Shown in pieces: positions 1-63,388 of a stretch of DNA of 63,388 nt. Positions within the stretch are counted from its first letter, which is position 1. Each line of letters begins with the position of its first letter. The stretch is from Olavius algarvensis Gamma 3 endosymbiont (GTDB lineage Bacteria; Pseudomonadota; Gammaproteobacteria; GCA-001735895). The stretch covers positions 404,719 through 468,106 of the forward strand of contig DS021200.1 in the NCBI GenBank assembly GCA_001735895.1, given 5' to 3'. A model generated the notes under the pieces. That model did no database searches and was not told the origin of the DNA. It saw nothing but the letters and a program-made list of their open reading frames with translations. A program made the translations under genes and the position numbers.

Positions 1-446
1 TTAAAAACAAATGGCCTGGCGGCGGCCGGAAAAACAACTACGTCAAACCGTTGCGGCGAATAGTGGTGCATCGAGAGGATCATGTGGACCCGCTGGTACT
101 GGTAACCAACCTGATGGGGGTCCCGGTTGAAGAAGTTGCAGCGCTGTACAAGCAGCGTTGGGCGATCGAACTCTGGTTCAAGTGGGTCAAGCAGAACCTG
201 AAAATCAAAAAGTTTCTCGGTCAAAGCGAGAATGCGGTCAAAATCCAGATACTGGTGGCATTGATCACGTATCTCATCGCCGATCTATACCGGCAACTTT
301 GTGGATCGAGACGCGGTTTTTATCTGTGGCTGGCGGAACTCAAATCGACTCTATTCCAGCGACCCAGACTCGAATTCGAAGTACTTAAACGACGACGAAA
401 ATGGAAATCCGATTTCCAAATACATCAAGCACAGTTGGCATTATGA
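1..446 (+). CDS. IS4-type transposase, C-terminal part (runs off the window start)
   Basis: The frame is open from base 3, so the gene begins upstream of the window and only about 147 residues are visible. The segment KQRWAIELWFKWVKQNLKIK carries the Y/K-R-W-x-I-E-x-W-F-K-x-x-K-Q-x-L pattern around the last catalytic Glu of IS4-family DDE transposases. It stops at 444-446 (TGA). I see no clear terminal inverted repeat before the alaS stop at 492, so the right end of the element is not defined. Whether the copy is complete cannot be judged here. Confidence 0.8.
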   Translation, partial: KNKWPGGGRKNNYVKPLRRIVVHREDHVDPLVLVTNLMGVPVEEVAALYKQRWAIELWFKWVKQNLKIKKFLGQSENAVKIQILVALITYLIADLYRQLCGSRRGFYLWLAELKSTLFQRPRLEFEVLKRRRKWKSDFQIHQAQLAL

Positions 447-491
447 TTTATTCCGGACAGCAGTGCGCGTAAGCGGGGATGACATTATGGG

Positions 492-3095
492 TCAGAGCTG
501 GTCCTTTACCCAGGGCAGTACCGAATTCAGCGCGGCGCCGAGATTTTCCGGTTGATTACCTCCGGCCTGCGCCATGTCGGGTCGCCCGCCACCGCGTCCA
601 CCGCATTGCTCGGCCACCAGATTGGCGATATCGCCGGCGCGGATACGCTCCGATTCCGCCTTAGTCACCCCGGCAATAATCGACACCTTGCCGTCCTCGC
701 TACTGGCCAACACCACGACCGCGGCGCCGAGTTTGTTTTTCAATTGATCGACGGTCTCGCGCAAGGTCTTAACGTTGGCGCCATCGAGACTGGCTGCCAA
801 CACCTTGATACCATTTACCTCTTTTGCCTGAGAGGCGAGATCGCCACCGGTCTGCGATGCCAGTCTGGATTTTAATGCTTCGATTTGTTTTTCTAGCGCG
901 CGGTTGCTAGCCTGCAATTGTTCGATTCGCGGCAGCAGATCGTCACGACCGGCCTTGAGTTTGCGCGCGGCGGTTTCGAGACGGCTTTCGCTTTCGATGA
1001 AACGTTTGACGGCAGCCTCACCGGTCACCGCCTCGATTCGGCGTATACCCGAGGCGATACCGGTTTCGAATAAAATTTTAAATAGTCCGATATCACCGGC
1101 CCGCGGCACGTGGGTACCGCCGCAGAGTTCGATCGAGTCGGAGCCGATCTTGAGCACGCGCACGACATCGCCGTATTTTTCGCCAAACAAGGCAACGGCG
1201 CCCGATTCTTTAGCGGCGGCCATATCCATCAGTTCGGCCCGGGTTTTCAAATTACCGCGGATTTGGTCGTTAACCAGGGTCTCGATTTCGACAATCTGTT
1301 CCGGCTCGACCGGCTGATAGTGCGAAAAATCGAAACGCAGTTTTTCGGCGTCCACCAGCGAACCTTTTTGCTGTACATGCTCGCCGAGTACCTGGCGCAG
1401 GGCGGAATGCATTAAATGAGTTGCCGAATGATTAAGCATGACGGCTCGCCGATAATCTTCATCGATGCCGGCATTGACCCGATCACCGGTACTTAACTCA
1501 CCACTGCTCAAGGCGCCGATATGTAGAAAAACATCATTCTGTTTTTGGGTATCGCTCACTTTAAACAAGGTCTCATCGCCGATAGACAAGCTGCCGGTGT
1601 CACCGACCTGACCGCCGGACTCGGCATAAAATGGCGTACGGTCGAGAATAACGATCGCCTGGTCGCCGTTTTCGAGTTGATCGATAACGGCATCGTTTTG
1701 CAGGATTGCGATCACTTTTGCCTCGGCCGCAGACTGCTGGTAACCAAGAAATTCGCTGGCGGGGTAGTTCTCGAGTTTTAAATCGTCGCTAACCGCGCCG
1801 AACTGACTCGAGGCGCGGGCACGCGATCTTTGCGCCTCCATTTCTGCATCGAAACCCGCCTGATCTATGGACAGCTGCTTTTCACGCGCGACGTCGGCGG
1901 TCAGGTCCAGCGGAAAACCGAAGGTATCGTATAACCTGAATACGGTCTTGCCATCGATGGTATCGCCCTGCATCGCGGCAATGGCATCCTCGAGGATTCG
2001 CATACCCTGCTCCAGGGTTTCGGCAAAACGCTGTTCTTCCTTCAGCAACACGCGCTCGACATGTCCTCGATGCTGGTGCAACTCGGGATAGGCGTTACCC
2101 ATTTCCTGATCGAGCGCGGCAACCAGCTTATAGAAAAACGGTTGCTTGCATCCGAGTTGATGACCATGCCGAGCCGCCCGGCGAATAATGCGGCGCAGCA
2201 CATAACCGCGACCCTCGTTGGAAGGCAGAACGCCATCGACAATCAAAAAAGCACAAGATCGAATATGATCGGCGATGACGCGCAGCGATTTATCTTGCAG
2301 GTCAGTGGTGCCGGTCAGTTTAGCGACCGCCGCAATCAGAACCTGAAACAAATCGATGTCATAGTTGTTATGCACCTGCTGCAATATAGCGGCGAGCCGC
2401 TCCAGGCCCATGCCGGTATCAACCGAGGGCTTGGGCAGAGGTAGCATATTGCCCGCCGCATCGCGATTGTATTGCATGAATACCAGGTTCCAGATTTCGA
2501 TGTAGCGATCGCCGTCTTCCTCCGGGGTCCCCGGGGGTCCACCGGCTATTTCGGGGCCATGGTCATAAAAAATCTCGCTGCAGGGGCCGCAGGGACCGGT
2601 ATCGCCCATCGACCAGAAATTATCCGAGGTGCCGATGCGGGTGAAGCGACTGGGGTTGACTTTAATATCCTTAAGCCAGATATCGGCGGCTTCGTCGTCA
2701 TCCGCATAAACGGTAACCCACAACTTATCGGCCGGCAGACCGATGACGTTGGTGAGAAAATCCCAGGCATAGTGAATGGCATCCTTTTTAAAATATTCGC
2801 CAAAGCTGAAATTACCGAGCATTTCGAAAAAGGTATGATGGCGCGCGGTATACCCCACATTTTCAAGATCGTTATGTTTGCCCCCGGCGCGCACGCAGCG
2901 TTGTGACGTGGTCGCCCGCGCATAGCTGCGCTTATCGTTGCCCAGAAACACATCCTTGAACTGCACCATACCTGCATTGGTGAACAACAAGCTTGGATCG
3001 TTGCCGGGCACCAGGGGGCTCGACGGCACGATGGTGTGACCATGCGATTCAAAATACTTGAGAAACTTTTCCCTTAATTCGGCGCTTGTCGTCAT
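492..3095 (-). CDS. alaS: Alanyl-tRNA synthetase
   Basis: Charges tRNA-Ala with alanine in the cytoplasm. The 867 residues match the usual length (about 875). Visible in order: the class II catalytic core starting [20 protein letters not shown] with [11 protein letters not shown], the editing domain with the zinc-binding [12 protein letters not shown] and [13 protein letters not shown] motifs, and a C-terminal coiled coil plus the [19 protein letters not shown]1-type end. The frame can be read from 3119, but ATG at 3093-3095 gives the standard family N-terminus. It lies downstream of recX on the same strand, the usual gammaproteobacterial recA-recX-alaS order. Nothing looks damaged. Confidence 0.97.
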
Positions 3096-3122
3096 TATAT
3101 TGATCAAAAACAGATACAAATA

Positions 3123-3144
3123 ACGCCCGCAAACTCACGGGCGT
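3123..3144 (-). terminator. Hairpin between recX and alaS
   Basis: ACGCCCG (3123-3129) and CGGGCGT (3138-3144) form a perfect 7-bp stem with an 8-base loop. On the minus strand it is followed by TTATTTGTAT, a weak U-rich tract. It could attenuate recA-recX transcripts before alaS or simply be a leader hairpin. It is weaker than a classic terminator. Confidence 0.4.
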
Positions 3145-3207
3145 ACCGATCCGCATATCGCAATAACCGCGTCCGAAATTAACAAGAATGAAGCTGAGAT
3201 ATGCGGG

Positions 3208-3654
3208 TTAACGAAATAATCGCATGACTGACTCGGGAGAAAAACCCCTATTTTGCAAAAAACGCGCCTGTTTCATGCGCTCGCCATAATCCGCCGGAAT
3301 TACGTCCCCGTACTTACGACTACGCTGTGAGCGCATTAACTGATCCCAGCGCTCCGCATAGGCTTCGAGAAACTCGTCCGTGACTGAATCGGCAACCCCT
3401 TTTTGCCGCAGCTCAAACCGAATTTTAAGCGGACCGACACCCGCATTGAAACGACGATTGACGTAGGATTCAGCGAAGCGCTCGTCCGATAGCAAACCAC
3501 CCTGCCGCAATGACTGCAGCGCCGCGTCGATGGTGTCGCTGTCGAATTCACGGGATTTCAATTTGCGCCGCAACTCCTCGGTGGAATGCTCACGACGCGC
3601 CAACAAATCCATCGCCTTCTTGCGTATATTGGCTTGTTGACTTTGTTCCTCCAT
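3208..3654 (-). CDS. recX: Regulatory protein RecX
   Basis: Binds RecA and RecA filaments and limits recombinase activity. The 148-residue protein is of normal length and all-helical, with three tandem three-helix repeats: the start has AMDLLARREHSTEELRRKL, the middle GLLSDERFAESYVNRRF, and the end ARFLQNRGFSPESVMRLF. These are the recognised RecX repeats. It lies 222 bases after recA on the same strand, behind a strong hairpin terminator, so it is probably expressed at a low read-through level, as known in E. coli. No defects seen. Confidence 0.93.
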   Translation of the reverse strand: MEEQSQQANIRKKAMDLLARREHSTEELRRKLKSREFDSDTIDAALQSLRQGGLLSDERFAESYVNRRFNAGVGPLKIRFELRQKGVADSVTDEFLEAYAERWDQLMRSQRSRKYGDVIPADYGERMKQARFLQNRGFSPESVMRLFR

Positions 3655-3734
3655 TAGTCAATGAAGTCATACCCGCGCGAATGGCGGTCCGACGTATCGC
3701 GATATTGGAATAATTGCAATGCACTCGTTGCAAG

Positions 3735-3754
3735 ATTCCCGCTTGCGCGGGAAT
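3735..3754. repeat. REP-like palindrome in the recA-recX spacer
   Basis: ATTCCCGC-TTGC-GCGGGAAT is a perfect 8-bp inverted repeat with a 4-base loop followed by GAC. Palindromes of the CATTCCCGC...GCGGGAATG type occur in many copies in proteobacterial genomes. A second copy is not evident in this window, so its repetitive nature is inferred. Confidence 0.5.
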
Positions 3755-3799
3755 GACTCTTTATTTTCGAGAACTTGACACATTCTGCATTTAACCTCG

Positions 3800-3836
3800 A
3801 AAAAAAAAGCCTCTGGAGGGGATAAGCTCCAGAGGC
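3800..3836 (-). terminator. Rho-independent terminator after recA
   Basis: GCCTCTGGAG (3809-3818) and CTCCAGAGGC (3827-3836) form a perfect 10-bp stem with an 8-base loop. On the minus strand it is followed at once by nine T residues (A tract 3800-3808). It sits 40 bases after the recA stop and should end most recA transcripts, leaving recX on partial read-through. Confidence 0.9.
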
Positions 3837-3876
3837 ACTGCCAGTTAATAACATGAGGTGGAATGGGATAGGTAGG

Positions 3877-4950
3877 CTAGGGAGTTTCCACCAGCTCGGA
3901 TTCGACTTTTGGGTCGGAGCCTGTTGCTTCACTGTCAATTGGGTCGGCCGCATTCTTCGGCTTGGGTAGCAATTCATCCCGCAAGCGGCGATCGATGTCT
4001 TCGGCCATGTCAGTATGTTCTTTGAGGAATTTGCGCACATTGTCCTTACCCTGACCGATGCGCTCCTCGTTGTAGCTGTACCAGGCGCCGGATTTTTCGA
4101 TCATGCCATGCTTGACGCCAAGATCGATCAGTTCACCTTCGCGCGACGAACCTTCGCCGTAAAGAATCTCGAATTCACACTGTTTGAACGGTGGCGCCAC
4201 CTTGTTTTTTACAACCTTGACACGGGTTTCATTGCCAATCACTTCATCGCCGCGCTTGATTGCCCCGATGCGCCGAATGTCGAGGCGCACGGAGGCATAG
4301 AACTTTAAAGCGTTTCCCCCGGTAGTCGTTTCCGGATTGCCAAACATAACCCCGATCTTCATCCGGATCTGGTTGATGAAAATCACCATCGTATTCGAAC
4401 GTTTGATATTACCGGTAAGTTTGCGCAGCGCCTGTGACATCAGACGCGCCTGCAGACCCATGTGCGAATCGCCCATATCGCCTTCGATTTCCGCTTTCGG
4501 GGTCAGCGCCGCAACCGAGTCGACCACCACCACATCGACCGCACCGGAGCGCACCAGCATGTCGGTAATCTCGAGCGCCTGTTCGCCGGTATCGGGTTGC
4601 GAGACCAGCAAGTCATCGATGTTGACGCCCAGTTTATCCGCGTAACTAGGGTCGAGGGCATGCTCGGCATCGACGAAGGCGGCCGCACCGCCCGCTTTCT
4701 GGCATTCAGCGACCACCTGCAGAGCCAGCGTGGTTTTACCCGAGGATTCCGGACCATAGACCTCGATGACGCGCCCGCGCGGTAAACCGCCGACTCCGAG
4801 CGCCACATCCAGCGACAGAGATCCGGTCGATATCACACCCATGGTCATATCGACGCCGCCGTCGCCGAGGCGCATGACCGATCCCTTGCCAAACTGTTTC
4901 TCGATTTGCCCCAGGGCCGCTGCGAGCGCTTTCTGTTTATTGTCGTCCAT
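3877..4950 (-). CDS. recA: Recombinase RecA
   Basis: ATP-dependent strand-exchange protein and co-protease for LexA. The 357 residues match the family. Visible are the Walker A motif [10 protein letters not shown], Walker B region [10 protein letters not shown], the L1/L2 DNA-binding loop region with [20 protein letters not shown], and a C-terminal acidic tail. The start [20 protein letters not shown] is the family N-terminus, directly after AGGTAGGTAGG. A GTTC-N7-GTTC motif lies 49-63 bases upstream, proposed as the LexA site. recX follows after a terminator. Confidence 0.99.
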
Positions 4951-4998
4951 CCTACCTACCTATGCATTGAGTTGACGAATTATCACATAGCCGAACGA

Positions 4999-5013
4999 GA
5001 ACATAAAGAGAAC
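4999..5013 (-). promoter_or_regulatory. Candidate LexA (SOS) box of recA, GTTC-N7-GTTC type
   Basis: On the recA strand the sequence is GTTCTCTTTATGTTC, followed two bases later by another GTTC. GTTC-N7-GTTC is the established LexA operator of Alphaproteobacteria. The usual gammaproteobacterial box CTGT-N8-ACAG is not found upstream of this recA. Its location, just upstream of a GATAAT -10-like hexamer, fits an operator. Function is inferred. Confidence 0.5.
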
Positions 5014-5105
5014 TTTGCAGTTATTTCAAAATTCTCGCTCGGGCCGAATCGTAATATGCGGTCCATTATCGGGGTGTAGTGGCTCATAGCGTGAGCCTGT
5101 TTATT

Positions 5106-5178
5106 CTAAATTAGAAAAAGATTTCGCGCTTGCCGGTTGAACCATCCCGGTGACAGCGATAGTCTTTACCTAAATTAG
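5106..5178. promoter_or_regulatory. Paired CTAAATTAG palindromes upstream of the molybdoenzyme operon
   Basis: The 9-base palindrome CTAAATTAG occurs at 5106-5114 and again at 5170-5178, exactly 64 bases apart (about six helical turns). The second copy ends 11 bases before the first gene of the operon. Two in-phase copies suggest an operator bound by a dimeric regulator, but no regulator gene is adjacent. Confidence 0.3.
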
Positions 5179-5189
5179 CAGACGACCCC

Positions 5190-5972
5190 GTGCACAATAA
5201 CAATCGCCCTGACCTATCCGAACGTCATATCCTGCTACTGCTGGCGGTAGTGATCGCCGCAGCGGCGCCGATCCTGCTGCAACCGGGATGGCCTGCGCCC
5301 GGTTCCGTCAGCGGGCAATTGTGCGCCGCCGCAGGCAGCCTGTTATTGCTCGCGCCGCTGCTGTTCCTGGTCACGAAACGCTCGGGCTTGAGCGCCAGCC
5401 CGCCGGCCTGGTTTATTGCGCACGTGCTGGCGTCGATGCTCGGTTGCACGCTGATCTTCGTCCATGTCGCCGGCGGCGACTGGCTAACCCCACCCGGGTT
5501 GATTTTGCTGGCATTGCTGTTGTTAATTCTGCAAGGCACCCTGTTACGCGTCATCTTCGCGCGAGGCTTCAGCCGGCTGTTTGCGCGCAACTGCTTGCCG
5601 ACCGGATTTAGCGCCCCGCCGCAGCTCGATAAGCCGGCGCTACGGCAATTGATCGAAGCCAAAACGGGTTTGCTGCAACAACTCGATCCCGGCGCCGACG
5701 AAGCGCTTTTTTCACCGGCGCTGAAACACTGGTTGCGCCACCCGCAGTTAAGCCTGCGCTACCAATGGTTGGCCGAGCGCGAGGCACGCCTGGTCGGCGC
5801 GCGTGCCGGCGCCGGCGTCGAACTCGGCTGGTCGCGACGTTTCCACATGCTGCTCGCGCTTGGATTTTACCTGGGCCTGCTGGCGCATGTTATCGTGATG
5901 CTGTTCTTCGCCGGGTATGCCGCCGGCGGCGAAGCCATCGATTGGTGGTATATCACCGCCTGGGGCGGTTGA
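5190..5972 (+). CDS. Membrane anchor subunit of a molybdoenzyme, likely diheme b-type
   Basis: First gene of a three-gene operon, GTG start. The 260-residue protein has about six hydrophobic segments interrupted by a soluble loop around residues 125-205. Two segments each carry a pair of His with identical spacing: H78/H92 and H219/H233. Such pairs across two helices are a known way to hold two b-type hemes. I infer a quinone-reactive anchor passing electrons to or from the FeS-molybdopterin protein whose ATG lies 3 bases downstream. It fits the DmsC/NarI role by context, but I do not recognise the exact family. The operon is visibly richer in G+C than recA. Confidence 0.6.
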   Translation: MHNNNRPDLSERHILLLLAVVIAAAAPILLQPGWPAPGSVSGQLCAAAGSLLLLAPLLFLVTKRSGLSASPPAWFIAHVLASMLGCTLIFVHVAGGDWLTPPGLILLALLLLILQGTLLRVIFARGFSRLFARNCLPTGFSAPPQLDKPALRQLIEAKTGLLQQLDPGADEALFSPALKHWLRHPQLSLRYQWLAEREARLVGARAGAGVELGWSRRFHMLLALGFYLGLLAHVIVMLFFAGYAAGGEAIDWWYITAWGG

Positions 5973-5975
5973 AAC

Positions 5976-8927
5976 ATGACCGACGCGACAACCCAGCTGG
6001 CATTGATGATCGATCTCGAGCGCTGCACCGGTTGCAAAAGCTGCGAAGCCGCCTGCAAGCAAACCAATGCGCTCGGGCCCAATAGCTATCGCAACCGCGT
6101 CATGTGGTTTGACGAACAGCAGCCGGAAGCCGGGGAACCGTCACCGGCGCGCCTCGATTTTCTGACCGTCACCTGTCAGCAATGCGAGCGCCCTGCCTGC
6201 CTGCGTGCCTGCCCGGTCTATCCCAAGGCAATTTCCAAGGACCCGGTTACCGGGGTGGTTTCGATCGATGAAAACCGTTGCACCGGCTGCGGCGAATGCG
6301 CCCTGTCCTGCCCCTACGGCGCCATCGGCTATAACGCCGAACAACACCATGCGGTGAAGTGCGATCTCTGCGCCGAGCGCCGAGCTAAGGATCTCGGCCC
6401 GGCTTGCGCCTTTGTCTGCCCGACGCGCGCAATCAGCTACGGTGCACGCGCCACGCTGCTCGACCAGGCGCAACGGGAGCGACGCGAAATACTCGATACC
6501 GATCACTTCCTGCAGCAACCGGCGACGATTTATCTGCGCCGCCCGCGCGACGTCGCTGCCGGCACCGCGGCGTCGCCGGTGCGCAGCACGCCGGCGTTGC
6601 TGTCCGATCACTTCAGTCGAATTTCGTTGAAATCGGATATCGCCCGCGGCTCCTATCGCCAAACCGAGAAATCCGAGCTACTGGAGCAAGCGGAACGTAT
6701 CGTGCCGGGCGGCTGCAATATCTGCTTCAACGGCTGTCCGATCAAATATCACCTGCGCGGCGACAAGGTCGTCAATATCTACGGCAACGACGAGGATCCG
6801 GTATTCCAGGGTCGGATTTGCCCGAAATCACAAATGACGCTGCAGATGTACAACAATCCGCACCGGCTGACTACCCCGCTGAAACGTATCGGCAAACGCG
6901 GCAGCGATAAATTCAAGTCGATCAGCTGGGACCAGGCACTGAGCGAGATCGCGCTCAAACTGGAAGCGGTGCGCAGCCAGTACGGCAGCGAGGCGCTCGC
7001 GATTCAGTCGGGTTCGCGCACCGGCGTACTCAATATCATCGGCGCGATTCCGATGTTCGCCGCGTTGTGGGGCACCGCCAACGTCGCCGCCACCGAGCCT
7101 TATTGCGATCTGGGCAAGGGTCTCGCCCTCGGTCTGACGCAGGGCACCGGCCTGATGGCGAACGTTTATACCCAAGACGACATCGGCAGCGCCGAGGCCT
7201 ATGTCTACATCGGGGACAACCAGGCCGAAACCCGGCCGGTCAATTTCGGCCTGGTTAACGACTGGCGCCTGCAAAAAGGCGCGCAGATGATCGTCGTCGA
7301 CCCGCGCCTGACCGTTACCGCGAGCAAGGCCGACGCCTGGCTGCCGATCCGCTCGGGCACCGATATGGCGCTCGGCCTCGGTATCATCCATTACCTGTTT
7401 AGCAACGACTTGCACGACCAGGCCTTCTGCGAGCAATGGATCGTCGGCTGGCGCGAATGGCGCGACTTCATCATCGATCAGGATTACGACCTCGACTGGA
7501 CCGCGCGGGTAACCGATCTGGCGCCAGAGCAGATTAAAATGCTGGCGACCACGATCGCCGGCGCGGACGGCTGCATGATTTTTCTGAGCCGCGGCATCAA
7601 TCAGCACACCAACTCGGTGCAAACCAACCGCGTCTTCATGTTCGTCGCGGCGATGACCGGCAACTGGGGGCGCCCTGGCGGCGGATATTTCAATGTGTCG
7701 TCGGAGATGAACTGGAAAGCGCCGCGCGTACCGAAAGAGCGCCGGCCCTGGACCCGGGCCGCGATCGGTAAAAATCCGTCCGACTGGATGACGGCGATGC
7801 TCGACGAGGGGCCCTACCCGATCAAGGCGCTGATCACCAGCAATAATCCGCTGGCGCAGTGGCCGAATCAAAACCGCGCGCGCCGCGCGGTGCAGGCGCT
7901 CGACCTGGTAGTTCACACCGAGTTATTCAAAAACGCCACCTCGCGCTACGCCGACTATGTGCTGCCGATGGCCAGCGGCATCGAAAAAGGCGGCACCACC
8001 CGCTTTGCAGAAGACCGCCGCATCGTCTGGAACGACCGTCTGATCGACCCGCCCGGCGAGGCCAAATCGGATCACTGGTTCTGGATCGAGCTCGGCAAAA
8101 AGTTCGGTTTCGAAGATGTGCTCAAGGACGAATACAAGGATCCGCGCAAGTTATGGGACGAAGTGCTGGTGAGGGCAACCCCGGACCTGGCCGAGGCCAC
8201 TACCGAGCGTCTCTGCAGCCGGCCCAACCGCACTGTGCGGCTGCCCTGCTTCGAGCCGCAAAACGGCGAGCTCGACCCGGTGTATGTCACGGCGGTCATG
8301 CGCCGTAATCCCGCTGCCGGCCTGGGCTATCCGACCCTCAGCGGCAAGCTCGAATTCTGGACGCCCGAACAGGACAGAAAATTCGAAACCATGGGGTTGT
8401 CCGCGTTACCCGAATTCTATACCGAGGCGGAACAGCTGGTCAGCCTGCCGTATATCAAGTACGCCGACCAGCCGCTGGCTTCCAGTTTCTTCAGCCGCGA
8501 AACGCTGGTTTACCCGGGACAGATCGTCAACGAACACGTTACCCGCGATGCCGCCTTCGATACCGAGCTCGTCACCGGCCGCCCGCCCGCTCCCCACTTT
8601 CACTCCTGGACCCACTACTTCTGGCAGGCACAGGAAATGTGGCCCGAACTCTACTGTCAGATACACCCGCAAAAGGCCGCCGCATTCGACATCGAAGACG
8701 GGGACCAGGTCGCTATCGAAACCGTCAACGGTAGCATTGTCGCGCGCGCCTGGCTGCATCGCGGCATCCGACCCAGCAGCATCTTCATTCCGATCGGTTG
8801 GGATGAGCAACAACCCTACCACCCGAGTTCGAGCGTCAATCACCTGACCGGCATCCGCCTGGATCCGATTTCGCAGCAAGCCAACCTTAAGACCCACCTG
8901 TGCCGCATAAGCAAGGTCGGCCACTGA
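5976..8927 (+). CDS. Fused four-cluster ferredoxin and molybdopterin oxidoreductase (DMSO reductase superfamily)
   Basis: A 983-residue fusion. Residues 1-190 are a DmsB/PhsB/NrfC-type subunit with four Cys clusters: CTGCKSCEAAC, CQQCERPACLRAC, CTGCGECALSC, and CDLC with CAFVC. From about residue 230 a complete bis-MGD catalytic subunit follows. It has its own FeS ligands (C247, C250, C254, C282) and EPYCDLGKGLA, where C377 is the probable Mo ligand by comparison with PhsA/PsrA. The domain ends in a molybdopterin dinucleotide-binding fold. No Tat signal precedes the ferredoxin part, so the active site probably faces the cytoplasm, as in SoeABC. These two parts are normally separate subunits. 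The substrate is unknown; sulfur compounds are a guess from the Cys ligand. Confidence 0.85.
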   Translation: MTDATTQLALMIDLERCTGCKSCEAACKQTNALGPNSYRNRVMWFDEQQPEAGEPSPARLDFLTVTCQQCERPACLRACPVYPKAISKDPVTGVVSIDENRCTGCGECALSCPYGAIGYNAEQHHAVKCDLCAERRAKDLGPACAFVCPTRAISYGARATLLDQAQRERREILDTDHFLQQPATIYLRRPRDVAAGTAASPVRSTPALLSDHFSRISLKSDIARGSYRQTEKSELLEQAERIVPGGCNICFNGCPIKYHLRGDKVVNIYGNDEDPVFQGRICPKSQMTLQMYNNPHRLTTPLKRIGKRGSDKFKSISWDQALSEIALKLEAVRSQYGSEALAIQSGSRTGVLNIIGAIPMFAALWGTANVAATEPYCDLGKGLALGLTQGTGLMANVYTQDDIGSAEAYVYIGDNQAETRPVNFGLVNDWRLQKGAQMIVVDPRLTVTASKADAWLPIRSGTDMALGLGIIHYLFSNDLHDQAFCEQWIVGWREWRDFIIDQDYDLDWTARVTDLAPEQIKMLATTIAGADGCMIFLSRGINQHTNSVQTNRVFMFVAAMTGNWGRPGGGYFNVSSEMNWKAPRVPKERRPWTRAAIGKNPSDWMTAMLDEGPYPIKALITSNNPLAQWPNQNRARRAVQALDLVVHTELFKNATSRYADYVLPMASGIEKGGTTRFAEDRRIVWNDRLIDPPGEAKSDHWFWIELGKKFGFEDVLKDEYKDPRKLWDEVLVRATPDLAEATTERLCSRPNRTVRLPCFEPQNGELDPVYVTAVMRRNPAAGLGYPTLSGKLEFWTPEQDRKFETMGLSALPEFYTEAEQLVSLPYIKYADQPLASSFFSRETLVYPGQIVNEHVTRDAAFDTELVTGRPPAPHFHSWTHYFWQAQEMWPELYCQIHPQKAAAFDIEDGDQVAIETVNGSIVARAWLHRGIRPSSIFIPIGWDEQQPYHPSSSVNHLTGIRLDPISQQANLKTHLCRISKVGH

Positions 8928-8933
8928 GCAGCC

Positions 8934-10121
8934 ATGGGCCCGGCCGAGACCGACATCTCGTCACAATTCCTGCTGACCATCGGCATCATTCTGCTGGTCG
9001 GATTGATGTTCTCTGCCTTCGCCCAGCGCAGCTTCCTGCCGCGCGCCACGCTGTTGCTGATATTCGGCGCCATCATCGGCGATAGCCTGCTCGACCTGAT
9101 CCCCGAGCTGTTTACGCAACGCTTCGAGCTAATTGCGGACATCACCCTGCTGATGGTCGGTTTCCTGCTGGGCGGCAAGCTGACCACGAGTTCGCTTCGC
9201 GACCACAGCATCAAGTCGTTTGCGATATCCTTCAGCGCCGCGGTGATCCCGGCCGCCGTGGTTTGCCTGGGCATGGTCGTCATGGGAGTTGCCATCGAAA
9301 TCGCGCTGTTGCTCGGATGTTTTGCCGCCGCCACGGCGCCGGCCGCGATCTTCGACGTGGTCGAGGAATCGGGGGTTAAAAACCGTTTCAGCGAATTACT
9401 ACTCTTAATCGTCGTGCTCGACGATGTCTGGGCGCTGTTACTGTTCGGGGTCGGAATGGCCGTCGTGACATCGCTAAACGGCGCGGTGAACGACCTCGGC
9501 TTCACCACTTTGATAGCATATGAACTCGGCGGGGCGATACTGCTGGGCGTTGTGGTGGGGCTGCCCGCGGCCTACCTGAGCGGGCGCATCAAGCCCGGGA
9601 AACCGGTGCTGTCGGAAGCGCTCGGCATCGTTTTCCTGTGCGGCGGCCTGGCGCTCTGGCTGAACGTTTCCTACCTGATCGCCGCCATCGTAATGGGCGC
9701 CGTAATCGCCAATCTGGCGCGCCATCACGATTACCCGTTTCACGCGATCGAAGGCATCGAATCGCTTTTCATGGTGGTATTTTTTGTGCTTGCCGGCGCC
9801 TCGCTGGAATTCGGCGCGCTCGCGCTCATCGGCAGTGTCGGCGTGGTCTACATCCTGTGCCGCGCGGCCGGCAAATATTTCGGCGCCTGGCTCGGCGCCA
9901 CCCTGAGCCGGGCCGGGCCGGGTAATCGACACTGGATGGGCGCCGCGCTACTGCCGCAGGCCGGGGTCGCCATCGGCATGGCGCTGGTCGCCTCCAACCG
10001 GTTTCCCGAGTACCGCCAGATCATGCTGCCGATCGTGATCGCCTCCACCGTCGTGTTTGAAATAATCGGACCGGTTTTCACACGCTTCGCGCTTCGGCAT
10101 ACAACCGATAGCCGCGCTTGA
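8934..10121 (+). CDS. CPA2-type cation:proton antiporter
   Basis: A 395-residue integral membrane protein with about 12 hydrophobic segments and no cytoplasmic TrkA domain. ATAPAAIFDVVEES and the following VLDDVWALL resemble the conserved acidic pair region of KefB/NapA-type exchangers. It begins 6 bases after the molybdoenzyme stop, so it is probably co-transcribed. It may balance protons or sodium linked to that enzyme's electron transfer (inference). It converges on pncC with only 6 bases between them. Confidence 0.8.
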   Translation: MGPAETDISSQFLLTIGIILLVGLMFSAFAQRSFLPRATLLLIFGAIIGDSLLDLIPELFTQRFELIADITLLMVGFLLGGKLTTSSLRDHSIKSFAISFSAAVIPAAVVCLGMVVMGVAIEIALLLGCFAAATAPAAIFDVVEESGVKNRFSELLLLIVVLDDVWALLLFGVGMAVVTSLNGAVNDLGFTTLIAYELGGAILLGVVVGLPAAYLSGRIKPGKPVLSEALGIVFLCGGLALWLNVSYLIAAIVMGAVIANLARHHDYPFHAIEGIESLFMVVFFVLAGASLEFGALALIGSVGVVYILCRAAGKYFGAWLGATLSRAGPGNRHWMGAALLPQAGVAIGMALVASNRFPEYRQIMLPIVIASTVVFEIIGPVFTRFALRHTTDSRA

Positions 10122-10127
10122 TCCAGG

Positions 10128-10616
10128 CTATTCCGACGCCATCGTATCGAGCAACAATTCGAGCGCGGCAATCAGGCTAGCATCGCGTACGTCCGCACGA
10201 TCACCGTCAAACCGATACAGCCTGGCAACCAGTTGTCGGGCCGAAGCAGCGGCAATCCAGACCGTACCCACCGGTTTTTCCGCGCCGCCGCCGCCGGGTC
10301 CCGCAATCCCGGTGACGGCGAGCGCAAAGTCGGCGCGGCTGTGGCTGAGCGCCCCTTTCGCCATCGCCGCCGCCACGGGTTCGCTGACGGCGCCGTAATC
10401 CTCGATGACGCTGGCCGGCACTGCCAGCATCTCGTTTTTGGCCGCGTTGCTATAGGTAACGAAACCGCGTTCGAACCAGTCGGAACTGCCCGCCAGATCG
10501 GTAAGGGTTTTTGCGATCAGGCCACCGGTACAGGACTCGGCGGTGCAAACCCTGTGCCCGGCAGCCAGCAGCAGCTCGGCGAGCCGGGCCGTCAGTTGTG
10601 CGGCTTCGGTCTTCAT
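10128..10616 (-). CDS. pncC: Nicotinamide-nucleotide amidase PncC (CinA C-terminal domain)
   Basis: Deamidates NMN to nicotinic acid mononucleotide for NAD recycling. The 162 residues correspond to the stand-alone CinA C-terminal domain. Recognisable are CTAESCTGGLIAKTLTDLAGS with the catalytic Ser, FVTYSNAAK, and AVTGIAGPGGG. In many Gammaproteobacteria this gene sits directly upstream of recA on the same strand. Here the strand and order are kept, but about 5 kb of oppositely oriented genes lie between them. It is intact. Confidence 0.94.
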   Translation of the reverse strand: MKTEAAQLTARLAELLLAAGHRVCTAESCTGGLIAKTLTDLAGSSDWFERGFVTYSNAAKNEMLAVPASVIEDYGAVSEPVAAAMAKGALSHSRADFALAVTGIAGPGGGGAEKPVGTVWIAAASARQLVARLYRFDGDRADVRDASLIAALELLLDTMASE

Positions 10617-10664
10617 GCGCGCATTATACCCAATCGGCCTTTGACCGATACCGGCCCGCTGTGT

Positions 10665-10678
10665 TTGACCTGCATCAA
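10665..10678. promoter_or_regulatory. FNR/Anr-like site upstream of ppk2
   Basis: TTGACCTGCATCAA matches the FNR consensus TTGAT-N4-ATCAA at nine of ten defined bases. It lies 76-89 bases before the ppk2 ATG and 49 bases before pncC, so it could act on either divergent gene. Suggests redox control; not proven. Confidence 0.35.
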
Positions 10679-10753
10679 TTGTCGATTAGCGCGCATGGTT
10701 TACCCGCATTGTGATTGATATAATGCGGATAATTACAATCACCGTTTGCCGAC

Positions 10754-11713
10754 ATGACCGACACAACCAGTTCCGATTCAGCCGCCGCCGTGGAAGCCGG
10801 CGGTACTGCGCAATTCGAAAGCGAGACACTGGCGGAGACCAGCCTGCCACAGCATGAAGTCGATCGCATGGAAGTGATCCGCCGCTTCGAAAACGGCATG
10901 TACCCCTATACCGACAAGATCAAAAAGTCGGAATACGAAAAGGAAAAAGCGCTACTGCAGGTCGAGCTGCTCAAGGTGCAAAGATGGGTTAAGGCGACCG
11001 GCAAAAAAATCGTCATCCTGTTTGAAGGCAGGGATGCCGCCGGCAAGGGTGGCGCGATCAAACGTTTCATGGAACATCTCAACCCGCGCGGCGCCAGGGT
11101 TGTGGCGCTCGAAAAACCGACGGTCGCCGAACAGACCCAATGGTACTTCCAGCGCTACGTCAAGCACCTGCCTTCGGCCGGCGAAATCGTGCTGCTCGAC
11201 CGCTCCTGGTACAACCGCGCAGGTGTCGAACGCGTCATGGGGTTCTGCGATCCCGGTGCTTATCTCGAATTCATGCGCCAGTGTCCCGAAATCGAACGCA
11301 TGCTGGTGCGCTCCGGCGTGCTGCTGTTCAAATACTGGTTTTCGGTGACCCAGGAAGAACAGCGCCGGCGCTTCGAGGCGCGCAAAAGCGATCCGCTGAA
11401 GCAGTGGAAACTGTCGCCCATCGACCAGGCGTCGATCGACAAATGGGATGACTACACCGAGGCCAAGGAAGCGATGTTCTTCTACACCGATACCGCCGAC
11501 GCACCCTGGACCATCATCAAGTCGGACGACAAAAAGCGCGCGCGCCTGAATTGCATGCGCCATTTCCTGTCATCGCTGAACTACGACGACAAGGACGAGG
11601 AAACCGTAGGCCAGTCGGATCCGTTTATCGTCACCACCAGCGATCACGCCATCGCCAATAGCGAACATATCCTCGGCAAGAGTCTGCACCCCGAGCAGCG
11701 CCGCAAGAAATAG
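10754..11713 (+). CDS. ppk2: Polyphosphate kinase 2
   Basis: PPK2 enzymes transfer phosphate between polyphosphate and nucleoside diphosphates. The 319-residue length fits a one-domain class I member. Residues 90-101 hold the Walker A segment FEGRDAAGKGGAIKR, followed by the Walker B region LLDRSWYNRAGVERVMGFC and the lid region with RRRFEARKSDPLKQWKLS. The first 35 residues are a low-complexity acidic tail. An FNR-like site and an AT-rich stretch precede the start. The U32 peptidase-like gene trhP follows 44 bases later. It belongs with the pyrophosphate genes further along as phosphate-energy metabolism. Confidence 0.93.
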   Translation: MTDTTSSDSAAAVEAGGTAQFESETLAETSLPQHEVDRMEVIRRFENGMYPYTDKIKKSEYEKEKALLQVELLKVQRWVKATGKKIVILFEGRDAAGKGGAIKRFMEHLNPRGARVVALEKPTVAEQTQWYFQRYVKHLPSAGEIVLLDRSWYNRAGVERVMGFCDPGAYLEFMRQCPEIERMLVRSGVLLFKYWFSVTQEEQRRRFEARKSDPLKQWKLSPIDQASIDKWDDYTEAKEAMFFYTDTADAPWTIIKSDDKKRARLNCMRHFLSSLNYDDKDEETVGQSDPFIVTTSDHAIANSEHILGKSLHPEQRRKK

Positions 11714-11757
11714 TAAACAACGCGGGCCGGCATAAAACCCGGTCACTTCTCTTAATT

Positions 11758-13122
11758 ATGAATTCACCTGAACTTCTGTCGCCCGCCGGTTCCCTGAAAA
11801 ACATGGAATACGCCTTTGCCTACGGCGCGGACGCCGTTTACGCGGGGCAACCGCGCTATAGCCTGCGAGTCAGGGAAAACGAGTTCGGTCATCTGGAAAA
11901 TCTTGACAAGGGGATTCACCGGGCGCACGAACTCGGCAAGCAATTTTATATCGCCAGCAACATCAGCCCGCACAATAACAAGCTACGGAGCTATCTAAAG
12001 GATATGGAGCCGTTGATCGAGATGCGGCCGGATGCGCTGATCATGTCCGATCCCGGCCTGATCATGATGGTGCGCGAGCGCTGGCCGGAGATGCCGATTC
12101 ACCTGTCGGTGCAGGCCAATGCGGTTAACTGGGCCACGGTCGGCTTCTGGCAGAAACAGGGTTTGCGGCGGATCATATTATCGCGCGAGCTCGCCCTCGA
12201 TGAGATCGAGGAAATCAGGCAACGTTGCCCCGAGATCGAGCTGGAAGTATTCGTTCACGGCGCCCTGTGTATCGCTTACTCGGGCCGCTGCCTGTTGTCG
12301 GGTTATATGACCCATCGCGATTCCAACCAGGGCGCCTGCAGCAACTCCTGTCGCTGGAAATATCAGGTCCACGCCGGAAAGCAGACCCCCGCAGGCGAAA
12401 TCGTCGCCGCGGCCGGGTCAGGCTCGCTCGAATCCGGTAGCTCCGACCGGGATACGGATGAAACCGCGACCTCCCCGCTATTCCTGCTGCAGGAAAAAAG
12501 TCGTCCGGGGGAATACCTGCCGGCATATGAGGACGAACACGGCAGTTACATCATGAATTCGAAAGACTTGCGCGCGGTGCAACACGTCCGGCGATTGATG
12601 GAAATCGGGGTCGAATCGCTCAAAATCGAAGGGCGCACCAAATCCTATTACTACGCCGCCCGCACGGCGCAGGTTTATCGCCGCGCGATCGACGATGCCG
12701 CGGCAGGCAAGGATTTCGATATGCAACTTATGGATGAACTCGAAGGCATGGCGAACCGGGGATTTACCGAGGGATTTTATCGCCGCCACCCGCCAGCCGA
12801 TTACCAAAACTATACCAATGGCAACTCGATGGCGCTCAAACAGCAATTCGTGGCCGATGTCGAACGGGTCGATACCCGGCAACGGCGCCTGTCGCTGGCG
12901 GTCAAGAACAGGATTTCCCTGGGAGACGACCTGCTGCTATTAACGCCGGCCGGCAATATTCCGTTTCGCTTGCAAAACATGTTTCAACATGGCGGCAATC
13001 AACCGCTCGAGGTCGCGCCGGGTTCCGGTTACCGGGTCGATATCGCACTGCCCGCTAGCGCAGAAAACCGACTAGACCCCGCAGCAATTGATAAGGCATT
13101 ACTGGTTCGCAACCTGAGCTAG
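11758..13122 (+). CDS. trhP: tRNA uridine 5-hydroxylation protein TrhP (YegQ, peptidase U32 family)
   Basis: TrhP/YegQ proteins act in prephenate-dependent formation of ho5U34, the precursor of cmo5U in tRNA. The start MNSPELLSPAGSLKNMEYAF and the Cys-rich stretch CIAYSGRCLLSG with GACSNSCRWKY (FeS ligands in the family) identify it. Length is 454 residues. About 40 residues after the Cys region form a Gly/Ser/Asp-rich insert, not part of the core fold as I remember it. It is probably transcribed with ppk2. Confidence 0.9.
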   Translation: MNSPELLSPAGSLKNMEYAFAYGADAVYAGQPRYSLRVRENEFGHLENLDKGIHRAHELGKQFYIASNISPHNNKLRSYLKDMEPLIEMRPDALIMSDPGLIMMVRERWPEMPIHLSVQANAVNWATVGFWQKQGLRRIILSRELALDEIEEIRQRCPEIELEVFVHGALCIAYSGRCLLSGYMTHRDSNQGACSNSCRWKYQVHAGKQTPAGEIVAAAGSGSLESGSSDRDTDETATSPLFLLQEKSRPGEYLPAYEDEHGSYIMNSKDLRAVQHVRRLMEIGVESLKIEGRTKSYYYAARTAQVYRRAIDDAAAGKDFDMQLMDELEGMANRGFTEGFYRRHPPADYQNYTNGNSMALKQQFVADVERVDTRQRRLSLAVKNRISLGDDLLLLTPAGNIPFRLQNMFQHGGNQPLEVAPGSGYRVDIALPASAENRLDPAAIDKALLVRNLS

Positions 13123-13192
13123 CGAACACCGGATCGGAAATGCCATGGCAGGGCTAACCTTTTCATATTCCAGAATTTCTGATAAAAGACTT

Positions 13193-13206
13193 TTGATTTG
13201 CGTCAA
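13193..13206. promoter_or_regulatory. FNR/Anr-like site upstream of the YHCH peptide gene
   Basis: TTGATTTGCGTCAA matches TTGAT-N4-ATCAA at nine of ten positions. It lies 79-92 bases before the ATG of the small secreted protein, a normal distance for activation. It resembles the site before ppk2, including TGC in the spacer. Confidence 0.35.
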
Positions 13207-13284
13207 TCTTTATTATCTAAAGTTTGACTATTAAATGAGCACGGCAGAGAATGTTTTCGACATTAATCAACTTAGGGAATAGGG

Positions 13285-13413
13285 ATGAAAAAAATCATTC
13301 TTGCGGTCCTGATAACGCTTGGGATAGTTACATCAGTATTTGCTCACTCTGGTGGCACCGATAGTGCTGGCTGCCATCACAATCATAAAACAGGTGGATA
13401 TCACTGCCACTAA
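13285..13413 (+). CDS. Small secreted YHCH-motif protein
   Basis: A 42-residue protein. Residues 1-20 (MKKIILAVLITLGIVTSVFA) are a textbook signal peptide cleaved before HSGG. The mature part has only about 22 residues, with HSGGTDSAGCHHNHK and GGYHCH: two Cys and seven His. The HSGGTDxxGCHxN...GGYHCH unit is a known small motif found at the ends of secreted nucleases and as lone peptides; its function is not established to my knowledge. The Cys/His density suggests metal binding. AGGG lies immediately before the ATG. An FNR-like site is upstream. Confidence 0.8.
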   Translation: MKKIILAVLITLGIVTSVFAHSGGTDSAGCHHNHKTGGYHCH

Positions 13414-13542
13414 AAAGTAATCGGCCAGAGCGAAGTGCAGCTAGATTAAACGCCAGCTGTATCAATAAAACATAAAGGGCGCCCATTATTCGTTGTATAT
13501 TTCCCGCAATACAATTCCTTGGTTTTACGCATCGCTGCCATT

Positions 13543-13839
13543 TTATTGGGTCACAGAAGTAAACTCGATTCGCAAACCAAGCTCATTAGCCACCTTTGAG
13601 ATTAACTCAAAGCTCGGATTACCTTTTCCGGAGAGGGCTTTGTATAGACCTGCCCTAGTTACATTAACATCCTTCGCCAGTTGGCTCATATTGCGAGCAC
13701 GGGCGATATCGCCAAGTGCTTTAGCTATGTATGCTGGATCGCTGCCGTTTTCATCAATGCATGCTTCGAGGTAGAGAAGAATATCTTCCTCGGTTCGAAG
13801 ATGCTCTGCCGCATCCCATTTTTTGAATTGCTCTGCCAT
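13543..13839 (-). CDS. HigA-like antitoxin (addiction module antidote family)
   Basis: A 98-residue DNA-binding protein. The C-terminal half is an HTH_3-type helix-turn-helix: MSQLAKDVNVTRAGLYKALS then GNPSFELISKVANELGLRI. The N-terminal part (AAEHLRTEEDILLYLEACID) is typical of antidotes of this family. It begins 26 bases after the toxin gene, giving the toxin-first order of HigBA systems. It should neutralise the toxin and bind the operator before the toxin gene. Confidence 0.9.
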   Translation of the reverse strand: MAEQFKKWDAAEHLRTEEDILLYLEACIDENGSDPAYIAKALGDIARARNMSQLAKDVNVTRAGLYKALSGKGNPSFELISKVANELGLRIEFTSVTQ

Positions 13840-13865
13840 TATCCATTACCTGTCCACTTCACCTG

Positions 13866-14162
13866 TTAAGATTCGTACTCTTTAGCCAATTTCTTTGCTT
13901 TCCTAATGTCCTTCTCCTGAGTGCGCTTGGTCCCAGCGGCAAATACAACTACCACCACCGAACCATACTGCTTGAAATAAATCCGATACCCGGGACCGTA
14001 ATCAATGCGTGATTCCGACATACCCTCGCCAACGGGTTTTATGTCTCCGAAATTACCAAGTTCGAAGTTACCCAACCTGGCTGCGATCTTGACAACCGCC
14101 CTACGGTCTCTTACCCCCTTGAGCCACTTTGAAAAAGTCTCGCTTTGGGTTATTTCAAACAC
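13866..14162 (-). CDS. HigB-like toxin (RelE/ParE superfamily killer protein)
   Basis: A 98-residue RelE-fold protein with the family pattern ETFSKWLKGVRDRRAVVKIAAR, then GDIKPVGEGMSESRIDYGPG and GYRIYFKQYG. Relatives act as translation-dependent mRNA endonucleases. Start is GTG at 14162. The promoter -10 element ends only 8 bases upstream, so the message may be nearly leaderless. The antitoxin follows in the same operon. The pair lies in an AT-richer island between trhP and mutS, suggesting horizontal acquisition. Confidence 0.9.
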   Translation of the reverse strand: MFEITQSETFSKWLKGVRDRRAVVKIAARLGNFELGNFGDIKPVGEGMSESRIDYGPGYRIYFKQYGSVVVVVFAAGTKRTQEKDIRKAKKLAKEYES

Positions 14163-14170
14163 GGATAGAG

Positions 14171-14210
14171 TGTATACTAAAGTTTACATAAATGTCAACC
14201 AAAGTTGACA
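14171..14210 (-). promoter_or_regulatory. Promoter and palindromic operator of the toxin-antitoxin operon
   Basis: On the minus strand TTGACA (14198-14193) is a perfect -35, followed by a 16-base spacer and TATACA (14176-14171) as -10. Overlapping the -35 is a perfect inverted repeat TGTCAAC-CAAA-GTTGACA (14193-14210), well placed for the HTH antitoxin to repress its own operon. The expected transcript start is about 14164, almost at the toxin start codon. Confidence 0.65.
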
Positions 14211-14350
14211 ATATTGGAAAAGAACACAGACTTTACCGTTCCATTACCGTGACACCCACAATTCAGGAATCGGTTGGGCGCGAGCGCCAACTTAAGTACA
14301 ATTAGCGACGCTTGGCCTGCTATCGGAAAGCAGCAGGCAAATCCGAATTT

Positions 14351-16921
14351 ATGAGTCCGACAGACACCAAAACTAAAACACATACACCGATGATGCAGCA
14401 GTATTTACGCATCAAGGCGGACTATCCGGCGACGCTGGTGTTTTACCGCATGGGCGATTTTTACGAGCTGTTTTACGATGATGCGCGCAAGGCGGCACGC
14501 CTGCTCGACATCACGCTGACCAAGCGCGGACAGTCCGGCGGCGAGCCGATTCCGATGGCCGGCGTGCCCTACCACGCAGTCGACTCCTACCTCGGTAAAC
14601 TGGTGCGGGCCGGCGAGGCGGTCGCGATCTGCGAGCAGATCGGCGACCCGGCGACCAGCAAGGGCCCGGTCGAGCGCAAGGTGGTGCGCGTCGTCACCCC
14701 GGGTACGCTGACCGACGAGGCCCTGCTGCAGGATCGCCGCGAGAATCTGCTGTGCTGTATTTTTCAGCAAGCGGGCGCCTGGGGCCTGGCGGCACTCGAG
14801 ATCAGCTCGGGCCGCTTCGGTCTGAGCCAGCTCGAGAACGACGAATTGCTGCGCGCCGAAATCGCGCGCCTCAACCCGGCCGAGATCATTTACTGCGAAG
14901 ACCAGGATCCGGCGCTCGACGCCGGCCAGGCAGAGCGCGGGCACGCGATGCCGCCCTGGTATTTCGAGACCGAGGCGGCGACCCGGCTGCTGTGCGAGCA
15001 ATACCACACGCGCGACCTGCAGGGCTTCGGCATTGCCGAGTCGGAGCTTGCCATCGGGGCCGCCGGCTGCCTGTTGCAGTATGTCAAGGATACGCTGAAA
15101 ACTGCCGTTTCCCACTTGCAGCCGCCGCGCCTCGAGCAGGTCAGCGAGCTATTGCTGATCGACGCCAATAGCCGCCGCAACCTCGAATTGACACGCTCTT
15201 TCAACGAAAACACCGCGCAACACAGCCTGCTCGGCATTATCAGCCATTGCCGCACCGCCATGGGGCATCGCGAACTGACGCGCTGGATTCAAAAGCCGCT
15301 GCGCGATCAACAGCGGGTACGCCGGCGGCACCATGCGGTCGCGAGCCTGTTGGACAACCATCAATTCCTGGGCCTGAACGAGCTGCTCAGCGGGATTGGC
15401 GATATCGAGCGCATCCTCGCCCGTATTGCGCTGCTGTCGGCGCGGCCGCGCGACCTGTCGACCCTGTCGGCGACGCTGCAGCTATTGCCGTCGTTGCAAC
15501 AGCAACTGGCCGACCTCGACAGCCCGCTAATCCAGCAGCTGGCCGGCGCTATCGGCAGCCACCCCGAGGTGGTCGCCCTGCTCGACGCCGCCGTTATCGA
15601 GGAACCGCCGATGCTGATTCGCGACGGCGGCGTGATCAGAAAGGGTTTCGATCCCGAGCTCGACGATTTACGCGCACTCAGCACCAATGCCGACCAGTTC
15701 CTGATCGATCTGGAGTCGCAGGAGCAGCAAAAAACCGGGATCAACTCCCTCAAGGTGGCCTACAACCGGGTGCACGGCTTTTACATCGAGATCGGCAAAT
15801 CGCACAGCGACGCGGTCCCGCCCGAATACCTGCGCCGGCAAACGCTGAAGGCGGTCGAACGTTATATCACGCCGGAACTTAAGGCGTTTGAAGACAAGGT
15901 GTTAAGCGCGCGCGAACGCGCCCTGGCGCGCGAAAAATATCTCTACGAAACCTTATTGCAGCAACTTGGCGAGGATTTAACGCGCCTGCAGCAGTGCGCG
16001 CTGGCGCTGGCACAGCTCGACGTACTCAATTGTTTCGCAATCGTTGCCGACGAATACGGCTGGAGCGCACCCGAACTCACCGCCGAGCGTCTGGTCGACA
16101 TCGAGGCCGGCAAGCACCCGGTGGTCGAGCGATCGCTCGAACAGACCTTCGTCGCCAACGATACCTACCTCGACGAGCGCGGCAGCATGCTGCTGGTTAC
16201 CGGTCCCAATATGGGCGGCAAATCGACCTATATGCGGCAGACGGCGCTGATCGTGATTCTCGCCTACATGGGCAGCTACGTGCCGGCGCGGCGCGCCCGG
16301 CTCGGGCCGATCGATCAGGTATTCACCCGCATCGGGGCCAGCGACGATCTTTCCAGCGGCCGCTCCACCTTCATGGTTGAAATGACCGAGGCCGCCAACA
16401 TTCTTAACAACGCGAGCGCCAACAGCCTGGTGCTGATGGATGAAATCGGCCGCGGCACCAGCACTTTCGACGGCCTCGCGCTGGCCTGGGCCTGCGCCGA
16501 TCACCTGGCGCAAAAATCCGGCGCCCTGACGCTGTTCGCGACGCATTATTTCGAGCTGACCCAGTTACCCGAGCAATACCCGAATATCGCCAACGTACAC
16601 CTCGACGCGATCGAGCACGGCGACGACATCATTTTCATGCACCGTCTCAAACCCGGTCCCGCCAACCAGAGCTACGGCCTGCAGGTAGCGCGCCTGGCCG
16701 GCATTCCGGCGCCGGCGATTCAGTTGGCGCGGCAGAAACTGCGGGTGCTCGAACAACAGTCGCTGCAAACTCAGAGCGATCTGTTCGCCGAGTTACCGCC
16801 GAGCGAAGATTTAGCATCACCCGAACTGCTGGCGAAGCTGGAGGCCATCGATCCCGATGAACTCAGCCCAAAACAGGCGCTGGAGCTGATTTATCATTTA
16901 AAACAGCTTGCCAAACCGTGA
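14351..16921 (+). CDS. mutS: DNA mismatch repair protein MutS
   Basis: Recognises mismatches and starts methyl-directed repair with MutL. The 856-residue protein is complete. The mismatch-binding N-terminus has [16 protein letters not shown] and [16 protein letters not shown] (Phe-x-Glu motif). The ATPase has [35 protein letters not shown], and [14 protein letters not shown]. The frame is open from 14312, but ATG at 14351 gives the usual short lead before HTPMMQQ. fdxA follows, a common gammaproteobacterial neighbour. Confidence 0.98.
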
Positions 16922-16955
16922 AACTCTATTACGATATTCAGCTTGATTTTTACTA

Positions 16956-16993
16956 CCGCAGTCTTGGGCCTGTTAACAAGGCCAAGACTGCGG
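16956..16993 (+). terminator. Intergenic hairpin after mutS
   Basis: CCGCAGTCTTG and CAAGACTGCGG form a perfect 11-bp stem, extended by GCCT/AAGGC past one unpaired base, with a small loop. There is no T tract after it, so it is not a canonical intrinsic terminator. It may stabilise the mutS mRNA end or act with other factors. Confidence 0.45.
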
Positions 16994-17025
16994 CGTCTTC
17001 AAACCGCCTAGCTCAGGGGTAAGCA

Positions 17026-17349
17026 ATGACATTTGTCGTTCTCGAAAACTGCATTAAGTGCAAATACATGGATTGCGTCGATGTATGCCCGGTCGACTGC
17101 TTTCACGAAGGACCCAATTTTCTGGTAATCGACCCGGAAGAATGTATCGACTGCACCCTGTGCGAGCCCGAATGCCCGGCGGAAGCCATCGTCGCCGAAG
17201 ATGACATGCCGCCCGGCCAGGAACAATTCCTCGAGCTGAATGAAGAACTGTCACAGATATGGCCGGTGATCACCGCCAGCAAACCATATCCGGAAGATGC
17301 CGCCGAATGGGACGGCGTGCCCGACAAGCTGCAGTACCTGGAGCGCTAA
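17026..17349 (+). CDS. fdxA: 7Fe ferredoxin FdxA
   Basis: A 107-residue soluble ferredoxin with one [3Fe-4S] and one [4Fe-4S] cluster. Cys-rich segments are [19 protein letters not shown] near the N-terminus and [16 protein letters not shown] after it. The C-terminal extension ending in [13 protein letters not shown] is typical of the Azotobacter/Pseudomonas FdxA type. AGGGGTAAGCA precedes the ATG. The mutS-fdxA pairing is known from Pseudomonas. Electron partner unknown. Confidence 0.95.
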
Positions 17350-17475
17350 GCGTTTCAAACGGCTCTCAACTCCGCATTTTGACATTAGTCAGGTCGATCT
17401 CTAAAATCGTTTCGAACTGAGGCGAAAGTTCCATCCCCGGGCTGTTCCCAAACCTGTGGTTGGGTAGAGGGCAAT

Positions 17476-18450
17476 ATGGTCGAATGCAAGTACTATTCTT
17501 TTTACGCGCTGGCGAAGATTAATGACCCGGAGCTGTTGTACGAGGCGTTTCAGCAACAGATAGCGCCGGGACACGCCGACGAAATCGAAGTCGAGGTTTT
17601 CGAGTATAGCGACCAGCGCTGGAACCGCCTGACTCGCAGCGGCGGACTCGACCAGAAGATCCCCAAGCGGGTCCTGCGCATGCTCAACCAGAAATTCGGA
17701 GCGCAGGACACCGGCAGCTGGTATTACGATAACGAAATAGAAGGCTGGTTTTGCAGTTACAAACCGCTATCAACCAAACACTTCGTACTCTTAGTAAAAT
17801 CCAGCGACCCCGACAAGTTAATCGAAGAAGACTATCTGCAGTTCCTGTTTCATTTTTACTGTCATCAGTTACAAATGTTACAGGGCACCTACCGCGACGC
17901 CTTAACCGGGCTTTACAATCGGCGCGCCTTCAACGAAAAAATTCAGCAGCTACTCGACATGTCCAACCACTACAAACGCCGCGCCAAGCAATATTCGCCG
18001 ACGGTTTTCGTAATGCTGGATATCGATCACTTCAAATCGATCAATGACAGCATGGGCCACCTGTTCGGCGACGAAGTACTGCTTTTGCTGGCGCAGCAAA
18101 TGACCGAATCCTTTCGCGACAACGATTTATTGTTCCGCTATGGCGGCGAAGAGTTCGCCATGGTATTGATGGATATCACGCCGGAGCAGGCGCAACAAAC
18201 GCTGGATCGTTTCAGGGAGAAAATCGCCAACCACAAGTTCCCCAATATCAGCCAGGTGACGGTAAGCATCGGCTACACCCACTTCGATACTAGCCTGTCC
18301 ATGGATGAGTTGATCAGCCAGGCCGATAATTCGCTTTATTATTGCAAGACGACCACTCGTAATACGGTTTATTGCTACCAGGATCTGATCGAGCAGGGCT
18401 TGACCCCGGTAAGGAAAGCGCCCCGCGCGCCGAATCTCAAAAGTATTTAA
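17476..18450 (+). CDS. Diguanylate cyclase with uncharacterised N-terminal sensor region
   Basis: Makes c-di-GMP from two GTP. Residues 150-305 are a GGDEF domain with DALTGLYNRRAFNEKI, VMLDIDHFKSINDSMGH and the active signature RYGGEEF. RDND five residues before GGEEF matches the RxxD inhibitory site, so product inhibition is expected. Residues 1-145 are soluble, without membrane segments, and not recognised by me. AGAGGG lies just before the ATG. It is separated from fdxA by 126 bases. Confidence 0.88.
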   Translation: MVECKYYSFYALAKINDPELLYEAFQQQIAPGHADEIEVEVFEYSDQRWNRLTRSGGLDQKIPKRVLRMLNQKFGAQDTGSWYYDNEIEGWFCSYKPLSTKHFVLLVKSSDPDKLIEEDYLQFLFHFYCHQLQMLQGTYRDALTGLYNRRAFNEKIQQLLDMSNHYKRRAKQYSPTVFVMLDIDHFKSINDSMGHLFGDEVLLLLAQQMTESFRDNDLLFRYGGEEFAMVLMDITPEQAQQTLDRFREKIANHKFPNISQVTVSIGYTHFDTSLSMDELISQADNSLYYCKTTTRNTVYCYQDLIEQGLTPVRKAPRAPNLKSI

Positions 18451-18670
18451 GTTCCCTCGATCCCTTTGAGGGGGACAGAGCAAACGTCGATTTAACTGAG
18501 GCAATGGCAGTGATTGCTGCCGGCATTTTGGTCTGACCCAACCCAAGTCTCCAAACCTCGGGGAGGTCGGGGCCAGACTCCGGCTTTCGTCGCCACTTTC
18601 CTACTTGGCCGATCATAGTCCCGAAACCGGGCGCTGATTACTTCGAAGCTATCTGGGATCTACCCAATCT

Positions 18671-19816
18671 CTAGGCAACAGTCCCATCGAGAAAATTCTT
18701 TACGACCGGTGAAAAATGCTCGTCGTCGATCAAAAAAGCATCGTGGCCGTTGACCGAATCGATTTCGATATAATCGACATCGGTGCCGGTGGCGCGCATC
18801 GCGTCGGCAATCTCCCGTTGCTGACGCGCCGGGAACAGGATATCGGTGGTTACGCCGACGACCAGCGCTTTTTCGACATCGATTTTCGACATGCCATCGC
18901 TGATCGACTCGCCATGTTCGGCAATATCAAACCAGTCCATTGCGCGCGACAGGTATAGATAACTGTTGGGATCGAAGCTGTGAATAAACTTTCGCGCATT
19001 ATATTCCAGATAGTTTTCGATTTCGAATTCGCGCTCGAAGCGCTTGCCGCTGAGTTTCTCCGGCGGTAACCGACTACGATCGAACTTGGAATTCCATTCG
19101 TCCGCGGCGCGGTATGACACCAGGCCCAACTTGCGTGCCAGCGACATACCGGAAAGCGGCCGGTGAGCATCGCTATAATGGCCGTTGTTCCAATCCGGAT
19201 CGCTGCGAATAATTTCACGTTGCAGCGAACGCAAGGCAATCGTCAGCGGCAGCGCCTGGGTGGCGGCCGAAATCGATATCAGATACTTGATCGCGCCGGG
19301 ATACTGCATGGCATAGGCGATGGCCGACATGCCGCCCATCGAGGAGCCGGCCGCCGCATGAATTTTCTCGACCCCGAGTTCCCGCATCAGGTAGTAACCC
19401 GAACTCGCAATATCCTCGACCGTCACATCGGGAAAGTCGGCGCCATAAGCCTCTCCCGTATTCGGATTGAGCGAACCCGGTCCGGTGCTGCCGTAACAAC
19501 CGCCCAGCGAATTGGCGCAAACCACGAAAAAGCGTTCGGTATCTATGGCCTTACCGGGCCCGACCATGTATTCCCACCAGCCGGGTGACGGATCCTCGGC
19601 CGAGGAAGCCGCGTGCGCGCTCGGCGAAAGTCCGGTGAATATGATGATCGCATTATCCGCGGCGGGGTTGAGTTCGCCCCAACTCTCGTAGGCCAAAGTG
19701 ACTTCGGGCAGGCGCTCGCCGCGCCACAGATGCATACCGTCCGCGGGGAGGTTGCCGAGCGTAATATGGCGGGTTGCCCTGGTAGTGAAGGTATAGGCGT
19801 TTTCTTCGTCAGCCAT
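18671..19816 (-). CDS. metX: Homoserine O-acyltransferase MetX
   Basis: Acylates homoserine in the first committed step of methionine synthesis. Alpha/beta-hydrolase fold, 381 residues from ATG 19816. The nucleophile elbow AAAGSSMGGMSA, the Asp in VVGVTTDILFPA and the His in NGHDAFL form the catalytic triad. NSLGGCYGSTGP is the oxyanion-region signature. The frame is open to 19906 but would then overlap nadA; the MADEENAYTF start leaves a normal 40-base gap. Whether it uses acetyl- or succinyl-CoA cannot be read safely from sequence by eye. Confidence 0.93.
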   Translation of the reverse strand: MADEENAYTFTTRATRHITLGNLPADGMHLWRGERLPEVTLAYESWGELNPAADNAIIIFTGLSPSAHAASSAEDPSPGWWEYMVGPGKAIDTERFFVVCANSLGGCYGSTGPGSLNPNTGEAYGADFPDVTVEDIASSGYYLMRELGVEKIHAAAGSSMGGMSAIAYAMQYPGAIKYLISISAATQALPLTIALRSLQREIIRSDPDWNNGHYSDAHRPLSGMSLARKLGLVSYRAADEWNSKFDRSRLPPEKLSGKRFEREFEIENYLEYNARKFIHSFDPNSYLYLSRAMDWFDIAEHGESISDGMSKIDVEKALVVGVTTDILFPARQQREIADAMRATGTDVDYIEIDSVNGHDAFLIDDEHFSPVVKNFLDGTVA

Positions 19817-19856
19817 CGACCCGGTTCTCGATCGTTGATTCCAGCTGCGGGATAAT

Positions 19857-20951
19857 CTAGATATCGAGCATGCGCTGCAGTGCGATGCGCGCATTATCGG
19901 CGACATCCGTTGCGACCGAAATCCGATTCACCACATTACCTTCGACCAGATTTTCCAGCACCCAGGCCAGGTGCTGCGGATCGATGCGAAACATGGTCGA
20001 ACACATGCATACCATGGGCGACATGAATTGTACCGTCTTGTTATCGCCGGCCAGCGTCTGGTGCAGGCGATTGACCAGGTTCAACTCGGTGCCTACCAGC
20101 CACTGCGTGCCGGGCTCGGCGGCGGTAATGGTGTTGATGATATATTCGGTAGAACCGACATAGTCCGACAGCTGGCAGACTTCAAAACTGGCCTCGGGGT
20201 GCGAAATGACCTTGCCTACGGGATGGTCCCGCCGAAAATTTTCGATCTGATCGGGTTTGAACATTTGATGAACCGAGCAAAATCCTTTCCACAGGATCAT
20301 TTTGGCGCCCTTGATCTGTTCCGCGGTCAACCCGCCCATGGGCAGGTCGTAATCCCATACCACCATTTCATCGAGTGGAATACCCATTTTGTAACCGGTA
20401 TTTCTACCGAGGTGTTGATCCGGGAAAAACAGTACCTTTTCGCGCCGCGCAAAGGACCAGTCGAGAATCTTTTGCGCATTGGTGGAGGTACAGACGATAC
20501 CGCCATGCCGACCGCAAAACGACTTCAGATCCGCAGCCGAATTGATATAGGTAACCGGGGTAACGAATTCATCGGCCTCGAGCACGCTATTCAATTCCTG
20601 CCAGGCCCGCTCGACCTGTTCCAGGTCGGCCATGTCGGCCATGGCGCAGCCGGCGGACAGATCCGGCAGAATTGATACCTGCTCGGGACGCGAAATGATG
20701 TCGGCGACCTCGGCCATGAAGTGAACCCCGCAAAAAACGATGTATTCGGCCCTGGAATCAGCGGCCTGGCGCGACAGCTTTAAGGAGTCACCCGAAAAAT
20801 CGGCATGCTTGAACACTTCGTCGCGCTGGTAATGATGACCCAAAATAACCACCCGCTCGCCGAGTGCCTGCTTGGCGGCGGTGATACGCTTGTCGCAATC
20901 CGCATCGTTCAACGATGCGTAGGGTTGTAAATCAATCGCGGTGGCAGCCAT
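19857..20951 (-). CDS. nadA: Quinolinate synthase NadA
   Basis: Condenses iminoaspartate with dihydroxyacetone phosphate to quinolinate for NAD synthesis; [4Fe-4S] enzyme. 364 residues. Landmarks are ILGHHYQRDEVFKHADFSGD, FCGVHFMAEVADI, DLSAGCAMADM with a cluster Cys, and MSPMVCMCSTMF near the end. metX follows on the same strand. The aspS stop lies 88 bases from the start of this gene. No nadB or nadC is nearby; nadE and pncC, also in NAD metabolism, occur elsewhere in the window. Confidence 0.97.
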   Translation of the reverse strand: MAATAIDLQPYASLNDADCDKRITAAKQALGERVVILGHHYQRDEVFKHADFSGDSLKLSRQAADSRAEYIVFCGVHFMAEVADIISRPEQVSILPDLSAGCAMADMADLEQVERAWQELNSVLEADEFVTPVTYINSAADLKSFCGRHGGIVCTSTNAQKILDWSFARREKVLFFPDQHLGRNTGYKMGIPLDEMVVWDYDLPMGGLTAEQIKGAKMILWKGFCSVHQMFKPDQIENFRRDHPVGKVISHPEASFEVCQLSDYVGSTEYIINTITAAEPGTQWLVGTELNLVNRLHQTLAGDNKTVQFMSPMVCMCSTMFRIDPQHLAWVLENLVEGNVVNRISVATDVADNARIALQRMLDI

Positions 20952-21039
20952 GGCTAGCTCGATTTGTCAGACGAATAGAAAATTCTATCACCTGCCGATT
21001 CGACTGCCAAACACACTCTGTAGGGTTATATCGGCCTGC

Positions 21040-22818
21040 TCAGGTTTCGGCCTGCGGTTTACGCAGGCGAATCGATAGCTCGCGCAACTGGCGCTCGGCG
21101 ACCGGCGCCGGCGCCTGCGTCAACAAGCAGGCAGCGGTTTGCGTTTTAGGAAATGCCATGACGTCACGTATCGAATTTGCCCCGGCCATCAGCATCACCA
21201 GGCGATCGAGACCGAAGGCGATACCGCCGTGCGGAGGGCAGCCGTATTTCAACGCGGTCAACAGGAAGCCGAACTTTTCCTGCGCTTCCTGCTCATCGAT
21301 GCCGAGCAGTTTGAACACGCACTGCTGCATATCGATATTATGGATACGCACCGAACCGCCGCCCAATTCGGTACCGTTCAGCACCATGTCGTAGGCGCGC
21401 GACAGGGTGCCGCCGGGATCGGCCTCGAGTAGTTCTGGATCATTGGTCGCGGGTGCGGTGAACGGATGATGCAGCGCATTCCAACGGTTTTCGCGCGCGT
21501 CGTGTTCAAACATCGGAAAATCGACGACCCACAGGAAACGCCAACCCGGCTCGACCAGCCCACGATCCTGTCCGACCTTGATACGCAACGCACCCAGCGA
21601 TTCGTTGACGACATGGGCCTTGTCTGCGCCAAAGAAAATCAGGTCGCCGGTAGCTGCGCCGGTACGCTCCAGGATTGCCTGGATCGCCTCGTCGGGCAGG
21701 AATTTGAGTATGGGAGACTGCGGGCCTTCGCGCCCTCGGGACAGGTCGTTGCATTTGATATAGGCCAGGCCCCGGGCGCCATAGCGCCCGACGAAATCGG
21801 TATAGTCGTCAATTTCCTTACGCGTCAACGCGTTGCCCCCGGGCAGGCGCAAGGCGGCGACCCGACCTTCGGGATCGCCGGCGGGACCTGAAAACACTTT
21901 GAATTCGACATCTTTGAGCAGGTCGGAAATGGTGGTTAGTTCCAGGTCGATGCGCAAATCGGGTTTGTCGGAACCATAACGCTCCATCGCCTCGGCATGC
22001 GTCATGCGTAAAAACGGGCCGTCGACATCGACTTCCAGTACTGCGCCAAACAGAGCGCGCATCATGTTTTCCATCTGGTTCATGATGGCCTCTTCGTCCA
22101 TGAACGAAGTCTCGATATCGAGCTGGGTGAATTCGGGTTGACGGTCGGCGCGCAGATCTTCATCGCGAAAGCAGCGCACAATCTGGTAATAGCGATCCAT
22201 GCCCGACATCATCAGCAGTTGCTTGAATAGTTGCGGCGATTGGGGCAATGCGAAAAAACTACCCGGATGGGTACGGCTCGGCACCAGGTAGTCGCGCGCT
22301 CCCTCGGGCGTCGCCTTGGTCAGCATCGGGGTTTCTATATCGAGAAACTCGGCATCCTCGAGCCAACGCCGCAGAAAATGAGTGACGCGCGCGCGCAGCT
22401 GCATGCGATACTGCATTTCAGGCTTGCGCAAATCGATATAGCGATAACGCAAACGGTTATCGTCGTGAACATCTTCTTCATCGAGCTGAAACGGCGGAGT
22501 TTCGGATGCGTTCAGAATTTCAAGCTTTTGCGCCAGTAACTCGACCTCGCCGGTCGCCATTTCCGGATTTTCGGTGCCCTCCGGACGCAACCGCAATTTA
22601 CCCTCGACCCGCAGCACGAATTCGTTGCGCAGGGTTTCGGCAGCGGCAAACATGGCCGCGTCATCGGGATCGAAAACCACCTGTAACATGCCTTTTTTAT
22701 CGCGCAGATCGACAAAAATGACGCCGCCGTGATCGCGGCGTCGGTTTACCCAGCCACAAACGCTTAGCTGTTGGTCGATATGTTGCCGGTTGAGTTCACC
22801 GCAATAATGCGTGCGCAT
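21040..22818 (-). CDS. aspS: Aspartyl-tRNA synthetase
   Basis: Class II synthetase, 592 residues as in other bacteria. Order: anticodon-binding OB fold (residues 1-105, [20 protein letters not shown]), catalytic core with [40 protein letters not shown] and [20 protein letters not shown], the GAD insertion, and the motif 3 region [14 protein letters not shown]. It follows fmdB after a strong terminator hairpin. Whether it also charges tRNA-Asn cannot be told. Confidence 0.98.
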
Positions 22819-22849
22819 AATGACTGATCCGAATGATTGTTGGTTGATT

Positions 22850-22869
22850 AAAAACCCGCGTTGCCGGGT
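22850..22869 (-). terminator. Rho-independent terminator after fmdB
   Basis: On the minus strand ACCCG-GCAACG-CGGGT is followed immediately by TTTTTAAT. The 5-bp stem is short but G+C rich with a clean T tract. It lies between the fmdB stop and the aspS start and would separate the two genes. Confidence 0.65.
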
Positions 22870-22875
22870 CGGGGC

Positions 22876-23187
22876 TTAGGCGGCGGCCTCTTTTTTGGCG
22901 GTGCTGGAATTGATCTTGTTGCCGTCGGCCGGCTTGTCGGTCTTGTCAGACTTGTTCGTTGTATTCTTGTCGGCACTATCCCCCTGCGACAGGTTTTTCT
23001 GCTTGTCCGACTTGAAATCGGTCTCATACCAACCGGCGCCGCTTAGGCGAAAACCAGGCGCTGAAATTTTCTTTTTTAAAGATTGCCGCTGGCAGTCAGG
23101 GCAATCGCGCAATGGCGCATCGTTCATTTTCTGCAGTGTTTCGAATTCATGACTGCATTCGCAGCATACATATTCGTAAATTGGCAT
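22876..23187 (-). CDS. FmdB-family zinc ribbon protein
   Basis: A 103-residue protein. The N-terminus MPIYEYVCCECSHEFETLQK with CPDCQRQSL is the FmdB zinc ribbon (CxxC...CxxC). The second half is a Lys/Asp/Ser-rich tail ending STAKKEAAA, probably disordered. Such genes commonly sit next to aspS, as here. Cellular role is poorly known despite the family's 'regulatory' name. Confidence 0.88.
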   Translation of the reverse strand: MPIYEYVCCECSHEFETLQKMNDAPLRDCPDCQRQSLKKKISAPGFRLSGAGWYETDFKSDKQKNLSQGDSADKNTTNKSDKTDKPADGNKINSSTAKKEAAA

Positions 23188-23337
23188 CGATGTCTCCGAT
23201 CAACGGTCCTGTGAGCCTAGCCCGACGATTACCCGGCTCACTCAAAAAGGCACGGGATTCTATAATAGTCTGGCGTATATTCCAACAGCAACGCCTTAGA
23301 AACCACGGCGCTATTCAGCCGCAAGACCGCCATTCGG

Positions 23338-24090
23338 TTAAAAATACGACAGTAATTTGCCGTCGAGATCGAATACCAGCCAGGTCGAACCGTAACGCCC
23401 GGAGAAGCGGGCTACCAGTACTTCATCCTCGGATTTGCCGTTTGTCTGCAGCCAGGCTTCATAAGCGTCCCTGGATTCGTAAAAATCCATTCGGTCGGAG
23501 AACACGGTCTGCTTTTCCTTGAGCCCCTGCGCGAAATCCTCCTTGGGCCAATAGAGCTGCATCTGGGCATGTTCCAGTACCTTTTCGTCAATCTTAATGC
23601 GTTGAACCTCGGCCAGGGCTTCCCGAACACGCGGCATATGCGCATAAATAATCGGCGGTTTTTCGTCGCTGTACTGGCGCAGGACCGCCTCCGACTCCAG
23701 CTTGCCGCCATATTGTTCCATGATTGACGAAACCATGAATTCATCGATCAAAACAATGGCTACAGGGCGTTGGTTATAGGTCAACGAAACCCCATAAAAT
23801 AGCGCCGCAAACTGAATTACGGCAATCGTTACCAGGTCGAATATAATCGCCTTGCGCTTTTTTCTCAGATCGAATATCAGGAAGGTAATGAAAGGTCCCA
23901 ACACCAGATCGACCGCACCGACCAGGCGAATCCCTTGCCAGCCCCCATCGATCGAAAAATAAGGCTGCGGATACCAGTGGTAATAAATCTTATAAGCCAG
24001 GTATATGAATACCACGATGCTGAGGCTCAGATGTACACCGGTTGCTTTTAGTTTGGTAATCAGCAATGGTTTATTGATTTTCATCGGCAC
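23338..24090 (-). CDS. TfpX/TfpZ-family type IV pilin accessory protein
   Basis: A 250-residue inner-membrane protein. Three hydrophobic segments lie in the first 120 residues, with YPQPYFSIDGGWQGIRLVGAV DLVLGP between the first and second, the recognisable TfpZ signature. The remainder is a periplasmic-type soluble domain. Relatives assist assembly or stability of particular type IV pilins. No pilin gene is visible nearby. It is divergent from the next gene with only 34 bases between. Confidence 0.75.
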   Translation of the reverse strand: MPMKINKPLLITKLKATGVHLSLSIVVFIYLAYKIYYHWYPQPYFSIDGGWQGIRLVGAVDLVLGPFITFLIFDLRKKRKAIIFDLVTIAVIQFAALFYGVSLTYNQRPVAIVLIDEFMVSSIMEQYGGKLESEAVLRQYSDEKPPIIYAHMPRVREALAEVQRIKIDEKVLEHAQMQLYWPKEDFAQGLKEKQTVFSDRMDFYESRDAYEAWLQTNGKSEDEVLVARFSGRYGSTWLVFDLDGKLLSYF

Positions 24091-24124
24091 TTCATTCCGG
24101 ACACTTTTTCATACATTTTAATTT

Positions 24125-24904
24125 ATGGAACAAGAAATCAAAAATTTCAAGATTAAAACCGCCTACAACCGCATCAACTTGCATCAACAGGGAGGGCGTC
24201 TGGAATTGCGCAGCCACGACAACGCGCTGCAAAGTGTCATCGATTTGAACTGCCCGCAAAAACTCGGCCTCAAAAACCTCGAACATCTGATGTCGGTACT
24301 GCTTTTCATTCCCGAGCCAAAGTCGGTCCTGATGCTCGGAACTGCGGCCGGCTCATTGCTACATTTCCTGCCCCATTATTATCCTCGAACCGATATCACC
24401 GCGGTCGATATCGACGTCGAACTGGTGGAAAAAATGCTGCGCATGGAGGTGCTGCCTGCCGCCGGCGACGGCTTGACCTATGTCTACGGCGATGCTGCTC
24501 GGTTCATTTTATCCTGCGATCAAAGCTATGACTTGATTCTGGCCGATGTTTTCACCGGAGCGCAGACGCCCGGCTGGCTGCTCGACAAAAAATACACCGA
24601 CGCGCTTTATCGCCGACTCGGTGAACATGGCGCACTCGCCTACAACCTGCTGATCGAGAGCGAGCATGACTTCAAACTTTTTTATCGCGAATTACGCCTG
24701 GTATTTAACCGCCAAACCTTGTGTATGCCGGTCAAGGATTACGAAAACCTGATCGCCTTCGGCATTCGCCACCCGCTACCGGCGCGTTATATGGCCTGGT
24801 ATATGCAGCACGCCATGGCGCTGTCCGAGCAGCTCGAAATCGATTTCCTGAAGATACTTGCGGTTATTTACAACACCAATCCGGTCGGCGCAGGGGTGCT
24901 ATAA
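24125..24904 (+). CDS. Spermidine synthase-like (aminopropyltransferase/methyltransferase fold) protein
   Basis: 259 residues with a Rossmann-type S-adenosylmethionine binding fold. SVLMLGTAAGSLLHFL is the glycine-rich loop, and ITAVDIDVELVEKM has the acidic residues of motif II. YDLILADVFTG matches the DxxxxD catalytic region of spermidine-synthase homologs. SpeD is absent and such stand-alone homologs often have no proven polyamine activity, so the reaction is left open. It faces the pilin accessory gene divergently and converges with bolA. Confidence 0.75.
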   Translation: MEQEIKNFKIKTAYNRINLHQQGGRLELRSHDNALQSVIDLNCPQKLGLKNLEHLMSVLLFIPEPKSVLMLGTAAGSLLHFLPHYYPRTDITAVDIDVELVEKMLRMEVLPAAGDGLTYVYGDAARFILSCDQSYDLILADVFTGAQTPGWLLDKKYTDALYRRLGEHGALAYNLLIESEHDFKLFYRELRLVFNRQTLCMPVKDYENLIAFGIRHPLPARYMAWYMQHAMALSEQLEIDFLKILAVIYNTNPVGAGVL

Positions 24905-24921
24905 AAGCTTGACCGGGTTTG

Positions 24922-25236
24922 TTACTGGTTTTTACCGCCGCCGCGGCAGGGCGGCGAATCGGCGACCACGCCCTGGCGCGTCTGCCATTCCTCCGGCGTC
25001 ATAGTATGCAGGGCCAGTGCGTGTATCTGCCGCAGTTCCTGTTCCAGCGTCTTGTTAACCATGCGGTGTCGCTTGATCAGCATTTGATCCCTGAAAGAAT
25101 CGCTGACGATGGTGACCTTGAAATGGGACTCCGAACCGGGCGCCACATTATGCATGTGACTTTCATTTTCAACCTGCAGGTAGTCGGTATCGAACACGCC
25201 GGCAAGTTTTTGTTCAATTGTGGACTGAATCGACAT
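24922..25236 (-). CDS. BolA-family protein
   Basis: 104 residues. The core IEQKLAGVFDTDYLQVENES, HFKVTIVSDSF and LIKRHRMVNKTL is the BolA fold with the conserved His in the RHRMV motif. BolA proteins pair with monothiol glutaredoxins in FeS trafficking and can affect cell shape. It starts 18 bases after the HEAT-repeat kinase stop and is probably co-transcribed with it. The extended Cys/Gly-rich tail PPCRGGGKNQ is not usual in short members. Confidence 0.88.
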   Translation of the reverse strand: MSIQSTIEQKLAGVFDTDYLQVENESHMHNVAPGSESHFKVTIVSDSFRDQMLIKRHRMVNKTLEQELRQIHALALHTMTPEEWQTRQGVVADSPPCRGGGKNQ

Positions 25237-25254
25237 CTAAATAGTTTCCATTGC

Positions 25255-27639
25255 TTAAGGTTCTTTTTGCTGAACTTCCTTGATTGCTTCGGCTACATCT
25301 TCCATGGTCTGTAGCCGGTCTTCGAGCTCAACCGCCATCATGCGCCGCACCAGCAGACTGACGCGCGGCCCGATTTCCTTACGGATTTCATGTATCGGCA
25401 CCGCCTTGCCCTCGAGATGCTGAAATAGCAACGACATGGGCTCTCCGGTGTAGGGCAACTGCCCGGTGAACATGCCATAGGCAATAATGCCGAGCGCATA
25501 TATATCGCTGCGATGATCCGCTTCCTGGCCTTTGGCGCGTTCGGGCGACAAATACGCCGGGGTGCCGATAATCGATCCGGCCTGGGTCAGGGTCGACTCG
25601 GTATCGGATGAAGCCGAAGCGATCCCGAAGTCGACGACCTTGACCAGACCGTCGTCATTCATCAGGATATTGCTCGGCTTCAGGTCGCGGTGGATAACAT
25701 CCTGATTATGCGCGGCGGCCATGCCGTTGGCGACCTGCAACAGGATATCGAGCCCTTGCTTGTTACTAAAATATTTTTGCTCCCGCAGGTATTCATCGAT
25801 ACCGCGGCTTTCGAAATACTCCATCGATATCGCGCTCAAATTATCCTTGCTCAACATATCGTGAATACGAATGACGTTGGGGTGGCTGACCTTGCGTGAG
25901 TACTTGACCTCGCGTAAAAAGCGCTCGCGCGATGCCTCTTCCGCGGTCAACTCGGGATGCATGAATTTTAGGATTAGCGACTCGCCCACCATTTCATCCT
26001 CGGCGAGCATGACCCGGCCCATTGCGCCGCGGCCGATTTCCTTGTCGATGTGGTAACGCTCCAGCCACAGATCGCCATGCTTGAATTCTTCGATGTTTTG
26101 ATACTGTGGAACCATCGGGGCGGCTCCGTCCGCGGATGCCTGGTTGACCATTTGGGTATCGAACTTGAGCAAGCGGGTGTCGAAATAGGCTTCCTGGTCG
26201 ACATTAAGCGCGGGTAACTCAAATTCCACGGTCAACCGATTAACCACTTCGCCAGCCGTATCACGCACCGTGGCCTGCAGTTTGGGGACTTTTTGCATCA
26301 GCTTGTCGCGAATCGTCTTGGCATGCCGTTTGGTGGCGAGCTTGCCGATGGTTTCGAGCGCCTCGCGCTGTACCAGCGCCTCCTGCATCCGCAGGCAGGC
26401 GAAGGCGATCTCGAGTCCCTTGCTAAATCCCAGTTCGCCAACGGCCCTTAGCACCGCGGGCGCTGACTCCACATGGGTTTCAATCACTTTTTTCAGAATA
26501 CCGATCGATTCGCGCTGGGCGGATTTGCCGATGGCTTCGATCGCGCTTTCGCGCACCTGCCAGTTTTCGTGCAGCGCATTTCCCCATAGTTGCTTGAGAT
26601 CGGCCGGATCGCTGCTCTGCGCCGCAAACGTCTGCGCCTGTTCGCGGATGAATTCATTGTCGTGATCGGTCAATCCTTCAGCCGTCGCATACAGCTTGTC
26701 GTTACCGAATTTTTGCAAACACTTCAAGGCCTGCTCCTTGCCCCACCATTCCTGCTGATCGAGCAATCGTAAAAAAGTTTCGAGACCTGCCGGCGTAACA
26801 TGTTTGATGAACAACTTGACAAAAATTTCTCGAATTTCATCCGACTTGCCGCAGGTCCAGGGCGCGAGTCTCGGCGCCAGTTCCGAATCCGCCTGCAGCT
26901 GCAGAATTTCGAGCGCCATTTCGCGTTCCACTTCGGACATGGATTCGACAAACGGCAACAGCACCGAGGCGTCGAATTTAGCCGGCAGATTTTTCAGGGT
27001 TTTCAAGGCCTCGATAACAACCGTTTTGTTTTCGTCGTTCAGAAACTTCACGATCACCGGCGCAATTTCGGACTGATCGACTTGGGCGAAATAACGCAAC
27101 AGCGTAATCTTGACCGAGGGACTGCCGATTGCGCCCGGTTCGATACGCAGGACTTCGAGGTCGAGCGGCTGTTTGGAGTCTTGCGCCAACTTGATCAATT
27201 GCACAGCGTGGGTTTTGTCGAGCTTGAGCGCGTTGATTATAATCTGTTCGGGTTTAAGCACTTCTCGTTGAAACGAGAGGATATCGATAATTTCAGCCTG
27301 GGAAACATCCGATTCGTGTAATTTCTTGAACAGTTTGCTGGGACTTATCTGATCGGTCTGCGATAGAATCGAGGCGGCGGTTGTCCGGACATCGGTGGCG
27401 TCGTTATCGAGGCTTTTCAGGAATAGCTCTTCACCGCCGCTGTCGACATTTTCCAGGCAGATCTCGGTTAACATCGCCTGATGCAAGCCGGAAGTCTCAG
27501 GGATTACCTGGATTAAATGTTGCAGCGAATCCTTGGCCGAATTACGCAGTTTTTCGATCAGCGCAACGCCCTTGGCACTTTCCAGATCATCACAATCGAG
27601 AAACTGCTTTAGTGTTCTTTTGAACAGAAGGGAGGACAT
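25255..27639 (-). CDS. HEAT-repeat Ser/Thr protein kinase
   Basis: A 794-residue soluble protein (start MSSLLFKRTLKQF at 27639, after a TAGG ribosome site; the frame is open to 27663). Residues 1 to about 490 are helical HEAT-like repeats. Residues about 527-790 are a Hanks-type kinase with IGRGAMGRVMLAED, the Lys in ESLILKFMHP, VIHRDLKPSNILMNDDG, VVDFGIASA and AYLSPERA, so all catalytic residues are present. Unlike PknB it has no membrane segment and the kinase is C-terminal. HEAT repeats are probably the substrate or partner platform. It lies between clpB and bolA on the same strand. Confidence 0.9.
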   Translation of the reverse strand: MSSLLFKRTLKQFLDCDDLESAKGVALIEKLRNSAKDSLQHLIQVIPETSGLHQAMLTEICLENVDSGGEELFLKSLDNDATDVRTTAASILSQTDQISPSKLFKKLHESDVSQAEIIDILSFQREVLKPEQIIINALKLDKTHAVQLIKLAQDSKQPLDLEVLRIEPGAIGSPSVKITLLRYFAQVDQSEIAPVIVKFLNDENKTVVIEALKTLKNLPAKFDASVLLPFVESMSEVEREMALEILQLQADSELAPRLAPWTCGKSDEIREIFVKLFIKHVTPAGLETFLRLLDQQEWWGKEQALKCLQKFGNDKLYATAEGLTDHDNEFIREQAQTFAAQSSDPADLKQLWGNALHENWQVRESAIEAIGKSAQRESIGILKKVIETHVESAPAVLRAVGELGFSKGLEIAFACLRMQEALVQREALETIGKLATKRHAKTIRDKLMQKVPKLQATVRDTAGEVVNRLTVEFELPALNVDQEAYFDTRLLKFDTQMVNQASADGAAPMVPQYQNIEEFKHGDLWLERYHIDKEIGRGAMGRVMLAEDEMVGESLILKFMHPELTAEEASRERFLREVKYSRKVSHPNVIRIHDMLSKDNLSAISMEYFESRGIDEYLREQKYFSNKQGLDILLQVANGMAAAHNQDVIHRDLKPSNILMNDDGLVKVVDFGIASASSDTESTLTQAGSIIGTPAYLSPERAKGQEADHRSDIYALGIIAYGMFTGQLPYTGEPMSLLFQHLEGKAVPIHEIRKEIGPRVSLLVRRMMAVELEDRLQTMEDVAEAIKEVQQKEP

Positions 27640-27731
27640 TCGCCTACGTGAGAACTGCATCAATTGACAGGATTATAGCCGTAAAATGGTCGAAAAACGC
27701 CCGCCTGCTTCTAATTTATATGGAACGGCTC

Positions 27732-30320
27732 TCAGTGCGGACGTTGCTTGGCGAAACTAAAGCGTCGGGACTCATCGAGATCGACGGAAATGAGATCGCC
27801 GACTTCGAATTCGCCCGCCAGAATCGACCTGGCCACCGGATTCTCGATCGCCTGCTGTATTTCCCGTTTCAACGGCCGCGCACCGTATACCGGGTCGAAT
27901 CCAAGCTCGCCCAAGGTATCCATGGCCGCATCGCTGACGGTTAAACCGATTTCCTTCTCTTTCAGACGCGCCGTCAGCGACTGCAGCTGGATTTGCGCGA
28001 TGGCGCGAATTTGCTCCAGCGTCAACGGGTGGAAAACCACGGATTCGTCGATACGGTTAATGAACTCGGGCCTGAAATGGCGCCCGACCTGATCCATCAC
28101 CGCGCGTTTGATTTCATCGTAGTGCTGTTCCCCGGCGTGCGCCTGAATCTCGGTGGAGCCGAGGTTCGAGGTCATTACGATCACACAGTTGCGGAAATCG
28201 ACCGTACGCCCCTGGCCATCGGTAAGGCGGCCGTCGTCCAGCACCTGCAGCAGGATATTGAAAACATCCGGGTGCGCTTTCTCGATTTCATCGAGTAAAA
28301 TAACCGAGTAGGGACGTCGTCTCACCGCTTCGGTCAGGTAGCCGCCCTGCTCGTAGCCGACATACCCGGGGGGAGCGCCAACCAGCCGGGCGACGCTATG
28401 CTTTTCCATAAATTCCGACATATCGATGCGAATCATCGCGTCTTCCGTATCGAACAGAAAACTCGTCAAAGCCTTGGTTAACTCAGTTTTTCCGACTCCG
28501 GTAGGCCCGAGAAATAGAAAAGAACCGTTGGGCCGCGCGGGATCCGACAACCCCGCGCGCGAGCGCCGAATCGCGTCGGAAACCGCCTTTACCGCCTCTT
28601 CCTGGCCGATCACGCGCGCCCCGAGCTGGGCTTCCATCTCGAGTAATTTCTCACGCTCCGATTCGAGCATTTTGGCGACCGGGATCCCGGTCCAGCGGGA
28701 CACGACCGAGGCGATCTCTTCTTCGCCCACCTTGTTGATCAACAGCTTCATATCCTGCATTTCGACATTGGCGGCGAGATCGAGCTGCTTTTCGAGCGCG
28801 GGGATGCGCCCGTATTGCAATTCGGACATGCGCGCCAGATCGCCCGCGCGTTGCGCGGTTTCGAGATCGAGGCGCGCCCGTTCCAGTTCTTCCTTGACAT
28901 GCGTGCTGCCCTGCAGCGCCGCCTTTTCCGATTTCCAGACTTCGTCGAGATCGGAATACTCGCGTTCCAGTTTACCGATCTCGTCTTCCAGCGCCTGGCG
29001 GCGTTTTTTACTGGCCGCATCGCTTTCCTTTTTCAGCGCCTCCTGCTCTATCTTGAGCTGGATCAGGCGCCGTTCGAGACGATCCATGTCTTCCGGCTTG
29101 GAATCGATTTGCATTCTGATGCGGCTGGCGGATTCATCGATTAGATCGATCGCCTTGTCGGGCAGTTGCCGGTCGGTGATATAGCGGTAGGACAAGGTCG
29201 CCGCGGCCACGATCGCCGGATCGGTAATATCGACCCCGTGATGGACCTCGTAGCGCTCTTTCAAACCGCGCAGAATCGCAATCGTATCCTCGACGCTGGG
29301 CTCCTGCACCAGCACCTTCTGGAAGCGTCGTTCCAGGGCGGCATCTTTTTCGATGTACTGGCGGTACTCGTCCAGCGTGGTGGCGCCGATGCAATGCAGT
29401 TCGCCACGCGACAATGCCGGCTTGAGCATATTGCCCGCATCCATCGCACCCTCGGCCTTGCCGGCGCCGACCATGGTATGCAATTCATCGATGAACAGGA
29501 TGATCTGGCCTTCCTGCTTGCTCAGGTCGTTCAATACTCCCTTAAGCCGCTCTTCAAAATCACCGCGAAACTTGGCGCCCGCGATCAACGATCCCATATC
29601 GAGCGATAGCACGCGCTTGTTCTTCAAGCCTTCGGGCACTTCACCATTGATGATACGCTGCGCCAGTCCTTCGACGATCGCGGTTTTACCGACGCCGGGT
29701 TCGCCGATTAAAACCGGGTTATTCTTGGTGCGCCGCTGCAGCACCTGGATCGCGCGCCGGATTTCCTCGTCGCGCCCGATGACCGGATCGAGTTTGCCCT
29801 GCTCGGCGCGTTCGGTCAGGTCGATAGTGTATTTTTCGAGCGCCATGCGCTGGTCTTCGGCATTGGCGTTATCCACCGTCTGGCCACCGCGAATACCGTC
29901 GACCGCGGCAGTGATCGCCTGCTTGTCGGCACCCGCTGACTTCAGCGCATCGCTCAGCGGCCCTTTTTCATCCATCGCCGCCAGCACGAAAAGTTCGCTG
30001 GAAATGAACTGGTCGGAGCGTTCCTGCGCCAGCTTGTCGGTGACATTGAGTAACTTGCCGAGACTATTCGAAATATGCAGGTCACCGGCGGCGCCCTCGA
30101 CTCGCGGCAACTTGTCGAGCAATTCGCCCAACTGCGAGCGCAGCAGGTTGAAATTGACGCCGGCGTGAGCAAACAACGGCCGTACCGACCCACCTTGCTG
30201 ATCGAGCAGGGCCGTCATTAAATGCACCGGTTCGATAAACTGGTGATCGCGCCCTACCGCCAGCGACTGCGCGTCGGCCAGCGCTTCCTGGAATTTACTG
30301 GTCAAGCGATCCATACGCAT
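27732..30320 (-). CDS. clpB: Disaggregase chaperone ClpB
   Basis: Hexameric AAA+ disaggregase working with DnaK. 862 residues. Start [20 protein letters not shown] is the Clp N-domain. Two ATPase modules show [18 protein letters not shown] and [18 protein letters not shown], with the M-domain coiled coil between (about residues 410-525). CCCCATAAT, like a sigma-32 -10 element, lies 26-34 bases upstream, but no matching -35 at the right distance. pgeF and rluD precede it on the same strand. Confidence 0.98.
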
Positions 30321-30345
30321 TGATACAGTCCTCTAAACATTAAAA

Positions 30346-30418
30346 ATTATGGGGTTATGTAGGTGTGTTCCGCTATATTTCAACCCTGCGGGGGCGCGGA
30401 TTGATTGATCCAGATCAA
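30346..30418 (-). promoter_or_regulatory. Possible heat-shock -10 and FNR-like box upstream of clpB
   Basis: On the minus strand CCCCATAAT (30354-30346) matches the sigma-32 -10 consensus; TTGAAA is present but 23 bases upstream, too far. Further upstream TTGATCCAGATCAA (30405-30418) is a perfect FNR-type palindrome, but it lies inside the end of pgeF where it encodes Leu-Ile-Trp-Ile-Asn. Both are suggestive only. Confidence 0.25.
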
Positions 30419-31129
30419 GCTCGCCATGCGCCCGGTGACGGCGTCGCGGCGATACGAGTAAAATAGCTCGTCGTCGCGAAAACTGCAATGCGCATCGCGG
30501 TACACGCGGCTGACGGCTTGCTGATGCAGCACCCGCTCGGCGAGCCCGGCGAGATCGCACAGCCAGTGTCCGGAACCATGCGGCGTAAAAAATTTGGCTG
30601 CGCCCCGCACGGAATCGATAAAGGCCGCACGCACCTCTTCGCCCACTTCAAAATGCGGCTGCGATATCCCCGGCCCGATCCAGGCCATGAGTTGATCATT
30701 GGCTGACCGCATCGCCTCAAGCGCCGCCTGTACAACGCCAGCCTGCAATCCGCGCCAGCCGGCATGCACCGCGGCGACCTCGGTACCCGCCTGGTTGCAA
30801 AGCAGGATCGGCAGACAGTCGGCGGTCATCACCACGGCGACCTGACCCTGCGCGCGAGTTACCGCAGCATCGGCGTCCCGACAGTCGTCTTGCTCCAGTA
30901 CGACCGCCCGTGTGCCGTGGGTTTGATTGATCCAGCCCGGCTCGGCCGGAAGCTGCAATTCGGCACGCAGTGCCTGCCGATTCCGGTCTACCCGGCCTGC
31001 GTCGTCACCCACGTGCAGCGCCAGGTTAAAACTGTCGAACGGGGTTTGGCTGACACCCCCACGCCGCGTAGTGCAGCAGGCGGACAGGTGGGCCGGTGCG
31101 GGCCACTGTGGCTGAATCATTTCAATCAT
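30380..31129 (-). CDS. pgeF: Peptidoglycan editing factor PgeF (YfiH, laccase-fold)
   Basis: Relatives remove L-Ser wrongly incorporated in place of L-Ala in peptidoglycan stems and bind a metal through Cys/His. 249 residues. The family marks are TTRRGGVSQTPFDSFNLALHVGDD, WINQTHG, MTADCLPILLCNQ and AAVHAGWRGLQAGV. The start overlaps the rluD stop by 8 bases, so rluD-pgeF are translationally coupled, and clpB follows: a standard gammaproteobacterial order. Confidence 0.93.
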   Translation of the reverse strand: MIEMIQPQWPAPAHLSACCTTRRGGVSQTPFDSFNLALHVGDDAGRVDRNRQALRAELQLPAEPGWINQTHGTRAVVLEQDDCRDADAAVTRAQGQVAVVMTADCLPILLCNQAGTEVAAVHAGWRGLQAGVVQAALEAMRSANDQLMAWIGPGISQPHFEVGEEVRAAFIDSVRGAAKFFTPHGSGHWLCDLAGLAERVLHQQAVSRVYRDAHCSFRDDELFYSYRRDAVTGRMASLIWINQSAPPQG

Positions 31130-32066
31130 ATTCGATCAGAGCATCCAGCAATTGTTGCAAATCCTGCGGCAGGGGCGCTTCGTAACTGACGCTTTGCCTG
31201 CTGCTTGGATGGATGAAGCTGAGCCGCTCGGCATGCAGCGCCTGGCGCCGGAACCCTCGGATCGCGTCAACCAGGGCGTCATCTATCCCAGCCGGGATGC
31301 GCACCCGCCCGCCGTAAACCGGATCGCCAAGCAGCGGATAATTGATATGCGCCATGTGAACGCGAATCTGGTGGGTGCGTCCGGTTTCCAGCTGCAGTCG
31401 GATCAGACTGTAATGGGTAAACTTGCGCGCAACCTGGAAATGGGTGAGCGCCGGTTTGCCATTATCCCGAACCGCCATTTTTTTTCGGTTTTGCGGATGT
31501 CGCGCAATTCCGGTCTCGACGCTGCGCCCGGCAGTGACCACGCCCTGGGTAAGCGCGACGTATTCCCGTTTCACCTGGCGCGATTGTAATTGCTCGACCA
31601 GCCAACTGTGCGCACTGAGGTTGCGCGCCACCACCATTACCCCGGTGGTATCCTTGTCGAGACGATGAACGATGCCGGCGCGCGGTAGTTGTTCGAGCCG
31701 CGGATCCCGCAATAGTAAACCGTTGACCAGAGTTCCGTCACGATGGCCGGCAGCCGGGTGCACCACCAGATCGGCCGGTTTGTTGACCACGATAATATCC
31801 TCATCCTGATACAAAACTTCGAACTCTATCGCCTGCGGCGGGTCCGAGATTTTGATTTGCTGCGGAACATCGAGCTCAACCTGGTCGCCACTGAATACTT
31901 TTTGTCGAGGTTTACACTGTTCATCGTTGATACAGACGAAGCCCTGCTGAATCCATTGTTGGATTTTGCTGCGTGAATAGTCGGGCAGCAATTGATGCAG
32001 CGCCTGGTCCAGGCGGTTTCCAGCCATTTGCTTTTCGATCTGAAAACTTTGCTGAATTATTTTCAT
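31122..32066 (-). CDS. rluD: Ribosomal large subunit pseudouridine synthase RluD
   Basis: Makes pseudouridines 1911/1915/1917 in 23S rRNA in E. coli. 314 residues: N-terminal S4 RNA-binding domain (RLDQALHQLLPDYSRSKIQQW) and catalytic domain with the motif GIVHRLDKDTTGVMVVAR, where Asp is the nucleophile. It is divergent from bamD with 67 bases between, as is normal in Gammaproteobacteria, and overlaps pgeF downstream. Confidence 0.95.
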   Translation of the reverse strand: MKIIQQSFQIEKQMAGNRLDQALHQLLPDYSRSKIQQWIQQGFVCINDEQCKPRQKVFSGDQVELDVPQQIKISDPPQAIEFEVLYQDEDIIVVNKPADLVVHPAAGHRDGTLVNGLLLRDPRLEQLPRAGIVHRLDKDTTGVMVVARNLSAHSWLVEQLQSRQVKREYVALTQGVVTAGRSVETGIARHPQNRKKMAVRDNGKPALTHFQVARKFTHYSLIRLQLETGRTHQIRVHMAHINYPLLGDPVYGGRVRIPAGIDDALVDAIRGFRRQALHAERLSFIHPSSRQSVSYEAPLPQDLQQLLDALIEYD

Positions 32067-32133
32067 GCGCTGGTTATACTGCTTGTTCGGCAGTTCAGCA
32101 AGTACTCCAACCTTACCGATTTAGTTACTAAAG

Positions 32134-32871
32134 ATGCGTTTAATTGTATACCTGGCCCTGGCGCTTAACCTGGCCGCATGCGGCCCGGCCAAAGATGATA
32201 TCGATCCCACCGCCGAATGGAGCGTGGAACGATTCTACAGCGAAGCCCGCAATGAACTCGCTAAAAAGAATTACCTTACGGCAATCGAGTACTATGAAAC
32301 GCTGGAATCGCGTTTCCCGTTCGGCAAATATGCAACCCAGGCGCAAATCGATGTCGCCTACGCCTATTACAAATTTAATGAACCGGATTCGGCGATCACC
32401 GCGCTCGACCGTTTCATCAAACTGCATCCGCGCCATCCGTCGGTAGACTACGCCTATTATCTGAAAGGCTTGAGCAACTTCGGGCGCGGCGGAACAATCC
32501 TCGATGTACTGGTCGAACGCGATTTATCCGCTTTCGATAAAAATCTGATGCTGGTTGCTTACAATGATTTCAAATTGTTGCTGCAGCGTTTTCCCGGCAG
32601 CCGCTATGCTGTGGATGCCAAAAAACGCATGATTTACCTGCGCGACGAACTCGCCAAGGCGGATTTCGAGACTGCCCGTTTCTACGCATCGCGCGAGGCC
32701 TGGGTCGCGGTCGCCAACCGAACCCGGTTTATCCTGCAGAATTACCAGGGTTCCAGTGTCATCCAGTCAACGCTCGAACTGCAGCTCGAGGCTTACCGCC
32801 AGCTGGAAATGGAAGAATTGGCGCGGGATACCCGGCTAATCATCGAGTTAAACTATAAAAGCGGTTCCTGA
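32134..32871 (+). CDS. bamD: Outer-membrane assembly lipoprotein BamD
   Basis: Essential lipoprotein of the BAM complex. 245 residues with signal peptide and lipobox LAAC (lipidated Cys17). TPR-like repeats follow: [20 protein letters not shown], and [20 protein letters not shown]. The [18 protein letters not shown] segment is characteristic. The stop overlaps the start of the next open frame by one base (TGATG). Confidence 0.95.
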
Positions 32872-33065
32872 TGGATTACCGCAAACTCGGCCGCAGCGAT
32901 CCTGGGGTCAGCAAAATTTGCCTGGGTTCGATGACCTGGGGCACAGAGAACAACGCAACCGAAGCGCAGGCGCAGATCGATTATGCGCTCGGCCATGGCG
33001 TCAACTTCATCGATACCGCCGAGCTTTACCGGTCGTCATCCCATTCCCTATTAGCCAAGTCATGA
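32871..33065 (+). pseudogene. Remnant of a Tas-like aldo/keto reductase
   Basis: Only the first 55 or so residues of an aldo/keto reductase survive: [20 protein letters not shown], then [15 protein letters not shown], and [10 protein letters not shown] with the catalytic-region Asp and Tyr. A complete protein has about 340 residues. After AELY the sequence turns to unrelated residues and stops at TGA 33063-33065, overlapping the nadE ATG by four bases. The rest seems lost by an internal deletion. It is still open and starts overlapping the bamD stop, so a 64-residue product may be translated and couple nadE to bamD. Confidence 0.75.
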
Positions 33066-33889
33066 ACCAATCAGAAATAGTTTCCGAAATGAAGGTGTTG
33101 CCCGCAATCGAGGTCGCGTATGAAATCCGTCGCCGGGTGGATTTCATCAAATATCAACTGGAACTCAGCGCTCAGAAAACCCTGGTGCTCGGCATCAGCG
33201 GCGGTGTCGATTCCTGCACCTGCGGCCGACTGGCGCAACTCGCCATCGACGAACTCAACCAGTCCGGCAGCGGCTACCGGTTTGTCGCGATACGCCTGCC
33301 CTACGCATCCCAGGCCGACGAAGCCGATGCGCAACTGTCGCTGGATTTCATCCAGCCCAGTCACAGCATCAGCGTCAATGTGCAGCCCGGCACCGATGCC
33401 ATTCACCAGTCGACACTGGCCGCACTCGAAGCGCAGGGCCTGGCTGACCAGAGCGAAACCGCACAGGACTTCGCCCGAGGCAACGTCAAGGCGCGCATGC
33501 GGATGGCGGCGCAGTATGAAATTGCGGGCCTGCTAGGCGGCCTGGTGCTGGGCACCGACCATTCGGCCGAAAACGTTACCGGTTTCTATACCAAATATGG
33601 TGACGGCGCCTGTGACATCGTGCCATTGTTCGGACTCAACAAGCGTCAGGTACGGCAGCTTGCCGCTCATCTGGGCGCGCCCGAAACCATTATCACCAAG
33701 GCGCCGACCGCCGACCTTGAAACCCTCAGCCCGTCAAAACCCGACGAAGACGCGCTCGGGTTGAGCTACGACCAGATCGACGATTTCCTCGAAGGCAAAA
33801 AAATCGACGCCGAGGCCGAGCAACGCCTGATTCAAATCTACGTCAGCACCGCGCACAAACGTCAACCGATCGCGACCGTCTACGATTAG
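33062..33889 (+). CDS. nadE: NH3-dependent NAD+ synthetase
   Basis: Final step of NAD synthesis: deamido-NAD, ATP and ammonia to NAD. 275 residues, same as the E. coli enzyme, with no glutaminase domain. PP-loop [39 protein letters not shown] and [19 protein letters not shown] are family hallmarks. The frame opens further upstream, but ATG 33062 yields the normal N-terminus. It overlaps the aldo/keto reductase remnant. The tRNA-Gly gene follows on the opposite strand. Confidence 0.95.
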
Positions 33890-33920
33890 TTGTCGCCAGG
33901 TCCCGGCGAGATACATAAAC

Positions 33921-33996
<76 letters not shown>

Positions 33997-34109
33997 GGCC
34001 CGACCATTGTAACCTCACCGCAGGGCGTCGCAAGTTCCTGTCTACTGTTGGTTGGAAATTGCGGCAAAGGTTGCTTATACTGGCCTGCCTCACTACGTAA
34101 GGATGCGTA

Positions 34110-35720
34110 ATGTCGATTGTGAATAAGTTGCTTCCACGCGGAGAAAATCTGCGCATCCTTACGGCGGTCACCACCGCTTTGTTCATCGCCAGCGCACTCA
34201 TGGCGCGCCCCGTAATCGCCGAACTGGATACCGCGCTCGAAGATTACGTCAATCAGCCGGATCCGGAATTCGACTATACCCCGGTAGGCCCGCCGTTACC
34301 CCTGCCAGGACTAACCGCTCACATCCTGCACGTCACTTCGCAAACCTGGCGCAGCCCCGAGGAAGTGGACCGAATTTTATGGCAGCACTATCTCACGATA
34401 TTTGTACCCGACAATCTGGTTTCCGATATTAATTTAATGTTTGTTATCGGTAGCGACAACGACGACGGCCCACCGGACCTGAGCTCAGCGGATGCGCAGG
34501 CCCTGGCCTTGATGGCAAATTTGTCGGGCACTGTAGTGAGTGTTATCCAGCAAGTCCCCAATCAACCATTGGTTTTTGCAAACGACCCGAGCGACGACAA
34601 CGAGCGTCGAGAAGACGAACTGGTGGCATTTACCTTTGACCGGGCGACTCGAACCGGTGATTACAATTGGGCGGCTTATTTACCCATGGTCAAAAGCGTC
34701 GTCCGCGCCATGGATGTCGTGCAAGATTTCGTGCCAACCGTGACCAGCCCCGCGCTGGACGTAAATCAATTTGTCGTTACCGGTTTTTCTAAACGCGGCG
34801 CAACCGCCTGGCTGACGGCGGCGGTCGACAATCGAGTAATTGCCGTCGCGCCGGGCGTATTCGATGCACTCAACTGGGCGCCGTCGCTGGAAAATCATAG
34901 GGCGTCCTACGGTATATTTTCAGATGCCCTCGAAGACTACACGGAATTCGATATACTGGATCGCCTGCGTACCCCGGAAGGCCGGGATTTACTCCAGGTA
35001 ATCGATCCCTACTCATATCGCGACCGGCTCACGATACCGAAATTCATTATCAACTCCTCCGGCGATGAATTTTTCCCGCCGAATTCGTCACAATTTTATC
35101 TGGACGCCTTACCAGACGAAACCTTGATTCGTTATCTACCCAATACCAATCACGGCGGTGATAGTGGCGGGCTTGACACGGCACTGCAAAATCTTCTTGC
35201 CTGGTATCAGAGTATCGTTTTCAATGCGCCGCGACCGCAAATCGACTGGACGTTTGACGCGGGGGGTAGTTTTCGCGTAACGACAACAGCCAACCCGGTG
35301 CAAGTCCTGTTATGGCAAGCCACGAATCCGACGGCGCGGGATTTTCGCTTCGATGAAGTGGGCCCTATCTGGGTCCCTACGCCCCTGACATCCGAGAATG
35401 GTGAGTATGCCGCTCAAATCGTACCGCCGGATACGGGTTGGAAGGGTTTTTTTGTCGAACTGACTTTCGCCGAGCCGCCCGGGCTACCGCAGACCTATAC
35501 AACGCAACTCTTCATCACCCCATCAAACGCGCCGTTTCCATTAGACCAACCGATAGACAATCCCCGTAGCGCTTTTTTCTGGACGCTGGAATTCGAAGCG
35601 GCTCTGGGTGACGCGTATCGGTATAGCCGACTTTCGATGCCGAGACCTTGCAAGGTTTTTTACCGGTACGCGTATTTGACCAGTATATCTCGACGCTGGA
35701 CGAGGCCCGAGCCGCATTGA
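34110..35720 (+). CDS. PqaA-like (PhoPQ-activated pathogenicity-related) secreted alpha/beta-hydrolase, probably frameshifted at the end
   Basis: 536 residues with an N-terminal signal-anchor (residues 15-38, ending ALMARPVIA). The middle is an alpha/beta-hydrolase with nucleophile elbow FVVTGFSKRGATAW, Asp in FIINSSGDEFFPP and His in PNTNHGGDS, the pattern of the PqaA/AprA-type family. The last 25 residues (from MPRPCKVFYR) are Arg/Pro-rich and unlike protein. In the -1 frame the same bases read PTFDAETLQGFLPVRVFDQY then ISTLDEARAAL, which looks like the true end, so one base has probably been lost around 35620-35635. That frame stays open to 35938. Confidence 0.75.
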   Translation: MSIVNKLLPRGENLRILTAVTTALFIASALMARPVIAELDTALEDYVNQPDPEFDYTPVGPPLPLPGLTAHILHVTSQTWRSPEEVDRILWQHYLTIFVPDNLVSDINLMFVIGSDNDDGPPDLSSADAQALALMANLSGTVVSVIQQVPNQPLVFANDPSDDNERREDELVAFTFDRATRTGDYNWAAYLPMVKSVVRAMDVVQDFVPTVTSPALDVNQFVVTGFSKRGATAWLTAAVDNRVIAVAPGVFDALNWAPSLENHRASYGIFSDALEDYTEFDILDRLRTPEGRDLLQVIDPYSYRDRLTIPKFIINSSGDEFFPPNSSQFYLDALPDETLIRYLPNTNHGGDSGGLDTALQNLLAWYQSIVFNAPRPQIDWTFDAGGSFRVTTTANPVQVLLWQATNPTARDFRFDEVGPIWVPTPLTSENGEYAAQIVPPDTGWKGFFVELTFAEPPGLPQTYTTQLFITPSNAPFPLDQPIDNPRSAFFWTLEFEAALGDAYRYSRLSMPRPCKVFYRYAYLTSISRRWTRPEPH

Positions 35721-35971
35721 AATTCAGGGGTAATCTAAAGCATCGTGCGCTGCGCCAATGCCTGGCGGTACGCTTGAATATCGAAGCCGAAAAACTCGAC
35801 TGGTATTCCCCTGTTCATTTCTTTTTCGCGAACGGAAAAACGTTTTTGTGGAAACGCTGGAACAAGGCCCATAGGGCTTTCCTCAAAAACAAACCACGAA
35901 TTGCGGCATTGAACTGTGCCGCGCTGAATTTTCAATAATCGCAGCGGTTGGCGTCGAAGCAACCGGGAAAT

Positions 35972-36925
35972 TCAGGAACTGAGGACGGATTCGGCCTGCA
36001 GGTCGGCGTGGTAGGACGAGCGCACCATCGGGCCGCTGGCGACCTGGTCGAAACCGATCGATTCGGCATAGGCGCCGAGCTGGTCGAATTCCGCGGGGGT
36101 GACGAACCGCTCCACCGCAAGATGATCGAGGCTGGGTTGCAGATATTGCCCCAGCGTCAGCATGTTGACGCCATGCGCGCGCATATCGCGCAGCACCTGC
36201 TTGACTTCATCTATTTCCTCGCCGAGTCCGAGCATCAACCCGGACTTGGTAGGCACTCGCGGGTGCATTTGTTTGAATTTCTGCAACAGATCCAGCGACC
36301 ACTCGTAATCCGAGCCGGGACGGATTTTTTTGTACAGCGACGGCACCGACTCGAGGTTGTGATTGAATACATCGGGCGCGGCCTGGGTCATAATTTCGAG
36401 CGCCACATCCATGCGACCGCGGAAATCGGGGGTTAGAATTTCAATCTGGATATCGGGGTTGAGTTCGCGGGTAGCGCGGATGCACTCGACAAAATGGCCG
36501 GCACCGCCGTCACGCAGGTCATCGCGATCAACCGAGGTAATTACGACATAGCGCAAGTCCATGGCCTGTATCGTGGCGGCAAGCTTGGCAGGTTCGGCAG
36601 TATCCAGCGGATTGGGCCGGCCGTGTCCGACATCGCAAAACGGGCAGCGCCGGGTACAGATATCGCCCATGATCATGAAGGTTGCAGTGCCTTTGGAAAA
36701 GCATTCGCCCAGATTCGGGCAAGACGCTTCTTCGCAGACAGTATACAGGCTGTTTTCACGCAGACGCGCCTTGAGCTGTTTAACGCGATCGCCGGTTGGC
36801 GCCTTAGCGCGTATCCAGGGCGGTTTGCGTTGCACCGTTTTCGATGGCACAACCTTGATCGGGATGCGCGCGACCTTGTCCGCACCCTTGAGTTTAACGC
36901 CCTGTTCTACCCGATTTTTTTTCAC
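35972..36925 (-). CDS. lipA: Lipoyl synthase
   Basis: Radical SAM enzyme inserting two sulfurs into octanoyl groups. 317 residues. The auxiliary cluster motif [12 protein letters not shown] and the radical SAM motif [10 protein letters not shown] are both intact; the C-terminal RSSYHAD has the third-ligand Ser. It begins inside lipB (32-base overlap) and is the last gene of the long cell-wall/lipoate operon. Confidence 0.98.
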
Positions 36926-37535
36926 TTAAGTTTCCAATAATGATATTGGCCAATTGTCGGCCTATGTCTTCGACGCCGGCGTCTACGCCAAAGTCAAGCA
37001 ACTGGGTAACCGCGAGACCCCGGTAGCCGCAAGGGTTGATCCGGGTAAACGGCTCCAGGTCCATATCGACGTTGAGGCTCAAGCCATGATAACAACATCC
37101 TTTTCGAATACGCAATCCAAGCGCCGCGATCTTGGCCTCGCCAACATAGACCCCGGGAGCCCCGGGACGACCCTCGGCGGTAATGCGATACCCCTGCAAC
37201 AGGTCGATCACCGATTTTTCGATCAAGCCGACCAGCCCCTTGACGCCGAGTCCGAGCCGCGCGATATCGAGCAGGCAATAGAGCACCAGCTGACCCGGAC
37301 CATGATAGGTAACCTGCCCACCGCGATCGACCTGCACTACCGGAATCTCGCCCGGTGCCAGTAAATGCTCGGCCTTGCCGTTCAAACCCTGGGTAAAGAC
37401 CGGGGCATGCTCGGCAATCCATAGTTCGTCGGCGCTATCCGGGCCGCGCGAATCGGTGAAGTCCTGCATCGCACGCCAAGTTTCCCGATAGTCGGAACGA
37501 CCCAGATTTTTAACCAGGATCGACGTTTCCGACAT
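36894..37535 (-). CDS. lipB: Octanoyltransferase LipB
   Basis: Moves octanoyl from ACP to lipoyl domains. 213 residues. [20 protein letters not shown] is the signature, [16 protein letters not shown] holds the catalytic Lys, and [14 protein letters not shown] the catalytic Cys. ybeD lies 4 bases upstream and lipA overlaps its end, so the three are coupled. Confidence 0.96.
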
Positions 37536-37539
37536 GGTA

Positions 37540-37830
37540 TTAGAGCGACATCACGACGTGTTCACAGTCATACAGATCCTGATATATCTCCTCCAGTTGC
37601 TGCTGACTGTATACGGTGAAGGTGAGCGTCAATGCCAGGTACTTGCCGCCTTTGCTGCTGCGCCGACGCACCTCGATATGCTCAGCCTGCGGGCAGCGCG
37701 CGCGTACCAGTTCAAGCACGGCGGTCTCGAATTCATCGCAGTGAATGCCGACCACCTTGAGCGGGAAACGGTCGGGATACCGGATTAGCGCTAACCCGGA
37801 CTCCTCTGATTCCGCCGGTCCGTTCATCAA
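37540..37830 (-). CDS. ybeD: YbeD/DUF493-family protein
   Basis: 96 residues with an ACT-like alpha-beta fold: [20 protein letters not shown] is typical, and the end [18 protein letters not shown] matches family members. Always found between dacA and lipB in Enterobacteria and relatives, as here; a role in lipoate metabolism or regulation is suspected but unproven. ATGA overlap with dacA. Confidence 0.92.
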
Positions 37831-38966
37831 CGAAACATCAGCTTGATGCTATCCAAGGCACGCACGAAAAAACTGCCTTCGGCGACATCCTGCATCGCGA
37901 CAATGTCTTCGCTCAGCATCAGTTCATCGTCGAGTTTGATACTGACCTGACCGAGCTGCCGTCCACGCGCGATCGGCGCCGAGATTTCACGATCGATTTC
38001 CATCGATGCATCGAGGTCACGATAGCGGCCGCGCGGAATCGTAATATGAATATCTTTGCCGACCCCGAGGCTGACCTGTTCCAGGTCGCCATACCAGATA
38101 CGCGCGGTTTTCAGCACTTCTTCCGCACGGTAAAGCTTGTGAGTCTCATAAAACCGAAAGCCATAGTTCAGCAAGGACTGGCTGCTTTGCGTGCGCGCCT
38201 TGTCCGAATCGGTACCCAGCACCACTGAAATCAATCGCATGTCGTCACGCTCGGCCGAAGCGACCAGGCAGAACCCGGCGGCCTCGGTGTGACCGGTCTT
38301 CACCCCATCGACGGTTTCATCCCGCCACAACAGGCGATTGCGATTGAACTGGCGTATCTTGTTAAAGGTGTACTCGCGCTCCTTGTAGTGACGATATGAT
38401 TCGGGAAAATCACGGATTACCGCCTGCGTCAGGATTGCGATGTCGCGCGCGCTGCTGTAATGCTCCTCATGCGGCCAGCCGGTCGCGTTGACGAAATTGG
38501 TATTGCTCATACCCAGCAGCTGCGCCTGATGATTCATATACCCCGCGAAAGCGGATTCGGAGCCGGCGATGTGTTCGGCCAGGGCCACGCTGGCGTCATT
38601 GCCGGATTGAATGATCAAACCCTTGAGCAAATCCTCAACCGCGACCTGCTTGCCGACTTCGACAAACATCTTCGAGCCTTTCATGCGCCAGGCTTTTTCG
38701 CTTATGGTCACCAACTCATCCAGCGCGACGTCGCCATCGGCGATGGCTTTGTCCACCAGGTAAGCGGTCATCAATTTGGTGATACTGGCGGGTTCGATCG
38801 GTTTGTCGGGATCCTTTTCGGCGAGCACCCTGCCCGAATCGAAATCAATCAGGAAATAACTGCTGGCATTGAGCGTCGGCGGATTAGGGATGGGTTTGGC
38901 TGCAGCCCAGCCGCCGGCCGAAATTACAGCGGCCAGAATACCGAGAAAAATCGAAACTATCTTCAT
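37827..38966 (-). CDS. dacA: D-alanyl-D-alanine carboxypeptidase (PBP5/6 type)
   Basis: Periplasmic enzyme trimming pentapeptide stems. 379 residues from ATG 38966, whose signal peptide MKIVSIFLGILAAVISAGG is better placed than the open start at 39032. Active-site motifs: EPASITKLMT (Ser-x-x-Lys), IQSGNDASVALAE (Ser-Gly-Asn), VDGVKTGHTEAAG (Lys-Thr-Gly). The C-terminal beta domain and amphipathic anchor ending in [15 protein letters not shown] attach it to the membrane. Confidence 0.95.
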   Translation of the reverse strand: MKIVSIFLGILAAVISAGGWAAAKPIPNPPTLNASSYFLIDFDSGRVLAEKDPDKPIEPASITKLMTAYLVDKAIADGDVALDELVTISEKAWRMKGSKMFVEVGKQVAVEDLLKGLIIQSGNDASVALAEHIAGSESAFAGYMNHQAQLLGMSNTNFVNATGWPHEEHYSSARDIAILTQAVIRDFPESYRHYKEREYTFNKIRQFNRNRLLWRDETVDGVKTGHTEAAGFCLVASAERDDMRLISVVLGTDSDKARTQSSQSLLNYGFRFYETHKLYRAEEVLKTARIWYGDLEQVSLGVGKDIHITIPRGRYRDLDASMEIDREISAPIARGRQLGQVSIKLDDELMLSEDIVAMQDVAEGSFFVRALDSIKLMFR

Positions 38967-39062
38967 ATTAACCTGGTGTTTGGTGGGCGTGAAAAGTGTC
39001 GCGATTGTAGCGATCACGGCTATTGCTCTCAAGGATTATCGGGCGCGCCGGCAACCGGCGAA

Positions 39063-39836
39063 TCAATCCTGCACCACGATACGCGCGGTTTGAAAGCCCT
39101 TTCCCCTGAGTCGCAGGATAATTGCATTGGCTTCATCGATATCGAACAGGGGCCCGACCCGGACCCGGTAAAACAGTCCGTTGGTGGTTTGCAGTTGCGA
39201 TATTTTTGCCGATGACTCGTTGGCTTCATGTAAATCCTGCATCAGGCTGCTGGCGTTTGCCGCGCTGGAAAAAGAACCCATCTGAATAAAGAGCGGCACG
39301 TCCTTTGCCGCGTCGCTAGTCAGCGGAATAGCGCGCACCACGCTGCTAGGCTGGGTTTGCCCCCGTTTGACCACGCTGATTTCGACCTTGGCGGTGCCGG
39401 GCCCATTTACCCCGAGTTTCTTGGCCGCAGCATAGGAGAGATCGATTATACGCCCCTGAATAAAAGGCCCGCGATCGTTGACGCGAACCACGGTACTGCG
39501 CCCATTGTCGAGATTTTTCACATGCACGTAGCTCGGCAGCGGCAGAGTCTTGTGCGCCGCCGTCATGGCGTGCATGCTGTAGACTTCGCCGCTCGAGGTC
39601 TTACGGCCGTGAAACTTGGTTCCATACCAGGAAGCTATGCCGCGCTGTACGAATCCGTCGGCGCTATCGAGCACGTGATAACGTTTGCCGAAAACCACAT
39701 AAGACGACGGATTTCCCGACTTCGATTTCTTGCCCGACGATCCCTGCGACTCGCCGCGTTCGCCGAAGGGCACCCCGAAGGTACAGGCGCTAACCAACAG
39801 TGGAATCGTCAAGCAGGTAAGCAGTCGGGTTTTCAT
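39063..39836 (-). CDS. rlpA: RlpA-like septal lytic transglycosylase lipoprotein
   Basis: 257 residues. Lipoprotein signal with VSAC lipobox (Cys18). Double-psi beta-barrel domain with GIASWYGTKFHGRKTSSGE and the catalytic Asp in VRVNDRGPFIQGRIIDLS. A C-terminal SPOR domain (about residues 180-257) binds denuded septal glycan. It overlaps mltB by four bases; dacA follows after about 100 bases. Confidence 0.94.
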   Translation of the reverse strand: MKTRLLTCLTIPLLVSACTFGVPFGERGESQGSSGKKSKSGNPSSYVVFGKRYHVLDSADGFVQRGIASWYGTKFHGRKTSSGEVYSMHAMTAAHKTLPLPSYVHVKNLDNGRSTVVRVNDRGPFIQGRIIDLSYAAAKKLGVNGPGTAKVEISVVKRGQTQPSSVVRAIPLTSDAAKDVPLFIQMGSFSSAANASSLMQDLHEANESSAKISQLQTTNGLFYRVRVGPLFDIDEANAIILRLRGKGFQTARIVVQD

Positions 39837-40831
39837 GTCGCCTTTTTGTATTGGTGACTGATCAGCTTGGCTAGTTGATACACCGCCATCGCATAAAGCT
39901 CGCTATGATTGTAGCGTGTGATCACGTAAAAATTCTGGAACCCGGCCCAATACTCCGGATGACTGCGCTGCTGTAACTTGACCAACGCGACCGAGGTATC
40001 TTCGGGGATCGAGAAATCAGACGCCAACCCGCTGCGCTTCAAATCGGCCCATTTGTAATCCGGCTTGATTCCGGGCTCGAGGGAATCAATCGAATTATCG
40101 GTGCTCGCCACCAGCGGTCGCGCAACGCGCCCCTCGCGCTGCCATCCATGTTTGACAAAATAATTGGCGACACTGCCGGCGATGTCCGCGATATTGTCGA
40201 ACAAATCGGTCTGACCGTCCTGGTCAAAATCAATGGCGTAGTTACGATAGCTGGAGGAGATAAACTGCGGTATCCCCATGGCGCCTGCATAAGAGCCCCG
40301 CAGAGCGCGCGCGTCGAAGCCCTGTTCCTTGGCCAGTAACAGGAACTGTTCCAGTTCCCGGGTAAAGAACTTGGCGCGGCGCGGGTAGTCAAAGGCCAGC
40401 GTCACCAGACTGTCGAACACGGGGTCCTTCCCCTTGTAGATGCCATAAAAGGTTTCAACGCCGATAATCGCCACGATGATTTCGGCCGGTACGCCGGTTT
40501 GTTCACTGACTTGCGACAATAGTTCGCGATGCCGCCGCCAGAACTGTACCCCCAGAGCAACTCGTTTATCCTTAATGAAAATTCTGCGGTACTGGTACCA
40601 TTCGAGTTCTTTTTCCGCCGGTTTGTCCAGTTTCGCGAACAGATGCTCCTGTTTTTCGACCTCGGCAAACAGCGCCACCAGTTCGGCTTCGCTGTAGTCA
40701 GTCTCGGCAGCCACGCGTTGCACGAATGCAATCACATCCGCACGCCCCTGATAATCCCCAGCGGTAATCTCCAGCGCCGACACCATTGGTGTTATCGCCA
40801 AACCCAATATAAGAACAAGTTTCTTCATCAA
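39833..40831 (-). CDS. mltB: Lytic murein transglycosylase B
   Basis: 332 residues with a cleavable signal peptide (MMKKLVLILGLAITPMVSA). The catalytic Glu is in IVAIIGVETFYGIYKG; GSYAGAMGIPQFISSSYRNY and DFDQDGQTDLFDNIADI are standard for the SltB family. No lipobox Cys, so it is a soluble periplasmic form. Overlaps rodA and rlpA by four bases each. Confidence 0.95.
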   Translation of the reverse strand: MMKKLVLILGLAITPMVSALEITAGDYQGRADVIAFVQRVAAETDYSEAELVALFAEVEKQEHLFAKLDKPAEKELEWYQYRRIFIKDKRVALGVQFWRRHRELLSQVSEQTGVPAEIIVAIIGVETFYGIYKGKDPVFDSLVTLAFDYPRRAKFFTRELEQFLLLAKEQGFDARALRGSYAGAMGIPQFISSSYRNYAIDFDQDGQTDLFDNIADIAGSVANYFVKHGWQREGRVARPLVASTDNSIDSLEPGIKPDYKWADLKRSGLASDFSIPEDTSVALVKLQQRSHPEYWAGFQNFYVITRYNHSELYAMAVYQLAKLISHQYKKAT

Positions 40832-41949
40832 ACTAAAAACCGTTTTGCCGATCGAATCGACATAATTAAACCAAACCCCATCATCAGGGTTACCATAGAG
40901 GTGCCGCCATAGCTGATCAGCGGCAGAGGCACGCCAACAACCGGCAACATACCGGCAACCATACCGGTATTGACAAACAAGTAGACAAAAAACGTCAGGC
41001 TTAGTGCACCCGCCAGCAAACGACCGAAATTTTCGTCGGAATGCGCGGCTATGTATAGGCCTCGCAAGATAATTGCCAGATAAATCAGTAATAGTACGAC
41101 GCTGCCGAAGAATCCGAACTCTTCGCCAAACACGGAAAAAATAAAATCGGTTGACCGCTCCGGGATAAAATCCAGCTGCGACTGCGTGCCGTTAAGCCAA
41201 CCCTTGCCGTAAACACCGCCCGAACCAATCGCTATCTTCGACTGGATAATATGATAACCGGAACCCAGCGGATCGCTTTCCGGGTCCAACAGAGTCAATA
41301 TGCGCTTGCGCTGGTAATCGTGCAATGCAAATTTCCACAACAACGGCGCCATTGCCGAAAACAAAACGCCGAGAATAATCATGATTCGCCAACGCACGCC
41401 GGCCAGGAATAACACGAAGAAACCGGCGCTACCAACCAGGATCGCGGTGCCCAGGTCGGGCTGGCGCGCGATCAGCACTACCGGAATCAATACCAGTACC
41501 GATGAAACCACGAGTTCCTTGAACCCGACCGGTAATACCCGATTGGCAAGATAGGTGGCGACAATCATCGGTACCGCGAGTTTGAGAATTTCCGAGGGTT
41601 GAAAGCGGATAAATCCCAGATCCAGCCAACGCTGCGCACCTTTGCCGACTTCACCGAAAAAGACCGCCACCACCAGCAGGCCGACGCCACCGAGGTAAAG
41701 CCATATCGATATTTTACGTAACATGCGCAGCGGAATATTGGCCACCGCTACCAATAAAATCAGCGCCACCAGAATGCGGGTCAGTTGCCGGATTACGATC
41801 GCGTTGTCTGATCCGCTGGCGCTGAATAAAACCATGCAACCGAACAGGGCGAGAATAAGCAGCAGGGACAGCAGAACCGGGTCCAACCGCAGCGCATCGA
41901 GGATACGGCGCGTGATCGATGTCGAATCGATATCCCAGGTCTGATTCAT
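40828..41949 (-). CDS. rodA: Rod-shape SEDS glycosyltransferase RodA
   Basis: Peptidoglycan polymerase of the elongasome, partner of PBP2. 373 residues, about ten membrane segments. SKIAIGSGGVYGKGWLNGTQ and LDFIPERSTDFIFSVFGEEF are SEDS hallmarks, including the conserved Asp loop. ATGA overlaps with mrdA upstream and mltB downstream. Confidence 0.97.
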   Translation of the reverse strand: MNQTWDIDSTSITRRILDALRLDPVLLSLLLILALFGCMVLFSASGSDNAIVIRQLTRILVALILLVAVANIPLRMLRKISIWLYLGGVGLLVVAVFFGEVGKGAQRWLDLGFIRFQPSEILKLAVPMIVATYLANRVLPVGFKELVVSSVLVLIPVVLIARQPDLGTAILVGSAGFFVLFLAGVRWRIMIILGVLFSAMAPLLWKFALHDYQRKRILTLLDPESDPLGSGYHIIQSKIAIGSGGVYGKGWLNGTQSQLDFIPERSTDFIFSVFGEEFGFFGSVVLLLIYLAIILRGLYIAAHSDENFGRLLAGALSLTFFVYLFVNTGMVAGMLPVVGVPLPLISYGGTSMVTLMMGFGLIMSIRSAKRFLV

Positions 41950-43793
41950 GATTGCTCCACCAGGAAAGCATCCATGATTCGGCGCGCAATGGGCGCCGCT
42001 ACAGAGCTGCCATGCCCGCCATTTTCGACGATGACCGCGACTGCGATGCGCGGTTCGTCGGCCGGTGCATAGCTCACAAATAGCGCATGGTCGCGCAGTT
42101 TTTCGGCGACCGTTTCCTCGTCGTACTCATTGTCCTGCCCAATTTCGAATACCTGTGCGGTACCGGTTTTTCCAGCGGCCCGATACTGCATCCCGCGACT
42201 GATGCGAAATGCGGTGCCGCGTAAGCCATGAACGACATTTACCATGGCCTTGTGCACATGCTCCCAGTTCTTCGGTTTAAGCAGATCGTAACGACCGGCG
42301 ACGCAGCTCACGATTTCGATCTTGTGATAATCGGGAATCTTTTCGACCGATTTCACCAGATGCGGCTGATAGCGCGTCCCCTTTATCGAAAATGCGGCGG
42401 TCGAATTGGCCAATTGCAACGGCGTGACCAGCAACGCACCCTGCCCGATACCGGTAATCAGCGTTTCGCCCGGGAACCAGGGCATACCCTCGTTACGCCG
42501 TTTCCACTCGCGCGACGGCAGCAATCCGCCGCGTTCGCCGGTGCTGTCGACCCCGGTTTTTTCGCCAAACCCGAATTGCTGCATGAACGAGGACATGCGG
42601 TCGATACCGAGTCGGTAAGCCAGATCGTAGAAATACACGTCGCAGGACTGGGTAATCGCACCATTCAGGTCCATATGCCCGTGACCTTCCTTTTTCCAGT
42701 CCCGATATCTGCGCGGCTCGTTCGGCAGTTGGTAGTAGCCGATACAAAAGGTTTCCTGGTCTTTCTTGTTCACCTTGGATTCGAGTCCCGCCAACCCGTA
42801 AAACGGCTTGGTAGTCGATCCCGGAGGATACTGACCAGATAGCGCACGGTTAAACAACGGCCGGCTGGGTGAATCGCGCAATTGGTTATAGTTTTCGAAG
42901 CTGATGCCGTTGACGAACAAATTCGGGTTAAAAATCGGCATCGATACCAGCGCCAGAATTTCACCGTTGTTGGGGTCGATGGCTACCACGGCGCCGGACT
43001 GCTGGCCGAAGGCTTCTTCGGCGACCCGCTGCAAGCGCGAGTCGATCGTCAAATGCAGATTATTACCCTGGATCGGAGGCGATTCGCTCAGCACCCGCAG
43101 CGTGCGGCCATTGGCATTGACTTCAACCTGCTGCACGCCGACCGTGCCGTGTAACTCGTGCTCGTAAAACTTTTCCAGCCCCAACTTGCCGATATGGGTA
43201 GAGCCTGCATAGTCGATTTCGTCCACTTCGCCGAGATCGCGTTCGTCGATGCGACCGACGTACCCCAGCGCATGCACGGCATGCTCGCCCTGGGGATAAT
43301 TACGCGTTAGACGAGCGTTGATTTCGACACCCTCGAATTGGTGCAGATTGACCGCCAGCCGCGCCACTTCCTCATCGCTCAAGTTGAGCCGCAGCGGAAT
43401 ACTCTCGAACGGGCGCCGCCGTTTCGACGACTGTTTGAAACGTTTCAGATCCTGCTCGCTATAGTCGACGTACTGGCGCAACTGTGCCAGGATGGCATCG
43501 AGGTCTGCGACCTGCTCACGCACGATTTCCAACCGATAAGTAGGCAGATTGTCCGCCATTACCACGCCATGGCGATCGAAGATGAGCCCGCGGGTCGGCG
43601 GCAGCGCCTTGATGCGAATGCGATTGCTGTCGGACAGCGTCGAAAAATGCTCGTACTCGACGACTTGCAATACATAAAGCCGACCGAGCACCATGCTGAG
43701 CAGAATGACAATAAAAAGCGCGGCCAGAGCCAGGCGACGCCGGATCAGTCTGTTTTCGAGGAAATCGTCTTTTAGCTGTTCTCGCTTCGACAT
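41946..43793 (-). CDS. mrdA: Penicillin-binding protein 2
   Basis: Elongasome transpeptidase. 615 residues with one N-terminal membrane segment (residues 23-45). Motifs: PPGSTTKPFYGLAGLES (catalytic Ser), ITQSCDVYFYDLAYRLGID (Ser-x-Asp), RAAGKTGTAQVFE (Lys-Thr-Gly). First gene of the operon mrdA-rodA-mltB-rlpA-dacA-ybeD-lipB-lipA. The usual upstream genes rlmH and rsfS are absent; hppA lies divergently instead. Confidence 0.97.
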   Translation of the reverse strand: MSKREQLKDDFLENRLIRRRLALAALFIVILLSMVLGRLYVLQVVEYEHFSTLSDSNRIRIKALPPTRGLIFDRHGVVMADNLPTYRLEIVREQVADLDAILAQLRQYVDYSEQDLKRFKQSSKRRRPFESIPLRLNLSDEEVARLAVNLHQFEGVEINARLTRNYPQGEHAVHALGYVGRIDERDLGEVDEIDYAGSTHIGKLGLEKFYEHELHGTVGVQQVEVNANGRTLRVLSESPPIQGNNLHLTIDSRLQRVAEEAFGQQSGAVVAIDPNNGEILALVSMPIFNPNLFVNGISFENYNQLRDSPSRPLFNRALSGQYPPGSTTKPFYGLAGLESKVNKKDQETFCIGYYQLPNEPRRYRDWKKEGHGHMDLNGAITQSCDVYFYDLAYRLGIDRMSSFMQQFGFGEKTGVDSTGERGGLLPSREWKRRNEGMPWFPGETLITGIGQGALLVTPLQLANSTAAFSIKGTRYQPHLVKSVEKIPDYHKIEIVSCVAGRYDLLKPKNWEHVHKAMVNVVHGLRGTAFRISRGMQYRAAGKTGTAQVFEIGQDNEYDEETVAEKLRDHALFVSYAPADEPRIAVAVIVENGGHGSSVAAPIARRIMDAFLVEQS

Positions 43794-43994
43794 TGAAACG
43801 GAATTAACCTTGCGCGTTACGAGTCATTGGCAGATGTGCGGACAATACCAGAAAATCACCCAAAAAAGGCCTGAAAAAATGTAAAGAGTTTCAATATGGC
43901 ATTAAAACCCGATATCATGCACGCGATTTTTTAAACCCCGGCAGCTTCGGGGACAAAATATTTAATAACACCATCAACATCTTGGGGAATTAGT

Positions 43995-46001
<2,007 letters not shown>

Positions 46002-46324
46002 ACCGGAAATATCACAATTAGGGAAGCTCTGAACAATTCATCCTGAATTGTCAGAACACGGTCCGCCGAAGCGGCGCAGGTCTGCCCGGAGGTGATTCAT
46101 GGTTTTCCTATCCCTCCAGGGTAAATGTTTTCTCCGAGATTTTGCGGTATTCTGCCAGCCCTGAATCAAACCCGGTCAAAAAAGTGCTCAACCAAGACAT
46201 AACCCAAATCGAGCAATCGCGCTGCTAAGCTTGCAGGCGGACAATAAGACCAACAGCTGCGGGTACTACCAGGAGCCCCAACAAGAACTAACCCTAATTC
46301 CAGCATCGAGTTAAAAACTAAACC
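46002..46324. other. Intergenic region between hppA and pfp, no gene seen
   Basis: No open frame of interest. It starts with a hairpin whose core is ACAATTCA-TCC-TGAATTGT (46029-46050) without a T tract, and contains CCGCCGAAGCGGC (46064-46076) as a second small palindrome. The segment GGGAAGCTCTGAACAATTC resembles ends of some insertion sequences, so it may be an old IS remnant; this is only an impression. Confidence 0.4.
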
Positions 46325-47584
46325 ATGAGCCTCAAAAACGCATTTTACGCCCAGTCCGGCGGGGTTACGTCGGTCATCAACGCCAGCGCCTGCGGCGTCA
46401 TCGAAACCAGCCGCAAGAATAGCGACAAAATCGGCAAGCTACTCGCCGGACGCAACGGTATCATCGGCGCCTTAGGTGAAGAGTTGATCGACACTTCGCG
46501 CGAAACCGACGCCGATATCGCGGCCCTGAAAAACACCCCGGCGGGTGCTTTCGGCTCTTGCCGCTTCAAACTAAAAGGTCTGGAAGAGAATCGGCGGGAA
46601 TACGAGCGCCTGATAGAAGTCTTCAAGGCGCATGACATCGGTTACTTCTTTTACAACGGCGGCGGCGATTCGGCCGACACCTGCTTCAAGGTTTCGCAGC
46701 TATCCGCCACCATGGGTTATCCGGTGCAGGCGATACATATTCCTAAGACCGTGGATAACGACCTGCCGATCACCGATGTCTGCCCCGGTTTTGGTTCGGT
46801 TGCCAAATACATCGCCGTATCGGCGCTGGAAGCCTCGTTCGACGTCAGCTCGATGGCGAAAACCTCGACCAAGGTGTTCATACTCGAAGTCATGGGGCGG
46901 CACGCAGGTTGGATCGCGGCGGCAGGCGGCCTGATCGACGACTACGGTGTTCCCGTACTGGTGCTTTTTCCCGAAGTCGACTTCAATCACGATAAGTTCA
47001 TCGCCGCGGTCAAACGCAAGGTCGAAACCCATGGTTACTGCACCATCGTGGTTTCCGAGGGCGCGCGTAACGCCGACGGCTCCTTCCTCGCGGAACAGGG
47101 CACCCGCGACGCCTTCGGCCACGCTCAGCTGGGCGGCGTCGCCCCGGTGGTCGCGAATATGGTCAAACAAGCGCTGGGGTACAAGTTTCACTGGGCGGTG
47201 GCTGACTACCTGCAGCGTTCCGCGCGTCATATCGCATCGGCCAGCGATTTGGAACAGGCCTATGCGCTAGGCCAGGCCGGGGTCGAGATGGCGCTGGCCG
47301 GCAAGAATTCGATCATGCCGACAATCGAGCGGATTTCGTCGAAGCCTTACCGGTGGCAAATCGGCAGCGCCGCTCTCGCCGACGTCGCCAACGTCGAAAA
47401 AACGATGCCGCTCGATTTCATCAACGACGACGGCTTTGGCATCACCGCGAAATGTCGCGAATATCTCTATCCATTGATCCAGGGCGAAGCCTATCCCGAA
47501 TACGACGAGCGCGGCATGCCGCGTTACGTAGTGCTCAAAAACGAGCTGGTGGACAAGAAACTCGGCGATTTCGTTTTCCAGTAA
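46325..47584 (+). CDS. pfp: Pyrophosphate-dependent 6-phosphofructokinase
   Basis: Reversible phosphorylation of fructose 6-phosphate with PPi. 419 residues. The PPi-type signature is visible: YNGGGDSADTCFK carries Asp in the GGDS/GGDD position that blocks ATP, and IPKTVDNDLP has Lys where ATP enzymes have Gly. MGRHAGWIAAAGGL is the sugar-binding region. It lies between hppA and ppa; pfp next to an H+-PPase is known from Methylococcus and sulfur-oxidising symbionts, where the enzyme can also serve the Calvin cycle. The stop codon lies in a repeat. Confidence 0.95.
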   Translation: MSLKNAFYAQSGGVTSVINASACGVIETSRKNSDKIGKLLAGRNGIIGALGEELIDTSRETDADIAALKNTPAGAFGSCRFKLKGLEENRREYERLIEVFKAHDIGYFFYNGGGDSADTCFKVSQLSATMGYPVQAIHIPKTVDNDLPITDVCPGFGSVAKYIAVSALEASFDVSSMAKTSTKVFILEVMGRHAGWIAAAGGLIDDYGVPVLVLFPEVDFNHDKFIAAVKRKVETHGYCTIVVSEGARNADGSFLAEQGTRDAFGHAQLGGVAPVVANMVKQALGYKFHWAVADYLQRSARHIASASDLEQAYALGQAGVEMALAGKNSIMPTIERISSKPYRWQIGSAALADVANVEKTMPLDFINDDGFGITAKCREYLYPLIQGEAYPEYDERGMPRYVVLKNELVDKKLGDFVFQ

Positions 47585-47610
47585 CCCGGCGGCAATATAT
47601 ATCGTATTCA
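47582..47610. repeat. Solitary copy of the MITE terminal repeat at the pfp stop codon
   Basis: TAACCCGGCGGCAATATATA followed by TCGTATTCA matches the right end of the 49.6-49.9 kb element (inverted) at 27 of 29 bases. The first three bases are the TAA stop of pfp. No second end or internal hairpins are visible before ppa, so it is a partial copy or a shared recognition end. Confidence 0.65.
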
Positions 47611-47661
47611 AACCCGGTCAGTCGGTTATAATTCCGAACCCGTTATCGAGGTGGCATAGTC

Positions 47662-48198
47662 ATGATTCTAGACCGGGTAAGCAGCGGCAGTAACGTACCG
47701 AATGACGTCAACGTCATCGTCGAAATCCCGTCCCACAGCGATCCGATCAAATATGAGGTCGACAAGGAAACCGGCGCGATGTTCGTCGACCGTTTCATGG
47801 GAACGGCGATGCACTACCCCTGTAACTACGGATATATTCCCCAAACCCTATCCGAGGACGGCGACCCGGTGGATGTGTTGGTGGTCACCCCGATCCCGGT
47901 AATCACCGGTGCCGTGATTCGCGTTCGGCCGCTCGGCATGCTATGTATGAGCGACGAAGCGGGTAAGGACGCGAAGGTCCTCGCGGTGCCGATCGACAAG
48001 TTGTCCGGCATTTACTCGGACATCAATAACGCCCGCGACCTGCCAAAACCCCTACTGGACTCGATTTCCCACTTTTTCGATCACTACAAAGACCTCGAAA
48101 CCGGCAAATGGGTCAAGATCGAGGGCTGGGTCGGCGCCGAGGAAGCAAAACAGGAAATCCTCGACTCCATCGACCGCTACAAAGCCGAATCTGAATGA
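47662..48198 (+). CDS. ppa: Soluble inorganic pyrophosphatase (family I)
   Basis: Hydrolyses cytosolic PPi. 178 residues. [41 protein letters not shown] with metal ligands and [13 protein letters not shown] are the family motifs; [20 protein letters not shown] is near the C-terminus. Following hppA and pfp, it creates a cluster in which PPi may be conserved, used or wasted; tight regulation would be needed to avoid competition. Confidence 0.97.
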
Positions 48199-48230
48199 TG
48201 TCCCGCGACGCTTCGATGGGACCCCGGACC

Positions 48231-48902
48231 TCAATCCTTGTTTAGCAACATAGCGCGTTCGTCAGCGCCGACTTCGGTGACGGCGCGCAGTTCGGAATAG
48301 TCGATATGGCAGATGCAATTGCGGCCTGACTGCTTGGCCTCGTAAAGATACTTGTCGACCGAATCGATAAACTCCTCGATATCCAGCACGCTGGTTTTCA
48401 TATAGACGCTGGCGCCCATACTGGCGGTCAAACCGATCTCGACATCGATCAGCTGCAACGGTCTGGAGGCAATTTCTTCGCGGATACGATCCGCCACCTT
48501 GACCGCAAGATTGAGGTGTGTCTCGGGAAATACGATCGCAAACTCTTCGCCCCCGTAGCGACAGACGATATCGGTGGTCCTGACTTCACCCTTCAGGATG
48601 TCGGCGAGATGCTTGAGCGCCTGGTTGCCGACTTCGTGGCCATGGGTATCGTTAACCGTTTTGAAATGATCGACATCGACCATTACCAGACTGGTGGGTA
48701 TGCCGCTACGCTTGGAGCGGTCCATTTCCGCCTGCAGCATGGTTTTGAAATGACGGAAGTTAAACAGGCCGGTCAGGGCGTCGGTAGACACCAGTTCCGA
48801 CAATTCACCTACCTGTTGACGCAATTTGCCGATTTCGTCCAGCCATTCGCAGCGGGTCTCGCCGACCGGACATTTAGGCTTAGTTTTCCCCGGCTTACTC
48901 AT
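48231..48902 (-). CDS. Diguanylate cyclase (GGDEF)
   Basis: 223 residues. A short N-terminal part has a Cys pair (CPVGETRC) and a coiled-coil-like stretch WLDEIGKLRQQVGELSELVS, then the GGDEF domain: DALTGLFNFRHFKTMLQ, VMVDVDHFKTVNDTHGHEVG and active site CRYGGEEFAIVF. RTTD before it is a RxxD inhibitory site. No membrane segment. It overlaps the upstream HxlR gene by 8 bases, so the two are coupled and may share a signal. Confidence 0.9.
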   Translation of the reverse strand: MSKPGKTKPKCPVGETRCEWLDEIGKLRQQVGELSELVSTDALTGLFNFRHFKTMLQAEMDRSKRSGIPTSLVMVDVDHFKTVNDTHGHEVGNQALKHLADILKGEVRTTDIVCRYGGEEFAIVFPETHLNLAVKVADRIREEIASRPLQLIDVEIGLTASMGASVYMKTSVLDIEEFIDSVDKYLYEAKQSGRNCICHIDYSELRAVTEVGADERAMLLNKD

Positions 48903-49392
48903 TTTCGTTTAATTCTTCGATCCGCTCCCTGGCCTCGGGGGTTGCGCCGGGGCCAACCTTGACCTTGATATCGCGCGGCCGCAACACTTCGCCCCTAGCG
49001 GAATATACCTGGATGCGGGATATCGGATCGCCGTGCTCGCGATCGAGAAAAATAACCGGCTCGCTGCCCTCACCGAACACCCACTTGTCGCCCCATTGCG
49101 TCAAAGACACCAGCAGGGGCATCATGTCCTTACCCTTTTTGGTCAAGATGTATTCATGCCGTTTGGCGCCTTGCTTGACCGGAACACGATCGAGAATCTC
49201 GTTGGCGCATAAATTTTTCAGTCTCGATGTCAGAATATTACGCGCTATCCCGAGGCGTTTCTGAAACTCTTCGAAACGTCGCGTACCGAGAAAAGCCTCG
49301 CGGATAATCAGTATCGACCAGCCTTCGCCGATGATATCGAGCACGTGGCCTACCGAACGTCTAAACGGATCAAATTTCTCGGGTTTTGACAT
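48895..49392 (-). CDS. HxlR-family transcriptional regulator
   Basis: Winged-helix regulator, 165 residues from ATG 49392 (frame open to 49401). Core signature: RRSVGHVLDIIGEGWSILII, REAFLGTRRFEEFQKRLGIA and RNILTSRLKNL then HEYILTKKGKDMMPLL. The C-terminal 60 residues extend beyond the wing and may bind a ligand. Coupled to the downstream diguanylate cyclase gene, an uncommon partner. Start is followed upstream by 133 bases with no gene of its own before the tail of the GFA pseudogene. Confidence 0.9.
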   Translation of the reverse strand: MSKPEKFDPFRRSVGHVLDIIGEGWSILIIREAFLGTRRFEEFQKRLGIARNILTSRLKNLCANEILDRVPVKQGAKRHEYILTKKGKDMMPLLVSLTQWGDKWVFGEGSEPVIFLDREHGDPISRIQVYSARGEVLRPRDIKVKVGPGATPEARERIEELNENE

Positions 49393-49630
49393 TTGCTCCA
49401 AGTGCTCAGGGTAGTCGGGGGGGAATTTCCGCGCTCCGGGTGCGTGCTTTGGTTATGGCCGTGCCCGGGCGCCACCCGAATTATCAGTTGTGGTTCAAAA
49501 CTTTTAACTCATTCCAGAGCCAAGGTCAACCGCTGCCGTCGCCTTCGAGTGCACCGTTACTGCCGCTTTCAAACTGCGGCAATCCATCATTGATTGCATA
49601 TTAACCCGGCGACAATATATGTTGCATTCA

Positions 49631-49727
49631 GCCATCGCGTGTCTGTTCACAGCAAGGCATCAGAACTTGCTGCAGTTATTCTGCAGCAAGTTCTGATAAC
49701 GCCGTCTGTGGGCAGACACGCGATGGC
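49631..49727. repeat. Left hairpin unit of the MITE
   Basis: Outer stem GCCATCGCGTGTCTG (49631-49645) pairs perfectly with 49713-49727. Inner stem CAGAACTTGCTGCAG (49661-49675) pairs perfectly with 49681-49695 around the loop TTATT. Between them CACAG/CTGTG and GGC/GCC also pair, giving one long, nearly continuous hairpin. Confidence 0.9.
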
Positions 49728-49754
49728 CTCTCTTGTTTAATATCAATTTGTTAG

Positions 49755-49850
49755 GGGGCCCAAGAAAGCGCCAGCTCCGCGTTGCAACTCTTGCCAATGG
49801 AATGGCCATTGGCGGCGAGTCGCGCCTTGATCTGACGCTTTCTTGGCCCC
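49755..49850. repeat. Right hairpin unit of the MITE
   Basis: CCAAGAAAGCG (49760-49770) pairs perfectly with 49836-49846 and the stem continues outward past a one-base bulge. The core has GCCAATGG (49793-49800) opposite CCATTGGC (49806-49813) with a 5-base loop. The stretch between the two stems pairs only partly. Confidence 0.85.
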
Positions 49851-50240
49851 TGAATACGACATATATTGTCGCCGGGTTAATGGTATTGTCCGGCCTCGCA
49901 TACATAAATGTGTCCAATTGTTTTCAACGCCGCGCTATCGTCCAGTGATCCCGCAGCTACCGCTATCCGGTCACGCCCATCGCGCGCATCCCAGAACAGG
50001 CTTGCGCCGCAGCGATTGCAGAATCCGCGGTAGGTATTCGGCGACCGATCGTGATACCACTGCAGGGTCTGCTGTCCGGTTAAGCGCAAATCGGACCGAT
50101 GCAGCGAAGTATAGGCGGCATAATTACCGTGGGTGCGGCGGCAATTTTCGCAATGGCAATTGACGACATTCCTCTGGGGTCCGGTTATTTCATAACGCAG
50201 ACCGCCGCAAAGGCAACCGCCGCTCAGCTTGTTCGAATTA

Positions 50241-50915
50241 TCAGCGCTCACTCGAAACCTCCAATATCGGCATTATTTCGTCAAAGGAATGGATCGCATT
50301 GAAATGTTCGATCTCGCGCCGCGGCGCCTGTGAATCGGGCTGATAAATGGCAAGCAGGGTGGCAATACCGTATTCCTGCGCCGACTGCAGGGCGTGCAAG
50401 TTGTCATCGATCAACAGCGTTTTATCCGCCGTGAAGGGATGCCGCTTGTGAACTTCGTGCCAGCACTGCGGATCTTCCTTGGGCAATGAGAATTCGTGCA
50501 CCGTAATCAGCCGGTCGAACTTGTGCGCGATTCGAGTCTTATCCATTTTTAAGGAAAGACTATCGTGATGCGCGTTGGTTACCATAACCACATCCTTGCG
50601 CGCGGCGCGCAAGGCATCCAGAAAATCGATACAATAGGGCCGGATTGCAACCTTGTGGCTGACTTCGTGCTTGAGTTCGACAACATCGACTTCGAGCATT
50701 TCACTCCAGTAATCGGTCGAATACCAGTTGAGACTGCCCTCGATTTTCCTGGTTTGGGTAACGATGTGCTGTTTCGCGGTTTGTGGGTCCATGCCTTTGA
50801 TTTCGGCATATCGCAACGGTAAATACTCCTGCCAGAAATAATTGTCGAAGTGCAGGTCGAGTAGCGTACCGTCCATATCGAGCAGCACCGTTTCGATGCC
50901 TTGCCAGTCGATCAC
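50241..50915 (-). CDS. yrfG: GMP/IMP nucleotidase YrfG-like HAD hydrolase
   Basis: 224 residues. HAD motifs: VLLDMDGTLLDLHFDNYFW (motif I), VMVTNAHHDSL (motif II), the Lys in HEFSLPKEDPQCW, and LLIDDNLHALQSA (motif IV). The FDNYFWQEYLPLRYA segment is typical of YrfG, which dephosphorylates purine monophosphates. The downstream GFA gene begins inside its last codons. Confidence 0.88.
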   Translation of the reverse strand: MIDWQGIETVLLDMDGTLLDLHFDNYFWQEYLPLRYAEIKGMDPQTAKQHIVTQTRKIEGSLNWYSTDYWSEMLEVDVVELKHEVSHKVAIRPYCIDFLDALRAARKDVVMVTNAHHDSLSLKMDKTRIAHKFDRLITVHEFSLPKEDPQCWHEVHKRHPFTADKTLLIDDNLHALQSAQEYGIATLLAIYQPDSQAPRREIEHFNAIHSFDEIMPILEVSSER

Positions 50916-50958
50916 TTGTCAGGCCCTCGTCAGAAAGTCCCCGAAATTCGCCCGCAAT

Positions 50959-52812
50959 CTAAAGATCGCGAGCAACCCGGATACCGACATTATACTGGCC
51001 CTTGCCGCTCTTGAATTTTTCCCGGTTTTCGACCCGCATCGAATTGGCGGGGCTGCGGTAGGCGCCGCCACGCACTACCCGGACATCGCAGTCGCCGCCT
51101 TCCCAGACAGAGCCGTCGTCGGGGGCATCCTTGTAGTTTCGATGGTAGCAGTCATGCACCCACTCGAAGACATTGCCCGCGGTGTCGTATATCCCAAACT
51201 GATTCGGCTTGTAAGTGCCTATCTTGGCCGGCTTGCTGGTGCTGTAATCGCTCTTGCAATCGAAACAGTGCGCATTGCCGACGCCGGGCTTGATGCCCCA
51301 CCAGTAAGACGTCGTCGTGCCGGCACGGGCGGCGTACTCCCATTCCGACTCGGAAAGCAAGCGATAACGCTTTCCGGTTTGCTTGCTCAGCCAACGGGTA
51401 TAAGCCAGCGCATCATCCCAAGACACATCGACTACGGGATGCGTCTTGACGTCCCAGCCGTTATTTTTCGGTCGCTTGCGGCCGGTAGCCTTGGCAAATT
51501 GGTAGTACTCGGCAAAAGTCACCTCGTAGACGGAAACCATGAAGGCGCGCACATTAACCTGGTGTCGCGGCACTTCGTCTGGCGCGACGATCGAGGATGC
51601 GCCACCCATGCGATAGTTTCCGCCTGGCAGCTTGATCATCGTAGGGCCATGGCCCCCCGACTTGAGGCGGTCTCTGAAAGCGTCAGCCCGATCGACGAAG
51701 GCAGGCTCGGGTTCCGGTTCAGGTTCCGGCTCGGGCTCGGGTTGCGGTTCGGGTTTGACCTCGACCGCCGGTTCGGGTTCGGGTTGCGGCTCGGCTTCCA
51801 GTTCGGCCTCTATCGACTGGGTTGTGGATTCAACCAGTTCGCCGCCTTTTTGCACGGCATTGTCGATAAACCCTTTTTTCCAGGCGAAAAATCCACCGCC
51901 GCCCAGTACCCCGAGCACAATAAGCCAGATCAGCCATTTAAAGGAGCGCGGTTCCGACGGTTCTTCGGGAATTTGCACATCGTCGACACGCGCGGCCGGT
52001 TCCGCGGCGGCCGCAGCAACTTCCGGGGCTTCGGGTTCGTATCTGGCCTCACGCTCCTTGATATCGACCACAATCAGCGTGGTGTTATCCTGATTGATCT
52101 TATTCGCATCCTCGACCGCTTTCAGCAGAGAGTAAACGCATTCCTTCGCGGTTGCCGACCACGACGAATACTGGATGATCGCGCCGGCGCCCAGTGTATC
52201 GAGGCCGTCGCTGGCGACGATAACGCGATCGCCGGGACGCAGCTTGACCGGGTTTTCCGAGACATCGATACTGCTTATCTCTTCGCCGGTCATTGCGCTC
52301 ATCAACATGTTGCGCGACATGCCGGCCTGTTCGTCGATCTCCATGCCTTGCTCTTTCATCATATCGAGATAGGCGCCATAACTGTGATCGGCGTTTTGCT
52401 TGATCAATTCCCGATCGCGGATCAGGTAAAGGTGACTATCGCCGACGCTGACCCAGTAGAGATTGTCATCCTGGAGGTAGGCGGAAACCATGGTGCAACC
52501 CATGCCGCGCAGCGCCGGGGTTTCCTTGACCGAGGCTCTGATCTGATCGTTGGAGCGATTCAACGCATCGGTTAATACTTCCGCGACCTCGGGGGTCGGG
52601 AATTTGGCCTGAAAGGTTTTGTTGAAGGTTGCAACCACCATGTTGCTGGCGACATTGCCCGCGGCATGCCCACCCATGCCGTCGGCCATGATTATCAGCG
52701 AGCAGATGTCACCGTTTTCGGCTTCGCCCAGCTGATTGACCATGTAGGCGTCTTCCTGATAGTCGCGTGCACCATCTATCTGATCGCTGGCAATATCAAA
52801 TTCTATTTTCAT
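50959..52812 (-). CDS. PP2C phosphatase - membrane - FGE-sulfatase domain fusion
   Basis: 617 residues from ATG 52812. Residues 1-240: PP2C/Stp-type Ser/Thr phosphatase with DYQEDAYM, MADGMGGHAAGNVASN, VSVGDSHLYLIR, VIVASDGLDTLG and NQDNTTLIVVD, all metal ligands present. Residues about 290-312 form one membrane span. Residues about 335-370 are a Glu-Pro repeat. Residues 385-617 are a formylglycine-generating-enzyme-like domain (YRMGGASSI, SWDDALAYTRWLSKQTG, RLLSESEWEYAARAGT, FEWVHDCYHRNY, RVVRGGAYRS). This places phosphatase in the cytoplasm and the FGE-like domain outside. A likely counterpart kinase is at 25.3 kb (inference). Confidence 0.9.
   Translation of the reverse strand: MKIEFDIASDQIDGARDYQEDAYMVNQLGEAENGDICSLIIMADGMGGHAAGNVASNMVVATFNKTFQAKFPTPEVAEVLTDALNRSNDQIRASVKETPALRGMGCTMVSAYLQDDNLYWVSVGDSHLYLIRDRELIKQNADHSYGAYLDMMKEQGMEIDEQAGMSRNMLMSAMTGEEISSIDVSENPVKLRPGDRVIVASDGLDTLGAGAIIQYSSWSATAKECVYSLLKAVEDANKINQDNTTLIVVDIKEREARYEPEAPEVAAAAAEPAARVDDVQIPEEPSEPRSFKWLIWLIVLGVLGGGGFFAWKKGFIDNAVQKGGELVESTTQSIEAELEAEPQPEPEPAVEVKPEPQPEPEPEPEPEPEPAFVDRADAFRDRLKSGGHGPTMIKLPGGNYRMGGASSIVAPDEVPRHQVNVRAFMVSVYEVTFAEYYQFAKATGRKRPKNNGWDVKTHPVVDVSWDDALAYTRWLSKQTGKRYRLLSESEWEYAARAGTTTSYWWGIKPGVGNAHCFDCKSDYSTSKPAKIGTYKPNQFGIYDTAGNVFEWVHDCYHRNYKDAPDDGSVWEGGDCDVRVVRGGAYRSPANSMRVENREKFKSGKGQYNVGIRVARDL
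51711..51800 (-). repeat. Low-complexity Glu-Pro coding repeat
   Basis: About 30 codons read PEPQPEPEPEPEPEPEPE and similar on the minus strand, built from GAACCCGAG-like units. It forms a stiff extracytoplasmic spacer between membrane span and FGE-like domain; length is likely to vary between strains. Confidence 0.85.
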
Positions 52813-52918
52813 TCTAAATTGTATTTTTATTCGCGGATCGCGCCCAATCAACTATAGCAGTATCGATAAATTTAATTCTAGTTTATCGACGATAAGCCTT
52901 TATCAAAACTATAAAAAT

Positions 52919-53365
52919 CTAAATTGAGACATAGGTCCGGCGCCTGTCCTCTAAAAACGGTTGATAATCGGTGCTTTTAAACTGTCGCAACGGCAAATAG
53001 AGGCCCTTATTTACGCGCGACCAGTCCTTCCACTCCCAGGCGATACATTTGTCGCATTCGTTGTTTTCGAATGACTCCGGGTTAGCGCATTCTGCCTCAA
53101 AATAGATCGATATCGAATGCTCATGATTGGAAAACACGTTGCTGCTGATGCCGACAAAACGGGGCTCGTGCAGGCGTAAACCGGTTTCTTCGAACACTTC
53201 GCGCCGCGCCGCCTGTTGCGGCGACTCCCCGATTTCGATCCAGCCCCCCGGTAATTGCCATTCGAACCCGCTTGATCCGGTGGTGCGTTTGCCAAACAAT
53301 ACCCGTTGTTGACTGGTTACGACTACCGCTACCGCACAGGCGACCGTATTGCTGCTGGTGTTAAT
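52919..53365 (-). CDS. Nudix hydrolase with probable ATT start
   Basis: The Nudix box GGWIEIGESPQQAARREVFE followed by ETGL is complete. The coding frame clearly extends upstream of the first conventional start (TTG at 53299): the added residues TVACAVAVVVTSQQRVLFGK are the first beta strand of the fold. No ATG, GTG or usable TTG lies there, but ATT at 53365-53363 is preceded by GGAGG with 5-base spacing, giving a 148-residue protein of normal size. Substrate unknown; ACxxCxxS-like Cys pair ECANPESFENNECDKC is visible. Confidence 0.75.
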   Translation of the reverse strand: MNTSSNTVACAVAVVVTSQQRVLFGKRTTGSSGFEWQLPGGWIEIGESPQQAARREVFEETGLRLHEPRFVGISSNVFSNHEHSISIYFEAECANPESFENNECDKCIAWEWKDWSRVNKGLYLPLRQFKSTDYQPFLEDRRRTYVSI

Positions 53366-54094
53366 AAAAGCCTCCGCGGCGCATCGTCTGGAAATTGAAC
53401 TCTATGTTATATTGCGAGTCTATCGTGGATCAATCAATAAGCTTAAAACTATGCGTGACACCTGGCCCCTGTTAAAGACCACCGACTTCCCCAATGTCTC
53501 CCGAGCCTCCCTGGAAGTACTGCAGGTCAACCTCGGCTATTTATGCAACCAGTCATGCCTGCATTGTCATGTGGCCGCAGGACCCACACGCAAGGAATTA
53601 ATGCAGCAGGAAAACATCAAACATATCATCGAAGTCCTGCGCAAGCCGACCGTGCATACTCTCGATCTAACCGGTGGCGCGCCCGAGATGAATCCAATGT
53701 TCCGCGACCTGGTAAGCGCCGCTCGTCAACTCGATACCACCGTAATCGATCGCTGTAATCTGACCATCCTGACTGAGCCCGGCTTTGAAGACACTGCGGA
53801 ATTCCTGGCCGCCAACAAAGTCCAGATCGTCGCATCGCTGCCCTGTTATATCGAGGACAATGTCGACGGTCAACGCGGCAAGGGGGTTTATCAAAAAAGC
53901 ATGCAGGCATTGAAACAACTGAATCAGCTTGGTTATGGTAAAGCTGGGAGCGAACTCACCCTGACCCTGGTATACAATCCTACCGGCCCCTATCTGCCTC
54001 CGCCACAGGACAAGCTGGAACAGGATTACAAACAGTTTCTGGCGCAAAAATATGACATCGAATTCAATCAGTTATTCACCATCACCAATATGCC

Positions 54095-55638
54095 GATTCT
54101 GTTGAAAAACTCGGTTATTAAATGGCCGATTTCCGCGCACCAAATCACGGCGATGATTGGATCACTTCGGTAATCCACATTTTTCGTGGATTTTGTTCTG
54201 GTTTAGTTGCTTTTGATCGGATTTAGCATAAAGCAGGCGCACCTATCCTGTAATCAGGCGGTTTAAATCGTTGTTGCGCCAACTTCTTCAGGTTTTGCGC
54301 TGTGGCTGCCAGTAAAAATTCGTCATGTGCGCCAGTGATACCGCGCAATCGTAAACGGTCAAAGTTCATTACTCGCTTAAGATGGGCGAACAGCACTTCA
54401 ACCTTTTTTCTGTCTTTCCTGGATTGTAAATATTCCGTGGTCTCGCAAATATCCCTGGCAACGTCACGAGATGATTCATAGATACTACGGGCGATCTTTC
54501 TGTGGCTAGTATTCGGACAGCACCGGGATTTAAGTTCGCAGGTTTTACAGTCATGCTGACTTGAGCGATAGATAATCGTGTTGGCTTTGGTAACGGGTGA
54601 ACGCGGTTTTTTGAATGGGCGATTTCTGCATCTCAGTAGCTTGTTCGCCGGGCAATAATAACAATCGGCTTCGTTATCCCAGGTGAATGCAGCCCGACCA
54701 ACTCTATCTGTTTTTGCTCCACCACCCAATCCAGCATCTCCGCAGAGCCATAAGAGGTATCGGCTATGAGTCGTTCAGGTTTGATTGCCAGTTTCTCTTC
54801 GACCCGGTCAATCATGGTTCGAGTGCTACTGACCTCAGCGATTCGATAAGCCGGTGTAGGCTCGACATCCATGATGACATTGTGTTCAATATCGATCAGG
54901 TAATTGGTGCTGTAATAAAACTGGCCTGGTCCTTTGTCGCCCGCCCACTGTGCCATCGGATCGGTGGTAGACACTTTCTTCTGTGTTCTTGTTGCTGAAG
55001 GATCGTTGTCTAGCGCATCCAGATATTCTCTTACCGCCCGTGACTGTGTGGGTGATGGTTGCCAGTCAACCGGACCATCGGCCATACGCTGCCGGGAAGC
55101 ATCGGCTTTGATATAGCTGGCATCGGTGGCGAAGCCTTCGCCTTTGATGAGCCCTTCATCGTTACAGCGCTGCACCACCGTATCAAAGACCAGTCTCAGC
55201 AGGTCAGCATCCCGGAAGCGGCCATGCCGGCTCTTGGAAAATGTTGAATGATCCGGTACTTTATCTTCCAAACCCAAACGACAGAACCAACGGTAGGCCA
55301 GGTTGTATCGGATCTCGTCACATAACCGTCGCTCTGACCGGATGCCGTAACAATAGCCGACCAATAACATCCGAATCATGAGCTCAGGATCAATCGACGG
55401 CCTGCCGGTATGGCTATAAAAGGGGTCAAGGTGGACACGGGTTTGATCAAAGTCGAGAAACTGATCTATCTGGCGGAGAAGATGCTCGTCTGGAATGTGC
55501 TTTTCCAGGCAAAACTCGTAAAACAATGCGTTCTGCTGCGCCGGTAGTTGTCCCATCATGGGAGACTTCCTAATGAAGTGGATACCGAACTCGATTATCT
55601 CATGGCCGAGTCATAATCGAGAGTTTTTCAACAGAATC
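54095..55638. mobile_element. IS1182-type insertion sequence in arsS
   Basis: Perfect 18-bp terminal inverted repeats GATTCTGTTGAAAAACTC (54095-54112) and its complement at 55621-55638. Flanked by a 4-bp duplication TGCC (54091-54094 and 55639-55642). Length 1544 bp. Its transposase lies on the minus strand and is broken. Confidence 0.93.
54223..55559 (-). pseudogene. IS1182-family transposase, frameshifted
   Basis: N-terminal part (55559 to about 54700): DUF772-like YSHTGRPSIDPELMIRMLLV, and DDE segments TDASYIKAD and LIADTSYGSAEMLDW. C-terminal part in another frame (to 54223): FTWDNEADCYYCPANKLL, Cys-rich DCKTCELKSRCCP, and EVLFAHLKRVMNFDRLRLRG with the last Glu. The frames switch near 54690-54730, where a stretch of about 8-15 residues (the usual IEPHIP region) also seems missing. 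So a small deletion rather than programmed frameshifting is likely, and the copy is probably inactive. Confidence 0.85.
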
Positions 55639-55944
55639 TGCCGATTGCACGCTTTGGCAGCACCCTGCTATCCAAAGGCGAATTTGAAAACTATATGAAT
55701 CTGCTCAAGGATTCGTTCAGTGCCGCCAACATGCAGGGGCTGATGTGCCTCAACCAGCTCAGTATCGATTGGGAAGGTTATGTCTACGATTGCGATTTCA
55801 ATCAAATGCTGAATATGAATATCCGCCATCCGGTCAAGCGGCACAAGCTGCATATCAGCGAAGTCTTGAAAACCTGCCTGGAAAACATCCCGGTCAGTAT
55901 CGCCGATCACTGTTACGGTTGCACCGCCGGCCAGGGCAGTAGTT

Positions 55945-56646
55945 GTGGCGGAGCCATTGCCTGATCAACTCCGGGCCAGCATTATCATTCCGGTTCTGAA
56001 CGAAGCGGGCTGTCTCGACCAAACTCTGGAAAATCTGTTGCAACGGCGTTGGGTTAAGGCCTATTGCGAAATTATCGTCAGCGACGGGGGCAGCACCGAC
56101 GGCAGTCTCGAGATCGCCCGGCGCCACCGTTGCAAGCTGGTCTACAGCGAAGCGGGTCGAGCCCGACAAATGAATATTGCGAGTCGCGGCGCGCTGGGCG
56201 CGGTTCTGATTTTCCTGCATGCCGACAGTATGCTGCCCGACGACTTCGGCGAGTTGATCGAAAGCGGGCATGAATGGGGCTTTTTCAGTATACGACTAAA
56301 TTCGGACAGCCGTGTCTACCGGGTAATAGAAACCGCTATCAACCTCCGCACCCGCCTCAGTAAAGTGGCCGGTGGCGATCAGTGTCTGTTTTTCAAGCGC
56401 GAATTCTTTGCGGCCCTGGGGGGTTTCCCCGGAATTCCGCTAATGGAAGACATTGCCATTTGTAAAAAAGCGAAAAGAATGGCGCCGCCGCTTATTGTCG
56501 CCTCCCCGATTGTCAGTTCGAGCCGGCGCTGGCAGGAGCAGGGTGTTATTAAAACCGTGCTGCTGATGTGGTCGCTACGGCTCGCCTTCTGGCTGGGCGT
56601 AAATCCGGCACGTCTGCAGCGGATTTATTACCCGCAACGCGGCTAG
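55945..56646 (+). CDS. Glycosyltransferase family 2, radical SAM/selenodomain-associated transferase 2 type
   Basis: 233 residues. ASIIIPVLNEAGCLDQTLEN starts the GT-A fold, VSDGGSTDGS binds nucleotide and LHADS is the DxD-like motif; GGDQCLFFKREFFAALGGF and MEDI follow. This is the TIGR04283 subtype that travels with ArsS and the DUF2064 gene. GTG start, overlapping the arsS stop by 20 bases, so it was coupled to arsS; the IS may reduce its expression. Confidence 0.88.
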   Translation: MAEPLPDQLRASIIIPVLNEAGCLDQTLENLLQRRWVKAYCEIIVSDGGSTDGSLEIARRHRCKLVYSEAGRARQMNIASRGALGAVLIFLHADSMLPDDFGELIESGHEWGFFSIRLNSDSRVYRVIETAINLRTRLSKVAGGDQCLFFKREFFAALGGFPGIPLMEDIAICKKAKRMAPPLIVASPIVSSSRRWQEQGVIKTVLLMWSLRLAFWLGVNPARLQRIYYPQRG

Positions 56647-56653
56647 CTTTGCG

Positions 56654-57253
56654 ATGATTTCACTAGCGCTCTTTGCCAAGCCGCCGCTGCCGGGCCTGGT
56701 CAAAACCCGGCTGATACCGGAAATCGGCGCCGGCAAAGCGGCCCGAGTTTACCTTTTCTGCCTCGAGCATGCACTGCTGCTTACACAGCACTGCGGTCTC
56801 GATTACCAGATTTACCTAAGCCAGGACAGCGACGACGAACTGTTCCAGTATGAACAGTACAACCTACAGAAGGGCGCGGATCTGGGCGCACGCATGCTGC
56901 ATGCTTTCGCCGAACTCATCAACGCCAAGAGCGAGGGCGCGATAATAATAGGGTCCGACTGTCTTGATTTGACCGTCGGGCATATACAGGCGGCGGCACA
57001 GGCGCTAACCGATCATGAGTTGGTGCTGCTACCCGCCTTCGACGGCGGCTATGCTCTGATCGGTTGCAGCCATGCCAATCCGGAGTTGCTCAGAGATGTG
57101 GCCTGGAGCACGGACCAGGTACTTGCGCAAACCCTGGCGAACGCGAGCAGATTGAACTATCGGGTCTGTTTGCTTGAAACTGTGCGAGATATTGATACGC
57201 TGCAAGACTTAGAACAATACCCTGAACTACTCGCGCTGATCACTTCAAGTTAA
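56654..57253 (+). CDS. DUF2064 (TIGR04282) transferase, radical SAM/selenodomain-associated transferase 1
   Basis: 199 residues, nucleotidyltransferase-like fold. LALFAKPPLPGLVKTRLIPE, GADLGARMLHAF and IIIGSDCLDLT match the family; LLPAFDGGYALIGC is highly typical. It lies 7 bases after the GT2 gene and overlaps pyrD by one base. Together with arsS and GT2 it forms the probable arsenosugar cluster; an arsM methyltransferase is not in the window. Confidence 0.88.
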   Translation: MISLALFAKPPLPGLVKTRLIPEIGAGKAARVYLFCLEHALLLTQHCGLDYQIYLSQDSDDELFQYEQYNLQKGADLGARMLHAFAELINAKSEGAIIIGSDCLDLTVGHIQAAAQALTDHELVLLPAFDGGYALIGCSHANPELLRDVAWSTDQVLAQTLANASRLNYRVCLLETVRDIDTLQDLEQYPELLALITSS

Positions 57254-58248
57254 TGCTTTATTCCCTGGCAAAGCCCCTGCTGTTCGCGGTCGATCCCGAA
57301 CTGGCACACGATATCAGTCTGGAAATGTTGCAACAATTCCATCGCCTGATTCCGAACCGACGCATCGACAAGCCGGTCCGGGTGATGGGGCTAGAGTTTC
57401 CCAATCCTGTCGGCCTCGCCGCCGGCCTCGACAAAAACGCGGATTATCTAGACGGTCTTTCCAGGCTCGGTTTCGGATTTATCGAAACCGGCAGTGTGAC
57501 CCCGCAACCCCAACCGGGAAACCCCCAACCGCGAATCTTTCGATTATTAAAACACGAGAGCCTGATCAATCGCATGGGTTTCAACAACAATGGCGTCGAT
57601 TACCTGCTCGAGCGTGTCGACGGCAAAAAGCGCGATCTTGTGCTGGGTATTAATATCGGTAAAAACCTGAACACTCCGGTGGCGCAGGCACTATCGGATT
57701 ATAGCCTGGGATTCGAAAAGGTTTACCTGAGCGCCGATTATATCGCCATTAATATTTCTTCTCCCAATACTCCCGGCCTGCGCGATCTACAACACGAAGA
57801 GGCGCTGGAGCATCTGCTCGCCGGTATTGGTCAGCTGCGCCGCCAACTCGAAGATCGCCATCAGCTGCGCCGACCGCTGGCGCTTAAATTATCGCCAGAC
57901 CTCGACCGGCGGGTCGTGCCGATAATTGCCGATCTGCTGCGTAAGCATGAAATAGACGGCTTGATTGCAACCAATACCACGATTTCACGGGAGAAGGTTA
58001 AAGATCATCGCCTAGCTGCCGAAAACGGAGGACTAAGCGGTGCTGCTCTACGTGATCTCTCCCGGCAGGTTCTGAGCGACTTTTATCGGGAACTGGGGGA
58101 GGATATACCGATAATTTCAGTTGGAGGAATCGATTCCTCCGAAGAAGCCAAACTGCGATTTGAACTTGGCGCCAAACTCGTCCAGTTATACACTGGTTTG
58201 ATTTACCGCGGTCCCGGTCTGGTAAACAGGATTACCCGATCGCTGTAA
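57253..58248 (+). CDS. pyrD: Dihydroorotate dehydrogenase (quinone), class 2
   Basis: Membrane-associated flavoprotein of pyrimidine synthesis. 331 residues with the class 2 N-terminal helix (MLYSLAKPLLFAVDPELAHD). FMN-site motifs NPVGLAAGLDKNADYLDG, FIETGSVTPQPQPGNPQPR, INISSPNTPGLRDLQ with the catalytic Ser, and GGIDSSEEAKLRFELGAKLV. It starts within the preceding stop (TAATG). Confidence 0.97.
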   Translation: MLYSLAKPLLFAVDPELAHDISLEMLQQFHRLIPNRRIDKPVRVMGLEFPNPVGLAAGLDKNADYLDGLSRLGFGFIETGSVTPQPQPGNPQPRIFRLLKHESLINRMGFNNNGVDYLLERVDGKKRDLVLGINIGKNLNTPVAQALSDYSLGFEKVYLSADYIAINISSPNTPGLRDLQHEEALEHLLAGIGQLRRQLEDRHQLRRPLALKLSPDLDRRVVPIIADLLRKHEIDGLIATNTTISREKVKDHRLAAENGGLSGAALRDLSRQVLSDFYRELGEDIPIISVGGIDSSEEAKLRFELGAKLVQLYTGLIYRGPGLVNRITRSL

Positions 58249-58279
58249 TAAAACCGCGAACCCGGAGGCCATAAAAAAG

Positions 58280-58999
58280 ATGGATGCGATGGTTTCTCTT
58301 AAGGATGCTCGAGACTATCTGTTGAATCTTCCACAGCAGCTCGACGAGTACCTGGATGAAGATTATCGGCGCGGACTGAATAATCTACTCGACAAGTTCG
58401 AAGAATTTTTCAACGTCGTCGCCAGTGTCAATTTGCGCGCCCATGAAGATAAAGTCCTCGAAGCCTCCGAGGCTACCGAAATCAGCGACTATGGTTTCGT
58501 CTTATTGCTCAAATTAATCGACTTGATGGAGCGGCTCGATCTACCGCACAAGCGCAAAGAGATCGAGCAGATTTCTCTGGTATTCGTGCGCTGGACCATC
58601 AGTTACAACGGCACCATCAACTACCTCGAGCCCGTCGTCAACGCAATTGCCCAACTGGCTAACCTGATGCAGGAAAAAGAAGCCTTGCTGGCGCTTTCGG
58701 AACTAATCGCCGAGGTGGTCGACCACTGCTCGCTGGAACTTAAAAAGGACCAGGGGGATAGTGAAGAATTTCGCCCCTGGCGCCTATTGCACATCAACCG
58801 CGGCATCGTCGCAACCCGCACACACGACCTCGAAACTATAAAACAGGCGTTTGACGAATTTCTGATTTATCTGCCGCAGGAGGCGCCGGGGTTTTTCGCC
58901 GAAGGCATGAAAGAAATGGATGCGCTGGATTATCCGCCGCATGTGCGCAAGGTGATGGAATCATATTTTAACCGTAATCCATCCATTAGGATCCACTAA
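58280..58999 (+). CDS. Conserved protein of unknown function
   Basis: I do not recognise this gene. The 239 residues are soluble, acidic, almost entirely helical and Leu-rich (QQLDEYLDEDYRRGLNNLLD, FVLLLKLIDLMERLDLPHKR), with no Cys motif, signal or membrane span. The helical periodicity suggests a repeat or scaffold fold. It lies 31 bases after pyrD and is probably in the same transcript. Start ATG 58280; ATG 58289 is an alternative. Confidence 0.7.
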   Translation: MDAMVSLKDARDYLLNLPQQLDEYLDEDYRRGLNNLLDKFEEFFNVVASVNLRAHEDKVLEASEATEISDYGFVLLLKLIDLMERLDLPHKRKEIEQISLVFVRWTISYNGTINYLEPVVNAIAQLANLMQEKEALLALSELIAEVVDHCSLELKKDQGDSEEFRPWRLLHINRGIVATRTHDLETIKQAFDEFLIYLPQEAPGFFAEGMKEMDALDYPPHVRKVMESYFNRNPSIRIH

Positions 59000-59062
59000 C
59001 CGGCGTAGATAGGGCAGCGCCCGAAATAATATCCTAAGCTTCATGCAGGTTAACCCGGCTCG

Positions 59063-59878
59063 TCAGTCGCAGGACATGGATACCAGGTATCCACCGTATT
59101 TGCGGATGTTGATGACGCCGTTATCCAGCAACAGGTATTGCCCCTTGATCGCCTCCAGCCTACCTTCGACCAGCGGCTGTTTGTCGAGATTGAAACTGTT
59201 GATCTTGACCGGATAGCGCAGCGCGGGATATTCCAGCCGCAGCGCGGCGTCGGCCTCGGCGATGACTTTCGCATCGTCCAGCAACTCGGCGTCGAGGCCT
59301 GATCTCACCTGCGGCCAGAGGGTTTCAAACAGTTGCAAGAGATCGACCTCTTCGACTTCGTTTTTGAGCATGTTGCGCCAATTGGTGCGATCACCGACAT
59401 ATTGTCTGAAAGCATGCTCGATCAAGCCCGCATGATACCTTTTCGAAACCCGCAGAATCGGAATCGCCTGAACCGCGCCCTGATCGATCCAGCGATGGGG
59501 TAGCTGGGTTTCGCGAGTGATGCCGACCTTCACGCCGGAAGTGTTGGACAAATAGATGATATGCGGTTGCATGCAATGTGACATTGCCCAATCGGGCTCG
59601 CGGCAAGTTCCGAGATGAAAATGACATTTCTCCGGCGACATGATGCACAGATCACACTGAGCGAGACTGCTGAAACAAGGATAACAGTAACCCTGGCTGA
59701 AGCTCTTCCTGGTCGGGCGACCGCAGTGTACACATTCGATCTGCTGCAGATATTCGATGCTGATATCCCTGCCGAGCCAGTCATTTAGCGCCAACTGGCG
59801 GCCCCCCAATTCGAGGCGATAGTCAACCGGGCTGCCGGCCTTGGTAAACATCTTGTGCAGGTTGCCCTGAGCTTGCAT
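59063..59878 (-). CDS. DUF2797 family protein
   Basis: 271 residues. N-terminal zinc-like Cys pairs (CVHCGRPT, CYPCF, CDLCIM, then CHFHLGTC) precede HIIYLSNTSGVKVGITRETQ, a degenerate GIY-YIG-like segment, followed by RWIDQGA. This arrangement is the DUF2797 family; function unknown, nuclease-like fold suspected. Converges with the gene at 58280. Confidence 0.8.
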   Translation of the reverse strand: MQAQGNLHKMFTKAGSPVDYRLELGGRQLALNDWLGRDISIEYLQQIECVHCGRPTRKSFSQGYCYPCFSSLAQCDLCIMSPEKCHFHLGTCREPDWAMSHCMQPHIIYLSNTSGVKVGITRETQLPHRWIDQGAVQAIPILRVSKRYHAGLIEHAFRQYVGDRTNWRNMLKNEVEEVDLLQLFETLWPQVRSGLDAELLDDAKVIAEADAALRLEYPALRYPVKINSFNLDKQPLVEGRLEAIKGQYLLLDNGVINIRKYGGYLVSMSCD

Positions 59879-59978
59879 TTCTCACCCCTCTTCTACTGCG
59901 CACGCCGATATACTCGCTGTGACCTGGCGTGCCCCCGCCGGCCGGATTAACGCAGTTACAATCCTGAGTTTACGTTTC

Positions 59979-60635
59979 TCAGCTGTCGCATCGAAACACC
60001 GATTCACGGAGCGCCGTCAAACCGACATCTCGCCAGCGAGGGCGCTCATCGATGATGTCGTTAGTCTCCAGCAGATTAATCGAAAAAGCCTTTGAATAAT
60101 ACCGGTAAACTTCATCGGCCGGCACCGAGAAGGGAGGCCCCAGCATCTGCGCCTGATCGTATTCGAAGCTAATCAACAACATATCGCTAGCGGCAGGAAT
60201 GATCGATAACATGTGATCGCAGTAGGACCTGCGATCCCGGTGATCCATGGCTATTAAGGCGGCGCGGTCGTATACCAGCTTGCAGCTGGCGAGATCCGCA
60301 GCGGACAAATCGAAAAAATCACCCTGTAGCAGGCGAATGCGCTCTGACTGGTAAACACCGAAACGATCCGAGTCGTAGTGCTCGAAATCGAGTTGCTGCT
60401 CTTCGAAAAACGCTTCGATGGCGAGTTGCGATAACTCGACGCCGATTACCTCGTAACCTTGCTGTGCAACCCAGGCAATATCCAGCGCTTTTCCACACAG
60501 CGGTAAGAACACGCAGGCGCCGCTGGCAAGCCCGAATTCCGGCAGGTATTGCCGTAGGTAACGGTTGACGGCGGATTCGTGAAAACCGATACGATTCTGG
60601 TTCCAACGATCCAGCCAGTTCTGTTTATCGACCAT
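59979..60635 (-). CDS. tpm: Thiopurine S-methyltransferase (TPMT) family
   Basis: 218 residues. WLDRWNQNRIGFHESAVNRY is the family start, CVFLPLCGKALDIAWVAQQG the SAM-binding region and VYDRAALIAMDHRDRRSYCD a conserved block. Bacterial members methylate selenium and tellurium oxyanions. ATG 60635 is chosen because upstream codons (open to 60791) overlap the next gene. Its closeness to the arsenosugar cluster suggests metalloid handling (inference). Confidence 0.93.
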   Translation of the reverse strand: MVDKQNWLDRWNQNRIGFHESAVNRYLRQYLPEFGLASGACVFLPLCGKALDIAWVAQQGYEVIGVELSQLAIEAFFEEQQLDFEHYDSDRFGVYQSERIRLLQGDFFDLSAADLASCKLVYDRAALIAMDHRDRRSYCDHMLSIIPAASDMLLISFEYDQAQMLGPPFSVPADEVYRYYSKAFSINLLETNDIIDERPRWRDVGLTALRESVFRCDS

Positions 60636-60672
60636 ATTCACGCCGCTAAGATGAGGAGTAAAGTCTGCTTCG

Positions 60673-62010
60673 CTAGAGGCGGACCTTAACGCAGTTACGC
60701 CCGTTTTTCTTGGCGACGAACAAGGCCATATCGGCGTGTTTGACCATCGAACCATAATCCCCGGTATCGTCGGTAATCGCCGCCACACCAATACTCAAGG
60801 TGGCATTCTTTTCGCCGTAGGCAGTTTTATAACTTGCGTTGCCGACGAACTGGCGAATCGTTTCGGCAAATTTTTCCGCCGCGTTCATGTCGACTTTGGG
60901 CATCAGCAAACTCAACCCATTTTGCCCGTATCGCCCGAGGATATCCTTTTCCTTATCGACCTTGGTAAATATATATTTGACGATAGCCGCAAATACCTTG
61001 TAGGCGACTTCATCGCCATCCTGCTCGCGCAGCTTGGACAAGCCATCAACCTCGATAATAAGTATCGAAAGCGGTTCGCTCTCCACCGCGGCGGTACGAT
61101 AACGGTCGACCGCGATCTTATCGGCATTTTCACGGCTCATCAGGGTAATGGTTTTCTTCGCCGTTGCCTCTTCCTTTTTGATGTGGTTCATCACATTTTT
61201 AGGCACTAGAGTTTGATCGGACTCGGCAAAGCCGTGATCGGTAACCTCCATATCCTTGCTCTCCGAGGAAGACAAGGACGTGGTCGATGTGACATCTCCA
61301 GCTTTCTTGGGTCGAATTACCGAATCGGGTACGGTCCGATCGAGGACAACGGCTGAGCTACGGGTGGAACGCTTGAAAATCAACATCGCCTGGGCTGCAA
61401 TACTGACGCTGGCGATCATATCGAGATCGTCGAACGGCTTCGAATCGCGGCGCAGGCTGATCACGCCCATCATCTTGGAATCGTTGAATACCGGTACATC
61501 GAGACGGTAGGAAGTAAACCTTTGTTTTTCCATGCCGAAAAAACCTTTCTCCGTCTCGTGCTCGGCGCTAATCGTCGCCTGTCGGGTCTGGGTCAATTTA
61601 CCGAGTAAATCTTGCGACCACAGAGTTTGGTCATCATTCTCGAACAATTCGCCCTCAATTTTATCGGCGACCGGTTTAGGGCCTTGCCCTTCCAGCGACG
61701 TCAGGATATAGGAATCAAACTCGATTACCGGCTCCAAGTGTTTCTTCAGTAACGCGATCAATTCCTTGAAATCGAGGATGCCGCTCAAACCCATGTCCAG
61801 ATCGATTAGCGTGAAAGCCCATAACTCCTGTCGATTGGTCATGCTTTTGTTAATTTCAGTTTCGAGGAACAGCATACGCCGGGCGCGCTCCGTCAGATAA
61901 CCGATATAACCACCCAGCAAAACGGCCGCGCCCAACAATACGGCAACCAGGGAGATCCAGAATCCCGAAATATCGGTTACATACATGGCGCCGATAAAAG
62001 CAAACGCCAT
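60673..62010 (-). CDS. Degenerate GGDEF protein with GAF-like domain, C-terminal piece of a split receptor
   Basis: 445 residues from ATG 62010 (TTG at 62019 also possible). Two membrane spans open the protein, then a GAF-like region (about 80-215), a Ser/Thr-rich linker, and a C-terminal GGDEF fold (about 300-445). The active-site loop reads RYGQNGLSLLMP instead of RYGGEEF, so cyclase activity is unlikely; it may bind GTP or act as a sensor. It begins one base inside the stop of the gene upstream (TGATG). Confidence 0.75.
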   Translation of the reverse strand: MAFAFIGAMYVTDISGFWISLVAVLLGAAVLLGGYIGYLTERARRMLFLETEINKSMTNRQELWAFTLIDLDMGLSGILDFKELIALLKKHLEPVIEFDSYILTSLEGQGPKPVADKIEGELFENDDQTLWSQDLLGKLTQTRQATISAEHETEKGFFGMEKQRFTSYRLDVPVFNDSKMMGVISLRRDSKPFDDLDMIASVSIAAQAMLIFKRSTRSSAVVLDRTVPDSVIRPKKAGDVTSTTSLSSSESKDMEVTDHGFAESDQTLVPKNVMNHIKKEEATAKKTITLMSRENADKIAVDRYRTAAVESEPLSILIIEVDGLSKLREQDGDEVAYKVFAAIVKYIFTKVDKEKDILGRYGQNGLSLLMPKVDMNAAEKFAETIRQFVGNASYKTAYGEKNATLSIGVAAITDDTGDYGSMVKHADMALFVAKKNGRNCVKVRL

Positions 62011-62411
62011 CAAGCCCAAATTACAAACAGGATGAACTCTATGGCGTGATAGGCGCTATATTTTTGCAGGGATACCGCCACGACCACGGTGCCCATAGCC
62101 AGCACACCATTCCCGATCAGGCGCAGCTGATAGTAATAGAGGTCGGTCGAGAATCTGCTGAGTAAAAGATTGGCAGCCGCCGCTACCGCCGCCAGGATGT
62201 AACCATACATCGGTATCGCAACCTCGTGGCCGAAGGCGCGTGACTCCAGATAGGCATAGGCAGTGCATAACAATAACAGCGCCGCAAATGCAAACGCACT
62301 TGAGCTTCGGCCTCGTGTCTCCTCCGTATCCCGATACCTGGATTCGGTTTCTGGATTCTGGAACTGAAGTCGGGCAGTTTTTTTATACCTGTTAATCAGG
62401 TCTTGTGACAC
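62010..62411 (-). CDS. Membrane protein, N-terminal piece of the split GGDEF receptor
   Basis: 133 residues. A polar start (SQDLINRYKKTARLQFQNPE), then about four hydrophobic segments (SSAFAFAALLLLCTAYAYLE; VAIPMYGYILAAVAAAANLL; two more), ending FILFVIWA at the TGA. The next gene resumes with two more spans, so together they look like one six-helix sensor module fused to GAF and GGDEF domains, as in other receptors. Either two coupled proteins or a one-base frameshift. Confidence 0.7.
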   Translation of the reverse strand: MSQDLINRYKKTARLQFQNPETESRYRDTEETRGRSSSAFAFAALLLLCTAYAYLESRAFGHEVAIPMYGYILAAVAAAANLLLSRFSTDLYYYQLRLIGNGVLAMGTVVVAVSLQKYSAYHAIEFILFVIWA

Positions 62412-62778
62412 GCTCGTAACCTTTTCTGTATAGCCAAAATTTACATCCTGACTTCAATCTTCGTATTTTGGAAGAGTGACTCTTAGACTCATGTCCTTAT
62501 TGTATCAAACTATGTATAGCCCAAATTTCAATCCCCGGGTGATAGCGGTCTTGCTTTACATTGCATGGCTTGCACCTTCGAGGTCGGGATAGGCTTACTA
62601 AAACCAGGAAAATCGATGATAATTATAGTATATATACTTATTTTTCAATGATTTATATAATTTTGTTAATTATTTACTTAAGCAAAAACAAGCCCTTGAT
62701 ATTTAATTTCTACAGATCACGATCGAGGGACGATCCGATTGCCGGAAACATACCCCGAAAACCTATGGAGACGAAATA
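62412..62778. other. AT-rich spacer before the IS3 element, no gene seen
   Basis: About 365 bases, clearly richer in A+T than surroundings, especially 62615-62705. I see no protein with family features, no RNA gene and no long repeat. It holds the likely promoter of the split receptor on the minus strand. Confidence 0.5.
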
Positions 62779-63388
62779 TGACGTGGTCAAACTTTTTGAT
62801 ACACCCCAGTTAAGCGGCATGCTTCGTTTCGAGTAGTCGTTTTTCATAATCATTCGGGCTGACATAATTCAGCGTCGAATGTAATCGATATGGGTTATAC
62901 CAGCTGGATATGTACTGCAGAATATCCTGCTGTGCTTCATATCGAGTCTGATAATTTCGCCATTGCACCCGCTCCTGCTTCAGACTGCCAAAGAAGCTCT
63001 CGACCACCGCATTATCCCAACAGTCACCTTTACGGCTCATGCTGCCCTGGAACCCGTTGATTCTGAGTAATTTTCGGAATGCCTTGCTGGCATACTGAGA
63101 CCCACGATCCGAGTGATGGATTAAACCTGCCTTGGGTCGGCGCTGCCAGGCGGCCATCTTCAAGGCATCACAGACCAACTGCGATTTCATCCGAGGGCTC
63201 ATGCTCCAGCCCACAACCTTTCTCAAACACAGATCTATCACGACAGCCAGGTAAAGCCAGCCCTCCTGGGTCCATACATAAGTCACATCCGCTGCGTAGA
63301 CCTGATCAGGCTGGGGCACATCAAATTGCCGCTGAAGCAGATTGTCGTACACCGGTTGTTTGTGATTGCTGTTCGTGGTCACCTTGAA
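62779..63388 (-). mobile_element. IS3-family element, right end only
   Basis: Holds the end of an IS3 orfB. The outer end is tentatively TGACGTGGTCAAACTTTTTG at 62779, starting with TG as IS3 ends do; the other end is outside the window so it cannot be confirmed. Confidence 0.55.
62810..63388 (-). CDS. IS3-family transposase OrfB, C-terminal part (runs off the window end)
   Basis: The frame is open through the last base, so the start lies outside; about 192 residues of roughly 280 are visible. The DDE integrase core is complete: AADVTYVWTQEGWLYLAVVI (first Asp), HHSDRGSQYAS (second Asp), and GDCWDNAVVESFFGSLKQE (Glu). The stop is TAA at 62812-62810. GTG at 63382 should not be taken as the true start. 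Confidence 0.9.
   Translation of the reverse strand, partial: FKVTTNSNHKQPVYDNLLQRQFDVPQPDQVYAADVTYVWTQEGWLYLAVVIDLCLRKVVGWSMSPRMKSQLVCDALKMAAWQRRPKAGLIHHSDRGSQYASKAFRKLLRINGFQGSMSRKGDCWDNAVVESFFGSLKQERVQWRNYQTRYEAQQDILQYISSWYNPYRLHSTLNYVSPNDYEKRLLETKHAA

Follow-up and report, generated by a model that had tools for sequence, protein, structure and literature searches.

A gene of the window (the whole 63,388-nucleotide stretch of DNA analysed) encodes a ferredoxin domain and a molybdopterin oxidoreductase in one chain, and is one half of a conserved two-gene module whose other member is a predicted diheme membrane anchor. The fused module is real and widespread. It is best explained as a two-gene, cytoplasm-facing molybdenum enzyme, a substrate:quinone oxidoreductase with sulfite as its leading candidate substrate, a reading for and against which we judge the chances to be balanced. 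As far as literature searches reach, the module is undescribed: no description was found in the accessible literature, subscription papers being mostly outside the scope of the search, and the accessible parts of superfamily surveys mention FdsA, ActB and FwdB-FwdD fusions, not the ferredoxin-molybdo fusion found here (PMC10100899, PMC7331816).

The fused gene and its membrane anchor

The features of the module in the window are as follows.
5190-5972, + strand: membrane anchor gene, 260 aa, GTG start, five predicted transmembrane helices (open reading frame, His pattern, gene order)
5421-5465, + strand: codons of H78 to H92, third transmembrane helix of the anchor (anchor alignment)
5844-5888, + strand: codons of H219 to H233, fifth transmembrane helix of the anchor (anchor alignment)
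5976-8927, + strand: fused ferredoxin-molybdopterin oxidoreductase gene, 983 aa (open reading frame list, Pfam, NCBIfam)
6024-6419, + strand: ferredoxin domain, C17 to C148, 16 Cys for four [4Fe-4S] clusters (Fer4_11 and others; invariant in 65/65)
6714-6821, + strand: FS0 [4Fe-4S] site of the catalytic domain, C247-C282 (Molybdop_Fe4S4; invariant in 65/65)
7104-7106, + strand: Cys377, predicted Mo ligand, next residue Asp (alignment with solved relatives; invariant in 65/65)
7590-7631, + strand: R539-G...H544-x-N546..Q549..R552, predicted active-site stretch (alignment)
8598-8609, + strand: F875-H876-S877-W878 motif, HSW being common to SoeA (alignment)

The fused gene starts with ATG, 3 nt past the stop of the anchor gene, and internal stops are absent from its 983 codons according to the open reading frame list and translation. 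The initial annotation had claimed a ferredoxin-molybdo fusion of this length, and both domains indeed lie in one chain of an intact single frame. Pfam located Fer4_11 at residues 60-157, Molybdop_Fe4S4 at 242-293, Molybdopterin at 297-708 and Molydop_binding at 865-973. With NCBIfam, residues 8-158 align to DmsB (TIGR02951) with a score below the model cut-off, and the remainder aligns to Fdh/PhsA/Nas-type catalytic subunits, all below cut-off; by both libraries, residues 242-973 make up a complete molybdopterin oxidoreductase. The four-cluster ferredoxin reported at the N-terminus is confirmed by its 16 Cys, which are invariant in all 65 aligned relatives, as are the four FS0 Cys and Cys377. 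Membership of the DMSO reductase (MopB) superfamily is given by Pfam matches above cut-off together with C377 and the FS0 Cys, and the architecture of a complex iron-sulfur molybdoenzyme by the 16 Cys and the anchor gene upstream. The Cys ligation of the molybdenum, also proposed before, is predicted by alignment with solved relatives. The protein starts MTDATTQLALMIDLERC and a Tat signal is absent, in agreement with the earlier reading of a cytoplasm-facing enzyme with a hard-wired FeS relay, which is supported as a prediction.

The membrane protein encoded directly upstream (5190-5972) had been overlooked, so that of the initial picture of a lone two-domain protein the fusion stands, but the enzyme is one gene of a conserved two-gene module. 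The anchor gene precedes the fused gene in all 69 loci with at least 850 nt of upstream sequence (65 by frame, 4 by translated search). Out of 65 anchors with a usable frame, 51 were aligned with that of the window; H78, H92, H219 and H233 are invariant in 52/52, with a constant spacing of 14 residues from H78 to H92 and from H219 to H233. Five hydrophobic segments are predicted; the third contains H78/H92 and the fifth H219/H233. H78 and H219 are predicted near the cytoplasmic side and H92 and H233 near the opposite side, and a large, basic loop (123-215) is predicted to be cytoplasmic. Two bis-His b hemes typically show this arrangement, one His of each helix near either membrane side, and the anchor is predicted to be a diheme cytochrome b with its two b hemes at H78/H219 and H92/H233.

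Searches of Pfam and NCBIfam gave no family match for the anchor. With its structure model (pLDDT 85), Foldseek returned no significant match and a second comparison only background-level matches; the best heme-protein match, cytochrome b561 4o6y (Z 8.6, rmsd 3.3 A, 128 residues), lies within the helical-bundle background, and the heme assignment therefore derives from the His pattern. No relation to the anchors of FdnGHI or NarGHI was detectable by Pfam, PDB sequence or Foldseek. Conservation of the module with a predicted diheme anchor makes the fused enzyme a predicted quinone-linked complex.

Distribution among genomes

The fusion is carried by 25 of the 31 genomes sampled from the window's genus, and by none of 10 from elsewhere in the family. 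A contig end truncates the gene in three of these carriers (G003, G006, G012), and in two (G008, G027) it is split in two frames. Three of 369 class-level genomes contained it at E <= 1e-100, all of the window's genus. A scan of species genomes left 79 distinct loci, with 52-89% identity where the match covers most of the gene. Full-length, usable frames were obtained for 70; the others are cut or broken (L039, L043, L047, L089, L095, L101, L103, L105, L106). From the 70 frames, 64 were aligned with the window's sequence, leaving out near-duplicates (L030-L032, L034, L035, L038). No relative of the fused protein was present in the viral contigs searched.

A check for the same fusion elsewhere had been suggested, and it was found in Gamma-, Beta- and Alphaproteobacteria, Nitrospinota and Tectomicrobia. 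The carriers are sediment Gammaproteobacteria, Thiotrichaceae, Halomonas, Vreelandella, Modicisalibacter, Spiribacter, Roseobacter-group genomes and a plasmid, Burkholderiales, Rhodospirillales, Nitrospinota and Tectomicrobia; isolates with the fusion belong to Halomonas, Spiribacter and Tritonibacter, next to a complete Pseudohalocynthiibacter plasmid. The joining of two genes by a sequencing or assembly error, named earlier as a possible refutation, has the rarity of the architecture and nothing else in its favour, and is refuted by the full-length fusion recurring in 25/31 genus members and across phyla, isolates included; we consider it practically impossible.

Phylogeny and catalytic site

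A tree was calculated by a quick method from 47 rows and 696 columns, with 17 fused rows plus the window, rows without ArrA, TtrA and AioA, and long branches present. The fused sequences form one clade (SH-aLRT 100), whose sister consists of lone Tat-exported enzymes of Nostoc and Streptomyces (SH-aLRT 99), and which falls on the Fdh/Nap/Nas side rather than the SoeA side (SH-aLRT 89). A forced union with SoeA costs 53.9 log units (p-AU 2.8e-4), by which a fused SoeAB inside the SoeA clade was rejected. Kinship with PhsA/PsrA was likewise rejected, at a cost of 67.7 log units (p-AU 8.9e-8) with four PhsA/PsrA-like rows, the Tat signal being absent as well; since the PhsA model gave none over cut-off in 274 genomes, the names of these four rows are labels of convenience. 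Judged by its sequences, the fused clade is a branch of its own, a separate subfamily of the MopB superfamily. A position inside a well-known enzyme, which would have spoken against the novelty of the protein, was thus not obtained among the enzymes tested. Of the DmsB/PhsB-type label, the part for the ferredoxin half holds, but the catalytic half groups with no DmsA, PhsA/PsrA-like or SoeA rows.

Cys377 is followed by D, A, S or G in 65/65 aligned fused sequences and never by His, so that the Cys/Sec-His hallmark of formate dehydrogenases is absent from all of them, while the Arg further on (R552) is present. Dms/Ynf rows have Ser in the column of the Mo ligand. The equivalent of R539 (S-R-G) is Arg in SoeA (5/5), in the PhsA/PsrA-like rows (4/4) and in one Deinococcus row, and aligns with R332 of Thermus 2vpw; the column holds Met or Leu in Fdh and Nap/Nas rows. 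The His-Ser-Trp triplet at 876-878 is complete in all SoeA rows (5/5) and, outside the fused clade, in none of the remaining rows. Because the AU test rejects a clade with SoeA, the sharing of R539 and HSW reflects convergence, retention or chance. A fused SoeAB as a member of the SoeABC family would account for the cytoplasmic location, the Cys ligand and these shared residues, but the same test (p 2.8e-4), an anchor that matches no family and the coexistence of canonical SoeABC in relatives make it very improbable.

The model of the fused protein (pLDDT 84, pTM 0.90) is closest to NapA and formate dehydrogenases (2nap, Z 38.8, rmsd 2.4 A over 660 residues; rows within 1 Z are tied). The protein sequence scores far below the cut-offs of the nitrate reductase models, with 157.9 bits against a cut-off of 904 for NapA and 236.2 against 1100 for NasC. 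This closeness in fold, the place of the clade in the Fdh/Nap/Nas half and the location of the Streptomyces sister protein in an arsenic island would suit a cytoplasmic reductase that draws on quinol, or an enzyme that oxidises a compound without sulfur, such as a nitrogen oxide, an arsenic species or a formate-like molecule. Such an activity is unlikely in our opinion, as the formate Cys-His pair is missing in 65/65, the Nap/Nas rows have Met in the R539 column, and the Streptomyces and Nostoc sisters are without R539 and with Tat-type signals.

Gene neighbourhoods and co-occurrence

On a betaproteobacterial contig of 7,983 bases (L089), the 3' part of the fused gene, which keeps all signature residues, is followed by tauA, tauB and tauC, with pta and xsc convergent, which brings tauABC-pta-xsc within 8 kb of the fused gene. 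The pta and xsc matches are above cut-off; for tauA, tauB and tauC taurine models are the best NCBIfam matches, slightly below it. In the accessible part of the account of R. pomeroyi, soeCBA adjoins pta and tauR (PMC4334477), an arrangement which the module would mirror. In three Halomonas-group genomes, whose contigs were matched by equal length, the distance between xsc and the fused gene is 10.5, 16.2 and 14.6 kb; xsc stands on either side of it, in differing arrangements, and pta lies beside xsc in two of the three. In Modicisalibacter the distance is about 317 kb. These three genomes and Modicisalibacter have Xsc and no SoeA match. In four other genomes (G786, G798, G808, G823) the gene close to xsc is SoeA, not the module.

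Housekeeping genes surround the module at most loci, including that of the window. The window copy is flanked on one side by genes resembling alaS, recX and recA (by eye) and on the other by a Na+/H+ exchanger and PPK2, which give no substrate clue. A TauE-type exporter was seen near xsc in a Halomonas-group locus (L178), YeiH-type exporters at L177, L052 and L053, and at the Spiribacter locus a GMC gene resembling choline dehydrogenase runs into the anchor gene. A TRAP transporter with a homologous DctP is part of the module locus in five halophile loci (L048, L051, L052, L053, L078); the DctP ligand was sought via solved homologues, with no informative outcome. The TauR box CTGGACYTAA gave only single one-mismatch matches near the module and no pair, and the MocR regulator beside the module at three loci is not claimed as TauR, since it scores best as PdxR.

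Outside the genus, Xsc was above the curated cut-off in 27 of 40 carriers (a count of carriers only) and SoeA in 21. Eight have Xsc without SoeA, including all four Halomonas/Vreelandella/Modicisalibacter genomes, two have SoeA only and 11 have neither; in the Nitrospinota carriers searched, neither was above cut-off. SoeA occurs in 50 of 398 sampled Pseudomonadota versus 21/40 carriers (Fisher p 2e-8, related carriers not being independent). Inside the genus, a DmsC-type (SoeC) gene is also present in 14 of 25 module-bearing members. A strict replacement of SoeABC by the module is not supported, as many genomes have both (14/25 in the genus, 21/40 elsewhere).

This coexistence fits a different substrate better than redundancy. 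The same complex and path could serve another sulfur compound, sulfinate, thiosulfate or a per/polysulfide for example, complementary to SoeABC; R539 is common to the PhsA/PsrA-like rows too (4/4), and TRAP transporters adjoin the module in five loci. The nearest pathway genes (tauABC-pta-xsc in L089, xsc in Halomonas) nevertheless end in sulfite, and no thiosulfate or sulfinate enzyme was recognised among the neighbours scanned, which leaves this alternative rather unlikely.

Sulfite handling in the window's genome

The genome of the window contains dsrA and aprA, with DsrK and DsrO over cut-off, and its organism is thus a likely sulfur oxidiser that must handle sulfite; TIGR02166 gave no match over cut-off in it. 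Its soeA consists of two frames meeting at codon 153/154, soeB is matched only as far as residue 156, where an IS1182-type transposase adjoins, and soeC was sought in this genome and not found. The fused module is intact in this genome with its broken soeABC. In six g1 relatives inspected, soeA and soeC occur together and soeB is listed in 5/6, one soeA being cut at a contig edge. The frame change in soeA can be an error of the draft genome; the loss of the soeB end and of soeC is independent of it.

Any match to the dsrA model was recorded within the genus in 23/25 module-bearing versus 3/6 module-less genomes (Fisher p 0.038), the 23 including one weak 217-aa fragment (G024) and weak dsrA matches possibly being dsrB. 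Dependence of the module on rDsr is weak, because in 8 of 10 g2/g3 genomes dsrA is present and the module absent.

Proposed enzyme

That the fused protein and the anchor form a complex with the electron path proposed here is likely, and we hold it with good confidence. The 983-residue protein would oxidise its substrate at the molybdenum in the cytoplasm, and electrons would pass from Mo to FS0, the four ferredoxin clusters, heme b (H78/H219), heme b (H92/H233) and finally quinone. More weakly, the substrate may be sulfite, with sulfate as product, the sulfite being supplied by reverse Dsr in the window's genus and, outside it, by Xsc-type desulfonation of C2 sulfonates. The substrate, unknown in the initial annotation, is by inference narrowed to sulfite as the leading candidate, because of tauABC-pta-xsc in L089, xsc in the Halomonas group without SoeA, Arg539 and His-Ser-Trp in common with SoeA, and dsr next to a broken soeABC in the window's genome. 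Sulfite is thereby plausible, with equal weight for and against. That the module represents another, independently evolved type of cytoplasmic sulfite:quinone oxidoreductase besides SoeABC, with a new family of diheme b anchors, is a more tentative proposal, to which we give slightly less than even confidence.

If true, this second oxidoreductase would be spread over sulfur oxidisers of marine sediment, halophiles that degrade sulfonates, Burkholderiales and Nitrospinota, and soeABC-based surveys would therefore have overlooked it. Cytoplasmic sulfite handling without SoeABC, SorAB or Apr-Sat is a recurring gap, for which a widespread two-gene candidate offers a testable marker. In the accessible part of a Bohai Sea sediment survey, aprAB/sat are abundant and direct sulfite dehydrogenase genes few or none (PMC12345210). 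A functional-looking B-A fusion and an unclassified heme anchor join the parts list of respiratory molybdoenzymes, and the module can help in studying how complexes of this kind are put together when Tat export is not involved.

Comparison with known systems

The module would work in the manner of a complex iron-sulfur molybdoenzyme, with FdnGHI, NarGHI and SoeABC as models, yet it belongs to none of the clades tested. In FdnGHI and NarGHI, as proposed for the module, electrons run from Mo over FeS clusters and two b hemes to quinone. Unlike the module, these systems have separate subunits, and the Cys/Sec-His motif of formate dehydrogenase is absent from the fused protein. PhsABC/PsrABC and DmsABC resemble the module in combining a Mo subunit, a four-cluster ferredoxin and a membrane anchor, but their A and B subunits are separate, A is Tat-exported and the anchor is another one; the fused protein lies outside the clade of the PhsA/PsrA-like rows (AU p 8.9e-8) and has no Tat signal. 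ActB of alternative complex III likewise unites a MopB domain with a PsrB-type ferredoxin in a single chain, according to the accessible part of its description (PMC10100899). ActB lost Mo-bisPGD, whereas the fused protein keeps the Mo site and all five cluster motifs, with the ferredoxin N-terminal. The nearest non-fused sequences found, enzymes encoded on plasmids of Nostoc sp. C052 and Streptomyces sp. NBC_01708 (about 31% identity), differ by a chain without ferredoxin domain, a Tat-type signal and the lack of R539.

SoeABC is alike in being cytoplasm-facing without a Tat signal, in its Cys-ligated Mo, ferredoxin-type relay and equivalents of R539 and HSW, and in its association with rDsr and with Xsc clusters. 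It is unlike the module in comprising three genes, with A and B separate and a DmsC-type anchor; the fused clade sits on a separate branch, outside the SoeA clade, and its module has no DmsC/NrfD-type subunit. The module would fill the role of SoeABC by means of another catalytic lineage and another kind of membrane anchor.

The soeABC genes and two features of the window

The soeABC genes, which encode the cytoplasmic sulfite:quinone oxidoreductase SoeABC, look broken in the window's own genome (contig C1, locus L111:7200-11333). The soeA gene carries a frame change, a truncated soeB adjoins an IS1182-type transposase and no soeC was found in this genome; the soe cluster is retained in its relatives.

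Besides the fused ferredoxin-molybdopterin gene and its membrane anchor gene, the window has two features of note:

Window 51-446: IS4-family transposase fragment, at the window edge
Window 8934-10121 (+, as the fused gene): Na+/H+ exchanger gene, directly downstream of the fused gene

Stretches nearly identical to the transposase fragment occur at two further loci of the same genome (L108 and L109). The adjacent exchanger is retained in several members of the genus and was not seen at locus L020.

Related loci

Locus L095 and the draft genomes G008 and G027 have two frames instead of one for the fused gene, breaking near residues 613–629, which may reflect assembly error or decay. Single features were recorded at three other loci:

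L128:5123-7003: 626-aa frame, relative in group g3
L046:14482-14928: start of a selenium-binding protein / methanethiol oxidase-like frame, by eye
L025:7938-10463: sister-branch Mo enzyme, Tat-exported, on a Streptomyces plasmid

The 626-aa frame is another fused subunit arrangement. Family search placed a DmsC domain in it, its N-terminus is ferredoxin-like by eye and a NasA-like gene adjoins it. The L046 frame start belongs to a Thiotrichaceae genome, where some 5.5 kb separate it from the two-gene module. The Streptomyces enzyme, from the branch of lone Mo enzymes nearest to the fused clade, is encoded in an arsenic-resistance island of the plasmid, adjoined by ACR3 and ArsO genes.

Follow-up and report, generated by a model that had tools for sequence, protein, structure and literature searches.

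The locus raises the question of what a 280-bp repeat with inverted ends and two long hairpins represents: a transposon remnant of the ordinary kind, or a mobile element with a conserved structure of its own. Bacterial MITEs are usually seen as decayed transposon remnants, without conserved function and with a narrow host range. The window, a stretch of 63,388 nucleotides from the Olavius algarvensis Gamma 3 endosymbiont, had been described in the first-pass annotation as containing a MITE-like element at 49601-49880. These coordinates proved exact, matching both the ends of the other copies and the empty sites described below. The features of the element are collected in Table 1.

Table 1. 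Features of the element in the window (R1, covariance model of the hairpin module, used for genome sampling)
Feature	Position	Strand	Basis
Whole mobile element, 280 bp, without target duplication	49601..49880	.	Ends of the copies; empty sites fit 280 bp plus TA
Duplicated target, left copy, TA	49599..49600	.	Sequence; TA rule in 39/51 elements of other hosts
Duplicated target, right copy, now TG	49881..49882	.	Sequence; TA or TG in other copies
Left inverted end	49601..49631	+	Arm complementarity; 10 bp after TA shared with IS630
Right inverted end	49850..49880	-	Arm complementarity
Hairpin module 1	49632..49726	sense on +	R1 63.3 bits, E 6e-14; strand asymmetry in 58 elements
A+T-rich spacer separating the modules	49727..49754	.	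CCC-NNN-GGG mini-hairpin in other hosts
Hairpin module 2, inverted homologue of module 1	49755..49851	sense on -	R1 84.4 bits, E 2e-19, with a model partly built from close relatives

The two genes flanking the element are on the minus strand; one encodes an HxlR-type regulator, the other a GFA-family protein, and the element's end contains the stop codon of the GFA-family gene (window 49877-50251). The inverted arms (49600-49631 and 49850-49881) are 32 nt long and 94% complementary; the ends (TTAACCCGGCGACAATATATGT...) pair perfectly over the outer 22 bp, where 20 bp had been noted earlier, and over 31 bp with two mismatches. Both long hairpins previously described between them are present: hairpin 1 (49631-49727) has outer arms of 22 nt (91%) and inner arms of 17 nt (100%), and hairpin 2 (49756-49850) has 22-nt arms (86%). 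Folded as RNA, the element reaches -181.6 kcal/mol, against -88.9 +/- 5.1 in 200 shuffles (z -18.2), and the plus strand folded as DNA gives z -18.6; no shuffle came near the folding energy of the element in either case. Folding of both strands, which had been proposed as a check, thus placed both as RNA, and the plus strand as DNA, about 18 SD below dinucleotide shuffles.

Fourteen full-length copies, together with fragments, are present in the same genome (4.87 Mb, 22 contigs), the 13 others having 84-97% identity to the window element. When the copies are aligned with their flanks, identity ends at one common position on both sides. Empty sites were queried with the joined flanks of three gene-interrupting insertions (caiB-like, tagA and truD, names assigned by eye), and relatives within the genus carry uninterrupted orthologues, about 24 for the caiB-like gene, one for tagA and five for truD. 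At the junction, each uninterrupted caiB-like gene lacks 6 nt relative to the joined query, which retained ATTAAT, and the insertion fits the change of CATCCTAATATC into CATCATA[TTAACCC...GGGTTAA]TGATATC. This empty site indicates an insertion of 280 bp plus a duplicated TA, now read as TA and TG. In several copies of the same genome only one flank reads TA, the other being TG, CA or AA; the right-hand TG of the window copy presumably arose by mutation. The copies and empty sites exclude a unique sequence fixed at one locus and never absent from it.

Among elements of other hosts, TA is symmetric on both sides in 39 of 51, and the reconstructed targets (n=39) read CTAG in 16, CTAA in 6, TTAG in 4, TTAA in 4 and otherwise in 9, that is, YTAR in 30 of the 39. 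Members of the IS630 family are described as inserting at TA, which is duplicated, with a preference for CTAG (PMC2170065 and a title cited there). The YTAR target, mostly CTAG with its TA duplicated, together with the flanks therefore indicates a transposase of the IS630/Tc1-mariner type. It may be added that YTAR targets include TAA or TAG; with a stop codon inside the target, insertions at gene ends may be harmless.

The absence of a transposase, pointed out in the first-pass annotation, holds for the element itself, whose open reading frames match no Pfam family, but the same genome has a matching IS630 at another place. A search with DDE_3 revealed an intact IS of 1,104 bp (L341) encoding one transposase of 347 aa, assigned to IS630 by NCBIfam (227 bits, cut-off 100). 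The first 10 bp after the TA at the left end of the element (TTAACCCGGC) are identical to those of this IS, whose ends (TATTAACCCGGCAATAAAATAG...) have the same first 12 bases as the window element; the inner half of the element's end is unlike this resident IS630. A second IS630 (L347, 1,246 bp, two separate frames) was found in genome G236, and its ends (CTAGTACATCGACCAGTTTATATTGACGG) match elements from three further genomes (25/29, 25/29 and 26/31 positions). The hairpin module was absent from both IS when searched with R1, which means that the element did not arise from such an IS by internal deletion. The MITE-like nature is shown by the many copies, the clean empty sites, the target with its TA duplication and the ends in common with an autonomous IS630 of the same genome, and these shared ends suggest that an IS630 transposase moves the element in trans. 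DDE_3 (IS630) genes are absent from 67 of the 101 carrier genomes in the class sample, and the link to IS630 comes from two end lineages. Searches with end patterns for a complete IS in five Betaproteobacteria returned mostly pairs of 150-270 bp and unpaired ends, and in genome G050 no pairs of IS length.

The two hairpins, taken earlier as separate units, are indeed both present but not unrelated, being inverted copies of one module of about 97 nt. The module consists of (i) a stem P1 of 18-24 bp; (ii) the loop pair CAAGGC / AACGCNG; (iii) a stem P2 of about 6 bp; (iv) a second internal loop, NGCAGG or GCCGC / CAAG; and (v) a stem P3 closed by a loop of 4-5 nt. Across hosts the internal loops are constant and the stem sequences free. 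Already among 20 copies of the family, 51 of 96 pairs are altered on both sides, and when 42 diverse modules are aligned, almost without gaps, all 34 named pairs vary on both sides, with pairing kept in 88% of cells. The covariation score of this alignment is 0.918, against 0.222 when shuffled and 0.14-0.24 when the 3' side is slid. The 42 modules were chosen for P1 complementarity, which favours the P1 figures; P2 and P3, not chosen in this way, pair at 92% and 90%. Nearly all of 52 diverse elements follow one plan, in the order outer stem, module, usually a CCC-NNN-GGG stem, and inverted module; elements of about 160-200 bp with a single module also exist. The earlier judgement that the element is more elaborate than a simple MITE is borne out because this architecture is conserved across the phylum with covarying stems. 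As a separate observation, element copies from four species (L014, L036, L071 and L042) have in common an extension of about 36 nt, GGCCCAAGGCATTCGCTGCGCTCATGGGGCCGGC on the sense strand, that lengthens the tip of hairpin 2; they form an extended subfamily.

In genome sampling, R1 matched 101 of 274 genomes (85 of 221 genera) from the class and 97 of 299 (46 of 154 genera) from the phylum, some of the latter lying outside the class. A pattern scan with one genome per species found at least 119 stretches, including named Gamma- and Betaproteobacteria. No viral contig carried the exact module pattern, and blastn with two element types as queries found none on plasmids. Elements lying wholly within their loci mostly measure about 246-306 bp with ends of 20-26 bp, and these ends differ completely among host groups (TATTAACCCGG, CTAGTACTCTTTCAA, CTAGTGTCCTGTC, TAGGGAACCTCTGAA and others). 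One core under many end sequences suggests that new IS630-type ends have been acquired, or that the ends co-evolve with transposases. Such a core, with all stem pairs covarying and present in about one third of the sampled phylum genomes, implies strong and ancient selection on the core and a cellular partner.

The strand on which each module is selected was examined in 58 elements, folded without G.U, by counting single mismatches inside helices, with only those pairs kept that form on both strands. On the plus strand, G.T outnumbers A.C in hairpin 1 (45 to 16), and A.C outnumbers G.T in hairpin 2 (43 to 5; read on the minus strand, these are 43 G.T and 5 A.C); for the outer stem of the inverted ends the counts are 41 G.T and 31 A.C. 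Per-element sign tests gave p 5e-4 for hairpin 1, 2e-7 for hairpin 2 and 0.23 for the inverted ends. The asymmetry is robust to the use of a single element for each end type, with means of 32:10 (hairpin 1), 2:29 (hairpin 2) and 24:19 (ends). The mismatches are spread over many positions of the helices, and in 14 young copies the sense strand shows no bias of substitution (10 C>T against 11 G>A, small numbers). The opposite asymmetry of G.T and A.C means that each module is kept pairable while single-stranded, on the strand that reads inwards from the end nearest to it; statistically, hairpin 1 is selected single-stranded on the plus strand and hairpin 2 on the minus strand. The inverted ends behave like plain double-stranded recognition sites. 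The earlier suggestion of excision as single strands therefore does not fit the ends, which look like ordinary double-stranded IS630 ends; the hairpins nonetheless bear the mark of selection as single strands. Since the senses lie on opposite strands, only one sense module, the first met on entry, is present per transcript or DNA strand. These data are compatible with either read-through RNA arriving from either side or single-stranded DNA, and they predict a sense hairpin in one of these two forms from either side of an insertion.

With good confidence, the element can be regarded as a MITE of a family that is mobilised by IS630 and whose conserved, structured core would act as RNA or as single-stranded DNA. 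Transposases of the IS630/Tc1-mariner type would cut the inverted ends of this non-autonomous MITE in trans, and it would be inserted at the TA inside YTAR, mostly CTAG, with duplication of the TA. The modules being mirror images, a polymerase coming from either side first meets a sense module, which may then work as RNA in host transcripts that continue into the element; as a signal for processing, stability or anti-polarity, for instance, it would make insertions tolerable in both orientations. Such a role in host read-through transcripts is tentatively put forward as the likeliest reason for the strand selection. Whether the whole amounts to a so far undescribed, phylum-wide class of structured selfish element, with a mirror-paired single-strand hairpin module (RNA or ssDNA), interchangeable IS630-type ends and a defined cellular partner, is an evenly balanced proposition.

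The main alternative to the RNA role, possible though less probable, is that the module acts as single-stranded DNA, a hairpin at each transposon end being bound by an HUH (Y1/RAYT) enzyme or another ssDNA-binding partner, in a REPIN-like unit with IS630-like ends. Each end does have one sense hairpin, on the strand starting there. Genes of the Y1 type (HUH, Y1_Tnp) are commoner in carriers (87 of 101) than in non-carriers (99 of 173; OR 4.6), an association uncorrected for genome size and mobile-element load, and 14 carriers have none. A further point concerns the inner stem of hairpin 1, reported earlier as perfect, which it is, although this is peculiar to the window copy: at 49659-49697 it reads AACTTGCTGCAG, a perfect 17-bp palindrome, whereas the other copies read AACGCCGCTGCAG, the full ones having GCC where the window copy has TT. 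This resembles the correction of a quasi-palindrome by template switching, as may occur on ssDNA, and would be a hint that this strand folds during DNA synthesis. Against the single-stranded-DNA role stand the DDE-type features, namely the TA duplication and the long inverted ends, and the lack of a GTAG or CGTC tag, as found in REPs, at the foot of the segmented modules inspected by eye.

It is improbable, and strongly disfavoured, that the element is an ordinary IS630-type MITE whose hairpins are passive by-products of an inverted dimer, conserved by descent alone. The ends alone suffice for mobility, and long stem-loops are described in other bacterial MITEs as well (PMC2229807), but passive descent gives neither stem pairs of which 34 out of 34 vary on both sides around constant internal loops nor an asymmetry of G.T and A.C that is opposite in the two hairpins. 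A trans-acting small RNA gene or bound RNA component (guide, regulator or ribozyme-like RNA) with its promoter at the inverted ends, to which the inward sense direction from both ends, the near-invariant loops and the deep covariation could point, is very improbable, as the ends vary wholly among hosts and so cannot hold a conserved promoter, no promoter-like site was found inside the window copy, Rfam 15 returned no family at the gathering score (just sub-threshold plant miRNA hairpins), and the many copies per genome speak against a dosage-sensitive regulator.

The nearest precedent of a MITE with IS630 ends is RUP of Streptococcus pneumoniae, for which mobilisation by IS630-Spn1 has been proposed (PMC2229807). 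Like the window element, RUP is described as protein-free, with inverted ends similar to those of an IS630 in the same genome, insertion into TA and many chromosomal copies; it differs in its size of 107 bp, in being reported from one species and, by that account, in having no inverted twin module or phylum-wide core. Correia/NEMIS and ERIC are likewise described as small TA-flanked repeats forming stable stem-loops in their transcripts, those of NEMIS being proposed RNase III substrates (PMC2229807), whereas their length (about 107-155 bp and 127 bp, respectively), single long stem, unshared module and restricted host range, as given there, set them apart. REPIN/RAYT systems resemble the element in their mobile unit of two inverted hairpins, single-strand hairpin selection and high copy number (PMC3116915). 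In contrast to the 97-nt module, REPs measure 20-40 bp and carry a GTAG or CGTC tag (PMC3733652), and REPINs are described without long inverted ends or TA duplication.

Two further families share some of these traits. QMITE1 of Coxiella burnetii is a gammaproteobacterial MITE of 300-400 bp with a very stable fold and ends of 21-28 nt, and is transcribed (PMC5896051); it is set apart by its described IHF site, variable duplications of 2-4 bp and DUF1658 peptides. A link to QMITE1 through DUF1658 was rejected, there being no Pfam matches in the element's reading frames. CIR of Caulobacter and Brucella consists of two long inverted repeats, that is, two arms and a linker, kept across genera, but is described without inverted ends, with a GANTC motif in the loop and as another sequence family (PMC2229807).

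Other identities were rejected. For a Tn3-derived miniature element (IMU/TIME), R1 found no match in plasmid pCHE-A, which we take to carry IMU, and the target is TA instead of a 5-bp duplication. Skipping-rope RNA, integron attC and bridge-RNA found no support in Rfam, and no attC-type boxes were seen by eye. The bacterial MITE and REP literature consulted, mostly open access, describes no phylum-wide covarying twin module, though descriptions from single species may exist. While IS630-type MITEs themselves are known, the strand-selected, conserved structural core within one appears to be new.

The same genome (G000) also contains shorter sequences derived from the ends. One-sided half ends (GTCGCCGGGTTAATA and similar) are fused to unrelated sequence, for example at L262, L263, L264, L266, L269, L272, L277 and L278. 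At L260:1335-2985 (G000:C1), convergent half ends 1.65 kb apart enclose a glutamine-amidotransferase-like gene together with a second small gene but no transposase, so that an autonomous copy was rejected, and the pair probably consists of two chance half-ends, or else represents a mobilised gene cassette. In addition, the two ends alone make up some 20 palindromes of about 37 bp (TATTAACCCGGCGACAATATATGTCGCCGGGTTAATA) outside the window (L053-L068, L261, L265, L270, L274 and L276). They are probably deletion scars of the element: the two ends contain the near-palindromic CGACAWATATWTGTCG, and slippage between them would leave palindromes of about 37 bp and half ends. In G050, where the ends lack such a palindrome, truncated remnants are found instead. 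The palindromes are possibly mobile themselves. Several of them carry compensatory changes.
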